From: Lumbricus rubellus
Taxonomy: Eukaryota; Annelida; Clitellata; Crassiclitellata; Lumbricidae
DNA length: 64,000 nucleotides
Direction: 5' to 3'
Assembly: GCA_945859605.1 (NCBI GenBank)
Contig: OX243812.1
Location: 44,922,509 to 44,986,508, forward strand
Shown here: in pieces, positions 1 to 64,000 of the stretch
How the letters are laid out: each line of letters starts with the position of its first letter
How positions within the stretch are numbered: the stretch's first letter is position 1
Position numbers and translations under genes: made by a program
Notes under the pieces: model-generated
Seen by the model: the letters and a program-made list of their open reading frames with translations, nothing else
Told to the model about the DNA's origin: nothing
Database searches by the model: none

Positions 1-140
1 ATCAGTCAAATTACAATAATATTACTTGACTAATTAAATCACACACTGATGTACTTGCTGTTTGAATTGATAGCTTGAGTGATCGTCTAAATGACTTTAA
101 AACATTTAAGGAGTAAGAAGCTCACTAACATAGCTAGTTA

Positions 141-472
141 GGGGTCATTGCATAATTACGTAACGCGGAAAATGACAGTTTTTGACTCACCCATCCACCC
201 TGTAATGCTCCGCAACGTTTCCCTTGACGCACCCACCCGCCCCAGCGTTACAGTCAATGTAAGTTTTACATCAATGTCACAAAGTTTAAACTTCGATCAC
301 ATCATGTTTGAAGTGTCATTCAATGTTAATTTAAAATTCCATTGTAAGCTAAACTTTTTGCAAAGGCGTTATGCAATGTTCAGCTTCCTCACCCACCCAC
401 CTACGTAACGTCTCGTAACGTTTTCAGCGACCCCACCCACCCTCGAGCGTTACGTAATTATGCAATGACCCC
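141..472. mobile_element. PIF/Harbinger-like MITE with TTA target duplication
   Basis: Terminal inverted repeats GGGGTCATTGCATAATTACG and its complement bound a 332-bp non-coding element. TTA flanks both ends (138-140 and 473-475). A 3-bp TTA duplication fits PIF/Harbinger-type transposition, but the superfamily is inferred from that alone. The 86-codon open frame inside is a by-product of the palindromic ends. It lies in, or downstream of, the minus-strand Slp-like gene. Confidence 0.7.
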
Positions 473-949
473 TTACTGAACAAGTGAATTAATAGGTACT
501 GGTATATAAGACAGGTGCAAATGTCAGCCTTCACAGGTAGACAAAACATTTGTCCTTAGTGACAGATTAATTAGTGGCAATTTTCTAAGTTCAATATTAA
601 ACTGTAACATTTCTCAAATGACTTAGGTAAAAGGTAACATCAATTTAGAAATCCTGATGATTTAAACACTACACACTAAATCTTCAGGTATAGAGAGCAG
701 TTAAATGTCTTCAGTTACACCCATTAGAATTTCAATATTTTTTAAATTGTAAAGTCGGAAACTTGCTTCTTAGCAAAACAATATCATAAGGAACTTTCAG
801 AAATGTTTGGAAATGCCTGTAGATCCCTCGAGGTTTCTGAATTTCTAAAACTTTCTACGTACCAGGTAGTAGCAGTAGCAGTAGCAGCAGCAGCACTGCA
901 GTAGTAGTAGCATTACAATTACAGCGAATTTACATAGTGCTCAGTCAAG

Positions 950-1040
950 GTTACCTACTCAGAAAAAGTACCCCAACCCAACAACCCACTCAGAAAAAGT
1001 ACCTCAACCCGACAACCCACTCAGAAAAGTACCCCAACTC
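950..1040. repeat. Short tandem repeat, about 34-bp unit, three copies
   Basis: The unit CTCAGAAAAAGTACCCCAAC followed by CCAACAACCCA is repeated almost three times with small differences. It is non-coding and follows a short GTA/GCA-rich stretch at about 868-910. Confidence 0.7.
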
Positions 1041-1893
1041 AACACCAGAACCGTCCTAATAGGGTGGGGTATGAAAGCTAAGCAGGATACTGCTGCACTA
1101 AATAATTCTCAAATCACTGTGTAATAAATGCCTGCCTCAACATGCTGGGTGATGATTAGAACTGGTGCAACTTTATCTCTCGACCAAAGGGATTCTCGTG
1201 GAAAAGTCAATTCTGCATCCAGCTGTGAACTGACTTCAGCTTCTGCTCAGACAATACAACATGGAAGCAAACAAACATACAAACACATATACATCTAGTC
1301 AACATACAATATATTGACTTTAGCCAATAGCAGTGGTTATATGTATGAATGTATTATGTATGTACGTAATACGTATCGATGTATGCACATATGAATGAAA
1401 ATGCTGTACGTATGTCTGTGTCAAGGTAATCCAGAAATTTCATGCAATGTCTTCTAAGGATTTGTACTTCTCAAAAGTGCTGCTCCTGTCAGTCTAAATG
1501 GTGCAAAAGTTCACAAATTCCAAAGATGATGAACCAATGATTCAGTCAAATGAAGAAGTGCTAACTGCTTGTGCGTGAGAAGAGAGGCAAAACTTAAACA
1601 TCAGAACACATGTGATGTATAATCTATCTGTCCAATATTTTCAAAATTACCAAACAAAAGTCATTTCATGGAGACCAATGCTATATCAAATGAAGTCTGC
1701 AAAATCCATGTTGTTTGGTCAGGCTCGATGTTCGGTCAGAATTTCGGATGAAGCCCAGGAAACAGAATGGTACTATGGTCGAAATTGTTAGTGATGGTGG
1801 TCATGAGACGGCATATGAGTTGGTCAAAGCTTTGAGTGAATTGAGGAGCTCAAAGTTACAAGAGCGATAGGCTCATTTCAGGTGACAGTAGGG

Positions 1894-2253
1894 CAGCGGT
1901 TCCCAACCCGTGGCCCGCGGGCCAAAAGTGGCCCGCCAGGCCTCAGAAAATGGCCCGCCAGGCCTCAGAAAATGACCCTCATCTCTCAAAGAATTATCAA
2001 CAATATATGAAAAATTAACAATTTGGACAGAATAGATCACATTATTATTTTCTAGTGCAAATTATTCTATTTTAACGTCGATAAATAACATCAAACATTA
2101 TATTTTGAATCAATTATAACAATTTGTATGCTGTTAGTTAATACAATTTTAACCCTGTGGCCCCCTAATGTCCTTCAACTAAGAAAAAGTGGCCCTCGTG
2201 TCCTCCAACTTAGAAAAAGTGGCCCTCGAGTCAAAAAAGGTTGGGAACCACTG
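1894..2253. mobile_element. hAT-type MITE, TSD CAGTAGGG
   Basis: Ends CAGCGGTTCCCAACC and GGTTGGGAACCACTG are near-perfect inverted repeats. The 8-bp sequence CAGTAGGG occurs directly outside both ends (1886-1893 and 2254-2261). An 8-bp duplication with CAG...CTG ends is the hAT signature. No coding capacity; the inside has direct repeats around GTGGCCCGCCAGG and GTGGCCCTCG. Confidence 0.85.
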
Positions 2254-3038
2254 CAGTAGGGTGATTGAATGACTTAAAGGTACAAATTAAACCAGTAGTT
2301 TTTGCATGAGTGTAGTGACGATAGGAACGTGTTTGTTACTGAGATATGACATGGTAGAATCATATGCAGATAGCAGATGAGTTGTATGTTTAGGAGAGGT
2401 TAGGAGGAGTCAAGGCCAAGTTATATGAGCACTGTCATTTTTCCAAGATAACAACAGAAAGTTTCATTCATAAAAAAGTTGAGCAGCTAGATGCAATTTA
2501 TCAAAATCAAATAATTATTGATATCACATAGCTATGAAAATATGCTGTAAAATAATTTAAAATTATTAGAAAACCTAGTGCAATGTAAAATAGCAACAGC
2601 ATGCAGATTCTGGCTATGCAGAAAAATGACAAATTGATGAATTCAAAAAGCTTTTCTCCTGTCCTTGCACTAATTCATTTTTGTGAACGTTTTCTTTAAG
2701 CATCAGCTTCTACAATCTCTGCAACTTTGCTTTCAGAGTTTATATTTACTATTCATGTACAATTTGTAGGCCTACATGTTCAGGGTAATCAGGGAAGTTC
2801 AATAAGCTCATCAGTTTCTCTTCTTTGCCAGCACTAGTGAAAAGTAGGACAAAATTAAATTTCCTGACTCAAAGTTGACTATTATTACTTTTGCAAAATT
2901 TATGTAAACCACTTGTGCAGATGCCTCAATTGTTGTAGTATGTGCATATTATCAAAGAAATTAAATTAACTGAAATACAACTGTAATCTTGTTACTAAAA
3001 ATGCACAATACAAGAATTAGTGAGAAGCATAAACCTAC
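2254..3038. other. Non-coding DNA 3' of the last Slp-like exon in view
   Basis: No exon with plausible splice sites and no C2-domain coding was seen here on the minus strand. It is probably intron of the Slp-like gene, whose next exon would lie beyond the left edge. An alternative is that the reading frame simply runs on to the stop at 2995. Confidence 0.5.
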
Positions 3039-5399
3039 CAGTTGTTGATGCACTGAGAGGAGCCAGAGAAAACTGAACAGATTCTGATGTTGCAGAAAGA
3101 AATGCACCGCCAACATTTGAGTACTTGGCAGAGGTCATGTCAGCCTCTGTATCATGCCACCCATCATCACCAGAAACCATTTCAAAATCAATCGCACGTT
3201 CATCTGCAAAGTTTAATTGTGGACTGACTCTTTCAGAAACAAAAATGTCTCTTTCATTAAGCATTATAGATCTATCGTCATCATCTGTGTCATCACTTTC
3301 AGTCATCAGACACAGCTGCTGCTGGTCAGTGGCCACAGAACCTTGCATCGGAAACTTCTCTTCTTCTACTGACCGACACACTTGGTTGCTGCTCTTCATC
3401 ACTTGCCTGCCTGCCAACGAAGCAACAATGGCATGTTTATGGTTTTTATCTGAAAACTGAGAATCTTCTTGATTCTGTGAAGAAAGTTCTGTTTGGATTG
3501 TCTTCTTCTGAAGACCATCTGCATTTCTTCCTCTGTCAACTGGATGCAATGCTTTCCCATCACCAACAGCATTGTTAGTTTGATATTCTTCTGAATCAGT
3601 GCAACTCGCTGATGGCACGCTCCTTTCCACGACATTCCAGGACTCAGTTTCACTGTCTGTCTCTTTTGATGCCAACCCCATGACACTGAAAACTAAGGGA
3701 GCACTATAATTGCCATGATCAGAATCATTTAAGTCCATACTTTCATTCAAACATCTTCTTTCGAGACTAGTCCCACTTGCAGAAGAATTCGAAGGAACAG
3801 AATCCTTCACTCTGTTTCGATTTTCATTTGTCTTAAGCACTTCTTGTAGCACAATTTTTTTCCGCGCAACATTACTGTGATATTTGGGTGGCATAGTCTC
3901 ATTAGACACTTTTGCACCAATCCCCAATTGCTTTTTCACCGTCTGCAAATCAATTTTTTCATGCAGATCTGCTATCATTGTTGATTTAGACAGATCAATG
4001 GCATTTTGGTCATTCCCGCTTTGTTTCGTGCAAATATCTGAAAGGCTTAAATTCTCATCCAGCTCTGATAAGAAGACTTCGTTATAAGCAGCACTTGCGT
4101 TGATTTCTGCTTCAAGGTCATTTGAGGGTCCTGTAAGTGCAAATTCCTCACTCACCAAGTGAGACAGAGAGTCACTTTGAACTGATGACTGATGATGTTT
4201 CTGTTGAGTTCTGAGAGATTTTGAATTCTTAAAGATATCTGAATCAGAGTCAGCTTTCTGCAAGAAATCATGGCTGTCCTGCTTTTTGCTTAAGCCTGCA
4301 AAGCCAGTCAAGTGATTTCCACCGGTTGCTAGCACACCTTCCTTCCTTCCAACATGACTACTTGAGGACAAATCATTGTTTTCTTTCAGCAAGAATGATG
4401 TTTTCATGTCAGACAATGGACAATTGTCTTGATTATCAGCATGACTTGTAAAGGACGTCGCTCTTGACTCCATGGAATTGGTTCTGACTTGTGCCACCGT
4501 TAACTTAGGTGTAACATTTGTCAGATCATTCTTACCAAGTCTGTCAAGAACTTCATTATTTGCAGATGGTTGCATTCTGTCTGCATTCTTTTTCTCTGTC
4601 TTCAATCTGACAATTTCTTGACTCGAAGAGAGCTGTAAAACTTTCCTGTTGTTTTCGGTAATTGAGTCAAAACTTGGATTAGCCTTGCTGCTCTTGGTCA
4701 ACACGATCTCTTCATTGGCCAACTGACTGATAAAAGAATCCAGCTCCTGCTGATCGGTAACTGATACAAAACAACATTCATCTTTAATTAGCAGACCTCT
4801 TCTCCTGTGCCACTTGTCATCTTCAGGGTCACTATTGAAGAGGTCGGTGGAATTTGCGATGTTTGGTGATGAAATGAGGTCCACTTCTTTTTCTGTCTCC
4901 TCACTAATAACACTCAGGGATTCATCATCATCATCATCACCATCTCCATCATAAATCACAAAACGGTTTTCTACTGACTCTGGTTTTAAAGAGACATTCA
5001 ATCCAAGATTTCTCTCTGACTCATGCCGAGGAGACTTCTTATTAGTAAACTGAATCAAATCTCGACTATCGATTTCATCTTTTGCTTCATGCATTTTATT
5101 TTGAGTAACATTCAGATCAGATTTATGTGAACACTTAGTTGCAGGTGCGTCTCTTCTGAACTGTCCTGAAATTGTTTCACTCGGAGGCACAACAGTTTCC
5201 AGTTTTATCATCCTGCCACTACCAGCCAAACTTCTGTCTCTTCCATCAGATTTTACCATGATATGTACAGCAGCTGCAGTTGACCTTGGACTGGGAGAAG
5301 ACCAGACGGAGGAGGACTGAGATTCTCGAGGGCTGGATGGTGATCTTGCACCATCAGACAACTGTGCAACTGGCATCTTGTCCAAATGCTGTGAAACTT
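3039..5399 (-). CDS. Slp-like gene, coding exon 5 (large acidic disordered exon)
   Basis: The 2,361-bp phase-1/phase-1 exon has acceptor TTTGATGCAG and donor ACTG then GTAGGT. It encodes 787 residues dominated by Ser, Asp and Glu, with acidic runs such as DGDGDDDDDESLS and DDTDDDDRS. No known domain was recognised. If the donor is not used, the frame stops at 2995 after about 15 more residues, which would make a C2-less protein like Slac2/melanophilin. Open frames on the opposite strand at 3125-3460 and 3884-4087 are shadows. Confidence 0.8.
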
Positions 5400-8300
5400 C
5401 TGCATCAAACAAAAACACATTATTTATATGAACTGCAATTCTGCGTCACTTGATCCGGATCAAAAACTTGATCAGGATCAAAAATCTGACATTGTCATGT
5501 GTGCAGTGCAGTGCAACAAAGTGTTATTTAAGGCAATTAGTAATGAAAATAGACGACCATAGTTTCATACAGATATCATAAAAATTCAAAGTTTATTAGG
5601 CCAAGGGTAAGAGATCGAAAGTAGACTAAATAACATAAGAGCATGCACATCGGTATCTGAATAGAACAACCAATATGCATAAGATCCACAACAGTTCAGA
5701 GGTGAAAGATCAAAGGTGATTCAGTCATATTCAATCATAATCATCTCAATCGCATAATCATCTCAATCGCATAATCATCTCAATCGTATAATCATCTCAA
5801 TCGCATAATCATCTCAATCGCATAATCATCTCAATCGCATAATCATCTCAATAGCATAATCATCTCAATAGCATAATCATCTCAATCGCATAATCATCTC
5901 AATCGCAAAATCATCTCAATCGCATAATCATCTCAATCGCATAATCATCTCAATCGCATAATCATCTCAATCGCATAATCATCTCAATCGCATAATCATC
6001 TCAATCGCATAATCATCTCAATCGCATAATCATCTCAATTGCATAATCATCTCAATCGCATAATCATCTCAATCGCATAATCATCTCAATCGCATAATCA
6101 TCTCAATCGCATAATGGCTTATGCAACTTAACAAGATAATACGGTAATAATCCAATCAAACACAAAATGTAAATGCTTCTAATTATCATCAATGCCTGAT
6201 GCCAGTTATTTGGTGGCAATGCGTACAAATAAGTGACCTACATTGATTGCCGTTGGTTATTTGTCCAGTCCATTGCTCCTCTTAGTGTTAGTCCAAGCGA
6301 TGTTGTGTCCTTACTTATATCGTCTGTCAAGCGTAGACTTTGTCTGCTTTCTTCCTTTTCCATGCCAATCTTGCATGTACGTAGTGCACTCTGTGGGATT
6401 CGGTAAACTACCATTTTCTCACAAACCATTGCAGTCTTTGTTGAACAACTTTGTCTAACAAGTGACTTTCTAATGTCATCATTTCCTATTTTCTGAACTC
6501 TTGAGATCCTGAAATGTTCTGTAAGTTAATGTCTCTGTAATTTCTGCAGTCTTGTGAATCCTTTTCCTCTGAATATGTGAACAATTATCTATTTTACCTA
6601 GTCTTCTGGTATTTTTTCCTCTTGAATAATTGTGACAAGGGTATACATAGCTTAAACGGCCTATCCTCCGCCTTAACCCTTTCTGTCCCTTATGATCTAT
6701 GTGTATGCCGTACATCATATCTTGGGCAGCCGTGCTACCTTATGATGTACAGCATACAATTGCCATACATCCGAGAATATACGAACCTGCATCGCATTAG
6801 CTTGATAGGGCATGCATAGTGTTTGAGTGTTGACACGTATGCAGAGATAAGATAAAAATTATTTTCTGCATATTATTCTATGCTGACAAAAGTAGCACGT
6901 TTATAGCATATTCAAGGTCGATTGTATAGATTGTCTAAATACATCTCTAAATTGTCTTTGTTGGTGATGGGAAAACATTGTATATCAAGTTGACAGAGGA
7001 AGAAGTGCAGATCGTCTTAAAAACAGACAATGCAAACATAACTTCTTTCTCAAAATCAAGAAGTCTGAACTTATCAATAATAATATTATATAATCTTCAT
7101 GGCAAAACATGTAAGAAAGTGAAAAAATACTTATTTGAAGTTTTTAACGTTTCTATAGAAAAAAGAAGTGGCAAAAATCCATGTCCATGAAATTAGCCAC
7201 TTCTGCCCAGTAATTCCTGATAGTGCAGGACTAAAATGGCATGGTATGGAAAGGGTTAAAGCAGTTTTGTAGTGACATCAGCCAAGGCTGGTGCTTTATT
7301 AATTATTATCATTCTGTTGATAGCAGATCTCTGATTCAATCTGTAGAAATGTTGTCATCTGTTCCTCTGTGTTGTTTACGCATGGGAAACTAGTGTGTTA
7401 TCACCAAGTAGTTGTTCATAGTGTTCTTTCCATTGTTTCTGTATGACTGCATCATCTACTGACCAGTGCTATGCCATTTAAATCATTTCATTTATGCATT
7501 TTTTAACTTAAATAGTCAATGCAGTAGTTTTTTTCTTATTCTCGCATTCCATTTATCTTGAAAGTTTCTTCAGCTTCTTTGCATTGTTAAAGCAAAGCAT
7601 ATTATAGTAATGCTTGGACAGTAAATTTAAGAAAAGCCTGGACATCAATTAAGTATTATGCCGATGTGATTAAAGCTTAACTTAGCTAGATGACAAAAGG
7701 TCCCATCATCGAAGTTACAACACTGATTCAGAACAATGACATGAAACAAACATCTTTCAAATTCATCTGAACGGAAAGCCTCCATCATCATCATCTAATG
7801 CGTTTCTGTATATAGTCTAATGTTAGCAAAGTGATCACTAATGAATTGTTCATGAGAAAGGCTTAGAGTGCTTCAGAAGACAATTACAATTTAACTAGGA
7901 ATGCTCAATGACCCATGTTTGTGATTATAATAATTACATAATACATCAAAACACTTTCTGTAATGTAATGTAAGCCATCGGACATGCATTGTACTCAGTC
8001 TCTAATACACTGCAAGCCATCTGTAATGCAAGCTGTCTGTTATGCAATGTAAGCCATCTGTAATGCAAGCTATCTGTTTTGCAATGTAAGCCATCTGTAA
8101 TGCAAGCTATCTGTTTTGCAATGTAGGCCATCTGTAATGCAAGCTGTCTGTTTTGCAATGTAAGCCATCTGTAATGCAAGCTATCTGTTTTGCAATGTAA
8201 GCCATCTGTAATGCAAGCTGTCTGTTTTGCAATGTAAGCCATCTGTAATGCAAGCTATCTGTTTTGCAATGTAAGCCATCTGTAATGCAAGCTATCTGTT

Positions 8301-11300
8301 TTGCAATGTAAGCCATCTGTAATGCAAGCTATCTGTTTTGCAATGTAGGCCATCTGTAATGCAAGCTGTCTGTTTTGCAATGTAAGCCATCTGTAATGCA
8401 AGCTATTTGTTTTGCAATGTAAGCCATCTGTAATGCAAGCTGTCTGTTTTGCAATGTAAGCCATCTGTAATGCAAGCTATCTGTTTTGCAATGTAAGCCA
8501 TCTGTAATGCAAGCTGTCTGTTATGCAATGTAAGCCATCTGTAATGCAAGCTATCTGTTTTGCAATGTAAGCCATCTGTAATGCAAGCTATCTGTTTTGC
8601 AATGTAGGCCATCTGTAATGCAAGCTGTCTGTTTTGCAATGTAAGCCATCTGTAATGCAAGCTGTCTGTTATGCAATGTAAGCCATCTGTAATGCAAGCT
8701 ATCTGTTTTGCAATGTAAGCCATCTGTAATGCAAGCTATCTGTTTTTGCAATGTAAGCCATAGATCTGTAACGCAAGCTATCTGTTTTGCAATGTAAGCC
8801 ATCTGTAATGCAAGCTATCTGTTTTTGCAATGTAAGCCATAGATCTGTAATGCAAGCTATGTGTTTTGCAATGTAAGCCATCTGTAATGCAAGCTGTCTG
8901 TTATGCAATGTAAGCCATCTGTAATGCAAGCTATCTGTTTTGCAATGTAAGCCATCTGTAATGCAAGCTATCTGTTTTTGCAATGTAAGCCATCTGTAAT
9001 GCAAGCTGTCTGTTTTGCAATGTAAGCCATCTGTAATGCAAGCTGTCTGTTATGCAATGTAAGCCATCTGTAATGCAAGCTATCTGTTTTGCAATGTAAG
9101 CCATCTGTAATGCAAGCTATCTGTTTTTGCAATGTAAGCCATAGATCTGTAATGCAAGCTATTTGTTTTGCAATGTAAGCCATCTGTAATGCAAGCTATG
9201 TGTTTTGCAATGTAAGCCATCTGTAATGCAAGCTATGTGTTTTGCAATGTAAGCCATCTGTAATGCAAGCTGTCTGTTATGCAATGTAAGCCATCTGTAA
9301 TGCAAGCTGTCTGTTATGCAATGTAAGCCATCTGTAATGCAAGCTATCTGTTTTGCATTGTAAGCCATCTGCACCGCATCTGTCTGTTATGCAATGTAAG
9401 CCATCTGTAATGCAAGCTATCTGTTTTGCAATGTAAGCCATAGATCTGTAATGCTATCAATCTGTTTTGCAATGTAAGCCATCTGTAATGCTATCAATCT
9501 GTTTTGCATTGTAAACCATCTGTAATGCAATAATTATTACAACCTTCCTTCAAAACATACCCCAACCAACTTGAAAGCGATCTGTAACCTGGCTTTCTAT
9601 TGCAGTTCAAAACTGGTTACACAGCTTGCATTGAAATTAATTCTTTGGTTATAACAGAAGTTAATGAATGATCCTGCTCTGCTGTTAATCAGCAGAATGA
9701 AGCATGGCACTATGGCGCTCTCGATATTTCAGTATTAGACAGATGGTAGACTTCCTCCAACTGTCCTCTTCTGTCTGGTTGATCGATTCTTAATGATCTT
9801 CAAAAATCTCAATTTCAGTCTCACATTTTCGTCATAGCGTTTCCTATCCTCATGTTCATCAGCTGCATTTGTAGATTTTAAAACATTAATAGATACTAAA
9901 TTCGACTGTGTATAATGTGTAGATGGCAAATCTCATGAAACTCACATATGCACGCTACTAGACGTTAACATCTGTCCATCAATTCACCTGTCTTTGTGAC
10001 CGTCACTTCTGTCAATTTGTTGATTTATCTTTTAACCATCCATTTGAAACTGGCGCATGACCATCTTCAATGGATCGACCACATATTATTATTTCATATT
10101 AATATTAATAGACACAACTCAGACAGTCTGGCCACTAGCAAATATAAAATATAGTTCTAATTATAGCAGTATTCAAAGGTATCAATAAATACAAAGATCT
10201 GCTAGACATGATCTGACCAGCTGACATTCTGGTAAAGCAGACAAGAATGCATGCATTACATGCCCATTGCTTGCTAGTCACACATCACAGTGCCAGGGAG
10301 TTTGCAGTCAATGCAACGAGAGAGAGGGGGGGCTGTACCTGGTCACTCTCAGCATGAGCATCTGAATAAGCAGAAAGGAGATTTAATGAGTTCAAGCTTT
10401 GAATTGATAATTAAAGCCAGCTGGAGAATGCAAAAGGTCACCATAGCCTATTGCATAATTCTAATGCTTATGTCATGCAAAGATAGAACAGCAGCTGAAA
10501 ATGTTAATCAGCTGTAGCAGGCACAGACAATGTGTAGGCCTAACATTCCAGAATGTCTAGCAGGCTGCTGGCATTTGACCTGTGTCTGATTCAGACTAGA
10601 CAGCAGACACGGACAGTACAGACAGACAGCAATTGTTCATACACATTTATAATAATTATAGATGCAGTCCATTACAAACAATCTGTACACTAATGTCATG
10701 AAGGCTAAACACTCCATGAACACATCACAATTCTACATAAACATCAATGCTCAAATCTCTCAACTGTATAAATTCTAATACCATATCACAAAAATTGCAG
10801 ATTAAATTTTATCAAATGCTTGAAAATTTATATGGAGTTCAAATCACAGAACTTAATTCTGTATATGTGGCCTGAATAATGTTTTGAATTACCAAGTTAC
10901 ACATTCAAACTGTATTAAGTTAAAAATTGCATAGGCTTACAATTCACAGTTACCATCAAGAACTAGTCGCCATAATTAGCACCAAATAGAAGTAATCTAA
11001 ACACAACACCTACCACAAATCAGCAGATCGCAGTATTTCAGCCATAAACAACAGCAGAGGAGAAAGTAATCTCTCAGTCAGTTTTTAGACAACACTCGAT
11101 TGGGATGCATATCACTCGACCAGATTCCGTTGCCTTTCATCAATTCATTTTATGTACGAATCCAGAATAAAAAATATTATCAAAACAGCCAAACGATTCT
11201 CTGTCGCTGTTTCTGACCGAATAATTTATTCGACCGACAGTGGAAACGTCTCGTTGTTGTTATGCTCCCATGCACAACCTCCTCCTCCTCCTCCTCCACC

Positions 11301-14300
11301 GCTGCCGCTGCCTCAGTCGGGCGATGGGATGCAAAAGCCAGCAGCCCCCTCTCAACTAACGATTCTCTTGAGCAAAATGAATTATAACCAATCCCTTGGC
11401 ACCAGAAAATAAATAAAGTTGCTTACCTGCTACCGGTCTCTCAGCTGACTGACGAAGCTGGCAATTCACTGCTTTTGATTTCGGTGGAAAATGAGCGATT
11501 AATTCTTCATCAGTCGACACAGATGAATCTCTTTCTTTCTCCCAACAATCACTTGATTGCCTCTCACAATCAGAACTTGCTTGAAGATTTCTGCTTTGCT
11601 GCTCACGTCTGAATTCACTGCTTTCCAGCATCAATGAATTTCCTGAACGTCTGGTGGAAACATTTGAATCCACTGCATGAGATAGTTCAATTCTCTCATC
11701 TCCAGATTTTATTCTTTCGCCATTCACTGCGGTCTGCTTAGAAGAAAGTAATGAATTTTCTTCAGAGCTCATGTCCTCAGTTGATAATGAAGAACAGGTT
11801 TTCATGGCAAGAAGTTCTGCAAGAAGTTTTTTGTCGGATTCTTTTGGAAAAATAACGTTCTCCAGTGGGACGTGTGTTTTACTTAAAGAGGACAGAAGCT
11901 GTTCTTTAATAACCGCAAAGTCTTCCTCTGCTTTTATTCTGCTATTAATGGACGAATCAGTTGAAGGCACAATGTCACCTACAAAGATACAATACAAGGC
12001 ATCCTACACAAATGCATATCAGAACACTTGTCTAACAAACACAAATATTACTAAACACTACTGCCCGCTTTAGTGGGAGTCTCCATAAGTTTACCCACAT
12101 ACCCTGTCTTCATTCAGGACTCTCTTTACTGCCTTCCTGTGTCCATGCACATCCAATACAATTTTTTTATTCTTATGCCCAACGGTCTTGTAGCACCTTC
12201 ATACCTCAAGACCTTGTGAATCTGGGTTTATTCACTCCATTCAGCTGCCAGGGACTGCTTGGTTGTTCTCCACATGAACAGAGTCACTGCTCAATTTTGA
12301 GGCTATGCTTACGTTGACCCTCTAGATGAAACCACTTTCCACAAGAACCGCAGCTGGAGTTCCTCAACCATCCTCTTCCTCTGTTCTGGAAACACACAAA
12401 GCCCATTGTATTTGTTGAGTCTCCAAATCATTGAGTGGTGCTTTATAAATTTATATGATCACAATAATCCTAATCTTACAAAACTAATCTATAAGTAGAT
12501 AACGTAAGAAGGATTACCAGCGATTGGCGTTTTCTTTCTAGCAAATGGATCTGGAGTGTCTTCGCGTTTCATTGGCATTCCATTGTCTCGGATCCTCCTA
12601 CGGCTCCTGCGAATCTTTCCGTAAAACCAAGAACCTGACCGCGTCTTCAGTTCTCTAAACAACAATCGACATAATAATACACATAACGAGACAGAAAAAG
12701 AACTCTGAAGAACTGAATAACATCAACACTTTAACAATGAGCATCTGCCATTTAAAGTGACTGGCGATTGGGAAACCAATGCAGCTCATTGCTGAGGTGT
12801 TAACCCTTTGCCTGTTCATTTCTCCCGTTAAGCCCGTGTTTTCAGCGGATATTCTCGGGGCAAACGGGTAAAGGGTTAAAGATATAAATTAAATTAGTAA
12901 TGAAATTTAAAATAATTGAAAATACTATTTGTGATAGCAGCTGCAATTAAAAAACAAACTTTTATAAATAATTAAATTGAACACAATCTGAAATCAAGAC
13001 ATTTTCTTGCATGCAGTCTTCTTGTTTTTGATTAAACTGCTCAGTCATATATTAGACGTCAAACTATATGAAAATCAACTAAACCTCAAATGAACTGACA
13101 GAGTACTTGTACCCACATCTGTTTGGAGCAGAGCGTACACAGCCACTTGTGTTTTGACGTCCCTGTTTGGCGACATTTGTCGCAGACTTTTGTCTGACAG
13201 CGAGCACACAAGTCGCCTCGATTGAACACCCATCCAAATTCCACATGACACAGCGGACAAACTTTATCCTGATTTCCCGACGCTTCTGTTTCAGTGGAGC
13301 ATAAGTGCAGATCGTTGACCTCAGATCGAAGAATCCTTGTACAAGAAAACAGTCTTCATCAGATTTCAATGATGAAAGGTAATTCAACAGTCTGACACAT
13401 TTTGTCTGAATAAGATATCATCTTTTGTACGTAGCTAGACTGCAGTGGTTCTTAACCTTTTCAAGGGAGTCGAACTCCAAGAAAAATCCATGACCACTCA
13501 CCGAACTCTCAGGTTTGAACAGTAATTTTTTAATTAATGGGGGAAAGGAAATTAAAAATTGTACCAAAATGTGATATAATATTAATACATTCAATACATG
13601 AACTACTAACAGTTCACACTACCAATTGCATCTTAATGTGTCCTTTGTTGCTGCTGTTTCAAAACAATGAGAGCACTCACACTCACTGACCATGAATATT
13701 ATATATATAATTATATAATATATATATATATATATTTCAGAGGACCTCTGCCGAACCTCTGGCACTGGCTCATCGAACCCCAGGGGTTCCGTCGAACACT
13801 GGTTAAGAAACACTGAGCTAGAGGATTCAATCCCTGTGAACATCGTATTATAAGGAATGCACCACATTATTATGCGGCAATGTCTACTGGAGAAGGAAAT
13901 CCAGGGACACTACATGTAAAAGTCCTTCCCTAGCAGAAGATCGCAGGGTTCTACGACCGGTTGTGTCAGAGACCCATGGACAAATAAGTATGAAGCAGGT
14001 TCTGTCTGTTGAGCACAGACAGACAGGAAAGCAATGCCAGACCAGTATGTACAACCCTGTACGAGATGCTTTGCTGGACAGGAAACCATTGCAATACATG
14101 ATTGATTATAATTATGGAGACAGGAGCATATTATTCAGGAATATGTTTGTCACAAATGTCATGCAGACAATCCAAATTTTATAGCACCTACTGCTGTATG
14201 CAACAGTGAGAGAAAGACTTTGCTGTAAAAGTATCTGCAATGGTTGCAACATTGTCAGGGAATATCTGACTGTATATATAAAATCCACTATTAAGCAGGC

Positions 14301-15702
14301 CAGAGGAACATACAAAGCTGGAAGAGAAGCTTTCACTCAAGGGCTTTGTTGAAAAATGCTTTTAGTCAGTAAATCATGAAAAACTGATGGTCTGCTGATG
14401 TTCTTAGTAGTGCTTGAGATGGAAGTACAGACAGATTGAGATCAAAAGTGGAAAAAACCAGTTAGTAATAGAAGTAGTGCTACTGTGTGGACACAATAGC
14501 ATCCAGAAACTATTGAAGGACTCCCTCCTGCTTCTCCACAAATTAAATAACAATACCTAGAAGCAGCTCTAGGTTTTATTGCATTAATGGTCTAATTTCA
14601 TGTGACCAACTGTTGAGCCTAAATGGTGAACAGTTTTGAAGTATGTTATGCTGTAAAACTTCATCAGTGCTTCATTATAGCTAGAACAATTGGGATGGGG
14701 GATTGGGGGGTCTACTTCAACAGCATCGTGATATTACTGTTAATGAGTGTGGCCACGTTGCTTCATTAGAATGGGGAACAGGTCAACATTTAAGAGTAGG
14801 TCACTGACACTGCAATGCCAACTGAGGCCACTGTCAGGCAGGCATATGCCTATGCAACTTCACTTGTCTACTCTGTTTAAACAGCTTCTAAATTGAAGTG
14901 TCATAAACAATTTATGATGGCCTCAACTTTTAAGCACTAAGCCTTTCTGAATTGCTGACACAAAGTTGACCAATTGAAATTTATGTGAGAAATCATCTGC
15001 ATTCTTCAAAGATTTAAACAATCCTCACAGTCTTAGACTGCCCAGTACCCACCCTAAAATGAAGTTTTCATTCTACATAAGCCAAAGCTCAACATTGAAT
15101 CTTCTAATTGCAATTGTAATACAACATTCATAAAGCCACACTTCCAGAAAAACTCATTTGTGGTGCTACCGACCCAAACCAATGAAATTACTGTTACAAA
15201 ATAACACAGACTTAGGTGTCTGCAAAATTGTAGAAGGGACAAACTGAGAGGCTCTGAAAGCTGTAGCTCTCAAGAAAGAGAATTCTAGCTAGTGGCACAA
15301 TTTTTCCAACACATTGCTCCTTTACACATCAAAACCTGCTTGCATTATTCCATACTCTCTCCATTCAACTCCAAAATTGCAATGTGATCAAGCATGCCAA
15401 TTATCCCCATTTCAAGAACCTTCATCCAAGTTTATCTTGTGAAATACGCTATTCACATCAGTGTGTTCTTACATAAAACAGTTTTCAAATCCTCTGACAT
15501 GACACAAGTAACCTTTTCAGAATGAATCAAATTTGTCATCCATGCAATTAAGGTTCCAGTCCATAACGCCTCACCTGATTTTTTCAGACTCCTTGCTTCG
15601 CAGTTCCATGTCTCGTTTGAGTACTTCGAAGATGACATGACGCTCCAATTCCGTAAGATTTTCCAGGTGGAGGTCAGATGGCAAAACCTCTGTTATATTC
15701 AT
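3039..15702 (-). CDS. Synaptotagmin-like / Slac2-type Rab effector (5' portion, five coding exons)
   Basis: Rab effectors of this family bind GTP-loaded Rab27/Rab3-type GTPases on secretory vesicles through an N-terminal RabBD and usually end in C2 domains. Exons read on the minus strand are 15702-15575, 13335-13117, 12654-12518, 11978-11427 and 5399-3039; every junction has GT-AG borders and matching phase. The first exon gives the helix LTELERHVIFEVLKRD. The second gives a finger with four Cys pairs (CPLC, CARC, CDKC, CTLC). The third continues as TRSGSWFYGKI, matching the family pattern RSGAWFFKG. The two large exons are Ser/Asp/Glu-rich and look disordered. About 1,132 residues are covered and no C2 domain is reached, so the 3' end is probably outside the window. 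Slp versus rabphilin or melanophilin subgroup cannot be decided here. Confidence 0.85.
5744..6116. repeat. 17-bp satellite, about 22 copies
   Basis: The unit ATAATCATCTCAATCGC is repeated head to tail with only occasional substitutions (CGC to TGC, AGC or CGT). It lies in the 6-kb intron between exons 4 and 5 of the Slp-like gene. No spacers are present, so this is not a CRISPR-like structure. Confidence 0.95.
6677..7255. mobile_element. piggyBac-like MITE or remnant flanked by TTAA
   Basis: TTAA (6673-6676) precedes CCCTTTCTGTCCC, and GGTATGGAAAGGG precedes TTAA (7256-7259), giving 579 bp with imperfect inverted ends. The TTAA target suggests piggyBac. No transposase motif was recognised in the short frames inside. 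Confidence 0.6.
7260..7959. other. Intronic DNA without recognised features
   Basis: AT-rich intron sequence of the Slp-like gene. Nothing supportable was seen. Confidence 0.5.
7960..9525. repeat. 37-bp satellite, about 42 copies
   Basis: The unit is about 37 bp: GCAATGTAAGCCATCTGTAA then TGCAAGCTATCTGTTTT. Recurrent variants are CTGTCTGTTATGC, CTGTCTGTTTTGC and an insertion reading CATAGATCTG. On the minus strand all three frames of the 37-bp unit lack stops over long stretches, which produces several overlapping apparent proteins of about 70-106 residues. These have no start context or splice logic and are artefacts of the repeat. It is intronic to the Slp-like gene. Confidence 0.95.
9526..11426. 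other. Intronic DNA between the 37-bp satellite and exon 4
   Basis: No gene, RNA or well-bounded element was identified. A polyproline-like CCT run at about 11276-11300 creates a spurious plus-strand frame. Confidence 0.5.
11427..11978 (-). CDS. Slp-like gene, coding exon 4 (disordered linker)
   Basis: The exon has acceptor TTTGTAG and donor GCAG then GTAAGC, both phase 1, giving 184 codons. The sequence is rich in Ser, Glu and Lys (for example STEDMSSEENSLLSSK) and has no recognisable fold. It joins exon 3 as A-G-D-I and exon 5 as A-E-V-S without breaking the frame. In this family such linkers lie between the RabBD and the C2 domains. Confidence 0.75.
12518..12654 (-). CDS. Slp-like gene, coding exon 3 (end of RabBD, basic stretch)
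   Basis: The acceptor is GTTTAG. The exon reads ELKTRSGSWFYGKI, the conserved closing motif of the RabBD that contacts the Rab switch, followed by a very basic run (RRSRRR) that might contact membrane lipids. The donor is GCTG then GTAATC, phase 1. It is too short to appear as a free-standing open frame and was found from phase and motif continuity. Confidence 0.8.
12804..12875. mobile_element. Tiny piggyBac-like MITE flanked by TTAA
   Basis: A 72-bp element begins CCCTTTGCCTGTT and ends AACGGGTAAAGGG. TTAA sits immediately on both sides (12800-12803 and 12876-12879). A TTAA target with CCCTTT ends is typical of piggyBac-derived MITEs. It lies in the intron between exons 2 and 3 of the Slp-like gene. 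Confidence 0.75.
13117..13335 (-). CDS. Slp-like gene, coding exon 2 (FYVE-like zinc finger of the RabBD)
   Basis: The acceptor is TTGTACAAG, with a pyrimidine-rich tract. The exon supplies the end of helix 1 (ILRSEVNDL) and eight cysteines in four CxxC pairs with the conserved W in KWLCTLC, which should bind two zinc ions. It ends CAGAT with donor GTGGGT (phase 2). That joins exon 3 so that CSKQ-I-E aligns residue for residue with the rabphilin order CLEQRE. Overlapping open frames on this strand are shadows. Confidence 0.85.
13441..13815. mobile_element. hAT-type MITE, probable TSD AGCTAGA(C/G)
   Basis: Inverted ends CAGTGGTTCTTAACC and GGTTAAGAAACACTG enclose non-coding DNA with a (TA)n tract at about 13700-13735. 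AGCTAGAC (13433-13440) and AGCTAGAG (13816-13823) agree at seven of eight positions, with two extra bases on the left. It lies in the intron between exons 1 and 2 of the Slp-like gene. Confidence 0.65.
13816..15574. other. Intron 1 of the Slp-like gene, remainder
   Basis: Nothing gene-like was seen. Short open frames here lack splice context or recognisable motifs. Confidence 0.6.
15575..15702 (-). CDS. Slp-like gene, coding exon 1 (start Met, RabBD first helix)
   Basis: The ATG at 15702 opens a frame reading MNITEVLPSDLHLENLTELE, leading into the helix typical of Rab-binding domains (acidic LTE start, then VLKRD and a charged stretch). The exon ends ATCAG with donor GTGAGG, phase 2. The start is chosen because this Met sits about 16 residues before the conserved LTE, as in family members. 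The 5' untranslated region and promoter are not identified. Confidence 0.8.
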
Positions 15703-16014
15703 GATGGTGGAGGGGGAAAGCGCACCAGCGATAGTTTAAAACTCACTCATAAAACTGCTCACGGTGTAACTAGAATCTGCAACCCTCGTTGTTATAATAT
15801 CCTGGAGTCCGAAAGAGGTATGAACACAGAAGGTCTGACATAAAAGTCTTGAAAAGCGTTTCAAACTGCATAGCTTTGCATCCTTAACAGCAAATTGAAC
15901 AAAGTTGCTTCTGTTGAAGTTCACCCATACAGTCAAATCTACAAGAAAAAGTCATTTTGCTTAACTCAGGTTGGCTTGGTAAGACAACATAAAGAGACTG
16001 AAATGAGATATTCA

Positions 16015-16018
<4 letters not shown>

Positions 16019-16080
<62 letters not shown>

Positions 16081-16120
16081 CACACGCACACACACACACG
16101 CACACACACCACACACACAC
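16019..16120. repeat. (AC)n microsatellite
   Basis: About 100 bp of almost uninterrupted AC dinucleotides with a few CG interruptions. It lies upstream of the Slp-like start codon. Poly-Thr-His and Cys-Val frames through it are meaningless. Confidence 0.97.
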
Positions 16121-16786
16121 AAGACCATAAAAAAGTAACACAGAAAACAGTGCCAGAAAGATTTTCATAGGCCCAACAAAAATCTTTCTTCACGTTTTGC
16201 CGCAGAGGTAATTCGTGTCATGAATGCCAGAAATATGTTTCTCAACATAGAGTCGCACCAGAGCAGAAATGGCTCTGAGCAGAAACAGAACAGTCATCGC
16301 CAACACTGCAAAGATAGCTTTGGCAATCAATATGCCAGACTACAAAATGAAGCTCAAGCACAACAAGCAGTTATTACATACAGTAAAAAAACAGAAGCAA
16401 GAAATTGTTTTCATTTTTATTACCACATGCCAATGGTAATGTTGTTGTATTCTGTAGAGAATGTGACAAAATGAACTGATCACATGACTTCATGCTTTCA
16501 TAATTATGATGGACCTTCTTTCTTCATCCAACATTATAGTCGTACTTGTAATCGAGTACAGTATTTATATAGCGCCATTCAAGACCAGAAGTGCTTCTGA
16601 CCTCAGCCAGTGTCGTAACTGTCAACTGGCTAGCATTATTAAAAAACGATAATAAGATGATGATAGCAAATATATAGTCTTATCAGACTTATCTTCATAT
16701 GCATCATTATCATCATCACCATCAAGTGTGCAGACTTGTTTATGCTAAGCAAAGTATTTAATACAAACACCATTTCATATATATTT

Positions 16787-16830
<44 letters not shown>

Positions 16831-16837
16831 CCAAGAT

Positions 16838-17143
16838 CATGGGCGTCCGCAGCGGGGCGCAAGTGCGCCCCCTCCTGGATTTTCACATTATAGTTGCACA
16901 TAAATTTAGATTAGGCCTATTTGGTTGTGATTGTTAGGCTACAACGCGATTTTCAATGTGATTATCGATTCGTTCTAAAATTTGAACCTATATATCATTC
17001 TTTGGGCGCATAACGTATAGGTAGGCTATAGGATTCTCTCGTGGTAATATGGAAATTCAAACTGTCACCCATTAAATTTAGACCATATGACAATTAGTTA
17101 AAAGTTTGCGCCCCCCCTAGAAAAATTCCTGCGGACGCCCATG
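16838..17143. mobile_element. hAT-like MITE, TSD ACCAAGAT
   Basis: Inverted ends CATGGGCGTCCGCAG and CTGCGGACGCCCATG bound 306 bp. ACCAAGAT is duplicated perfectly at 16830-16837 and 17144-17151. The 8-bp duplication points to hAT or a similar superfamily. A (TA)n run precedes it at about 16790-16827. Confidence 0.8.
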
Positions 17144-17151
17144 ACCAAGAT

Positions 17152-18972
17152 AAATAGAGTTTTACTCTATAGAAACAATGGCATAAGCCTACAACAGCAA
17201 ACATGTATGCAGGTACTCATCTGCAATTCTACATACATCGCATACATACGTGAGTGCGAGCCGTAAATAAGAGTAGACTTTGTACAATGCCTAAAAAGCC
17301 AGTTGAGTTGTCGTGTACTTCCTCAGAGAGAGAACTTTTAAAGCCAAACTGACCACAGACAACACGACGATCATCGATCATCAATAGAGCTACATTCACA
17401 AACTGATTGCATTATTCTGTCAGCAATCATGAAAGCCAACAACATACTGCCTCCACAGAGCAACAAATTCCATTTAAATGCCATCACAGCTAAACCTACG
17501 CATAGCAGGGGGAGGAGAAGGAGAGGAGGAGTAGGAGGTGACAGAGGAGGACAAGAAGGAGGAGAAGTAGCCAGCGCATGAGCAGGTGACTGAACACACA
17601 CCTGCTGAATTGCTCTTGAGCTCTGATATAAGTCCAGCTGCAAGATAAAGACAGTCGTTGGATATGCATTAGTTTCTTATTGATCCAAAATGAATTGGGA
17701 CATTCAGCTGTAAACTTCAGCCCACTGATACATATTATTATTATTTATGATTGTCAGTCCTAATGGACAAAATGGCTGAGCAGCTCTTGTGTTTCTAGTT
17801 AAACATAAGTTACACATCTTCTGTTTCATCTGATATTAATTTTTTAAGAGACTACTGTAGATCTATTGGCATTAGTTCAGAGTCAACTGTTTACACCTTC
17901 TGTCTCCGTTTCAGCATTGCGCATTTTGCCTTCTCAGTGGTTCCGTCAGGATATGCTTGAATGTAATTCTTCCATACCTGCAACTTCTGTGGGCTGGGAT
18001 CTGATGTAATCAGTGCTAGAAGACTGTTTCCTTTTCTCAGCTCTACTACACCACTTGCTGCTGCTGCTGCTGCATACATTTAATTCATAAGGTGAATCCA
18101 GTTCCAACACAATCACCATAACAACCAACAGGTGGCCGAAGGCAATTGTATGAACTCAGTCAACAGGTATTTGCATTGCCTGTCAACAACAGTGTTGACG
18201 AAAGTGATTACAATACAGACCACCACTTCTACCATCTACCTCCTGCCATCTACCATCAAGACCTCCTGACCAGTGACCACCCACCAGCGCCACCTAGCAT
18301 AAGAAGCATAAGAAGCATTACAATTCAAGAGTTGTTATTCATTTCACAACATGAACAGAGCACAGCTGGCAACATGTACGGTTAAAAACAATGCGTAAAA
18401 TACCTTGAATAGAAATGGATCCTGCTTAGCTGCCTTTAAATGCTAAACTTTTGCTGGAATGACTGGTCCTGATTAGAAGACACACATGTATAATTATAAT
18501 AAAGTCCGGTCATAAATCTGTCACAGCATGAGCATGTAGGTATGTGGGCGTGCTTGGAGTGCTAATGTAAAATAGAATGTGAATGCACAAGTTTTTCTAT
18601 AGCATCCCTATGACCTTGACCCTGTTTAGTTTTCAATGAATCTATCACATGAGGTCTTTCACCAACACTGCTCACTTCAATGGATGCCATGCTATGCCTA
18701 TAATTATAAGGTCCACATATTCTATAGCTCAAGACTCAAACCTCTTAAACCAGCCAGAATTGGTATGAGGCTGACCCACATCCTGACCAATACTGAGACA
18801 CTTCAGGCATAGTTGTCCAATCACTTCAATCCAGTGCATGATACACTAAACTAACACAAATCTTGTCTGCTTGTGCTGTAATATCACCATAATATTTCTG
18901 AAGAGGCTGAAGAGTTACAACACAACAAGACTGGCTTGAAGAGTATCAGTCAACAGGGATACAATTCAATTG
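17152..18972. other. Intergenic DNA, no supported gene
   Basis: A minus-strand frame at 17371-17643 contains hydrophobic runs, and another at 17891-18079 has an alanine run. Neither has splice sites, family motifs or a credible start, so they are not called. Confidence 0.4.
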
Positions 18973-19206
18973 TGGGGTGCGGTGGTGTGGTGGGTATGTT
19001 CGTCGCCTTGCAGCCGGAAGATTGCAGGTTCGAATACACCTCAAGTCGCCGCGTAGGGGCTTTGGGCAAGTCCTTCACTCACAATTGCTCTGCTCTTCGG
19101 CGTGAAATTCCGATGCAGTGCCCGCGCTGTATTCGGGAGCGCCTCTGAGTAGAAGAGCTTGAAGGGGCGTTATAACAAGTGCACATACAAACAAAAAAAA
19201 TCAAAA
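18973..19206 (+). mobile_element. tRNA-derived SINE
   Basis: The head GGTGCGGTGGTGTGGTGGGT resembles an A box and AGGTTCGAATAC at about 19026 a B box of a polymerase III promoter. The body (GGGCAAGTCCTTCACTC, GGCGTGAAATTCCGATG, GGGGCGTTATAAC) is shared with copies at 59829-60042 and the split copy at about 24061-27431. It ends in an A-rich tail. Confidence 0.85.
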
Positions 19207-20230
19207 TGACTTTGGAGATCTGGTGCTGAAATCAAATTAGACAGTAAGAATGAAACTTTTGGACGTATAACAAGAGTCAACTGAAATTAAATACCTGTAC
19301 ATTTGAAAACTCAAACAGATTGCACTAAAAAATACATGGAATACAAAGTCAGTAATCATGTTGAATGAATACAAGTGCTTTTGCAGTTTATTTTCCATTC
19401 ACCATATTATGCTTTAACTGTGCATAAAGGTGAAGCGTGATTGTTTTATAAAACTGGAGGAACAGTGGACAAGACCATAAGAACATTCCTAAAATGCCCA
19501 AACGAAAGGCTTTCCTAGTGAATAAGCAAACAATTAAGCTCAAAGGCGGTCAGTGTGCACTTGCTAAGCTGAGCAAGCACTTGTAGTGTAGCCTACTGCA
19601 GCTGTGCAGGACCTTAGGGAGGAGCCAACATCACCATTCAGGCATGAAGAAGGAGGAGACAACTCCTTTAAACAAATGTCTGGTGACAAAAGATATTAAT
19701 ATGGCCAAGCACAATGATTAACTAATAAAACACAGTTAGTGCAACTATACCCAGATATCATTGTGTAATTCCAATTTAACTGTCTTGAAGTCTCTCTTGA
19801 AGTTGGGCTATTTAGATTGCAATCAGAATAATTGCAATCTACATAGTAGCACTTCAAGAGAGACTTAAGAGAGAAATTCCAGCCTAACACAATGAAACAA
19901 TAGTCAGCCACACACTTGCAGAAAAAAAAGCAAAGAGAAGTTGAGGAGTTTGTGTCACATTTACTAGGCAACTTATTCCCAAACCAGATGAATTGAGTCT
20001 TTGTAGCATTTAGGTCAATCATTATTGACACCCAATAATGAAGATCAGAAAAAGAGATGATCAATGGAAGAGTCTGAGTTCAGAGATGCTGACATAATAT
20101 GCTGTTCATGTTCAGCAGCTGAACCCCTTCTGAGAAAACATGGAATATAAAATCTAAAAGTCACTGGATTGAGCGTGTCATGTCCACAATGGTATCACAA
20201 TGTCTGAATCAGTGCTTCTAAGAGAAGGAT
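19207..20230. other. Intergenic DNA, no supported gene
   Basis: A local inverted repeat sits at about 19785-19865 (CTCTCTTGAAGT against ACTTCAAGAGAG). The open frame over it (19696-20064, minus) is not convincing. Confidence 0.45.
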
Positions 20231-21143
20231 CAGTGGCGTAGCAAGGTGTTTGGGGGCCCCTGTGCAGGGTTTCGGTGGCAGGCCCCTTGAATGCTTGAGA
20301 ACCCCTCGATTTTAAACAAAAGGCTGTGCAAAAACGCCTGGCTTTTTTTTATATAGACACTGCATATTTCGCACTCGTAATTAATTATATAATTAGCCTA
20401 TCACAATTTTTATTATTTTCTCTCACTCAGGCCTATATTTATAAAACATTTTTAATTTCTTCAGTCTACCAGAGAAAATTGAATTAGAGCTTAAACCAGT
20501 GACACTTTTGAGTGTGTACGCCAAACTTGTAGGCTAGACTTGATTACGTTCGGAATATTCAGAAAGTAAAAAATTGACTCTGACCGCCAGGGGGCCCCTT
20601 ACTGCGGGGGGGCCCTCGTGCACTGCACAGGCTGCACGCCCTATTGCTAGGTTCCACGACAACTGGTTCACAGACAACTGGTTCAACGACAACTCGTCCA
20701 CGGACAATTGGTTCACCGACAACTGGTCCACTGAAATAGAAACCGGATTAACGAGATAGCGCTTGAGAAATGGAAGCTGGATGAAGGTTTTTACAGGTGA
20801 AATAGAAGCTGGATTGATGAAAAACCGCTTAAGAAATGGAAGATGGATCAACTTTTTTTCTCTATCTAAAATAGAAGCTGGATACATGTTGAGACACATG
20901 ATGAAAATCGTCAATTCAGCTTCTACTTAAGCAAGAAAACCATTAGACTTTTTTTCATAAACCCAGCTCCTATTTCGCAAATGAAGAACTTTCATCCAGC
21001 TTCCATTTCTCAAGCGCTTTCTCGTTAATCTGGTTTCTATTTCAGTGGACCAGTTGTCGGTGAACCAATTGTCCGTGGACGAGTTGTCGTTGAACCAGTT
21101 GTCTGTGAACCAGTTGTCGTGACACCCTATTGCTACGCCACTG
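20231..21143. mobile_element. hAT MITE with a long internal hairpin, TSD AGAAGGAT
   Basis: Ends CAGTGGCGTAGC and GCTACGCCACTG bound 913 bp. AGAAGGAT is duplicated exactly on both sides (20223-20230 and 21144-21151). Inside, a second inverted repeat pairs about 20650-20800 with 20990-21120, built from ACAACTGGTTCAC-like and GAAATAGAAGCTGGAT-like units. The RNA would fold into a long stem. No transposase is encoded. Confidence 0.88.
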
Positions 21144-21276
21144 AGAAGGATTAAGTAGGACAGTAGGTAGATTGTGACATGTGCATTTGAGTCAGTTACA
21201 CATTACTAAAGACCTTAAACTAGTTTTGGTGGAATTGTTTTGATATTGTGTTCTTATAGATTAGTATATATAATTA

Positions 21277-21964
21277 TCTATATAAATAAAAATGAAACTT
21301 TGCAATAGTGCGGTCACGATAACGTCGAAAGTAACGCACCGATTCTTTTGAAAATTTACCAAAACCTTCCATTCCAATAGCGGCAGGTCACAACATTTTT
21401 ACCCCACCCCAAAAAAACATCGTTTCCCCAAAAAGGTAAAAATTATCACTTTGCATCACTTTAAATACTGCGGTCACGATCACGCCGCAAGTAACGCGCC
21501 GATTGTTTCGAAAATTTACTAAAACCTTCCATTCCAATAGCACCAGGTCACAACATTTCTTTCCCCGAAAAAAACCCAATCTTTTCCACAAAAAGTGAAC
21601 TTTGCTTTGCAATCCGTTCGACCGCCATTTGCATTTTCAACCATACCGCACGCTTGCACCGAAACACAGTGACAAAACATGAATGAGGTTGCGTCCCGTG
21701 ACGTCATAAGCGAGTCGATAAATAATTCCATTACGAAAAAGGCCTTACCGCTGTCAGTCAGGGACGGTGTGAGGGAGGAAAGGAGCGGAGGTGGAGGGAG
21801 AGGAGGGGGAGGGGAGAGGAAGGGGAGGGGAGGGAGAGGGGCAGGGCGGGAAAGGGGGAGGGGAGGGGAGGGGGAGGAGGAGGGGCAGGGGGAGGGGGAG
21901 GGGGAGAGAGAGGGGGAAGGGGAGGTCTTTTTTGCCACAGCAACGCGTGGTTGGGTACAGCTAG
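21277..21964 (+). mobile_element. Non-autonomous Helitron-like element, copy 1
   Basis: It starts TCTATATAAATAAAAATG after an A and ends GGGTACAGCTAG before a T, with a short stem (CCAC...GTGG) just upstream of the CTAG. These match Helitron end rules (5' TC, 3' hairpin plus CTRR, insertion between A and T). The body has a direct repeat (GCGGTCACGATAACG / GCGGTCACGATCACG) and about 150 bp of nearly pure purine (GGGGAGG). Frames through the purine run are spurious. Confidence 0.75.
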
Positions 21965-22626
21965 TATATATATAAAATTGATTGATATTAATAAAAACTG
22001 ATTTTTATATTCTGCTGTTACAAACAGCATTTTGCAATCAGCATTTTACCCACCAATCAGTATGGCAAATCATCATTTCTCTAATCAGCATTTTACGGTA
22101 GAAACACTTCTGTGCAGTTAAAACTGGTTTAAAAGGCAATAATATTCTCGTCCGATTGGAAGTTATTTAGCATGGAGGATGGGAATGGAAAGAACAGGTT
22201 GTAATTATTCTAAAAATTCCTTTAAAAAGTCCTGATCTAAATGACACTAACAAGTTTTAACTCTAGATCTAAATGAAGTCATAAGTCTACCTTAAGGACA
22301 CTGTACAAGCTAGCACAATAAACAAAGCGGCACAATTAAGGTTTATCAAATCAATAAAATTCAGAAACAGACTAATTGCAAAGAGGGTGGGATAATATCT
22401 GGGGCGAAATCAGAGGAACTTTGACAGAGGGTTAAAGTCCGGGGTTATGTCCCATCCGGTTTATTATACTTAACCTTGACTTCATAGAACACGAGACGAA
22501 GATTCGAATCCCTGGCGATTGTATGAAAACCTAAACGTAGACCTATATTTGTTCCACTGCACGTGCCACTAAAGTAGGCATAGGCCTAGCTAACAATTGA
22601 TAACAACGAAGCTACGACCCTCAGGC

Positions 22627-23413
22627 CGAATATCCGGCAAACCTGGTAATGGCGGTCCCAAATTATAGCATTAAGGAAATCAAGATTTTGTGAAGGCTAT
22701 AAACTTGGCGCGTGGTAAGAGTGCGAAACATTGGATTGGCGCATAGAAACGATGTTGTTTTTTGGAAGCTTACTCCACACTTTTAAAATCACCAGCAGAC
22801 CTCTAGCATCACGAAGGTTTTTTTCTGTTTATGGAGCTATGAACGATAGTTTGGAGTGTAGCGCTTGAGAAATGCATGGGAGCTGGATGAAGACCTTTTA
22901 CAGGTGAAATGTAGGCTGGATTGATGAAAAATGCAAGTGAAATAGAAGTTGGATGGAGGTATTTTTAGATTTGAAATAGAAGCTGGATACAGGTATTTTT
23001 AGATGTGAAATAGAAGCTGGATTGATGAAACAACGCTTTAAAAAAGGAAGGCGAATTAAGTTTTTTATTGATGAGATAGAAGCTGGATTGATGGAAAAAA
23101 CGATCAAGAAATGAAATCTGGATGAATGTTCTTTATTGATGAAATAAAAGCTGGATCATGGTCTTTATATTCATTTTGTGACGGTACCAAAGTGGAACTA
23201 GCAGGGTGTTATTTTCAAGCTAAATATTTGTCTGCATTCCTGTGGAGATATAGTCACAAGTTGCACGTTTTAACTATGGCATATGACGTGTTGCATTGTC
23301 AAATTAATGACAACATGGTCTTCACATTCATTTTCTATGTCAACACAATATTATGTATCGATTTCCTTAATGCTATAATTTGGGACCGCCATTACCAGGT
23401 TTGCCGAATATCC
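22627..23413. mobile_element. Element with about 55-bp inverted repeats
   Basis: The arm at 22627-22681 (GGCAAACCTGGTAATGGCGG, CCCAAATTATAGC) is repeated inverted at about 23360-23413. The interior has degenerate tandem copies of GAAATAGAAGCTGGATTGAT at about 22860-23160. No clear target duplication was found, so the superfamily is unassigned. The plus-strand frame at 23126-23416 reads into the arm and is not a gene. Confidence 0.6.
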
Positions 23414-24060
23414 TAATCTACGCATAGTCCCTATAACAGATAACAGACCACACGACTCTCGTGACAATATGATATTTCGAGTATTTAATATAAGCTGCTT
23501 ATTTAAGAATGTTGTTGTCCGCCGTTACAAACATTAGGCTACTTTTAAGATCTTGAGTAAGGCAGTGCTTTAAAAGATCCGATAACGGCCTACCGATCTT
23601 ATATTATGCTGCTCGATCCTGAGTGAAGTTGAGTCTAAGCGAAGATTACGAGGCGATCGTAGCTTACAATCGACTCAATAATTATTGTTGTCACTGACCA
23701 ACACCAGCTGCTACAGATCACTCGACTCCTCGATCCCACTCTCACCGTCTCACGGGCTGTTCTCTGTTGTTACTACGAAATTTATACGTCATCAACTGAA
23801 CAGCTAACGACCCTAATTTGCATATAGCATGCAAATTGTGCGGTCTATCGCTTTAAGAATGTAGCAAATGATACAAAATTATTATGAGTTTAAGTTATTA
23901 TGGCTAAGGTCACCCATACTGAATACAACTTTAAGTTGACAAAGCGCTGAACGCGTCATGCATATGCGGGGAATAGACTATTATTAATAGGCTAACCCTC
24001 ACGGACAAAATCGTCCCGGACCTAACCCCCACAGTAGAACATAACCCCCCCCCCGGAATA

Positions 24061-24114
24061 ACACATTTGGCATCCGAGTTTCACGCCGAAGCGCTGAGCA
24101 ATTGCGAATGAAGG
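24061..24114 (-). mobile_element. Split tRNA-derived SINE, 3' part
   Basis: GTTTCACGCCGAAGCGCTGA and the following CAATTGCG match the body of the SINE at 59829-60042 on the minus strand. The copy is interrupted at AATGAAGG by the 3.2-kb element and resumes at 27326. Confidence 0.8.
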
Positions 24115-24492
24115 CAGAGCCGGACTAAGCAATGTGGGGGCCCTGTTCGGGAAATTTTTGCGGATTCAGGTACTTGTCGGTTAATTCACCGCCACAGGTT
24201 TCGTCAGCCAACCTTGTCGGTTAGTTCACCGCCACAGTTTGCCGTATATTTACGCACTGCATAATATTATATTTACGCACTGGTTTTTAGTGACGTAATG
24301 TAGCCTAATGGTGACATCCGATCATTAACTTATAGCACATGTTTATTTCTCTTGGACGCCGTCATGAACGCCATGAATTTATTAAGAATTTCGGCTTTAA
24401 ATAGTTCACGATAAACAAAGTAGCGTTGAATTCTTGCAGCAGCATGGCATCCTACATGCTGTGATACAGTGTGCTAACAACCACACAATGGT

Positions 24493-24904
24493 GGGCATAG
24501 TTACAGTAAGCGGGTCCCTATGTTAATGAATGACTGCACTAACCCTATCTCTAACCCTAACCGACACTCACGATGCCTAACCTCACCCCAACCGACCCTT
24601 ACGATGCCTAACCTGATCCTAACCGATCATCACGACCCCTAAACCTGAACAGTGGCGCAACTAGGGGGGTGCTGGGGGGGTGCTTGAGCACCCCCCAGGC
24701 TAAAAAGGTTACCCACGCAATTTTTCCAAATCCGATGAGTTTTTGGTGCGTGGGGGGGGGTATGGGTCATTCGGTCTTTAAGATTACACAATGAAGCAAG
24801 TTCTTTTGGCAATAATAATTCTGAGCACCCCCCTGAAAAATGTTCTGGTTGCGCCCCTGAACCTGAACATAATCAGCATTATAGGGACCCGCTTACTATA
24901 ACAA
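24493..24904. mobile_element. MITE inserted in the Merlin-like gene, TSD CAATGGTG
   Basis: Inverted ends contain GTTACAGTAAGCGGGTCCCT and its near-complement AGGGACCCGCTTACTATAAC. CAATGGTG flanks both sides (about 24485-24492 and 24905-24912). The interior holds degenerate CCTAACC repeats and another complete MITE at 24650-24859. An 8-bp duplication with GGG-type ends could suit Merlin-derived MITEs. Confidence 0.75.
24650..24859. mobile_element. Innermost hAT-like MITE, TSD AACCTGAA
   Basis: The 210-bp element begins CAGTGGCGCAACTAG and ends CTGGTTGCGCCCCTG. AACCTGAA is exactly duplicated at 24642-24649 and 24860-24867. It is the youngest layer of the nest. Confidence 0.85.
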
Positions 24905-25157
24905 AGCCCCAATGGTGCTATCTTTAAAGGTTCGGCAAGACAGATGGAGATGTCCTAAGCGTAGCTGTAGGCAAAACATCCCACTGCGACAAGGCGTGTG
25001 GCTACAAGGATCACGCCTAACTTACCGACAAACCATCCTCTTCGTATATTGCTGGTCCAAAGAAATGACGAGCATTCGTTTTTGCGAGTGTGAACTGGAA
25101 ATTGCGAAAGAAACGGTAATAGACTGGAATAACTATCTGCGTGTGGCGGTGAATTAA

Positions 25158-27050
25158 TTTCTGCATGTAAAATTTCGTATAGGGATCTTGAAAAAAGGCG
25201 TGGTCTATGTGCGACTCTATGGTCGGCCATGTTGGTATACAGCTGTGAGCTGTTGTCCAAGTAGGCTACACACTGTTACGCGGTGAATTGTTAGTTGATG
25301 GAATAAATTTATCGTTATAGGCCTACTAATCTATCCATAGGCCTATACCTGAACAGATCATAGTAATCTAAGGACCATCCAGCCTGGAGCGGCCCGAATC
25401 CTTGAAGCGAATTTCGGCCAGAAGCCCAGAGCCAAAATCTGCTATAATTAACAAGTAGGCCTAGACTTGCGCTTTATGCTGTTTCACGGACTGTAAATGA
25501 CTGGGCTGCTTCCAACGTAATTGCAGGCTCAAAATTTCTAAAGCACAACTTGAGAGCCAAGCGCGGGGCACCAGCTTATTCACGAGCGCTGCGTTGAGTC
25601 AGAAGGGTTGTCAGATAAGAGTCCAGTTGCCAGAGGATCACAGAGGCAGTGCAGCTGCTGCTAACGTGTGTCATCTGGGTTGTGAATTGGAAGGATCAGC
25701 TGAGAATGAGATAGGGGGGTAAGAGTTCTGGAAGAAGTGCCTTTTGATTTCGAATGGGAAGCCTGATATGTGATAAAGCAGCATGAGGAAGTTGAGCAGA
25801 GCCGCATTAAGACTAGTGTGGACTTGGGTGCTGTGATTACCCTCCAATGGCCCCTCTGGAAAACCATCGGTCTAGCACGCACATATTTACAACAGCGAGG
25901 CCCTAACACACTAAGATGCGTGGTACTGTATTCAGTGGCTCGGTTGGGAGAACCTGAGGTAGGCCTAAGTTGTGACCAGCAGTCAAGAGTGAGACAGATG
26001 ATCGGGTAGAAAGGGTTGGCTGCATGTCACCAACTTGACTTATCGTCTTCTGCCTGACATGGACTTTTCTTTGGCAAAGAAACAGAAGAAGGCTTGACAG
26101 CCAGTTGAGTGCTGGATTCTCATATCTTTGTCGCACATCATTACTCATAAAGTTCCTTAGCTTCTACATTATAAACTGTCTGCTTAATCCGCTTCATCTG
26201 CAAAGGTGTTAGCAACGGCTGATGCAAAAGGCTTAGAAATAGACCACTTTTATTCTAGATTGTCAGTTTGGTCATGAACTGCAGAGCTGCCCTTGGTATC
26301 ACCCTATGGGCCTATTCTGACAGTGATGCTTGTCTATATTGTTTATATATAGCTTCACACATATAAGAGATTCTGAACTGTAAAAATATTTTCTTCAATA
26401 TTTACTGAACATATTTGATGCTTTGCAGTCTTGTTGTCATTAGTTTGAACAATTTAATTTATTAGCAAACTTGCTATGACTGAATATTGTTGAAGTAAAC
26501 TGTTAACACAATGGAGACTTATAAATAGTAACAGTTCCCCTGCATATAACTAGCCTACAGCACTGCAGCTGACTATAGGCAGCAAAGTAGAAAACAAATT
26601 TGAAAAAAAACACTGAGGTAACTAAAGTAATTCCGCAGTCAGGAAAAAATTTACTACTATGCACTATTCCGAAAATGGCCCAGCAAAATTGTCAATGAGC
26701 ATCGCAAAATAGCTCATATATAGTAGGCTAACAGTGACTTTCAGTTTTGCTTGCGATAGATTGCATGTCTCTGGCTGTAGTTTTTAGCCGCCGGTATTCT
26801 TCGCACATTAACCTGGACATTCAAGCTCGTGTATTTTGTACTTCTCTAATTGACCCTTTATCCCTTTTATTAAGTTTGACGCCGATAATACAGTAAAAAC
26901 ACAGGAAATAATTGTTATAATAAGCGCTATTCGCATAGGCCTACGTATCCAAGGTCAACAAGCATTAGCTGTAAGCCAATATGGCGCAGGCCATTATGCA
27001 AATGAGCCGTGACGTCATTACGCAAAGACCGAATATAGGGTTTCTGTGTG
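25158..27050. other. Interior of the 3.2-kb element after the transposase fragment
   Basis: No continuation of the Merlin-type catalytic domain could be read in any frame. Frames at 25661-26148 on both strands overlap one another and lack motifs. Confidence 0.4.
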
Positions 27051-27325
27051 TGGGGGTGAATTAACCGACAAGTACCCCATTTCATTTCATCCGCCAAAAA
27101 AGTTGATGACCTTTTTTCAAAATTTTCGGGTTAATCATACCATTTCATCCGCCAAAAAAGTTGATGACCTTTTTTTAGTCATTTGGCGAAATTTTCGGGA
27201 AATTAGTCGTTTCGTCGAAATTTGCTCCCAATTTTTTCCCACATTTGTGGGGTCCCCCTAAAGTGTGGAAAGTGTGGGGGCCCCTGTTCGGCAGAACATG
27301 TTGAACATGTCTTAATCCGGCCCTG

Positions 27326-27431
27326 AATGAAGGACTTTCCCAAGGTCCCTACGCGGCGACTTTAGGTGGATTCGAACCTGCAAACCTTGGGCGGCAAGGG
27401 ACGAACATGCCCACTATATTAAAGCGCCACA
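27326..27431 (-). mobile_element. Split tRNA-derived SINE, 5' part with B box
   Basis: It continues the SINE interrupted at 24114. GGATTCGAACC (27368-27378), the complement of a B box, and the flanking CCAAGGTCCCTACGC match the other SINE copies. Confidence 0.8.
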
Positions 27432-27690
27432 CATTGCTGCTATTTAACTAGAAGCTGGGTTGATAAAACGAATTTGTGCTTAAGGGACATAGCCTAAGCT
27501 TAATTGTTAATATCGCAAACTTGACAATTGCATAGGCCTATAATTCTTAATCTTAAGTAGGCCTAACTACACAAATAGGCTATTTGTACAGTGGAGGGAA
27601 GTCAATGTCCGGGGATTTATGTCCTAGGCTAAACGGGGTTTGTCCGGAAAGGGGGGGGGGTTGCCGGGGTTGTCGAGAGGGGCTGATGCC

Positions 27691-28559
27691 CAGTGGCGTA
27701 GCCAGCTATTTTTTCATGGGGGGCAGTGGGGTGGCAGCTTAAAATGATGGGGTGGCTACCGTTGGCAATTAAAGCGCGCATCGGCATCGCGGGGGTTCAA
27801 AATATTCGGAGAGTCATACGAGGAGCTAGACAGACAGCTATAGGGTGGATGATGCTAACAGGCCTGAAAATACTAAATATTCCATACATACGTAGGCCTA
27901 CCTACATACAGGGTGCGCAAAAAAGTAATCCCTACGGTTTTTAGCCCATATCTTGGCCAAGCATACGAATTTTTAAATGAAACTTTACAGTCTTAAAGGC
28001 AATTCATATTTACGTACAATGCTTCAAATTTCAACATACCACTTTTAGTGAGGCCACCTACCGTTTTTTGACGATTCAAAAACGAAACGCAATTTTTAAA
28101 ACGGCTTTTTGCTAATAGGCTATCATGGCCAGAAGTAAGAATTTAAAAATGAATCTTTACAGGTTTAACGACAATTCATATTTACACATGATAGCCAGAT
28201 TTCATCAAAATATTTCAAACACAACAAAAGTTATACCACTTTTAGTGAAGCCATAGACTATGTATTTGTAGATTTTGGATGTATTACAGTACTGGACATA
28301 ATACGCATGCAAGCCTCACTAGCCTGTCTGTCCCACAGTGCACTATAGTGGCCTGTCCCACTTTCCCATCACCCACTCTATAAGAAATTGTACAGGAAGT
28401 TGTATAAAAAATAAAATAAGTCAAGTTATATAACATTCTTTATCACTCGTAAAAGTAAAAAGTAAAACAAGCGCAGGGATTGGGGGGGGCAGCTGGGAGG
28501 CAGCCCTTTCATTTGGGGGGAGGCGGCTGCCCCCTTGCCCCTCCGTAGTTACGCCACTG
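27691..28559. mobile_element. hAT MITE, TSD CTGATGCC / CTAATGCC
   Basis: Ends CAGTGGCGTAGC and the weaker GTAGTTACGCCACTG bound 869 bp. The flanking octamers differ by one base. Within it, about 27906-28290 holds a duplicated segment (CACTTTTAGTGAGGCC / CACTTTTAGTGAAGCC, TTAAAAATGAA) related to the mariner remnant at 61.1 kb. It is older than the 20231 relative, judged from its less perfect ends. Confidence 0.75.
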
Positions 28560-30992
28560 CTAATGCCCTACAGTCGTATATACATGCATTATTAAAATGT
28601 GTAGTCAGAATAGGCCTATGACGCATTCTGTATAGGCCTATTAGTAGAGCGGCCTGGTCAAAAATTGTTTACTTTGCAATACAAGTATGAAATTTGGTAC
28701 ATGCCACGAAAATGTCATGTATCGTGCCCCGCTCCCATTCGATTTGAACAAAAAGGGCATCAGCTTTTTTAGGATGGAAAATTGGTATGTTTTCTGACTT
28801 TCCGATCGGATGACTAAAAAGAGTTGTCAGATTTTTTCTGCCCATGCAGGATCATAACAAATTTTCCGGACCCAAGGTACAAAATTTTGGGCCCCTGGAA
28901 AATTTCTGTACCTCCTCCTCCTCCTCCTCCTCCTCCTCCTCCTCCTCCTCTTCAGCGTATAATTCTGTTTATGCAGCATATATGCTGTTTAGAGTTTAGG
29001 CAATACGTCCCGCGTGTTACCATGGCACAACTTTATACCCTAGGCGTGTTCCTGCAGAATCCTACTGCAAACAGTTGGCCTAACCTATACAAACCATTTA
29101 GAGTAGGCTAAGGCAAATTTTAAATGTGTTTTGCAACTTACTTTTGCGAGTGGAGTGTATACAGTTATACACTCTATGGGCTATACATAGGCCTTGGTCC
29201 TACCTGATGATATAAAGTCAGGTGTAGCCTACAGACTTTAGGTGAATGAGGTGCAGCAATACGCGTTATCGACTTCATTTGCTTAGCCTCGGCAATGTCG
29301 GCATACGGGAATTTAAGACTTAGGTCTAGTTGGTCGGCCTTCTTTTTACCTCTGATATTGAGACTGAGAGTGTAGGCATACGTACGGCCTCTGAACTCGT
29401 TGGCGTTGAGCTAACTAGTAGGCCTAACTATACGGACTCAGATCAAAGTCAGACGGTGTTTAATCTAGTCCCTCTTCAGGGAAGGGAATCCAGGTTGGTT
29501 TATGGGTGGGGGTGGGGGCAAACGGACGTCCTCACACGCGCCTCGGCGATCGTCCGCCGAACGGTCGTTTGTCCCCCGCCAAAACCTGGATTTCCGTCCA
29601 GAAGAAGGGACTAGCCTATAGGTTAGACACTGATCGAACCGTATAGTCGTATCACTGATATACATGTCATAATTATATCCTACAGCACTGCCAAACAAAA
29701 TAATGACCTTAGTCCTAATTAAACAATTCTGGACTTAGGAAATGTCCGTCGTGTCATAGACATCTAGATAGATTGCGCTAATGTATCTAGATGTCTATGC
29801 CTGTGCCTTATCTCTCATCTATGAAGAAGTATATAGGAGCTGCTGGAACTAGTAGCCTAGACGACCCCGCAGAATTTTATATAGGCCTATATAACTTACG
29901 TATAGTATATACTATATATATATAGGCGGCATATAATAGGCCCTATACATCACTGCAGGTATACATCACAAGGACCGTAAACTTTGTCTTCCTCGATGCA
30001 TTGAGATCCAGGTATCTGCATGAACTCAGCCATCAAATTTCCCAACTATAGTATCTATAGATTCCGTCCGATGTGGGTATCCGTGTTTGTCAGCGTCTGT
30101 ACACGATTGGTTTTGTTTGTATGTGCGTGAAGCAGCGTTACTGTAGGCCTACTAGACCGTATAGGCCTATTTACCGTTTGTTCCGCTATAGGCCTACTCC
30201 ATTCAGCTGTAGCCTGTAGACACCCTCTAACTCGTCTGTGTCGTGACTCGTGAAGATGTCTCCACAGAGAAAGCGCATTTGCGACGCAGTGAACAGTTGA
30301 ACTAGTAGTGTTTACTGAAGCTCTGTTCAGCCTGGCAATATTTCATTTGCGCCATCGTAGGCCTATATAATGTGCATTGTGTTAAGTGACAAAAAAAATT
30401 ATTTGTAGACCTGTTGTGCTGACTTGATGGTTCAGGGCATCAATAGGGCCTAAAAGGCAGTCGTCACAATATGTCAACACCTCCTTTTGAGTCTTACTTT
30501 GGACCACGTCTTCATGCGTGTCTTCTGCAGTACCGAATAATGATTAATGTAGCCTATCTATGACCTATTTAGAAGTAAAAGTTACAGTATGACGGTAGAC
30601 TTCCTCTTTCTGATCAGCAATGCTTCTTGGTAAGATTATTCGTTGTAATTTAGACTCAAGTTGCCTTAATACAATTACCGTATTGAGATGTTCGCTGCAG
30701 GTCTACTAGCTGTCTATAGGCCAAAGTTGTTGCATTGTCCCTGTAATTTTTGTTATTTCTTTGGACTCACAGAAAAATGGCCGATTTCCGACAGGCTATA
30801 ATACTGCAGCAACATTTTTGCCATAATGCGTTTAAAACCTGTTGTGCTCAGATTTGCAATAGCATGTATAGTCTATTATTTTTAGAGGCTGAATTAAAAA
30901 CTGAATGGATGAGTCAAACTGTTGAACGATAATTATATAGGCCTAATATTTAATTATTATGCACTTTATCCAATATTTTCTGTCTTTTTCAG
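28560..30992. other. Intergenic DNA upstream of the adaptor gene
   Basis: Contents are a (CTC)n run at about 28913-28950, an inverted repeat at 29467-29611 built on TAGTCCCT and AATCCAGG, and a perfect hairpin at 29755-29799. Any upstream exon or promoter of the adaptor gene should lie here, but none was recognised. Confidence 0.45.
29755..29799. other. Perfect 15-bp stem hairpin
   Basis: CATAGACATCTAGAT is followed after 15 bases by its exact complement ATCTAGATGTCTATG. No T-run or gene boundary accompanies it. It may be a small palindromic insertion. Confidence 0.8.
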
Positions 30993-31021
30993 AGACTGTA
31001 GACGCCAGTTACTGGTTCCTG

Positions 31022-34000
31022 ATGCCAGTTCTGTCTTGCATCTGTCTGGCTGTTGCGATCATTCTGGCCGTGTCTTCTTCCGGTGGACAACGATGCTGCA
31101 GAAGAAGGTAATACATTAGCATTTATAAATAACGCATTCTAAAGCCATAATCATAGAAAAGTGAATCTGAGGTTAAGTGAGGTCTTAAGTGTCTTTCCAT
31201 CCTTCTTTGGTCAATAAATGAGTCCATGGAGACCAGGGCCTATTTTAAAGAATTTTTCACCAAGCACGTCCCCCCCCCCCTAAGAAAAAATTGTGAAATT
31301 GCAAATGCCTGTTTATTAATAACTAAGTGCTTTAGCCCATCTATCACACTTGTAAGGTCTTTCTCCAGTATGAGTTTGCTTATGCGTTTCTAGCTTATAT
31401 TAATAAGTAAATGGTTTAGCACATCTATCACACTTGTAAGGTCTCTCCAGTATGAGTTAGATTATGAAAATTTTCAAATTAGCTGAGAACTTGAAATGAG
31501 TCAAACGACATGATAATTTGATATTGAATTTGATAACATTCCAATTTTTGCATGAACCAAATAGTTTCTTATACTATTCTAACACTGTCATTATAATTAT
31601 TAGTTACGAAATGGACGACACATGTCTTAACGGTATCATTGATCATGGGTCAAGTCTTCAAGACAAAGGCAAAGTTTATAGCTAAGCTAACAGACTAACA
31701 GTTACTGGCGCCGTCTTGCGGCTGGTCAGTTTGAGTCGCAGTCAGATAATTAAAACACGTCCTTGAACCATTCCTGGGATTTGGCCTTCACAGTTGGTCG
31801 CGAACGTCGGTTACAAGCTTGAAACCATGCTCGCAGTGCTGGGCGTACATCAAATTTTGATGTAACCGGCATATTCATTCGGACATGTAAATGTGCATCA
31901 ACTGTCTCTGCATTGAGGCTGCTTCTATCATCATCCTTCATGAGATTGTATGCACTAACAAGTCTCTCCACGTCACATGAATGAGGCTTTGCTGCGAGTA
32001 GTCTGGCGACAGCTACAGAAACAGAACGCCAGTCTGCATTAGTCAGACTGATCTTAAGGAAATCCTGCAATGTGCTTGTGTTGGACATCTGCGCTTTCTT
32101 TGCAGCGTTCACCAGCTCTCCGTAGCTACTGTAGAAGTCACGCTTCGCAAAGTCTGATGCGAGGCCAGTGTACACCCGTTCAATGTCTTCATCAGATGCA
32201 TTGCCGTTCAGAAGCATTGGTGGAGAAAGCGCCTGAAACTCCAGTGCATAGCGAAGATCACTGGCACCTTTGTCAGTTCCGAGTCGACTGGTCAGAAAGT
32301 TGCACAGCGAACAAATAATCTCAGTCTTGATGGCATACACATCGCGACCGCAACTGCTAACGAGAGAGTGCTCTCTCTTACAGTGCCTTAATTGGACGAC
32401 TGTGAGCTTAACAGTGTCGTAACTCTTGATAACTTCATCGGCTTGTTCCTCATTCCCTGTAATTGTTACTTTCTCCTCATATCCACCTGGGTGCGGACGC
32501 TGTAATAATTTCCTTAGGTCCTCCACACATTTATCACGATCACTTTCGACGTCAAACAGAGTCACTTGGTTGCCCTGCAACTTCTTCTGAAATCTAGAGT
32601 AGATGTACAGCGCGTCACACAAGATCGCTGCAATGTGAACAGTGTCAGCATTAATCCACTTCTTCAGCATGCCATATTCTTCAGCGTCTTTCAGGGAGAA
32701 AGTCTGCAGATGTCGCATCATCGGTCTGTAGTTGTCCAGAATGGATGACAGAAGACTGTTAGAATATTGTGTGAATCTTATGTCGATTACTGATGGATAC
32801 TGTCTGACTGTGACGCCAAGTTCTTCCGCATGCTTCTTGAATTCCTTTGTTCTACATGCTGAACTGTTATAGAAACGCGTAACTGCTTTACAGTCATCTA
32901 TAACACGCCGTGCTTCAGGAACACCTGTAGTCATGTCTTTGAACACTAACTGAGAACGGTGAACACTGCACCATATTTTGAGGAGAGGGCTAGGGCCCTT
33001 ACATGGACTTGACGTGTCCTTAGTGGTGTTGTCTTTGCGTTCTTGCTCGAGCAGTGTCCATAGCGAATGATGTCTTCCAGTATTTTCTGACGCGCCGTCT
33101 GTGACAATAGAGGTTGTTTGCTTAAATATCTCTGGCCATGTTGCTCCACACTTTGCAGACGCCTTCCTGAGTGCCTCCAATAACCCCTCGCTACCTCGCT
33201 TCTCGCTTTCAGCCAAGCCCATGTACCAAGTCTCCATGTCTCCAACCGCCGTTACAACCTGCGCCATAACATGCTTGTTGTCTATTCGCTGCTTGTCAAC
33301 AGCACCATCAACTCTGAGAGAAAGCGCAAGGATATCTTTAAATCGGAGTGCAAATGCCTTACGGTCCGTTTCTGCGATTGTCAGTAGCATGTCGCGATGG
33401 CTTGCAGGAGTGACATACTGTAGATCTGTGTTAGTAGGAGAAAACGGAATTTCAGGGTTGTTCAAGTCTATTCTTTCAGCCATCAATGACGCCACGTATC
33501 TAGCTGGAAATGACCACGCAGATAGTGTCCCGCGTTTGGCATCCATGTATACCTTAATCATGTTTCTTGCTATCTTTTGTTCCAATGCAGTGTTAGCAAA
33601 TCGCAGTTGTTTCTCCAACACAGTTTCTCCCTCATGTATCCGACCCTCGGCAAGAGCCTTCTGTTGTCGACTACGTGTCAAACAAGCATTGTGTACTGTC
33701 GATCCACAGTGTTCATCATACATCTGCTGCCTGAACACTGCACCATTTGCAGTGCATATGGCTGGGATCCTTTGACAGTGGATCTTCACCAGATCAGGAT
33801 GTGCACAACAGATTTTGCAATGCACAATCCTCCTTCTACCAGACCCACCACGAGCTTCACTTCTGTACTCTGCCCAATGCTCAGCCTCAACCTTCTGTTT
33901 GCGTCCTGACTGATTTTTGCTTGACTGTACAACCCCTTGAAATTAAATTGCCTCGTGAACCTTTTCCTCAAACTCATCGACTTTCACATCCACCGGTTTA

Positions 34001-37000
34001 CTTCCAGCTGGAGATAGCGAAGCTGTCACACTTATGGTTGACGCTGAACATGTTAACTGTGCGGATGTCCTTGACTGCTCTTCGGTTGTGGTACTATTAC
34101 TAGCTGCAGTACTTGTTGAAATTGAATGACCAGTGCCACATTCGTCATCAGAAATGTTTGTGTCTGATTCCGCTGTGTGTTGACTATTCTGTTTTTCAAT
34201 ACTTACATAGTGATTTGTGCCAACCAACCCCAGATATATAGCGTAAGACTCAGTCTCACATGACGATGCTTGAGATGAGGTAGGTAATGTTGCCATATCA
34301 ATACGCTGTTCCCCCTCCACAGTTAAAATGATGATAGGTCGTCGATACAGATTGACTGCTACAGAAAGAATTACACCATCACCCCATGTGCCACATTTCT
34401 TCATGTTGTCGATATATACTTGCAATTCCTGCTCTGTCATAGCTCCACTGTCCAAGATCATCTGCGACTGTGAGTGCGACTGCAGACATTCAACCAGTTC
34501 CATGCGTACATCATGAGCAGTTGTCGCTGTCGCTGAGCTTCCGCGTCCAAGCTGAGTCAACTGTCTGGCGAGTGAACTAAATAAACAGTTTCCATCTGCA
34601 GCCACATTGACAACCATCATATTCCTCTGTGCAGCTAATGATTTCAACTTATCCATTTCCGTCAACTGTCTCGGCTCAAACGAATCTGAAATTGCAAAGT
34701 ACACAAGTATGCCAAAGAATGTTAGATGGTCGAAAAAATGACACCCACTTTAAAGAACTTGCTTATGCTATAACTCTTACTAAACTACTATTATTGTAGG
34801 CTATATATCAGATGCTAGTAGCTTATATCTATTCATAATTACATATCTTCAATGATGACACAGAGTCACGGAAGTGCTGAGGGAGACCTTTACCTTTAAT
34901 ATAATACTATATGACAATAATGATATAGACTGTTTGACAGGTCACTTGGTACAGTTCATCATTTACTTAGCTACATTTATCAATGTAATCGTTTCTTAAC
35001 TTTTTAAGTTAACATACTGCAACAATTTATAATTTTACAGCTGTGTTGAGGACCAAAGCAACTAACCTGCGTGCGCGTTCCTCTTCGTCATTCGTTTAAA
35101 CATGGCCTGTGTGTCGTTTCCAGGTGACGACGCAACCCGTTTTTTACTCATCGTGAAATTCGCAAATGAATGAAGTAATGAACTAAAACAACTGAACTGA
35201 CCGAAAGGCCTAATAGTCCTAATATCGTAATAATAAATGTCAATAAACAATTATGAATTATAACGAAAACTCAACTGTAGCCTAAATATTATTATTTTTA
35301 CATCAGTCACAGTTTGTAAACAAGTTTAACGCGCTGCATGACGTCATGACGCAGCCCAAATAGATGTATGGAACGCCGTTCGAACTTTCCTAAAGAAATT
35401 AAATATATTGGCGGTGTTTTTTAAAACAACTTTAAACAAGTTCAGTAAGTGCCGTGCCAGGCGTGCCTGAGCGATCAAGCACGGACCGTCAATTCCTCAG
35501 GCACGTTTTTGTAATCTCAAAGCACGGACGTGCCTGTCGGCACGTTAAAATAGGCCCTGATGGAGACCCTATCGCCGAGTCAACACCGTCCTAGTCTAAT
35601 CATTACTGCCGTGGCTGTAGCCTACTGAGAGCGCCTTTGAGTTGATTTCTTTATCAAATTCCTGAGATGAATGTTCCAATTCGTTTTTGGTCTCTCTCGT
35701 TTCCATTGGTCACTATAGTGACTTTATAGGCCTATCTGATACGACGATTCTGATCTGCTGGCAATGGACCTTGTCTACAGATTTACAGATTTTGTCTACA
35801 GATTTAGATATCACTGGGGCTACACAGCAATCTTTTCCTGCCTCTACTATCCAAAACTCTATGGTATTGTATTGTATATTGTGTTGTATTGCATCTATAG
35901 GCTACATTTATATAGCGCCTCTCGCAGAATGACCATTCAGAGGCGCTCCAGTAAAGCATAGACTAGACGTTTGCCTGCATCCATGGGTAAATAAATATAG
36001 GCTATATGCACATAAATTGTAAAGCATTTATGATGCTTGCTACAGACCTGCAAAGTATAGGGCCTGCATGCATGCATCATACTTTCTTCTATACGGTATA
36101 CAATAAGTCCAATAATATGTGACTTAAGATACTTTTAAACTGTTTGAACATGCAGACAATACGAAGACGATGTGCGTTGGGTGGCAGACGGTCAGAAGTG
36201 CGGCAACGACGATGATGATCCGACCAATGCAGCTGCAGTTGAAGGGGACAACATCGTCGATGATGATGATGATGATGACTTTCTGGCTGACATAGTGACA
36301 AAAATGCGACCGTTCTCTGAATGCCACTTACGTCCATACTTGTACGAACCGAGTCATGGCGAGAAATCAAAGAACGCTGTCATTGCTGTGCAAAGCTTCG
36401 AAAGAGACCGGAATGTCGTCAACGCTCTGACTGAACAAATACAACATTCGAAGTTTGCAGTCGTCTCATCTACCGGTGAACTGCTTCCAAAGTCTGTCGA
36501 ACTAAAAGGATCGGCCACTACGCATGGTATGCATAGTGATCAGTCACCCGTCCCTGCAGAAAACCAAATTCAGCAGCAAGATCCCGGCACATCACCACGA
36601 GGTACTTACGAAAACTGTTCAGGTAGAGCAATGAGCGGCATCTACGATGATGCTGTTGGGTGTTGCATGCATGCATCCGATGCATGCAGCGTGAGGACGT
36701 ACGCAGAGTTGAACACGTCGTCTTCAACAGACTTTTCGTCTGGAACAGCCACCGTCGCTAGCTACGAGTGTCTTATCAACCAAAAGACAGACTCCTCATA
36801 TCTGAATGTATGCACTTCTGATTTACTGTTGGCTAATGGTGACCAAAATGTGTACAATTTTTCATTGTCGGACTCGTACAACTATACACTACCGGGGAGT
36901 TCTACTGTGAAGAGTGATACCCCGCAACCACCTGCAGCCGATGACTCCATTGCAACAAGGCATGATGCAGCGAATGCCATCTGGCGTTCTTGCGAGAGTC

Positions 37001-37266
37001 GTCGATCTGACGTGGAGTCCGGTCATTACAGCACGTTGGATAAATACGACTGCAATGGAGCAATGATGAGCGGAGTCTACGACAGCATTGAAGACCCGAA
37101 GTACCTGACTGTCTGCACCACAAGTCCCGCTGCCACGAAGCAAGAGCATGAGCTGAAGGCAAAGGAGAAGGCAGAAATGGAGGCAACCAAGAGAAAGACA
37201 ATGATGCATGCTGCTCCAATCGGAGAAACTCAACTCATGAAAACCACAACGAACGAAGTATATTAG
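31022..37266 (+). CDS. Putative transmembrane adaptor with multiple tyrosine motifs (two exons)
   Basis: Exon A (30993-31107) has acceptor CTTTTTCAG and donor AGAAG then GTAATA. Exon B (36156-37266) has acceptor ACATGCAG and ends at a stop. The phase-2 junction restores an Arg codon. From the ATG at 31022 the protein is 398 residues. It has a hydrophobic segment (MPVLSCICLAVAIILAV), a Cys-Cys pair followed by Arg residues, then a hydrophilic tail. Tail motifs include YENC, YDDA, YAEL, YECL, YLNV, YSTL, YDSI and YLTV; YENC and YLNV fit the YxN pattern favoured by Grb2 SH2 domains. This layout matches LAT/PAG-type adaptors, in which the membrane-proximal cysteines are palmitoylated. Alternatively exon A is the transmembrane exon of a larger receptor whose ectodomain exons lie upstream (the frame is open to the acceptor), or the segment is a signal peptide. 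Confidence 0.6.
31226..31233. repeat. Left target-site duplication of the hAT-OTU element
   Basis: ATGGAGAC lies immediately outside the left inverted repeat. It is identical to 35560-35567. Confidence 0.95.
31322..31458 (-). pseudogene. Decayed C2H2 zinc-finger fragment inside the hAT element
   Basis: On the minus strand two tandem copies read THTGERPYKCDR, the classic C2H2 linker plus first Cys. The first finger has CDRC, Phe, Leu and the HKQTH histidine pair at canonical spacing, but a TAA replaces one residue. Its upstream linker has lost 2 bp. In the second copy the second Cys is Trp (CDRW), and stops follow. It lies between the left inverted repeat and the transposase stop. It is most simply a captured or ancestral zinc-finger scrap that is no longer coding. 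Confidence 0.8.
31750..33942 (-). CDS. hAT-superfamily transposase ORF
   Basis: hAT enzymes excise and insert DNA through a DDE-type RNase H fold interrupted by a helical insertion. Counting from the GTG at 33825 (691 codons), the first Asp is in LRVDGAVDKQ (residue 173), the second in SIVTDGASENTG (243), a CxxH motif in IWCSVHR (about 286-289), and the Glu in SCDVERLVSAYNLM (620), followed by the C-terminal dimerisation region. A CKIC...H..C...H pattern at the N-terminus resembles a BED-type finger. The frame is open upstream of the GTG, through EHWAEYRSEARGG, back to the TAA ending the OTU part, so the GTG is not a real start. The likely product is an OTU-transposase fusion. Confidence 0.93.
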   Translation of the reverse strand, partial: FQGVVQSSKNQSGRKQKVEAEHWAEYRSEARGGSGRRRIVHCKICCAHPDLVKIHCQRIPAICTANGAVFRQQMYDEHCGSTVHNACLTRSRQQKALAEGRIHEGETVLEKQLRFANTALEQKIARNMIKVYMDAKRGTLSAWSFPARYVASLMAERIDLNNPEIPFSPTNTDLQYVTPASHRDMLLTIAETDRKAFALRFKDILALSLRVDGAVDKQRIDNKHVMAQVVTAVGDMETWYMGLAESEKRGSEGLLEALRKASAKCGATWPEIFKQTTSIVTDGASENTGRHHSLWTLLEQERKDNTTKDTSSPCKGPSPLLKIWCSVHRSQLVFKDMTTGVPEARRVIDDCKAVTRFYNSSACRTKEFKKHAEELGVTVRQYPSVIDIRFTQYSNSLLSSILDNYRPMMRHLQTFSLKDAEEYGMLKKWINADTVHIAAILCDALYIYSRFQKKLQGNQVTLFDVESDRDKCVEDLRKLLQRPHPGGYEEKVTITGNEEQADEVIKSYDTVKLTVVQLRHCKREHSLVSSCGRDVYAIKTEIICSLCNFLTSRLGTDKGASDLRYALEFQALSPPMLLNGNASDEDIERVYTGLASDFAKRDFYSSYGELVNAAKKAQMSNTSTLQDFLKISLTNADWRSVSVAVARLLAAKPHSCDVERLVSAYNLMKDDDRSSLNAETVDAHLHVRMNMPVTSKFDVRPALRAWFQACNRRSRPTVKAKSQEWFKDVF
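33943..34685 (-). CDS. OTU cysteine-protease domain exon of the hAT element
   Basis: OTU proteases usually remove ubiquitin. On the minus strand the exon follows acceptor GCAATTTCAG and encodes about 247 residues. The catalytic core is visible: VAADGNCLFSSLARQL holds the Asp and nucleophile Cys, and NHYVSIE holds the His, about 125 residues later as expected for OTU. A Ser/Thr-rich linker then leads to a TAA at 33945-33943. Downstream codons stay in the same frame into the transposase for 39 codons before its first listed start. So one nonsense codon, a read-through or a small undetected intron separates the two parts. Confidence 0.9.
35067..35151 (-). CDS. First coding exon of the hAT-OTU gene
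   Basis: The ATG at 35151 starts MSKKRVASSPGNDTQAMFKR, basic and possibly nuclear-targeting. The exon ends GCAG with donor GTTAGT, phase 1, and joins the acceptor at 34686 to make an Asp codon (NAHA-D-SFEPRQ). The 381-bp intron has a good donor and acceptor. Confidence 0.8.
35560..35567. repeat. Right target-site duplication of the hAT-OTU element
   Basis: ATGGAGAC follows the right inverted repeat and is identical to 31226-31233. Confidence 0.95.
36156..37266 (+). CDS. Adaptor gene, terminal exon (tyrosine-rich tail)
   Basis: The exon opens QYEDDVRWVADGQKC, passes two acidic runs (NDDDD, DDDDDDD), and carries internally similar blocks GRAMSGIYDDA and GAMMSGVYDSI that suggest an internal duplication. 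It ends in a Lys/Glu-rich segment and EVY. Low-complexity frames on the opposite strand are shadows. Apart from the short tyrosine motifs no domain was recognised. Confidence 0.75.
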
Positions 37267-38632
37267 CAGTTTTCGGTGCAGAACATAAAATAGTAATCGA
37301 TTCTATCGATGCTGGAAGTGCGTTTGATTGGAAATAATTAAGAGATTGAATCAGCTGAATCAATATTGAAAGCGATGAGCGGCACTCTTGGCCTATTATA
37401 TATATGTAAATTTAAAAAAGGAAGCTATGATAAAAGCTCAGGATAGAAAGAAAATTCATAAGGGTGCACAAAATAAGGGTGTAGCCTACTTAAGATAAGA
37501 AATTTACTGAAGGCATTTTAAGCTCAAGGAGCAGTGGTAGTGAATTTATGTAGACTAGAAAATAATAGCAAAGTTGTTTCACAGATGTGCATCCATTACT
37601 TTGCTGCAACCATCACAGACTGAAAGGAAATTACAAGGATGACCCTAGTATAGTCATGCCTCGAGTGTATACGTGTTCTCGCGATGTTTCTCGTCAGCAC
37701 GGTATATATAATTTATATGGGCCTAAGAACTATGCATCTGTAGGTCTAAAACTTGAAAAAATAATTCTTAATGCGCTTAGTATAGGCCTATAGGTTGACT
37801 GCTAAAGAATTTAATCTAGGTCTAGGGCCTACGTGTAGGTTCATTAGGTGCGATTCTTGCTGGCAACTTTTCAATAGTTCAAATTAATAAAGAACATGTA
37901 CCTATAGGCTACTGTATCCAATCATCATGCAGTGATATTTTCATTAACGGAAATAGAAATTAGAAGTAAAATTATGCAATTCCGTTAACGAGAATAAGAA
38001 CGAAAATTAGGAATTATTTTGAGAACGAGAATAGAAATAGAACTGAAATACGCCTGAGAGAACTGAAATATGAATAGAAATAGGAATTATTTTAGAACGA
38101 AAATTATTACACTGTGATGATTTTGGGGATTCATTGTCTGTGCAAGTCCGTATAAAGTCAGGCAATCCATTTCTCAGAACCCTTAAGATCAGTAATCTTC
38201 CGGATATAATTTCCCCTCCCCCGGGCATATTGCCACAACTAACTAAGATATTACGTTTGCTTTATTAATCATTCAAACAAAGGGGCCCTGGTACAGGTCT
38301 AAGACATAGGATCGCTAGTCAAACAACCTGACATTGTTTAATGTGACGGATGACTGGGCACCGTTGAACACAGGGCGAAGGAAGGTAATTACAGGTGCAT
38401 TTCAAGATCTATAGACACATTGAAAGAACCTTGGGTGCATTTGATGTACAGCCTGTATGAGGTTATAATATACGGTAGTGGGAGAGGGATATTTGAACAT
38501 GAGCCTATAGACACATATCAAGCATCAGCGGCACGCATAGGGTTGAAATCGAGCTTGACATTTTGACACCTCAATTCACTTGGAAATAATAATTATACTG
38601 ATAGGGTAAGATTTATAATACCTAGACTTCTA
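37267..38632. other. Region 3' of the adaptor gene
   Basis: Holds the adaptor 3' UTR, whose end was not located. At about 37930-38110 there is a degenerate repeat of GAACTGAAATAGAAAT-like units, seen again at 39090-39260 on the far side of a MITE. No gene was recognised. Confidence 0.5.
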
Positions 38633-39036
38633 CACTGTGTCCCAATAAATCGGGCACCCTTTTTATAATGTGAATAAAACAGGTAAATCTTAATCGATTT
38701 TCAAAATTTCAAAACTGTTTTATCAAAACTGTTTTGAACTGATTCAAATATGAAGTTTTTGGCATGAATATTGACGTCACAATTACGTCATTTGCATCAG
38801 AGAATTCAAATGCTAAGTACCGAACACAACGATTTTTGTTGACATTTTGGTATCGATACATAAATTAACGACGTCATTATGACGTAATTTTTTAGTGGGG
38901 TCCGTTCATAAATTACCAATTTGTAGATAATTATGTCAGGATAAAAACAATTTTCAAATTTTGAAAATTGATTAAGATTTACCTGTTTTATTCACATTTA
39001 ATATAAAAAGGGTGCCCGATTTATTGGGACACAGTG
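38633..39036. mobile_element. Mariner-type MITE, TA duplication
   Basis: Long inverted repeats begin CACTGTGTCCCAATAAATCG and continue into CACCCTTTTT, with about 60 bp of further arm similarity (GTTTTATTCACAT, AATCTTAATC). TA flanks both ends (38631-38632 and 39037-39038). Non-coding, 404 bp. Confidence 0.85.
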
Positions 39037-39733
39037 TATATATACAGTAAGGATCTAACCTACCTAGAATCCTAGATGTTTGTGAATTGGACAAATTAGA
39101 ACTGAAATTATTTCAGAACTTGAATTAGAACTGAAATTATTTCAGAACTTGAATTAGAACTGAAATAGGAATTATTTTCAGAACAGAAATAGAATTAGAA
39201 CTGAAATTAGAGTCTTAGAACTGAATTTGAACTGAAATTGGGAATTATTTTTAGAACTGAAATATCATGGATACTATCCATGCAATCTGTGAAACTGTTC
39301 TAGATCTAATATAGATTCACTGTCATGATTTAGAAGCATTTAAGAAAACAGTGAAAGCAATCGAAGCAAACCTGCAGGGCTGAGGTGAATGCAAATCATT
39401 TCGACAACTGCACGAGATGGGCCTATTACTTAGGCCTACTTATTTGAATACGGTAGTGATTGAGATAGTTTCCGAAAGTCAGAGCTGGAGCAGGCTGCAG
39501 CGTCATTGGAGAAAGTCTTGTAAAATGTAAAATCAATGGCAGTAGCTACGAAGACACATTGTAAATAACTAATTGTCTAAAGAATTTGCGTGCTCCATTA
39601 GAGACCCTATCTGCAAACAGCAACAGACATCTAATTTGGCTATAAAGTTTTTCAGCAGGACAGGTGAAGATTAAGTTTGGCCCTACTGCAATAATAATTG
39701 CATCAAGTTTGTAATTTGTGTTCCTCGTTTACT

Positions 39734-40041
39734 TTACTGCATCTTAAGCCTATTAATCTCTAATGTAGGCCTAAAAGCAGGTAGGTCTCTATATGATTTG
39801 GTTTCCAAATTGACCATAATTTGATTGATGACTGACTGGCAGAGAGTCTGCAGTGAAGATGGAGACATGGTTCTGTTTGCTGGGAAGAGCAGACGGACTG
39901 GAACTGGACTGGAGCCATTCGAACGAGGATTTAGACAATAGAGGTAGGGATGTTGTCGGCAGTAGGCCACTCCTTTCTGCACCAGCTCCATGACATTGGA
40001 TGACGACAAGGCACTCTCCGGAGATGCGAAGCTGAAATATC
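39734..40041 (-). CDS. SOCS gene, exon 4 (end of SH2, SOCS box, stop)
   Basis: The acceptor is TTTTCTTCTGCAG. The exon begins by completing a Gly codon, then YFSFASPESALSSSN, corresponding to the GTFSF turn of SOCS SH2 domains. The elongin-binding BC box is SPSSLQTLCQSVI. The cullin-box region is DLPAFRPTLEI, a variant of the usual LPLP. It ends at TAA. Confidence 0.88.
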
Positions 40042-43000
40042 CTGCAGAAGAAAATATAACATCTGGAAACAGCTTCGAAGATCTGAATGGCAGCAAAACA
40101 TGGCACTTAAAAGTAGACAGGAGTCATAGATTGAAGCGACAGAATTATTATTATTATTAATAATGCGTCTGGATGAATATTAGACGAGTGTGGATGGCAT
40201 TGATTGAGTTAACAGGCAGACGATTGAATGACGATGAAAACGTAAGGTAAGAGAAAGACGGTAACTCAGACAAATTAAGGCGCCAATAGACGACGTATGG
40301 ATATAATTATGTGTCAGAAATTCTTTCAGCAGTCTGAAAAGTAGATATAAATTTATTTTTTAGTTCAAACAGACCCAAAGAAAAAATCGAAATGTAACAA
40401 AATCAGTAAATCTTTGATGCGTTGATATAGATTATAATTATTAGCTGTAGTTCAAATTCAACTTTGAACTCGGTGCTGATCAATAATTTTTGATCCTAAT
40501 AAATAAGATGTTTCGCTTTCTTGCAAAAACTTCTTTCAGCTAACTTGCATGATGTACAGATGAACTGCGGAATATACAATATGAACTGCATGATGTACAG
40601 ATGAACTTCATGATGTACAGATGAACTGCATGATGTACAGATGAACTACATGATGTACAGATGAACTACATGATGTACAGATGAACTTCATGATGTACAG
40701 ATGAACTGCATGATGTACAGATGAACTGCATGATGTACCTTTGTAGCGATCGATTCTCGTGTGATGTACAGCATCCTGTGATCGGAAGCTGAGGCTAAAG
40801 ATGAATCTGTCGTCTTGACTGTCTCTCAGAAGGAACGTTCCATCTGGAAGATCGGACAAGATCCGAACGGCTGCTTCCCAGTCCAACGAACCCCAATACC
40901 AACGACACTAATTAGCAGGAAGCACAATAATAACTGCGACAATCAGCAAAAATCTGAACCAATCTAATCTGATCAAATCTAATCTGATCAAATCTAATCG
41001 GATCCAATCCGGATCTGATCAAATCTAATCTGATCCAATCTAATCGGATCCAATCCGGATCTGATCAAATCTAATCTGATCCAATCTAATCGGATCCAAT
41101 CCGGATCTGATCAAATCTAATCTGATCCAATCTAATCGGATCCAATCCGGATCTGATCAAATCTAATCTGATCCAATCTAATCGGATCCAATCCGGATCT
41201 GATCAAATCTAATCTGATCCAATCTAATCGGATCCAATCCGGATCTGATCAAATCTAATCTGATCCAATCTAATCGGATCCAATCCGGATCTGATCAAAT
41301 CTGATCTGATCCAATCTAATCGGATCCAATCCGGATCTGATCAAATCTAATCTGATCCAATCTAATCGGATCCAATCCGGATCTGATCAAATCTAATCTG
41401 ATCCAATCTAATCGGATCCAATCCGGATCTGATCAAATCTAATCTGATCCAATCTAATCTGAACCAGTCTGGATCTGACTTAGTATAAATTATTCTTATC
41501 TGACTTAGTTGAATCTAATGTGGATACAAGAAATGTATGGTTGATGAGCCGTAAAACATGTTCTTTACTCTCAGTCAACCTCAATATAGTCAGAATGTGT
41601 TTGGTGAACAATAATTGTAGCAGCGTTAATCGGGTGCCGTATTGGTCTAATAAGGGCACATAGGCGGTTAGTCTAGGTCGATATTCGTCCATCAAATTTT
41701 TCATCGATCGGAGATCTGCCTGTCTGCCTGCCTGCCTGTCTGCCTGACTTGTCTCTCAATTGTTTTGTCGGTTAATGGACTAAAATATATTAGTGTTGTT
41801 GCCGGAATTATAGGGTGTCTCGATAGGTCGTGAACGATTTTGAATGCAGGCAAATATATGTTATACACAATATAATGTGGAAAGTTTTATACTGGCGGAT
41901 AGGTTAGGCTATTCAAATGAGAATGTTAATATAAAAAAATTAGATCACTAGCTCACTTAATAAAATTTTAGCGCCAATATCCGTGACGTCATCAAATTCG
42001 TGCCAAATAAACGTCCAGTTATTGTACGACCATCATTGTTAATCCACACATAATTAATTAATCCAAATTATCATTTAGTATTTAATAATGTTTCCTTTAC
42101 TCTTTATTACATCCTCAAGTCGATTAGTCATCGAGCCAATAGATTTTTCAGAGTTGTCAGAGGTATCCCTATTGATGTCCATGCCATACAAAGCCGACGT
42201 TTTAAGGTCGTTTGGGGTTCAGTATCGGCATAAACAGTTGCCGCCATAATACTCCAAACATTTTCCATTGGTGACAAATCCGGCGAATTAGGCGGTCAGT
42301 CCCTCGGTGAGATTTAGGCTATCCATTGATATTCTTGTTAATTAAACCATTCGATTGAGGCCTTTGATGTGTGTGCACGTGCACCGTCTTGTTGAAATAG
42401 GCTAATCATAGCCTACGCCGTTATTATGAAACATTTTTGTGACTGTTAGCCTAACTGAGCGCAGACTACACTTCGCTGGAATGCGGGTTTGACCTCTTTC
42501 TCCTGTATCTTATTGATGTAATAAGTCGAAGTGACTGAAGTTTTATTTGGAATTATATGAAGTTTTGTTAATCCAACTGTTTATGCCGAACCTGAACCCC
42601 AGACACTGAACACCTTAAAACGTCGGCTTCGTAAGTTGTGGACATCGATAGGCCTAGCCTACCTCTGACAACTCTGAAAAATCTATTTGGCTCGATGACT
42701 AATCGACTTGAGGCTGTGATAAAGAGTAAAGGAAATATTATTAAACACTAAATGATAATTTGTATTAATTAATTATGTGTGGATTAACTATGATGGTCGT
42801 ACAATATTGTTTGCGGCTTAACTGGACGTTTATTTGGCACGAATTTGATGACGTCACGGATATTGGCGCTAAAATTTGAATAAGTGAGCGAGTGATCCAA
42901 TTTTTTTATATTAACATTTTCATTTGAATAACCTATCCGCCAGTATAAAACTTTCCACAATATAATGTGTGTAACATATATTTGTCTGCATTCAAAATCG

Positions 43001-43196
43001 TTCACGACCTATCGAGACACCCTATAGTTCTGGAGATGCTCAACCACCTGTTTGAGTTGTTCCATGTTGCTTCGTTGGTCGTTTCCACTTTTAACCATCG
43101 TCGTCGTCATCGTCGTCGTCGGTTGAGATCCGGATGTTTGGATTGAAGACGATGATGACGACAACGTCGTAGGCGCTGTTTTTGTTGTTGTTGCTT

Positions 43197-43227
<31 letters not shown>

Positions 43228-44711
43228 GGTGCTTTCACTGCGACGCAGAACGACACGAGCGGAAGACAGAGGAGGAGTTTGACGAGGAGTAGGATTTTCC
43301 ATCGATAATAGTTCACCTGTTAGATTTAGACACATTCATCTGTTTCTCCAGCCATCTTAGACAAACACTACACTACATGACCATCGTATCTACCACAATT
43401 AATATTCACTAATCCACTCACATGCTTTGCTTACCATTGGGCGAATTCCTTTGTCCACAATTCCTTTAGTAAGTCCTTCGAAATATTTCTTCCTTACGCA
43501 CCGGTGCACCCAGTGGCATAGCAAAATTGGGGTTAGAGGGTGGGGGACAAAGAGGAACAATCGAACTTTAATTGGTATTTAGGTCTATTATGCGACAGAA
43601 ACTACATTATTGAATTAAGTAATTCAATATAAATATTGAATTTAAAAATAAGCACAATCTTGGTTCTCAGTTTAAAATGTTGAAAAACTATAGCGATGCC
43701 AAGAATTCGCCGAATTACCAGTTCGGAAAAGATTGAAAATTTTCTCGCTTATTTCTTAAGCAATTTACTCGTTTCCGGCATCTCTGGTCACTGGCGATTT
43801 GTAAAAAGCATTTGTCTAACTTCTCAGTGTAGCGCACAAGTAACTAATGTCTCGTCGCTGGAAATATAAATCACTTTTGTAGTAAAAATCAACCGGTAAA
43901 GATGATGTTTGGATCTGCGTATTGCCTAATAACTGCTGCTAAACGTTGTCGTCTCTAGGCCTATAATTGCAGCATTGCTACTTGCAAAGAGTGAGAAAGA
44001 AAGAAAGAGAGAAAGAAAGAAAGAAAGAAAGAGAAAGAAAGAGAGAGAAAGAGATAAAGAGAAAGAAGGAGAGACAGTGAGTGAGTTGAAAGTGAATACC
44101 CAAAACCACCAAAACGCTTCCAAAAGAGCAAGGGCTACAGATCCAGGCAACAAACAAAGACAAAACCCGAGTGTAAGCAGAGAGGAGGTCGGATCAACCA
44201 ACTTTCTCGTATACCGTGTATGGACTCATGAGAAGAACTGCGCTGAGAGAAGACACTCGACAGACTTCCATTCTCGGACGATGGACTGCAGCAGACGAGC
44301 ATCGACGTCGACTGCAAAATGATGCTGCTGCTGCTGCTGCTGGTGGGGGTGGTCGTGCTGTCTCCTCGAGAACCGGAAGTGGAATAGATGCATCCTCCTC
44401 GAGACTGCAGTCTCAACGACGACGATGAATGGCGAGACATGGACGACGACGATGTCTGAGGAGACATGGACGACGACGGTGTCTGAGGAGACGCGGCGGA
44501 GTAGAAGCGGCGGCGTCGGCGGCTGAGGAATTGTGGGCAGCCACTGGCGCCGTTCGGTCCTCGGCTGCTGCTGCTGCTGCTGCTGTTGCTTGTGAGAGGA
44601 GGCGAAGATGCGGACAGACTGCGGCGCTGCGACTGACGGACATTTACTACTGCACATGATGATGATGAAGATGAAGCATGACGAGCGCTATGGTCGGATG
44701 GATAGGTGTTG

Positions 44712-44745
<34 letters not shown>

Positions 44746-45232
44746 TCTTGACGACTGCCTTCTGAACAGACGACAAACTGAGTTTATCAATCCAGGTACA
44801 GAGGTTGAATAGAGCGCCGTCCTTCCTCATATTATCACACGAAGACGTCTTCGTCTCTTTCACGTCGTTGTCCTGCAACGAAGGCTGCTTGTCTTTCGCT
44901 TTGACGGTAACCAATGGCAACGTCGGCTGAAGGGAGGACGAAGGGGGATGACGGCAGCAGTTCAGCCGAAGATCAGATGCTGCAGCAGAGCAGTGATGCA
45001 GAGGAACGCCTAACAACTCAGCTTCACGCATCACCTCATCCCAACTCATGTGTGTCAGCTCAGTCGTGTCGTCGATAATCGACATCGCTTCTTTAGGTTC
45101 GGCGCTGATGGGACTAAATCTTGCTTCCAGCGTCTGTTCTATCGGTCGTTCATCTTCAACGAAGTCTTCTTTAACCTCAGCCGCGATCTTCGTTCTTTGC
45201 TGCGACTGTTGAGACGAAACGGAGACTTCCAT
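39734..45232 (-). CDS. SOCS-family gene (four coding exons, SH2 plus SOCS box)
   Basis: SOCS proteins bind phosphotyrosine through an SH2 domain and recruit elongin/cullin ubiquitin ligase through the SOCS box, damping cytokine or growth-factor signals. Exons are 45232-44215, 43316-43048, 40907-40739 and 40041-39734; phases 1, 0 and 1 agree at every junction and sum to 588 codons including the stop. The SH2 starts EQLKQ-CRWYWGSLDWEAA, contains the phosphate-binding Arg in GTFLLRDS, and continues SLSFRS...HTRIDRYKG-YFSF. The SOCS box reads SSLQTLCQSVINQ, then DLPAF in place of LPLP. The long N-terminal half (poly-Ser, poly-Gln) fits the SOCS4-7 group; the total matches SOCS7-like lengths of roughly 530-580 residues. 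The exact orthologue is undecided. Confidence 0.9.
40557..40738. repeat. 20-bp minisatellite abutting a splice donor, about nine copies
   Basis: The unit GATGTACAGATGAACTGCAT is repeated, with variants CTACAT and CTTCAT. The array starts exactly at the 5' end of the SOCS intron: the first intron bases GTACATCATGCAGTTCATCT are themselves one unit. Confidence 0.93.
40739..40907 (-). CDS. SOCS gene, exon 3 (core of the SH2 domain)
   Basis: The acceptor is CTGCTAATTAG and the donor ACAAAG then GTACAT, 169 bp, phase 0 to 1. It contains WYWGSLDWEAAVRIL, GTFLLRDSQDDRFIFSLS and HTRIDRYK, all diagnostic of SOCS SH2 domains. The frame runs past the donor into a 20-bp satellite, creating a false repetitive C-terminus if the intron is ignored. 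Confidence 0.92.
40960..41470. repeat. 46-bp GATC-rich satellite, about ten copies
   Basis: The unit GATCCAATCTAATCGGATCC then AATCCGGATCTGATCAAATCTAATCT is repeated with high identity inside the intron upstream of the SOCS SH2 exon. It is rich in the palindromes GGATCC, CCGG and TGATCA. Confidence 0.95.
41813..43022. mobile_element. Palindromic mariner-type element, TA duplication
   Basis: Ends GGGTGTCTCGATAGGTCGTG and complement lie next to TA (41811-41812 and 43023-43024). The arms stay similar for about 400 bp each and both contain the 3' part of a mariner/Tc1 transposase reading outward. The left arm on the minus strand gives QQDGARAHT, then PPNSPDLSPMENVW with a stop for the usual Trp. 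The right arm on the plus strand gives TVYAEPEPQTLNTLKRR. About 330 bp of the middle (42240-42570) is single copy. It lies in the SOCS intron, beginning 25 bp from the exon 2 donor. Confidence 0.88.
43048..43316 (-). CDS. SOCS gene, exon 2 (low-complexity Thr/Ala/Ser region)
   Basis: The acceptor is TCTAACAG and the donor CTCAAACAG then GTGGTT (phase 1 to 0). The exon encodes 89 codons with AAAATTTTT, TTMTTTM and SSSSSS runs. It ends SNMEQLKQ, which continues directly into CRWYWG of the SH2 exon. Without the splice the frame would run into the mariner inverted repeat. Confidence 0.82.
43504..43974. other. SOCS intron 1, including a decayed hAT-like end
   Basis: CACCCAGTGGCATAGCAAAA at about 43507 resembles the CAGTGGCGTAGC ends of the hAT MITEs elsewhere in the window. 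No partner end was found. A purine GAAA-rich tract follows at about 43990-44075. Confidence 0.4.
44215..45232 (-). CDS. SOCS gene, exon 1 (start Met, long N-terminal region)
   Basis: The ATG at 45232 is the first in frame after a TGA at about 45268. It encodes MEVSVSSQQSQQRTK, then acidic and Ser-rich sequence, DDTTELTHMSWDEVMREAEL, a run of ten Gln (about 44717-44746) and several Ser runs. The exon ends CATACACG with donor GTATAC, phase 1, and joins exon 2 as H-G-E-L. Beyond low complexity and length no domain was recognised. An upstream untranslated exon is possible. Confidence 0.78.
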
Positions 45233-45351
45233 GAAAATCTCTGCGATTACCTTCTTCTCTTTCAATCAGTTGAGTCGAGTCGAAATCATTCGCTGCATCG
45301 ATCAATGTATCAATGATCGCTGTCGATTTCTCGATGAATCATCTCATTCTC

Positions 45352-45353
45352 GC

Positions 45354-45416
<63 letters not shown>
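45352..45416. repeat. (ATC)n microsatellite
   Basis: About 21 uninterrupted ATC triplets, just upstream of the SOCS start. The polyhistidine frame on the plus strand is spurious. Confidence 0.95.
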
Positions 45417-46310
45417 TACCTATTCGTATTGTTGCAAAATTTAATGTCTCGTTTGTAGCATTCGTTCATGTTAACATCACCTTTTGATATCTGATAGCAA
45501 AAAAGCCAGGATAATTTACTTTCATGATGAGGACAGTTCTTCGTTCTCAAGTTCTTCTTTGAACATGAAGATTATTGCACTGGACTCGCCACGCTCCTCT
45601 GCCGTCTGATTTCCATGACCTGACGTTGGAATTCTTGTCGTTTTTGTAAGAGCAAGTTCACATTTTCTTCACATTTTCTTCACATTTCTTAATCAGTATC
45701 GTGAGGATTATTGCCTGTTGCCTCCGTCCATCCAACTAATGTCGAATCCTCAGCGTCGAGAGATTAATTGCCGTCCAATTCCCGCAGCCAATAGCGACTC
45801 GTCTGCTGCTGCTGCCGAATAGTCACGTGTTTGATCGAAACAAACAACCGAATGTTCTTCAGGAAAATTGTTTTTCACTCTGTTAACTTCCGGCGATGCA
45901 ATATATTATCATATATGGAGCCTCGCTTGGTTCATCGTCTTTGCCATCAGTAGTCATCACTTCTCACTAATTATGCGATTCTTCTCTCAATCGAATGCTG
46001 ATCGACACGCACCAGCTACTGCTTGCTCTCAGTGCGCCGTCGTCATGGCTACCGGAACCAGCAGAAACACTCCACACTCACCTATAAACAACGGAATAAA
46101 CATGTTCACATTCACTGACGCATTCATTGCTTTGCCATTAGAATGATTAGATCATCGACTGTCTCTCTCGCTTTCTTTGCGTTCTTGTTCTGCGATCCTA
46201 AACAAAAGTGGAACCGACTCTTCATATTAATCATCTAACCTCCGAGTTGTTTCGATCAGTGACGAACAATCTCTGTCTATCTGTCTACACTGTCTCTCTC
46301 TCTCTGCCCA

Positions 46311-46342
<32 letters not shown>

Positions 46343-47271
46343 CCTGTTTCCTGTCGCTGTGTTCGATCGTTGTTGTTCCTTCGTTCGTATACGATGATCC
46401 TATTGCGTATGCATAAGATAAAAAAGCAGCCTACATCATCAGTACGATTGACAAAATTAATACAACTCACGACCTCAAGTCGCCATCTTTTAGTTTGGTC
46501 TTCTTCTGTCTTTTCTTTCAGTGAGTCAACTTCAGTGGCTCCATCTTCAGTCGACTGTTGCTGCTGCTGCTCGCCTTTCCTTTGGTCGCTTTCCTCTAAC
46601 ACACGCATACTATCGCATAGTGACAAGATATCGTCGTCTCATGGGTGGATCTACGCAGAACAAATGCTAGCCTATTTAATTAGAGTCATCGTTTACTAAC
46701 CATCGTCAATCAACCAACCTGTTAGCTGGTTTTGTAAGGCGCCATTGTAACTGGCTGTGTTACGGCATCATGTAAATTGTCGCATAGGTATTAAGTAATA
46801 ATGTTATTGTTGCTAATCGAACTTTGAAATTCGTGGTAAAAGATGATTTAGCACACGTTTCGTGTCTGATCATGTCCAGAAACCTTTCCATATTTCTATA
46901 TTCCTCTAGAAACAACAGAATATGGTCTGCTATCATTCAGAAATTATGGTCTGTTGTCCTTCATATATATAATTATGACAACGACATTTCAGCGTCCGTC
47001 GCATTCCTACCAACGTCCGTTCGTGCAACAGTGGCCTACGCACTGCAGCAGCACTGCAGATCACGTGACTGCTGCAGTAGACGCCATGGATGGGTGTGAA
47101 CTGCAGTCACGGTTGGCAATGCAGCGAGAGATCACGTGATCGACAACAGTTACTGCAGACGCGTCATCGGTCAGCAGAGCATCGTGCATCGGATTCGGTC
47201 GCAATCATTGCCGGAATGCCGGTGACTGTAGTAAAGTCTGGTGAAGGTTACTTCTAAACGTTGACAAATAG
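45417..47271. other. Probable SOCS upstream region
   Basis: A minus-strand frame at about 46480-46608 (MRVLEESDQRKGEQQQQQ, then KEKTEEDQTKRWRLE) has coding-like composition and could be an upstream exon. Its donor (GAG then GTCGTG) is weak, so it is not called. A (CTGT)n tract occurs at about 46310-46342. Confidence 0.35.
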
Positions 47272-48153
47272 CCCGGTCAATTAAGTCTTGAACCCGCTCA
47301 TTTACTATGGCAGGCAAATTTTTGCACGAAAAGTTTCGAAATAGACTAAAGAATATGTGGTAGAAATCCTAATAAAAAGCGATATGGGAAATATTTAAAA
47401 TTTGAGTTTTTATTTGTGAGCAGCAGTGATGCCACTGCTGGGTTCTTCCACTAGATCTTGTTTTTGCGGTCGTCTGGGTTTCTGGAATTTTTTGGGTAAA
47501 AATCTGGGTTTATTTTAGCTAGCTGGACATTGTGCATTTACAAGTTACAACACATGAATATTGGAAATAACTTCGACAATTGATAATTTTCGGTAGTTAA
47601 AAGTTTGAACTACATTTGATTCGCCTTGACAAACATTAATTTTTGCTAAACCTCATACCAAAATCTAACTTTACTTGAACAACGGGTCTAGAATCGCCGA
47701 TATAAATAGTCTGGGTTTTCTGGAGTTTTCGTAAGGAAAGCTGGGTTTATTTTTGAAACCTTAGTGGCAACGCTTGGTGAGAATACTGGTCAAAAATGAA
47801 TTGGAGATAAATTCTTTAATTATCTAACAACTTCTCCGGGTACTTTGACAAAACTTACTTAAACGTTGCACAATAAACAATTACTTGCTTACGCTATGAA
47901 ATAAAATAAATTTTAGTCCCATTTGACCGAACCACCGAACGCAATCCCGCCGCGCCCGTAAGCAAAACAGCTTCAGAAAGGTCGCGATAAAGTCCCACAA
48001 TATTTAACGATTTAAACATATTTCCCCATGTTTGAATTTGTTAGGATTTTCACTGTAGTTTAGTAGGATATTTACGTACAATATTCTGCCAAAAAAGGTC
48101 TGCCATAGTAAATGAGTGGGTTCATGATGAATTTCCCGTATTTTTGACTGGCC
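47272..48153. mobile_element. Diverged inverted-repeat element
   Basis: CTCATTTACTATGGCAG (47297-47313) occurs as its exact complement at 48100-48116, with looser similarity outward (GGTCAA and GACTGGCC ends). About 880 bp, no coding motif recognised. The boundaries are approximate. Confidence 0.55.
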
Positions 48154-50570
48154 TAAAACAACGATGAAACTGATGACGCGTCATTCATTTACTGATAAAA
48201 AACAAAAAACATTGATGGTCTGTGAAGGACTTTCCATCGCAAACGATGTTGACAGATTTGCTACTGGATCTCATTTCATGCTTTTATAATTAATTATAGA
48301 CGAAAGCTGATACTAAGTGCAGTGCGACAAGAGAACTGTAGTTCCACGCAGGCAATTATACATTATCATGTCTGATAAGAGAATGTGATAGATTGCCTGA
48401 AGACTGACTGAAAAAGCGGTTCCACACAAGGAGGAGGATACATAGAGAAAGAGAGAGATATATAGACAGAGAAAAGAGAGAGATACAAAGACAGAGACAA
48501 ACAGAAAGAAGACAGAGAGCGAGACAGACAGAGACAGAGAGATCCAGGAAGAGAGACAGAGAGACGGAGAGAGACAGAGAGAGCTACATAGAGAGAGAGA
48601 CACACACACAGAGCAATTGTTGGCCGGGCAGAGATGATACAAGGTCAGAGGTTCAGAGCTGCACTTCATACGTCACTCACTGTTTCACCTCATCCTGTGG
48701 ACTCGGATAAAAGCGAACTGAAGAGCATGCAGTGAGGTCGACTACCATGGTGAGAGGGGAAGGGAGAATAATTCTCAGAAGCAGATCAGATGGCGATAAC
48801 ACCAATTGCGTGGCAAACATCTCCATGGCAACGCATCAGCATCAGCAGCATCAGCAGCTGGTGATGTTGTCTGCAGCCTCTGCAACCGAGATGCGACGCT
48901 GTTTGTCGTGTGACGTCAGTACTCGAGAGCATACAGTGTAGCTTGCACTGATGCGCATGACGCTGCTGAAATGAGTGATGGGAGAAGTGATGGAAGAAGG
49001 GAGGAAGTGAGTAAGTGGAGGAGGAAGGGAGAAAGTGGGAGAAGAAGTGCGAGAGCAAAGTGGATGTACGACAAGGAGGAAATGTAGAAAGAATGGAGAA
49101 AGTGCGGGAGGAGGGAAGTGATGGGGAGCGAAGTGATGGGGAGGGAAGTGATGGGGAGCGAAGTGATGGGGAGGGAAGTGATGGGGGAGGGAAGTTATGG
49201 GGAGGGAGATGATGGGGAGGGAAGTGATGGGGGAGTAAAGCGATGGGGAGTGAAGTGATGGGGGGAGGGAAGGGGAGGAAGTGCGTGTGGGTGTCGTTTG
49301 TCTAATTGAGCCACTCGTGCACGTGCCGTTTTCTCGCACTTTTTAAGCACTTATGGATAGGACGGTTGACGAATGGACGGATCACGTGACCTGCTTCCTG
49401 CACTGCTTAACTGTTGACCGAATGATATAAGGCGCATGCGTCTGCGCATGCGTCTGCGCTTGCCAATATCTCCAGCAGCTCAGAGAATAAATTATCGGCC
49501 CTTAGATCTACCTAGGAGCGAAACGGTTGAGTTGCACTGAATTATATCGTTTGCTTCAGAATGAAATATTAAAACAATGTTCGTGATTTGGTGAATGGCT
49601 ACGCAACAGAATTAAGTTTAACGATGTGCCATTGGTATCAAATTTTGTATCTCATCACAGTTTGCAGCAAGTCTCGTGCTATGAACTTTGCTTAAAATCT
49701 AAAATTATAGGCCTATGAGAGTTATTTTGGATATAGGCCTAACTATACGCTTCAGATCATGTTTGAAATGAACTTGCCTAATTCTGCAACCATTGCAATT
49801 AAGGTTTAGCCTACTTGATAGCATAACCCTTAAATTAATCTAATCCAGTCTAATCTTTATCAACGACCTTCATAGACATGTATATTATGTAGACATGTAT
49901 GATGTATATGACCAAGAACAAGGTTGGGCCGAAGTAAGGTCAAGTTGCATTGTTATCATGAGCGTGTGAAATCATTGCACTCGAGATAAAAGATAATTCG
50001 CCATTTATCAGATGTTGCACTCGAGATCGGCTTCAACAAAGATCAATTATTCATTTATTCATAACATTATGTGGCGCTATTAACTTTGAGAAAGCCACGC
50101 TCTTCTTCATCTCAATGCAACTTTCCACTACCAGACATCCTGTCTAGACATTCCTGTACCACAAAAAGATCACATAATTATTCAGCCGCTATTATAGCAC
50201 ACCGTAGGCCTATATTCATCTAGTTGCCAAGTGGAGGGCACTATTATTTAGATTGTAGTCCTAGTCCTATCTCTGGCGGTCGTTTCTTCTAACATCGAGG
50301 TTCGTCTCGATCTCCTCTGTACGTTCGACTTACCACACCTGCTGCAGTGGCCATTCAACAAAGATAGGCCTACATGTTACATGTATCTGTTCGGACGGTG
50401 TCGACCAATTGCGATGTTCAAGCTGGTCACGTGAATCGCTCGGTCGCTGGAATCCAGTCTCATGTAGGACTACCTCATTGCTAACGACCTGAGCGAACTT
50501 GCTAGACGTCATTATTTCATGACATTTCTTTCTTCGAATACACTACAGTTAGACGGGCAGAATTCGATAT
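48154..50570. other. Intergenic DNA with purine-rich repeats
   Basis: GA-rich sequence (GAGAGACAGAGA) spans about 48420-48610. A minisatellite of GAAGTGATGGGGAGG-type units spans about 49114-49270. A 12-bp repeat GCATGCGTCTGC lies near 49433-49460. Open frames through these are repeat artefacts. No gene was recognised. Confidence 0.5.
49114..49270. repeat. About 15-bp minisatellite
   Basis: Units GAAGTGATGGGGAGG / GAAGTGATGGGGAGC repeat about ten times with drift (AAAGCGATGGGGAGT). Confidence 0.85.
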
Positions 50571-50575
50571 TATAG

Positions 50576-50660
50576 TGCGTGCTGTCCAACCTTTTTGGCA
50601 CCATATAGTTCGCAGAAGCAATGACTCTTGAAGCCGAGGGCCGCAACAGTAGACTCAAAA
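50576..50660. mobile_element. Decayed hAT-like fragment
   Basis: GTGCTGTCCAACCTTTTTGG followed by CACC and GAGGGCCGCAACAG resembles the end of non-autonomous hAT elements. No other end or duplication was identified. Confidence 0.35.
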
Positions 50661-51506
50661 GCAGCGGCTGAAATTTATTGATAATTATTATAAACTGTGT
50701 TGAAATAATAATGTATAATGAATAATAATAGTGAATAATAGCATGTAGGCCTATAGACTACACTTTACATGCTCGACATGCTTTACGGTAGTTTAGCAGA
50801 AAAACGTATAAGGTGACTTTCATCTGCGTTGCATTCAGTTCGTCGCCCAGCCACAGTACTTTTCTTGTTGGCTCAGCTACACTTTATGACTCAACCAGTC
50901 ATCCGGAATTCCATATCCTCATAATTATGTTCTGGCTATTTTAAAGAGTCTCTAAGAAGAGTCTTCTGGAACTATTGTCAATTGTATCCTTTCAACCCTT
51001 AATTAGGACTAGGTAAGAAAAAGGTTAAGGTATTTCCCATACTCGCTTCGGGTCCGGGGCTGATCTCCTGTCAGGCCATCAGATGGCATTGAAATACATC
51101 GGCGGTAGGTGGCCAGGTCTTTCCGCTGAACCAAAGTGTATAAGCTGATTTGTCTGTTCGCATAAAAGCTGCATTGTCTGTTCGCATAAAAGCTGCATTG
51201 TCTGTCTGTACGCCCGTTAGCTGTCTCTCTGAAACCTAATTGTTTCTTCCACGCTTGTGTCCGCTTTTCTGCGCGTCTCAATGTGTTTTTGTTTTCATAC
51301 TGTATAGACTGATTGAATGAAATTTTCATTCGTCCGATGATTGGCCATTTGGCCGATGGTTCTGCAATTCGATGGAACCGTCAAATTCACATCGAGGTTG
51401 GTTGGGTGTGTGTAGTAATGTGGTGTAAGTGGAATGTGTTTTCATCGGTGGAATATCCGCAGTAGCTGATCACAAATGAAAGCTGATCGTTACGATCGCT
51501 GACTCA

Positions 51507-51668
51507 AAGCGGGGAGCTGACCCAAAGTGGGGAGCTGACCCAAAGTGGGGAGCTGACCCAAAGTGGGGATCTGACCCAAAGTGGGGAGCTGACCCAAAGT
51601 GGGGAGCTGACCCAAAGTGAGGAGCTGACCCAAAATGGGTAGCTGACCCAAAGTGGGGAACTGACCCA
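51507..51668. repeat. 18-bp minisatellite, about nine copies
   Basis: The unit CTGACCCAAAGTGGGGAG is repeated with few changes. Its period is a multiple of three, which explains the repetitive open frame on the minus strand. Confidence 0.93.
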
Positions 51669-52125
51669 CCGGTTCTATCAGACGACGTGGCGACAATTTA
51701 TCTGTCTAGCATCTCTGTCGTATAATTAGTTGCGAATGGATGTTGCTACAGATGCGAAATGACCTCATTTCCCGCTTCAATTGACAGAACGAGCATTATG
51801 AGTTCGAAGCCGAGTTGACGTCGGCCGATAACCGAAACGTTGTTTTCAGATATATTTAGCATTCTGTATTACAAGCAATGACCACGACGCTGCTGCTGAT
51901 GATGATGATCAGAGTGTGGTATGTGGAGTTCCGGTCAGCAAGAATCGGGTGCAACAGAATGTTTTCTAAAGATGCACTTAAAGCCAGAGTTGACATGCAT
52001 CAGCCTGTCTAACACAAAGTCAGACAAACACTTGCAGCCGAACTCCCCCTCCATCACCTAAGTTCTATTGGAGACGGTTAGAACTGGCGATTGGGAAATT
52101 CCTCCTTACCTTGCAAGTCACGCCA

Positions 52126-52420
52126 TCTTCATGATGACGATAACAGCATTACGACGATGATAATGAAGAGTTAATGACCGATAACAGCATTACGACGATG
52201 ATAATGACGAGTTAATGACGATAAGAGCATTACGACGATGATAATGACGAGTTAATGACGATAAGAGCATTACGACGATGATTATGACGAGTTAATGACG
52301 ATAAGAGCATTACGACGATGATAATGACGAGTTAATGACGATAAGAGCATTACGACGATGATAATGACGAGTTAATGACGATAAGAGCATTACGACGATG
52401 ATAATGACGAGTTAATGACT
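52126..52420. repeat. 40-bp satellite, about seven copies
   Basis: The unit GATAAGAGCATTACGACGAT then GATAATGACGAGTTAATGAC is repeated nearly perfectly. Early copies read GATAACAGC. Confidence 0.93.
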
Positions 52421-53010
52421 GATGACGAGATGCTGAGATGACAAAGAAATGATGAAAAAGCTGCAAGAAATGTTCATAGAGTAGCATTGATGACACAAGC
52501 GGCGGTCAATATAAAACTATGTAACGAGTATAATGGCCTATTAACAACAAAGCTGCCTGCGACTATAAGAGGATAACAATAACAGTCGGGAAAGAAATCC
52601 ATGACCAAACGCAACGTCACATCTAAAACACATCTGATCTTACATTGAAGTTAAGCCCATAATAATTATTATCATGACATGGCGATGCTAAGCAATAATT
52701 CTAAATTTGAACACTGTCATCGGTCATCTCCACGTACAGCATTGGTTGCATAAAGCATTAAAGAAGTTAGTCATCGGTGGCGCTTCTAAACAATTCAACA
52801 TCAAGAGAAGACGAACGAGTCAATTAATACATTATATTATTTAGCACACATCATTCTCTGACTATAATTATTGGATTTGTTTGTTTTGTCAAAGATCGAA
52901 TGATGCAAGACACACTGTCGTCGTTGTTGTCTGTTTTCTGCAAGACAGTTCCTCACTCATCATCCGCCGACGACGACGACGACGACGAGAGACGACTTCA
53001 ACGGACGATG

Positions 53011-53818
53011 TCAAAAGTAGTCTTCCAATTCGGAATCGGAAGATGCCTACAATAATTCAGAACAATTGCAGACGACCTTTCTCCAGCAAAACTCGTATAC
53101 AATTGAATTACACGTTTCTCTCCAATAATTCCCTATAATATAGTTTCAAGTTGTGTAAATAATAATAATAAAATTATTGTTGTTGCTGTAAATAGGTGAG
53201 ATTTAAGTAAGAGGAATGTTCCAAGGAGATGGGACTTCTGCTTATTAGAAGCGTGGAAGCTCTTGTATACGCTACATGACATTGAAAATCGACTAGGCCT
53301 ACTTCGTACGTACAGTGACCCAACTCGACTCATACGTCCTGATTAACATATTCCCACCGAGAGTCCATGGACAGGTTGTATAATCAGGTTGTATAATCTT
53401 CGTCCTCACAGTTTTGAACTCCCGATTAAGGACGAAAGAAATTACATTTCTCAAGTAGCCTACTTTACAGATACTCGACAATTGCAATTTTTCTGGCTTC
53501 CACCCATTTAAGCTTAATTGAATTATTATGATTTTCTTTGTCGTTTCTTGTTTGCCTAACTGGCTGCGGTATGTCAACAAGAACTCGATAAAACACTGTT
53601 ACTACACTATTTGGCATATCCGATTTTACAGAAGAAAAGCAGTTCAAATAGTAATTTACATCATTGAAGTCGAATTTATCGATGGACGAGGAGTAGTTCT
53701 TGTACGATTCCCATTCACGCATTTCTTGTGGCGCTACAACATCATCGGCTGCTGTACTGCTTTCGAACGACAGTCGATCGTCATCAAAGACTGCCGTTGA
53801 TGCCTCAGTTCTTCTGTC
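53011..53818 (-). CDS. Mucin-like gene, last two cytoplasmic exons
   Basis: Exon 53818-53660 (acceptor TTTGGTGGATAAG, donor AATGAT then GTAAAT) encodes DRRTEASTAVFDDDRLSFES and REWESYKNYSSSIDKFDFND. Exon 53046-53011 (acceptor ATTATTGTAG) encodes ASSDSELEDYF and a TGA. Both are phase 0. The tail is acidic with three or four tyrosines. The final 36-bp exon rests only on splice signal, phase and matching acidic composition. Confidence 0.6.
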
Positions 53819-56622
53819 CTTATCCACCAAACAAACAATTTTCTTCATACAGTAATTACACATCTCTTACATTCGTTGTTAATCATAAGAAGAGAGGATA
53901 GTGTCGTCGTCGTCATCGTCGTATTTCTTCTGAGACGGGTCTTATCATTTAGCCTATAATTCATGTAAACCTCTGATGACCAACCGCGGTAGGCGTTCCA
54001 TCAAATCCGATGTGCATAGTCTACAAGAAATTTCATGCGTGTTTACAGTACACACGAATAGCCTAACTGCCCATTGCACTCGTATGGAATTTGTTGTATG
54101 ATGTTCGGATTTCATGGAACGTCCTACCGATAGACTAATAATTTATCGGGATCGAAATGATCAGATATGAAAAACCCAGCACAGATGGGAAACGATGTCC
54201 ACCTAGGCCTATGTCTAGGCTAATTGTAGGTCTACAATAAATCGCGAGACTTTTGTCCTATTTTTAGGAAATGGTTTCACGTGGAAAGCAGGAATAAACA
54301 CAATCAAAGAATTTTATTACGTCATCCAATGTGTAGTTAGGAGGAGAGGACTCGTGACATCATGACATGTCCATAGACAGTAGGCCTATTCATCAATAAA
54401 ACCGATTTTTAAAAATTTAAATGGTTTAACCTATATCGACAGTTCTTCTGTCCGAAATAGGTTAGACCCTCCATAGTAATATTTTAGCAGTTGAATTTGC
54501 TAAATCAATTGAAATAATCGAGACTTTGATATCAACACCTCACCGCCAACTATCATTAATGAATAATTGCCTTAAGTAGCCTATAGCGCAATCCAATTTA
54601 ATTCAGTCCATTAGCAACATTGTTACTAAACAATTCGGAAACTCTTAATAAAGCGTCACAATTTTGATTCGTGCGTCATCTAACGGATCAATGTAAAACA
54701 TTTTCCACCGTCATGCAAATACGCGATGCCTCTTATAATTTTTTTATTTTAATTTTTTTAAATTTTATTTTTTTATTATTTTCCTGAACCAACAAACAAA
54801 CACGATACAATTATGGCAGCAAACAATTCTTTAACATAATTTAGTTAAGAAGGGGAGACCCAGAAGGGATGACAGCACATTCAATTGCAGGAAAAATTGA
54901 CAAATTGCTAGCTAAAACAACAGAAAAACAACTCTTAACTAATGACTTAACTAAGGGCCTGGCAAAACCACTGAGCAGAAACCATTACTATTAAATATCA
55001 GGGTGTTTTAAGCAGATAAAGGCGAAGTTTATTCTTAAATAATCTAATGTTAGGTTGGGAATGAAGATATGTAGGGAGAGAGTTCCAACATTGGGATCCA
55101 GTACATTGGATAGAAAATAGACGAGTGTTAGTATGTGCATAGGGAAGGTCATAAACAGTTAATTTCCTAGTTGAATAACAGTGGCGAGCCGAGGTAAGAT
55201 TAAAGAAATCATTAAATACAAGTGGTAAAAGACCATGGTTAAAGCGGTACATAAACTGTCCTATTTGCAAGTGCCTAATTTGATCGATTTTTAATAATCC
55301 AATTACTCATACCATCGTTGGATAGTTGCTTCGGGTCGATTCTGGTGGTTTGGCGAGACTGCTGAGGCTGTCGCTGACAAAACCAAAGTTCACTTTTCCT
55401 TGTTGGGAGACAGTTGATGATGTCATTGGTCGTCTTCTTGTTCGTGTTCTTCGTTCGTCTTCACTCGGTTCATTCAATTTGAAACGCACCATTTTAACCC
55501 TCTCGCTTCTGTCCAATCAACAATGTAGAAATAAAATAAAGAAAGTAAGTAATTTACTCGTGACCAAATAAAACAAAAACACAATAATATTATAGGCCTA
55601 CACTTAGGCCTATACTAACTTAGTGGCGGGCATTGTAGCTGGTGAAGTCTCTTAGGATTCATCTCATCTGACCGCTTACCCAAAGTCAAGCGCATTGTTA
55701 GCCTGATTGTCCAATAATACTGGCATGTGTCTAGCCTCATTTTCATCCACCCCACCAATGTGTCGCCCAGGCCCTTTCCGACCAATCCCATCTTACTAAG
55801 CGTCACACACTCCGTTCGGAAGACCTTAAAGGCGTGGGAACTGCAGCTGCAGTACATGTGTAATTGTAGAGCCGATATGACAAGGCCACTTGACACCGAC
55901 AGCTGATTGAAAGTTAAATGACTCAAAAATACTTAATAAGGACATTCGTTATAAGAACCGTTACCCGCTTCTTTGCTGTTTGATGACGACATTCACTGTG
56001 TACTTCTTGCTTCTGATCCATGGCTTTCGTTTACAGACGATGACCAGCAGTAAGAACAGCAGCAGAACAGCCAAAGAACCAAAAACAAAGGCGATGATGA
56101 TCTCCTGATGAACGCATTGTTCTCCGACAGGAACGAAATTTCTGTTGCAGCTGCGGAAGCAAAGCAAAGCAGAGACTGTGAATGAAACTGAAATTATACT
56201 GCGATCGATTATTGTACAACGTGCACTATAACCTAACTGTCAATAGCGTTATTGATTTGAATACAAACCATTCATGAACAGTCATTGCATTATTGGTTCT
56301 ATGTGCTGAAGCCAAATTACATTTTATGATGAGTTTCAACAATAGTTTGGTTCGTCATCCTGCCTCAGCGCATAGTCAGCAGCAGAGTTTAGTGAACCAA
56401 CTCAGCATTAACCTGTCCACATGTAAGCATGGCAGTACAACAGTTCTCATGGCAACGGTTAGGATTGTTCCGTTGCTTGGCCAATTAAGACAGTCGATCA
56501 ATCCGTAGGCTAAGCCTGATGTAACTACGACTGTTGCAATATGAATCTTTTACATGTCATAACATAATAACATCGATGTTCTCATCATAATCATCATAAT
56601 CATAATCATAATCATAATCATA

Positions 56623-56654
<32 letters not shown>

Positions 56655-56681
56655 CATCATCATCATCACCCCTACCACCAC

Positions 56682-56774
<93 letters not shown>

Positions 56775-59700
56775 TCATTCATTCATTCATTCATTCATTC
56801 ATTCATTCATTCATTTATTGACTCTCAATGTCACATCAATATTCACATAACAGAAACAGACATTAACAACAACAAAACTTCAACAAGGAATTAATTGTTA
56901 TAAACTTAATATTAGTGCAGGTCAATGAGTCAGCCGACAAAGGTCTAAAAGACCCGCTTAAACTCGGCTGGCTCATTTACAAACTTAATTCTTGCATAAG
57001 TAAATGTGGAGAATCAAAATTCCATCAAGATAAGGAGACACCAATAACACATTAAAAATAAGGTTAAGTTGAATATGAGGCGGTACACAAAAAATAGCAG
57101 AATAACATAGGGCCACACACTATTAATTAATGTAAATGCAAAGCCTGAGAACATCATAAGCTTAAGCATATATCTCACTCAGACGGGGAGGAGGCATTCC
57201 CATAAACTTCTTTTTAAAATCCCCATTATAACCTACACATATATAAAAAGTATTTTAGTTTATTTTTAAAATGTTTGATGGATACAGCAGTTCTTATATC
57301 CACAGGAAGAGAATTCCATACCGGTGGGCCACTGCATTTAATACAGAATTGCTTAAGTTTGAGTCTTACGCTGGCACATCGATAACTCTTAGATAACCTA
57401 GTGGCATGGTCATGGATATCAGAGCCGAGAGAAAAGAATCCATCAAAGTTGGGAGGCAACATACGATGATGATACCTGAACATAAACAGTCCTATTTGCA
57501 ATTTAGTAATATCACATAGCTGTAGAATTTTGTGCTTAAGAAATGTAGGTTTTGTGCTTGAACTCCAGAGCAGACCAAATATCACACGGATAGCACGTTT
57601 CTGAAGGATGTCCAATGCATTCAAGCGACAGTGATAGTTAGAGCCCCACGAAATAATGCAATATGATAAATATGGGGAAATTATTACACAGTACAGACCA
57701 ATTAAAGAAGTTCTGGGTAAGCAATGTCTTACACGAGACAATATACTAATGTTTTTAGCAATTTTTCATCATCATCATCATCATCATCATAACAAACAGA
57801 CGAACCATGCACTTCTTATGAGTTCTTGAGAGTGTTGTAGCAACTCGGTCAAAGAGTCATCTTGCATTTACTGGCAAGTGGATTGGTTGTTGTGTAACAT
57901 GTGCAATGTGAATATATAGGCTATATCTATATAAATAAAAACGAGGGAGGGGAGGGAAGGTGGAGGGGAGAGGAGGGGGGACGGTCTTTTCTGCCACAGC
58001 AACGCGTGGTCGGGTACAGCTAGTAATATACATGTATAAACATTATATATCATGATACATGAATGTAGGCCTATGTGTGTGTGCAGATTAGGAATAGTTG
58101 ATCAAATTAGTAGGAGGCTAAGTGTGTGATTTATCCGAATAATTGAATAATTTGTCTTACTGGCAGGTAGTTTGGGTTTCCTTGAGATTGGTAAAGACGC
58201 AGATCTCATGACGCGCCTCATCACACTTGGGAACGCAACCGGTTGAGACTCCGGATCCAATGCATCGGTAGCAGTCGTGACAAATTCCTTTCATTTTTCC
58301 ACAGACGAAGGGAAATTCCATCGCTGAAGAAAAAGGTAATATAATGTTCATCAATTCAGAGTAGAAACAACTTCTAAAACACCAGAGCTTAAGAAATATA
58401 TGTCTGAATTTAAAACTCCTGAAGTTCTGCATCGAAGCAAAATAAATCGAGTTTTAAATCTCTCTCTCGTGACGACTCTCTAAAGTCCTGTAATTAGTTG
58501 TCAATTTCATTCTATTCTGTCGGTTTTTAAATGTCTGCTTCAAATTGTTTGTTCACTAAGGCCTAACTTGTGGTTTTCTGGCCAACCAGAATTCTCAAAA
58601 TAGGCCTAATGCACTGCACAAAAAACCAGTTTGCTTTCTGAACACTTTTGGGATCATCGTATGGATAGGCCTACTCCCGAATTGCTGATAGTGAAAAGCA
58701 GCTTCGAATTAATATTCTTGACACGTACCGTTTATTATAATTGCCTATTTTTGACTTCTTATCACATACTTATTATTGGTCCAGTGATGCTTCCCACGAA
58801 GTAAACTGATTTGTTTAGTTTAGACAAGCTGGGTCAATGGTCATAGGCCTACACCTAGTCCAGGTTTCACAACGTGCAATGGAATTACTCGCCGGGCATG
58901 TTTTGTAAGCATCGATGCTGGTATCACGAAATAGAGTATCCTCCCTATTAGTAGGCCTAATCGTATCCCTTTTGCAGGTTTATGCCTCCCTTTCAATATT
59001 ATCAGTCCACACTTTTCAAATTTTCTTCATAGCTCAAATCCCTGTAGGCCTATATTCTCAATTCATTTTCATTGCTCTTCGTTTACATTAGCAAGTCTTC
59101 ATTGTAGTCATAAATAACGCCAAAAAGCATTAGCTTTATATCGGAATAGCTCAATGACACTAGCAAGGTTTAAGGCCTCACCTGAGTGACAGTGGCAGGT
59201 CTAAAGGTGATAAGCAGCTTATATGTCCAGTTTTCGTTACTGTATTGTCTATAGTTAGTGCCATACGTGTAAAAATTGTTTTGGCAAATAAATGCGGTAG
59301 ACCACTAAAGAACTTGTGAACAGGCGATGAAGACATAGGACTAAGCGTGGAATCGCCTAAAAGTCATGTACTGTACATGTAGCCTATATAGCTCACGGAA
59401 GAACGGCACTATCCTGGCGGTGCTGTTTAGATGACTTGATTCAAGCGATGCTTACACTGGCTGAGTAGGTCGTGCCTTGCATTCATTTCAACATATTCAG
59501 GATATATTGTGGCTCCGCTGACATTCAACTTCATCAGTCGATCGATGACAAAGCGATCAATGTAATCCCTAGTCTTATAGGTCTCCAGCACAGCTTCCTT
59601 GGCACGGAGCACGACCGTGTAGTTAACGATAAGGTCTTGTCTATAGTTGGTCCCACTGTGCGCACTAGGTTCCACGTCTGAACCGCTGCTTCTCTGCCGT

Positions 59701-62700
59701 CTTGACGATCTAAACGCCCTAGATGCAACAACGCAGAGTCATAAGTTGATTTGTGATAGATTACTGCTTAGCATAGATGTTTATCCACGACTACATCATC
59801 TAAAAATCAGCCTAGTTGAATTTATTTATCGCATTTACTATAGCGCCCCTTCAAGCCCCCGACTCAGAGGCGCTTACGACTACAGTGCGGACACTATAGT
59901 CTACCGGCGTTTCACGCCGAAGCGCACAAGCAATTGCGAGTGAAGGACTTGCCCAAGGTCCCAACGCAGCGGCTTGAGGTGGATTCGAACCTGGAATCCT
60001 TCGGCTCCAAGGCACCGAACCCACTAATACACCACCGCGCCCTTATAAATTTTGAATTATGCCAAAAAACCATTGAATGTGCTTTCGAACTCGACATGCA
60101 TTTGAATTATTATTATATTCAATTTGTTCTTTTCAAGCTTTCAAATGCACTATAGGTTTTCACAAGGAATTGGTATAGCCTACTTTTATCAACCTCCTAG
60201 ATTTGCTGCGGAAGATATTTTCATAGAATGTCAGTTGCAACCAGTGATTTTGAATGATAGACTGACAACTTAGTTGCAAGATGATCAGATTCGAACCTAC
60301 CGAATGTCTGTAACGTTCGCTCTGAAAAAGCCAGGACAGCCAGCAAATGTGTCATCCAGCTGCAAGCATAAAAATGGAATTGAATAATGCACAACCTAAT
60401 CAAGTATGCGGACGACGCTTACTTGAATGTGGGTGACCAGAAGAGATAATAGGCCACCATCAGAACTGAGCTTGACAATGTGATCACACGAACAGAATGG
60501 AGCAACTTAAGTCGCCGGAGATGGTGGTCGCTCGTTGGGAAGTGAAAGAGAGTTTCCTCCATCACTCTTTGGCATGGTCCGAGTGCCCATGGCAACGAGG
60601 GTCTTTGGAGTAGGCTACCTTTTCGGGAAGACTTGCTCGCATCATGACACGTCGAAAGATCCTTGGGTCTGCGCTGGCTTTCTATAGACCTACGCACCGG
60701 AAGTTTTCGGATCGCAGGGATGGCGGTGGGCACAGCAATCTCAGACGGTGAAATGGAGGGAAGCAACCGTGTGACGGGGACTGAAGCAGTCCCCGTCACA
60801 CGGGGATGGTACGAGGTAACTATTGCATCCGCTTCACCCCCCCCCCCCCCCCCCCACACATGCTGACTGTTACTAAGGACTAGAGATGACAGGAACTGTG
60901 TCCCACGAGGACTATGAAGGTGCATTTCCGAAGCCTGTCCTGTCACGCCAACATGCACCTAATTTCATTTATGTTTATGTTCGATGAACCCAGTTGGGAT
61001 TAATTTTGTCAACTTATATGATAATAAGCGTATATATATAATTATATTGACAAAACTATAATTATTGTACAATGTATAAATATTCATATACAGAGTGGGC
61101 TTAAAAGGCCCCTAAGGTTTTTCGCCAATATCTTGGCCAGAAGTAAGAATTTCGAAATGGTCCCAAATCTCCGGAATTAAATCCGATGTATTGATAATCA
61201 ATTGCGGAGAGCTATGCTGGAGAAATATCACAATCTGCAACCAAAACGAAGAGCAGTAAGAGAATTGATGAGCGCATTAGAGTTGATATGAGTTGATTTG
61301 CCTTTGGACCGCATCAACAGGGCCATCAAGAACTTTACAAAGAGAGTCAAAAGAAGTTTTGGCACTGGTGTTGGGCACATTGAACACAAGTTGTGAAGCA
61401 CTATCAAGTTCATTTCACAACAGTTATTTGAGATATAATATAACTTAATATAAAATCGTTAATTGTTACTTCTTGACTTTTGACTGCAAAATTTCATTTC
61501 GAAATTCTTACTTCTGGCCAAGATACTGGCGAAAACCTTTGAGGTTTTTTGGCCCACCCAGGCACCCTGCATATTATTATTATTATAAGTGCGTGACTTT
61601 GCGTTGAAGAACACTTTTCGCCTGAATTTCTGATGAGATCTACTTACCGCGTTCTTAGTGTTTCTTTGCATTTCTTTGTAGCTATCTGACTCTGGATCCA
61701 AGTAGTCGACAAAATTTACAGTTCGTAGTTTCAGCGTCGATGACATATTCATAAACTTATTTTCTAAAATCATCGCCAAAATTGTTACAGAAAAGTCACA
61801 GTTTGTTGGCTTTCCAAAATGAAATCATCTGACATAATTTCCTCATAAATTTGCTTCAATTTAGTTTAGCTCAATCCCAAAGAAATTTTCAAAACAAAAA
61901 TAGTCTGAAAGATCTGTATAAAACATATATGAAATCAAATCTTAAAACCGAACTAAATGTGTTATTTGTGGACATTTACTAGTTTCGGAAACAATATCTT
62001 TGCTACAGTCATGCCTCTGAATCTCAATATAACATGTGCTTGAATATATTGTCGACTCAGACCAAATCAGTTTTAAGCTCATCGTTCTGTATTCAAAGAA
62101 CAAGCTAAACGCATCAGAACATAGGCCCTACTTGGAAAGAACAGCAGCAAGAAGAAAACAAAGTAAGAAGCAAATACTTGATGCTAAAATACATCATATC
62201 CTATCGTTATAGTTCTATTAGGTCTTTAGGCTCCTCAGATATGCGAAGGAACAATGCAAAAGACCTACGTTTTAAAGTTTCATCACCTATAATATTATTA
62301 TTATTAGCTCATTGTAGGGCCTACTAACCAAAATTTGGCGCAATGACAACTGAATATAATTGTCGACCAGCCTCTTCCGTAGATGGCACGAAGAGATCGT
62401 CTGCCTGCGAAGTTGCTTGGCAACAGAAATAACAACAGGTGATTAGAACATTACATTCGATGATTACCTCTCAACGTTAAATCAATTATCTGCGTAAAAC
62501 AAATTTGAAATAAAACAACTAAAAACTTAAAGGGGTTGTAATGAATATGCACCGAATGAATGACTGAACAAATGAAGTAGCCTAACACTGAAAATATTCC
62601 ATGACAGCCGCTACGAACTGACAGACGGACGATGAAACGATGCAAAAATTTCAGGAAAATTAAACGATTACTTTGTGCTTCCCATCATCGACTTTTTAAG

Positions 62701-64000
62701 TGTACAATACAAAACAGGAAAGTGGCAATTTTAAAGGTGAACGCAACAAAATATTGAGTGGTTGGAATTACCTTGTTGATAATCGAATTCTGGAGTAAAA
62801 TTGCTTTGTAGATCAGAGGTTGACGACGACGATGAAGATGAAGTTGAAATCGTGTTTACATCGGGATGGAGAGCGCTGTGAGAAGTTTGAATTGATGACG
62901 ATGGAGTTGATGTCTTGGATATATAAGCATGATGATTGCTTTCAGAAGTTTCAATTGATAACACCTGTGTTGTTACATTGGTAATAGCAGGACGCTGAGT
63001 GCTATCACTAGATTTTATTGATGACATCTCAGTTGATTGCTTGGCCATCTCAGCATGCTGAGTGTTATCGGTAACTTCAATTGATGACGTTCGAGTTGAT
63101 AGGTTGGTAATATCGACATGCTGGATGCTACTAGTAGCTTCAATTGATGACGTTCGAGTTGATATCTGGGTTCTATTTGCACGTTGAGTAGATTCTCTTG
63201 ACTGCGATTTAAATGATAATGTGGTCATATCCGGACGATGAGTGCTAATAGTAGCTTCAATTGACGATGTTTGAGCTGATATCGTGCTTGTATCTGTTCT
63301 GTCGGTGCTATCAATAGCTTCAATTGATAATGTTTGAGATGACATCATGGTTATATCTGCACTACCAGTGCTAACGATAGCTTCAGTTGACGATGTTTTG
63401 GTGGTTGTATCAGGAGTACCAGCGCTATCGATAGCTTCAATTAATAATGTTTGAGATGATATTATGTGTGTATCCGGAGAACCAGTAGGCCTACTATCAA
63501 AAGCTTCATTTGACGATGTTTGAGAAAAAATCGTGGTAATATCCTTTCTGCCAGTGCCATCAACAGTTTCAAATGACGATGTCTGGGATGATATCCTTGT
63601 TATATCGCGAGTGCTTGCACTGTCAATAGCTTCAATTAATGATGCTTGAGATGATTTTTTGGTTGTATCCGAAGTACCTGTGCCATTACTAACTTCAACT
63701 GACGAGATCTGAGATGATATCGTGGTTATATCCTGACTGCCAGTGCTACCACTAGCTTCAATTGACGAAGTCCGAGATGATGTCATGGTTGTAAACGTTT
63801 TATCAGCGCTATCAATAGCTTCAACGGACGATGTTCGTAATGACATCGTCGTTATACCGGGAGAGTCAATTCTACCACTTGCTTCAACTGACGATGCATG
63901 AGATGATATCATAGGTGTATCAGTTTTATCAGTACTATCACTATCTTCAATTAACGATGTTTGAGATGATGTCTTGGTTGTATCAGAAATGCCAGTGCTA
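53011..64000 (-). CDS. Mucin-like SEA-domain single-pass membrane protein (5' incomplete)
   Basis: Exons read on the minus strand are 64000-62772 (continues off the edge), 61763-61648, 60359-60301, 59718-59456, 58323-58161, 56150-55965, 55508-55313, 53818-53660 and 53046-53011. All nine connect with GT-AG borders and agreeing phases. Order of parts: Ser/Thr repeats of about 21 residues suited to O-glycosylation; an SEA domain (STLKLRTVNFVDYLD...SYKEM; LDDTFAGCPGFF; DLIVNYTVVLR); a ten-cysteine EGF-like region; a transmembrane helix starting IIIAFVFGSLAVLL; a basic stop-transfer KRKPWIRSKK; and a cytoplasmic tail ending ELEDYF. This is the architecture of transmembrane mucins, barrier or sensing proteins at epithelial surfaces. 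The specific relative is unknown. Confidence 0.75.
53819..54997. other. Intron of the mucin-like gene
   Basis: No exon was seen. A T-rich stretch (about 54738-54782) precedes the LINE fragment. Confidence 0.5.
54785..55290 (-). mobile_element. Non-LTR retrotransposon 3' fragment (LINE)
   Basis: The minus-strand frame 55270-54998 encodes the C-terminal tail of a reverse-transcriptase ORF: QIGQFMYRFNHGLLP, HCYSTRKLTVYDLP, RLFSIQCTGSQCWNSLP and FKNKLRLYLL, the common order of CR1/RTE/Jockey-type LINE ends. The polymerase core is missing, as expected for a 5'-truncated copy. It lies in an intron of the mucin-like gene, in the same orientation. Confidence 0.75.
55313..55508 (-). CDS. Mucin-like gene, first cytoplasmic exon
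   Basis: The acceptor is TTGATTGGACAG. It encodes SERVKMVRFKLNEPSEDERR then Arg-rich and Ser-rich sequence, and ends CCAACGATG with donor GTATGAG, phase 0. If the donor is skipped the frame stops two codons later at 55307, giving a short-tailed form. Confidence 0.7.
55965..56150 (-). CDS. Mucin-like gene, transmembrane exon
   Basis: The acceptor is CTTTGCTTCCGCAG and the donor AGCGG then GTAACG (phase 2 to 2). It encodes the closing EGF-like CxCNRNFVPVGEQC, a short stem, about 23 hydrophobic residues (IIIAFVFGSL through LLVIV) and CKRKPWIRSKKYTV, a clear stop-transfer. This fixes the extracellular and cytoplasmic sides of the protein. Confidence 0.85.
56574..56816. repeat. Compound microsatellite (ATAATC)n (ATC)n (ATTC)n
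   Basis: Three adjacent simple repeats: ATAATC about 11 times, ATC about 40 times with a CCTACCACC interruption, then ATTC about 10 times. The ATTC part touches the 3' side of the LINE fragment and is likely its microsatellite tail. Poly-Met and poly-Asp frames are artefacts. Confidence 0.95.
56817..57750 (-). mobile_element. Second LINE 3' fragment
   Basis: The minus-strand frame 57741-57226 (171 codons) reads YCVIISPYLSYCIISWGSNY, RLNALDILQKRAIRVIFG, LQIGLFMFRYHHRMLPPNF, HATRLSKSYRC, KCSGPPVWNSLPVDIR and FKNKLKYFLY. This is the thumb and C-terminal region of a CR1/Jockey-like reverse transcriptase. It is better preserved than the 54.8-kb copy and of the same general family. The upstream polymerase motifs are absent. 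Confidence 0.8.
57926..58023 (+). mobile_element. Helitron-like element, internally deleted copy 2
   Basis: It keeps the start TCTATATAAATAAAAA and the end GCAACGCGTGG...GGTACAGCTAG of copy 1 (21277-21964) with only a short GGGGAGG-rich middle. It is 98 bp long, again between A and T, in the intron between the transmembrane and Cys-rich exons. Confidence 0.75.
58161..58323 (-). CDS. Mucin-like gene, cysteine-rich exon
   Basis: The acceptor is TTTTTTCTTCAG and the donor TGCCA then GTAAGA (phase 1 to 2). It encodes FVCGKMKGICHDCYRC, then TGCVPKC and HEIC, eight cysteines in 54 residues. It continues into the CHCN of the next exon, so the last cysteines resemble the end of an EGF-like module. 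Confidence 0.75.
58324..59455. other. Intron of the mucin-like gene
   Basis: TAGGCCTA-type octamers are frequent. No exon or bounded element was identified. Confidence 0.5.
59456..61763 (-). CDS. Mucin-like gene, SEA-domain exons (three)
   Basis: Exon 61763-61648: acceptor GATTTTAG, donor GCG then GTAAGT. It gives NKFMNMSSTLKLRTVNF and YLDPESDSYKEMQRN, the first strand and helix of an SEA fold. Exon 60359-60301: only 59 bp, acceptor GCTTGCAG, donor GTAGGT. It gives LDDTFAGCPGFFRANVTDIR. Exon 59718-59456: acceptor CATCTAG (or 59709 after TTTAG), donor CAGT then GTAAGC. It gives DLIVNYTVVLRAKEAVLE and a C-terminal helix. The usual GSVVV autocleavage site is absent; instead an extra Arg/Ser-rich stretch lies before DLIVNY. 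Confidence 0.72.
59829..60042 (-). mobile_element. tRNA-derived SINE
   Basis: Read on the minus strand it begins GGGCGCGGTGGTGTATTAGT, has a B box AGGTTCGAATCC (complement at about 59980), the shared body GGGCAAGTCCTTCACTCG and GGCGTGAAACGCC, and a tail TTGAAGGGGCGCTATAG. It is intronic in the mucin-like gene. Confidence 0.88.
60838..60856. repeat. Poly-C run
   Basis: About 19 consecutive C (plus strand), preceded by an inverted pair GACTGAAGCAGTCCCCGTCA around 60779-60800. Frames across it are meaningless. Confidence 0.9.
61091..61569 (+). mobile_element. Mariner-type remnant with inverted repeats
   Basis: Ends CAGAGTGGGC and GGGCCACCCAGGCACCCTG-like (complement of CAGGGTGCCTGGG), plus AATATCTTGGCCAGAAGTAA against its complement at 61500-61530, form diverged inverted repeats. 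The plus strand holds a transposase tail: LEKYHNLQPKRRAVRELM, LDRINRAIKNFTKRVKR, then a stop. It sits in an SEA-domain intron of the mucin-like gene. Confidence 0.7.
61764..62771. other. Intron of the mucin-like gene
   Basis: No additional exon is required by phase (phase 1 donor at 62772 to phase 1 acceptor at 61763), and none was seen. Confidence 0.55.
62772..64000 (-). CDS. Mucin-like gene, repeat exon (runs off the window)
   Basis: It encodes over 400 residues of an imperfect 21-residue repeat centred on ISSQTSSIEAIDST, some units shortened to 18. Threonine and serine dominate and there is no cysteine in the repeats. The frame is open to the right edge, so the Met at 63912 is internal. 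The exon ends GATTATCAACAAG with donor GTAATT, phase 1, after a Ser-only run and FTPEFDYQQ. Confidence 0.85.

Follow-up and report, generated by a model that had tools for sequence, protein, structure and literature searches.

A hAT transposon of Lumbricus rubellus whose near-identical sister joins an OTU protease domain and a transposase in one open frame

A complete hAT transposon in the annelid Lumbricus rubellus carries, in one frame and in this order, an OTU protease domain, a zinc finger and a transposase of the Hermes fold, with a single TAA between the protease and the zinc finger; in a near-identical sister sequence, the whole arrangement reads as one open frame. We think it somewhat more probable than the contrary that the OTU domain acts at the transposon ends, de-ubiquitinating the transposase together with its partners, and so prolongs the life of the complex. 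The window is the 64-kb stretch of DNA analysed here, and features of the element are all given on its reverse strand (-).

The element spans 4326 bp (31234..35559), with terminal inverted repeats and a target duplication at both ends. The 5' repeat, CAGGGCCTATTTTAA (35545..35559), and the 3' repeat (31234..31248) are complementary at 15/15 bases and start with CAGGGCC, hAT terminal inverted repeats being short and beginning with CA. An 8-bp duplication, GTCTCCAT, lies perfect on both flanks, at 35560..35567 on the 5' side and in identical form at 31226..31233 on the 3' side. Perfect 15-bp inverted repeats and an 8-bp duplication are hallmarks of the hAT superfamily, and the intactness of the ends suggests that the insertion is recent. 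The duplication (31226-31233) also matches the Ac-type preference, nTnnnnAn, for which a single site is little proof. When the 64-kb window was compared with itself, the element turned up only once. Downstream of the transposase stop, ahead of the 3' end, lies a pair of broken C2H2 zinc-finger fragments (31314..31466), two copies of about 70 bases (31314-31384 and 31398-31466) that are 89% alike and contain PYKCDRCAK. They look like a piece of a host gene that was captured and then duplicated. Adjoining the element, a 372-codon open frame on the forward strand (36148-37266, (+)) is acidic, with repeated tyrosine-containing stretches; it had no Pfam match at E 0.1 and may belong, as one exon, to a host gene for a signalling protein. 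Elsewhere in the window, a 179-codon frame (57226-57765, (-)) resembles by eye the last part of a reverse transcriptase protein of the non-LTR type; the Pfam scan gave it only a weak, unrelated match, below the cut-off.

The catalytic part of the transposase (31750..33690) has the Hermes-like RNase H fold and the D, D, E active site of a hAT enzyme, with the residues at D 33309-33307, D 33099-33097 and E 31968-31966. A protein search recovered 24 relatives among the 7998 candidates scored (those sharing most words). In their alignment, the first D is found in 22 of the 23 rows with a letter at that column (P0011 has N), the second in 24/24 and the E in 20 of 22, the exceptions, P0003 and P0007, being frames that end before it. 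The transposase of the element is 15% identical in alignment to that of Hermes, a solved hAT transposase which is not known to have a protease domain. The C-terminal hAT dimerisation domain (PF05699) was not listed for the window reading frame and appeared weakly, below the cut-off, in the relative P0019. Upstream of the catalytic part sits a BED-like zinc finger, C-x2-C ... H-x5-H (33691..33819), whose four ligands are present in all 17 of the 24 aligned relatives that reach both of its halves.

The OTU domain (34195..34599) matches PF02338 at E 3.4e-11, scoring 44.2 bits vs a curated cut-off of 23.3, with the Pfam match ending at about 34228. Both DGNC and NHY are present, and with them the catalytic cysteine and histidine of an OTU protease (Asp 34596-34594, Cys 34587-34585, His 34212-34210); the assignment of the third triad residue is putative. 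The protease motifs and the three transposase residues that the earlier note had picked out are all in place. Structural models of the OTU domain are of low confidence, with blocks mostly at pLDDT 50-60 in the full model and a mean of 47 when it is modelled alone, and the linker region (P0001 residues 170-278) lies below 50. With the window OTU domain alone as query, the PDB sequences gave no match at E 0.01. An OTU-only protein search (P0001 residues 1-185, against 489 candidates of 541-1722 residues) returned P0001 alone; since P0003 and P0013 were missed, this search is insensitive and says nothing on the source of the domain. The OTU domain of the element would presumably cleave ubiquitin.

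What, then, is the status of the TAA (33943..33945)? The earlier note had placed both domains in one frame inside one transposon and had asked whether the TAA is a sense codon in other copies. A predicted protein from a public JGI source, P0001 (984 residues), is the sole near-identical sequence among the matches listed, and it is open through both domains; together with the element ends, it bears out the first point and, for this one sequence, answers the second. P0001 is identical to the read-through of the window copy at 978/984 residues, and the TAA position, where it has a sense codon, is among the 6 of 984 that differ. In this sister sequence, OTU domain and transposase read as one open frame, and because of the sense codon in P0001 the TAA reads as a lesion or variant of the window copy. 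Since the TAA would stop translation after the OTU domain, the window copy is likely non-autonomous, its product likely being the OTU domain alone, with no transposase bearing a complete zinc finger. Conceivably the copy is intact and the TAA arose as an error of assembly or of base calling, for only a single codon is affected, both frames are otherwise open and P0001 differs at so few residues; yet ordinary decay or an allele explains the TAA equally well, and we regard such an error, which is compatible with our preferred explanation, as distinctly improbable.

Alternatively, two products might be made: the OTU domain alone, through the stop or through splicing at a donor-like TAT/GTAAGT (34207) just past NHY, and the transposase separately. 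The TAA of the window copy would suit such a scheme, as would the donor-like sequence, which has 7/9 consensus bases in phase 0, and an acceptor-like sequence, TTGTACAG, just downstream of the TAA. However, P0001 has no stop, P0003 is open through its own linker, and TTGTACAG fell short of the pyrimidine threshold. Moreover, the transposase frame of the window sequence has no ATG upstream of the first zinc ligand, so a transposase started at an internal ATG would miss part of the zinc finger. Taken together, these points make separate products improbable. Removal of the TAA by splicing via 34207 was set aside, given the lack of a stop in P0001 and the pyrimidine shortfall of the acceptor-like site.

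A single fused product might begin further upstream. A predicted exon 1 (35067..35151), with an ATG at 35151 and a phase-1 donor CAG/GTTAGT, joins the OTU exon in frame; it is covered by no homologue, and its site pair is one of several that pass simple thresholds. The GT-AG intron of 381 bases between the two exons (34686..35066) is a prediction only, and the start of P0001 is uninformative because it falls within it.

A protease domain stands in front of the zinc finger in 5 of the 17 relatives that reach both zinc-finger halves (P0001, P0003, P0013, P0014 and P0016). No such domain was found in the other 12, by Pfam scan in 8 and by database label only in 4 (P0004, P0007, P0023 and P0024), an absence that is weak evidence because introns may cut predicted eukaryotic frames; in a further 7 of the 24 rows, the sequence begins only within the zinc finger or within the transposase, and these are uninformative on the N-terminus. 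A profile search (A1), with 7989 candidates scored, yielded 8 proteins at a threshold of E 1e-10. Of these, 6 were already known, and the new ones, P0025 and P0026, were left out of the alignment and the tree. Among viral contigs, 6 stretches match the P0001 pattern, none encoding a relative.

The arrangement described by the earlier note recurs in P0003 and P0013. P0003 is 50% identical to P0001 over 799 aligned columns and has the C-terminal half of an OTU domain, including NHY, fused at the same place via an open linker of its own; because its OTU Pfam score (16.3 bits) lies below the cut-off, the OTU call rests on alignment to P0001. Identity between the two is 26/71 in the OTU domain, 12/76 in the Ser/Thr-rich, poorly conserved linker between OTU domain and zinc finger (33880..34194 in the window), 40/74 in the zinc-finger region and 302/507 in the catalytic part. 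From the first two of these values, the OTU domain appears to be held while the spacer drifts, as expected of a working fusion. P0013 is a frame of 1005 residues with an OTU domain (28.6 bits vs a cut-off of 23.3, E 2.3e-6) plus a transposase, for neither of which a PDB search with P0013 gave a match at E 1. The stretches QTSILNLF, GIMNFFKSK and ISFFSG in the N-terminal regions of P0012, P0013 and P0007 resemble PCNA-binding motifs; that of P0013 sits after the OTU domain, as if an earlier transposase start had later gained this domain in front of it.

In the remaining two relatives, the protease domain is of another type. The N-terminal domain of P0014 matches the solved chain 8add (E 9.2e-5, phmmer) over a span that includes QC, at its start, and FDSH. 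Although 8add is deposited as an ATP-dependent DNA helicase, we infer from its title that it is the zebrafish tegument-like (VTD) domain of PMC9741609; P0014 resembles this solved VTD including the Q-C and Asp-x-His motifs, and its FDSH agrees with the Asp-x-His arrangement reported for VTD. Database labels list PF04843 for both P0014 and P0016; in our own Pfam scan, the two scored 12.7 and 15.5 bits, below the cut-off of 25. P0016 begins past the QC motif and, searched by itself, matched nothing in the PDB at E 1, and its tegument-like assignment therefore rests on its likeness to P0014, to which it is 56% identical over the whole alignment, including the rest of the domain.

These relatives also bear on the idea that the OTU domain is a functionless fragment captured from the host, one passenger among many. 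The broken C2H2 fragment in the same element speaks for such an origin, foreign DNA having seemingly been taken up. Against it, P0001 keeps both an open frame and the catalytic motifs, NHY is kept in the 50%-identical P0003, and protease domains occupy the same place in P0013, P0014 and P0016. We hold a passenger to be the most improbable of the possibilities considered here.

How often might hAT transposases have acquired such domains? In a transposase tree of 24 rows and 665 columns, P0001 pairs with P0003 (support 100/97) and P0014 with P0016 (100/99), and P0013 falls in another clade. Placing P0001, P0003 and P0013 in one clade was rejected (p-AU 7e-68), as was a single clade of all five protease-bearing rows (p-AU 3e-120). 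The minimum number of label changes on the tree is three, which may equal one gain and two losses. Between the OTU domains of P0001 and P0013, the match is no better than E 0.020, and separate origins of the two are for that reason likely. With two kinds of OTU domain and a tegument-like domain lying apart on the transposase tree, domains of deubiquitinase type have probably been recruited by hAT transposases more than once.

Comparable combinations are known from other mobile elements. Ginger1 transposases carry an OTU or a Ulp1 domain, depending on the family, at the C-terminus, according to the available text of PMC2836005, and resemble the element described here in fusing an OTU cysteine protease to the DDE transposase of an animal cut-and-paste element. 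They differ in that their transposase is Gypsy-integrase-like and their protease C-terminal, whereas the window element has a Hermes-fold hAT transposase, an 8-bp duplication and an N-terminal protease. Helentrons and Helitrons have OTU and tegument-like (VTD) domains, together or substituting for one another, in the portions available of PMC9741609, and OTU domains in Helentrons are mentioned also in those of PMC4067079. Such elements are rolling-circle transposons with a Rep/helicase protein; in contrast, the window element is a cut-and-paste hAT, in whose two long frames Pfam found no Rep/helicase domain. The large tegument protein of alloherpesviruses has an OTU domain where that of herpesviruses has a VTD (accessible part of PMC9741609), which is akin to the replacement seen here at one position, but these are viral structural proteins without a transposase. 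Fungal hAT7 elements, as far as the text at hand of PMC12730594 goes, likewise combine a hAT with an extra enzyme, TET/JBP, encoded upstream of the transposase in three named families; there, however, it is a separate gene for a different enzyme, in fungal hosts and with 7-bp duplications. An OTU- or VTD-bearing hAT was absent from the literature matches listed, which comprised titles and the starts of abstracts from open-access PMC; in the text available for one candidate, PMC9017028, the single "OTU" is a sequence-clustering term. The suggestion that a hAT of this form is undescribed stands to that extent, and it needs qualifying in that the element is less isolated than it had seemed, given Ginger1, Helentrons and a second type of protease on its hAT kin. 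What appears to be new is an OTU or tegument-like domain on a hAT; such domains on Ginger1 and Helentrons were already known.

How might the OTU domain serve the transposon? We infer no more than that a fused OTU-transposase protein would be made, whose substrate would be the transposase or something held beside it. We envision that the OTU domain would remove ubiquitin in cis, either from the transposase or from its neighbours within the end-bound complex, and that the transposase complex, shielded from destruction, would live longer. This is the simplest and the most likely role, because an N-terminal domain is kept, differing protease families occupy that place, and these families are known elsewhere as deubiquitinases. 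Alternatively, the domain may work in trans at the cut site, on host proteins such as histone, PCNA or repair factors, to aid repair of the break, the fusion serving as a means of delivery. Delivery to DNA fits a fusion with a DNA-binding transposase, and the available text of the Ginger paper proposes that, while transposition proceeds or once it is over, DNA repair factors may be activated by OTU or Ulp1 (PMC2836005). No host substrate is indicated by the present data, however, and the VTD paper, in the portion accessible, suggests that the Helitron domains protect transposition proteins from proteasomal degradation (PMC9741609). Action in trans thus seems to us unlikely, though a real possibility.

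If the OTU domain does protect its own transposase, the finding would suggest that ubiquitin-dependent turnover of transposases by the host is a sufficiently strong pressure to select for the capture of deubiquitinases in another transposon superfamily. Because both parts lie on a single polypeptide, the idea of protection in cis is directly testable. Relatives of the tegument deubiquitinase of herpesviruses also sit on cut-and-paste transposases, which bears on the spread of that enzyme. We lean, with slightly better than even confidence, towards a general view in which hAT transposases have independently gained ubiquitin-removing domains at least twice, and probably on three occasions (two types of OTU domain and one herpesvirus-tegument-like), always N-terminally, ahead of the zinc finger. 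The hAT elements would then be the third class of eukaryotic transposons, after Ginger1 and Helentrons, with interchangeable, unrelated deubiquitinases, and escape from turnover may be a general need of animal transposases.
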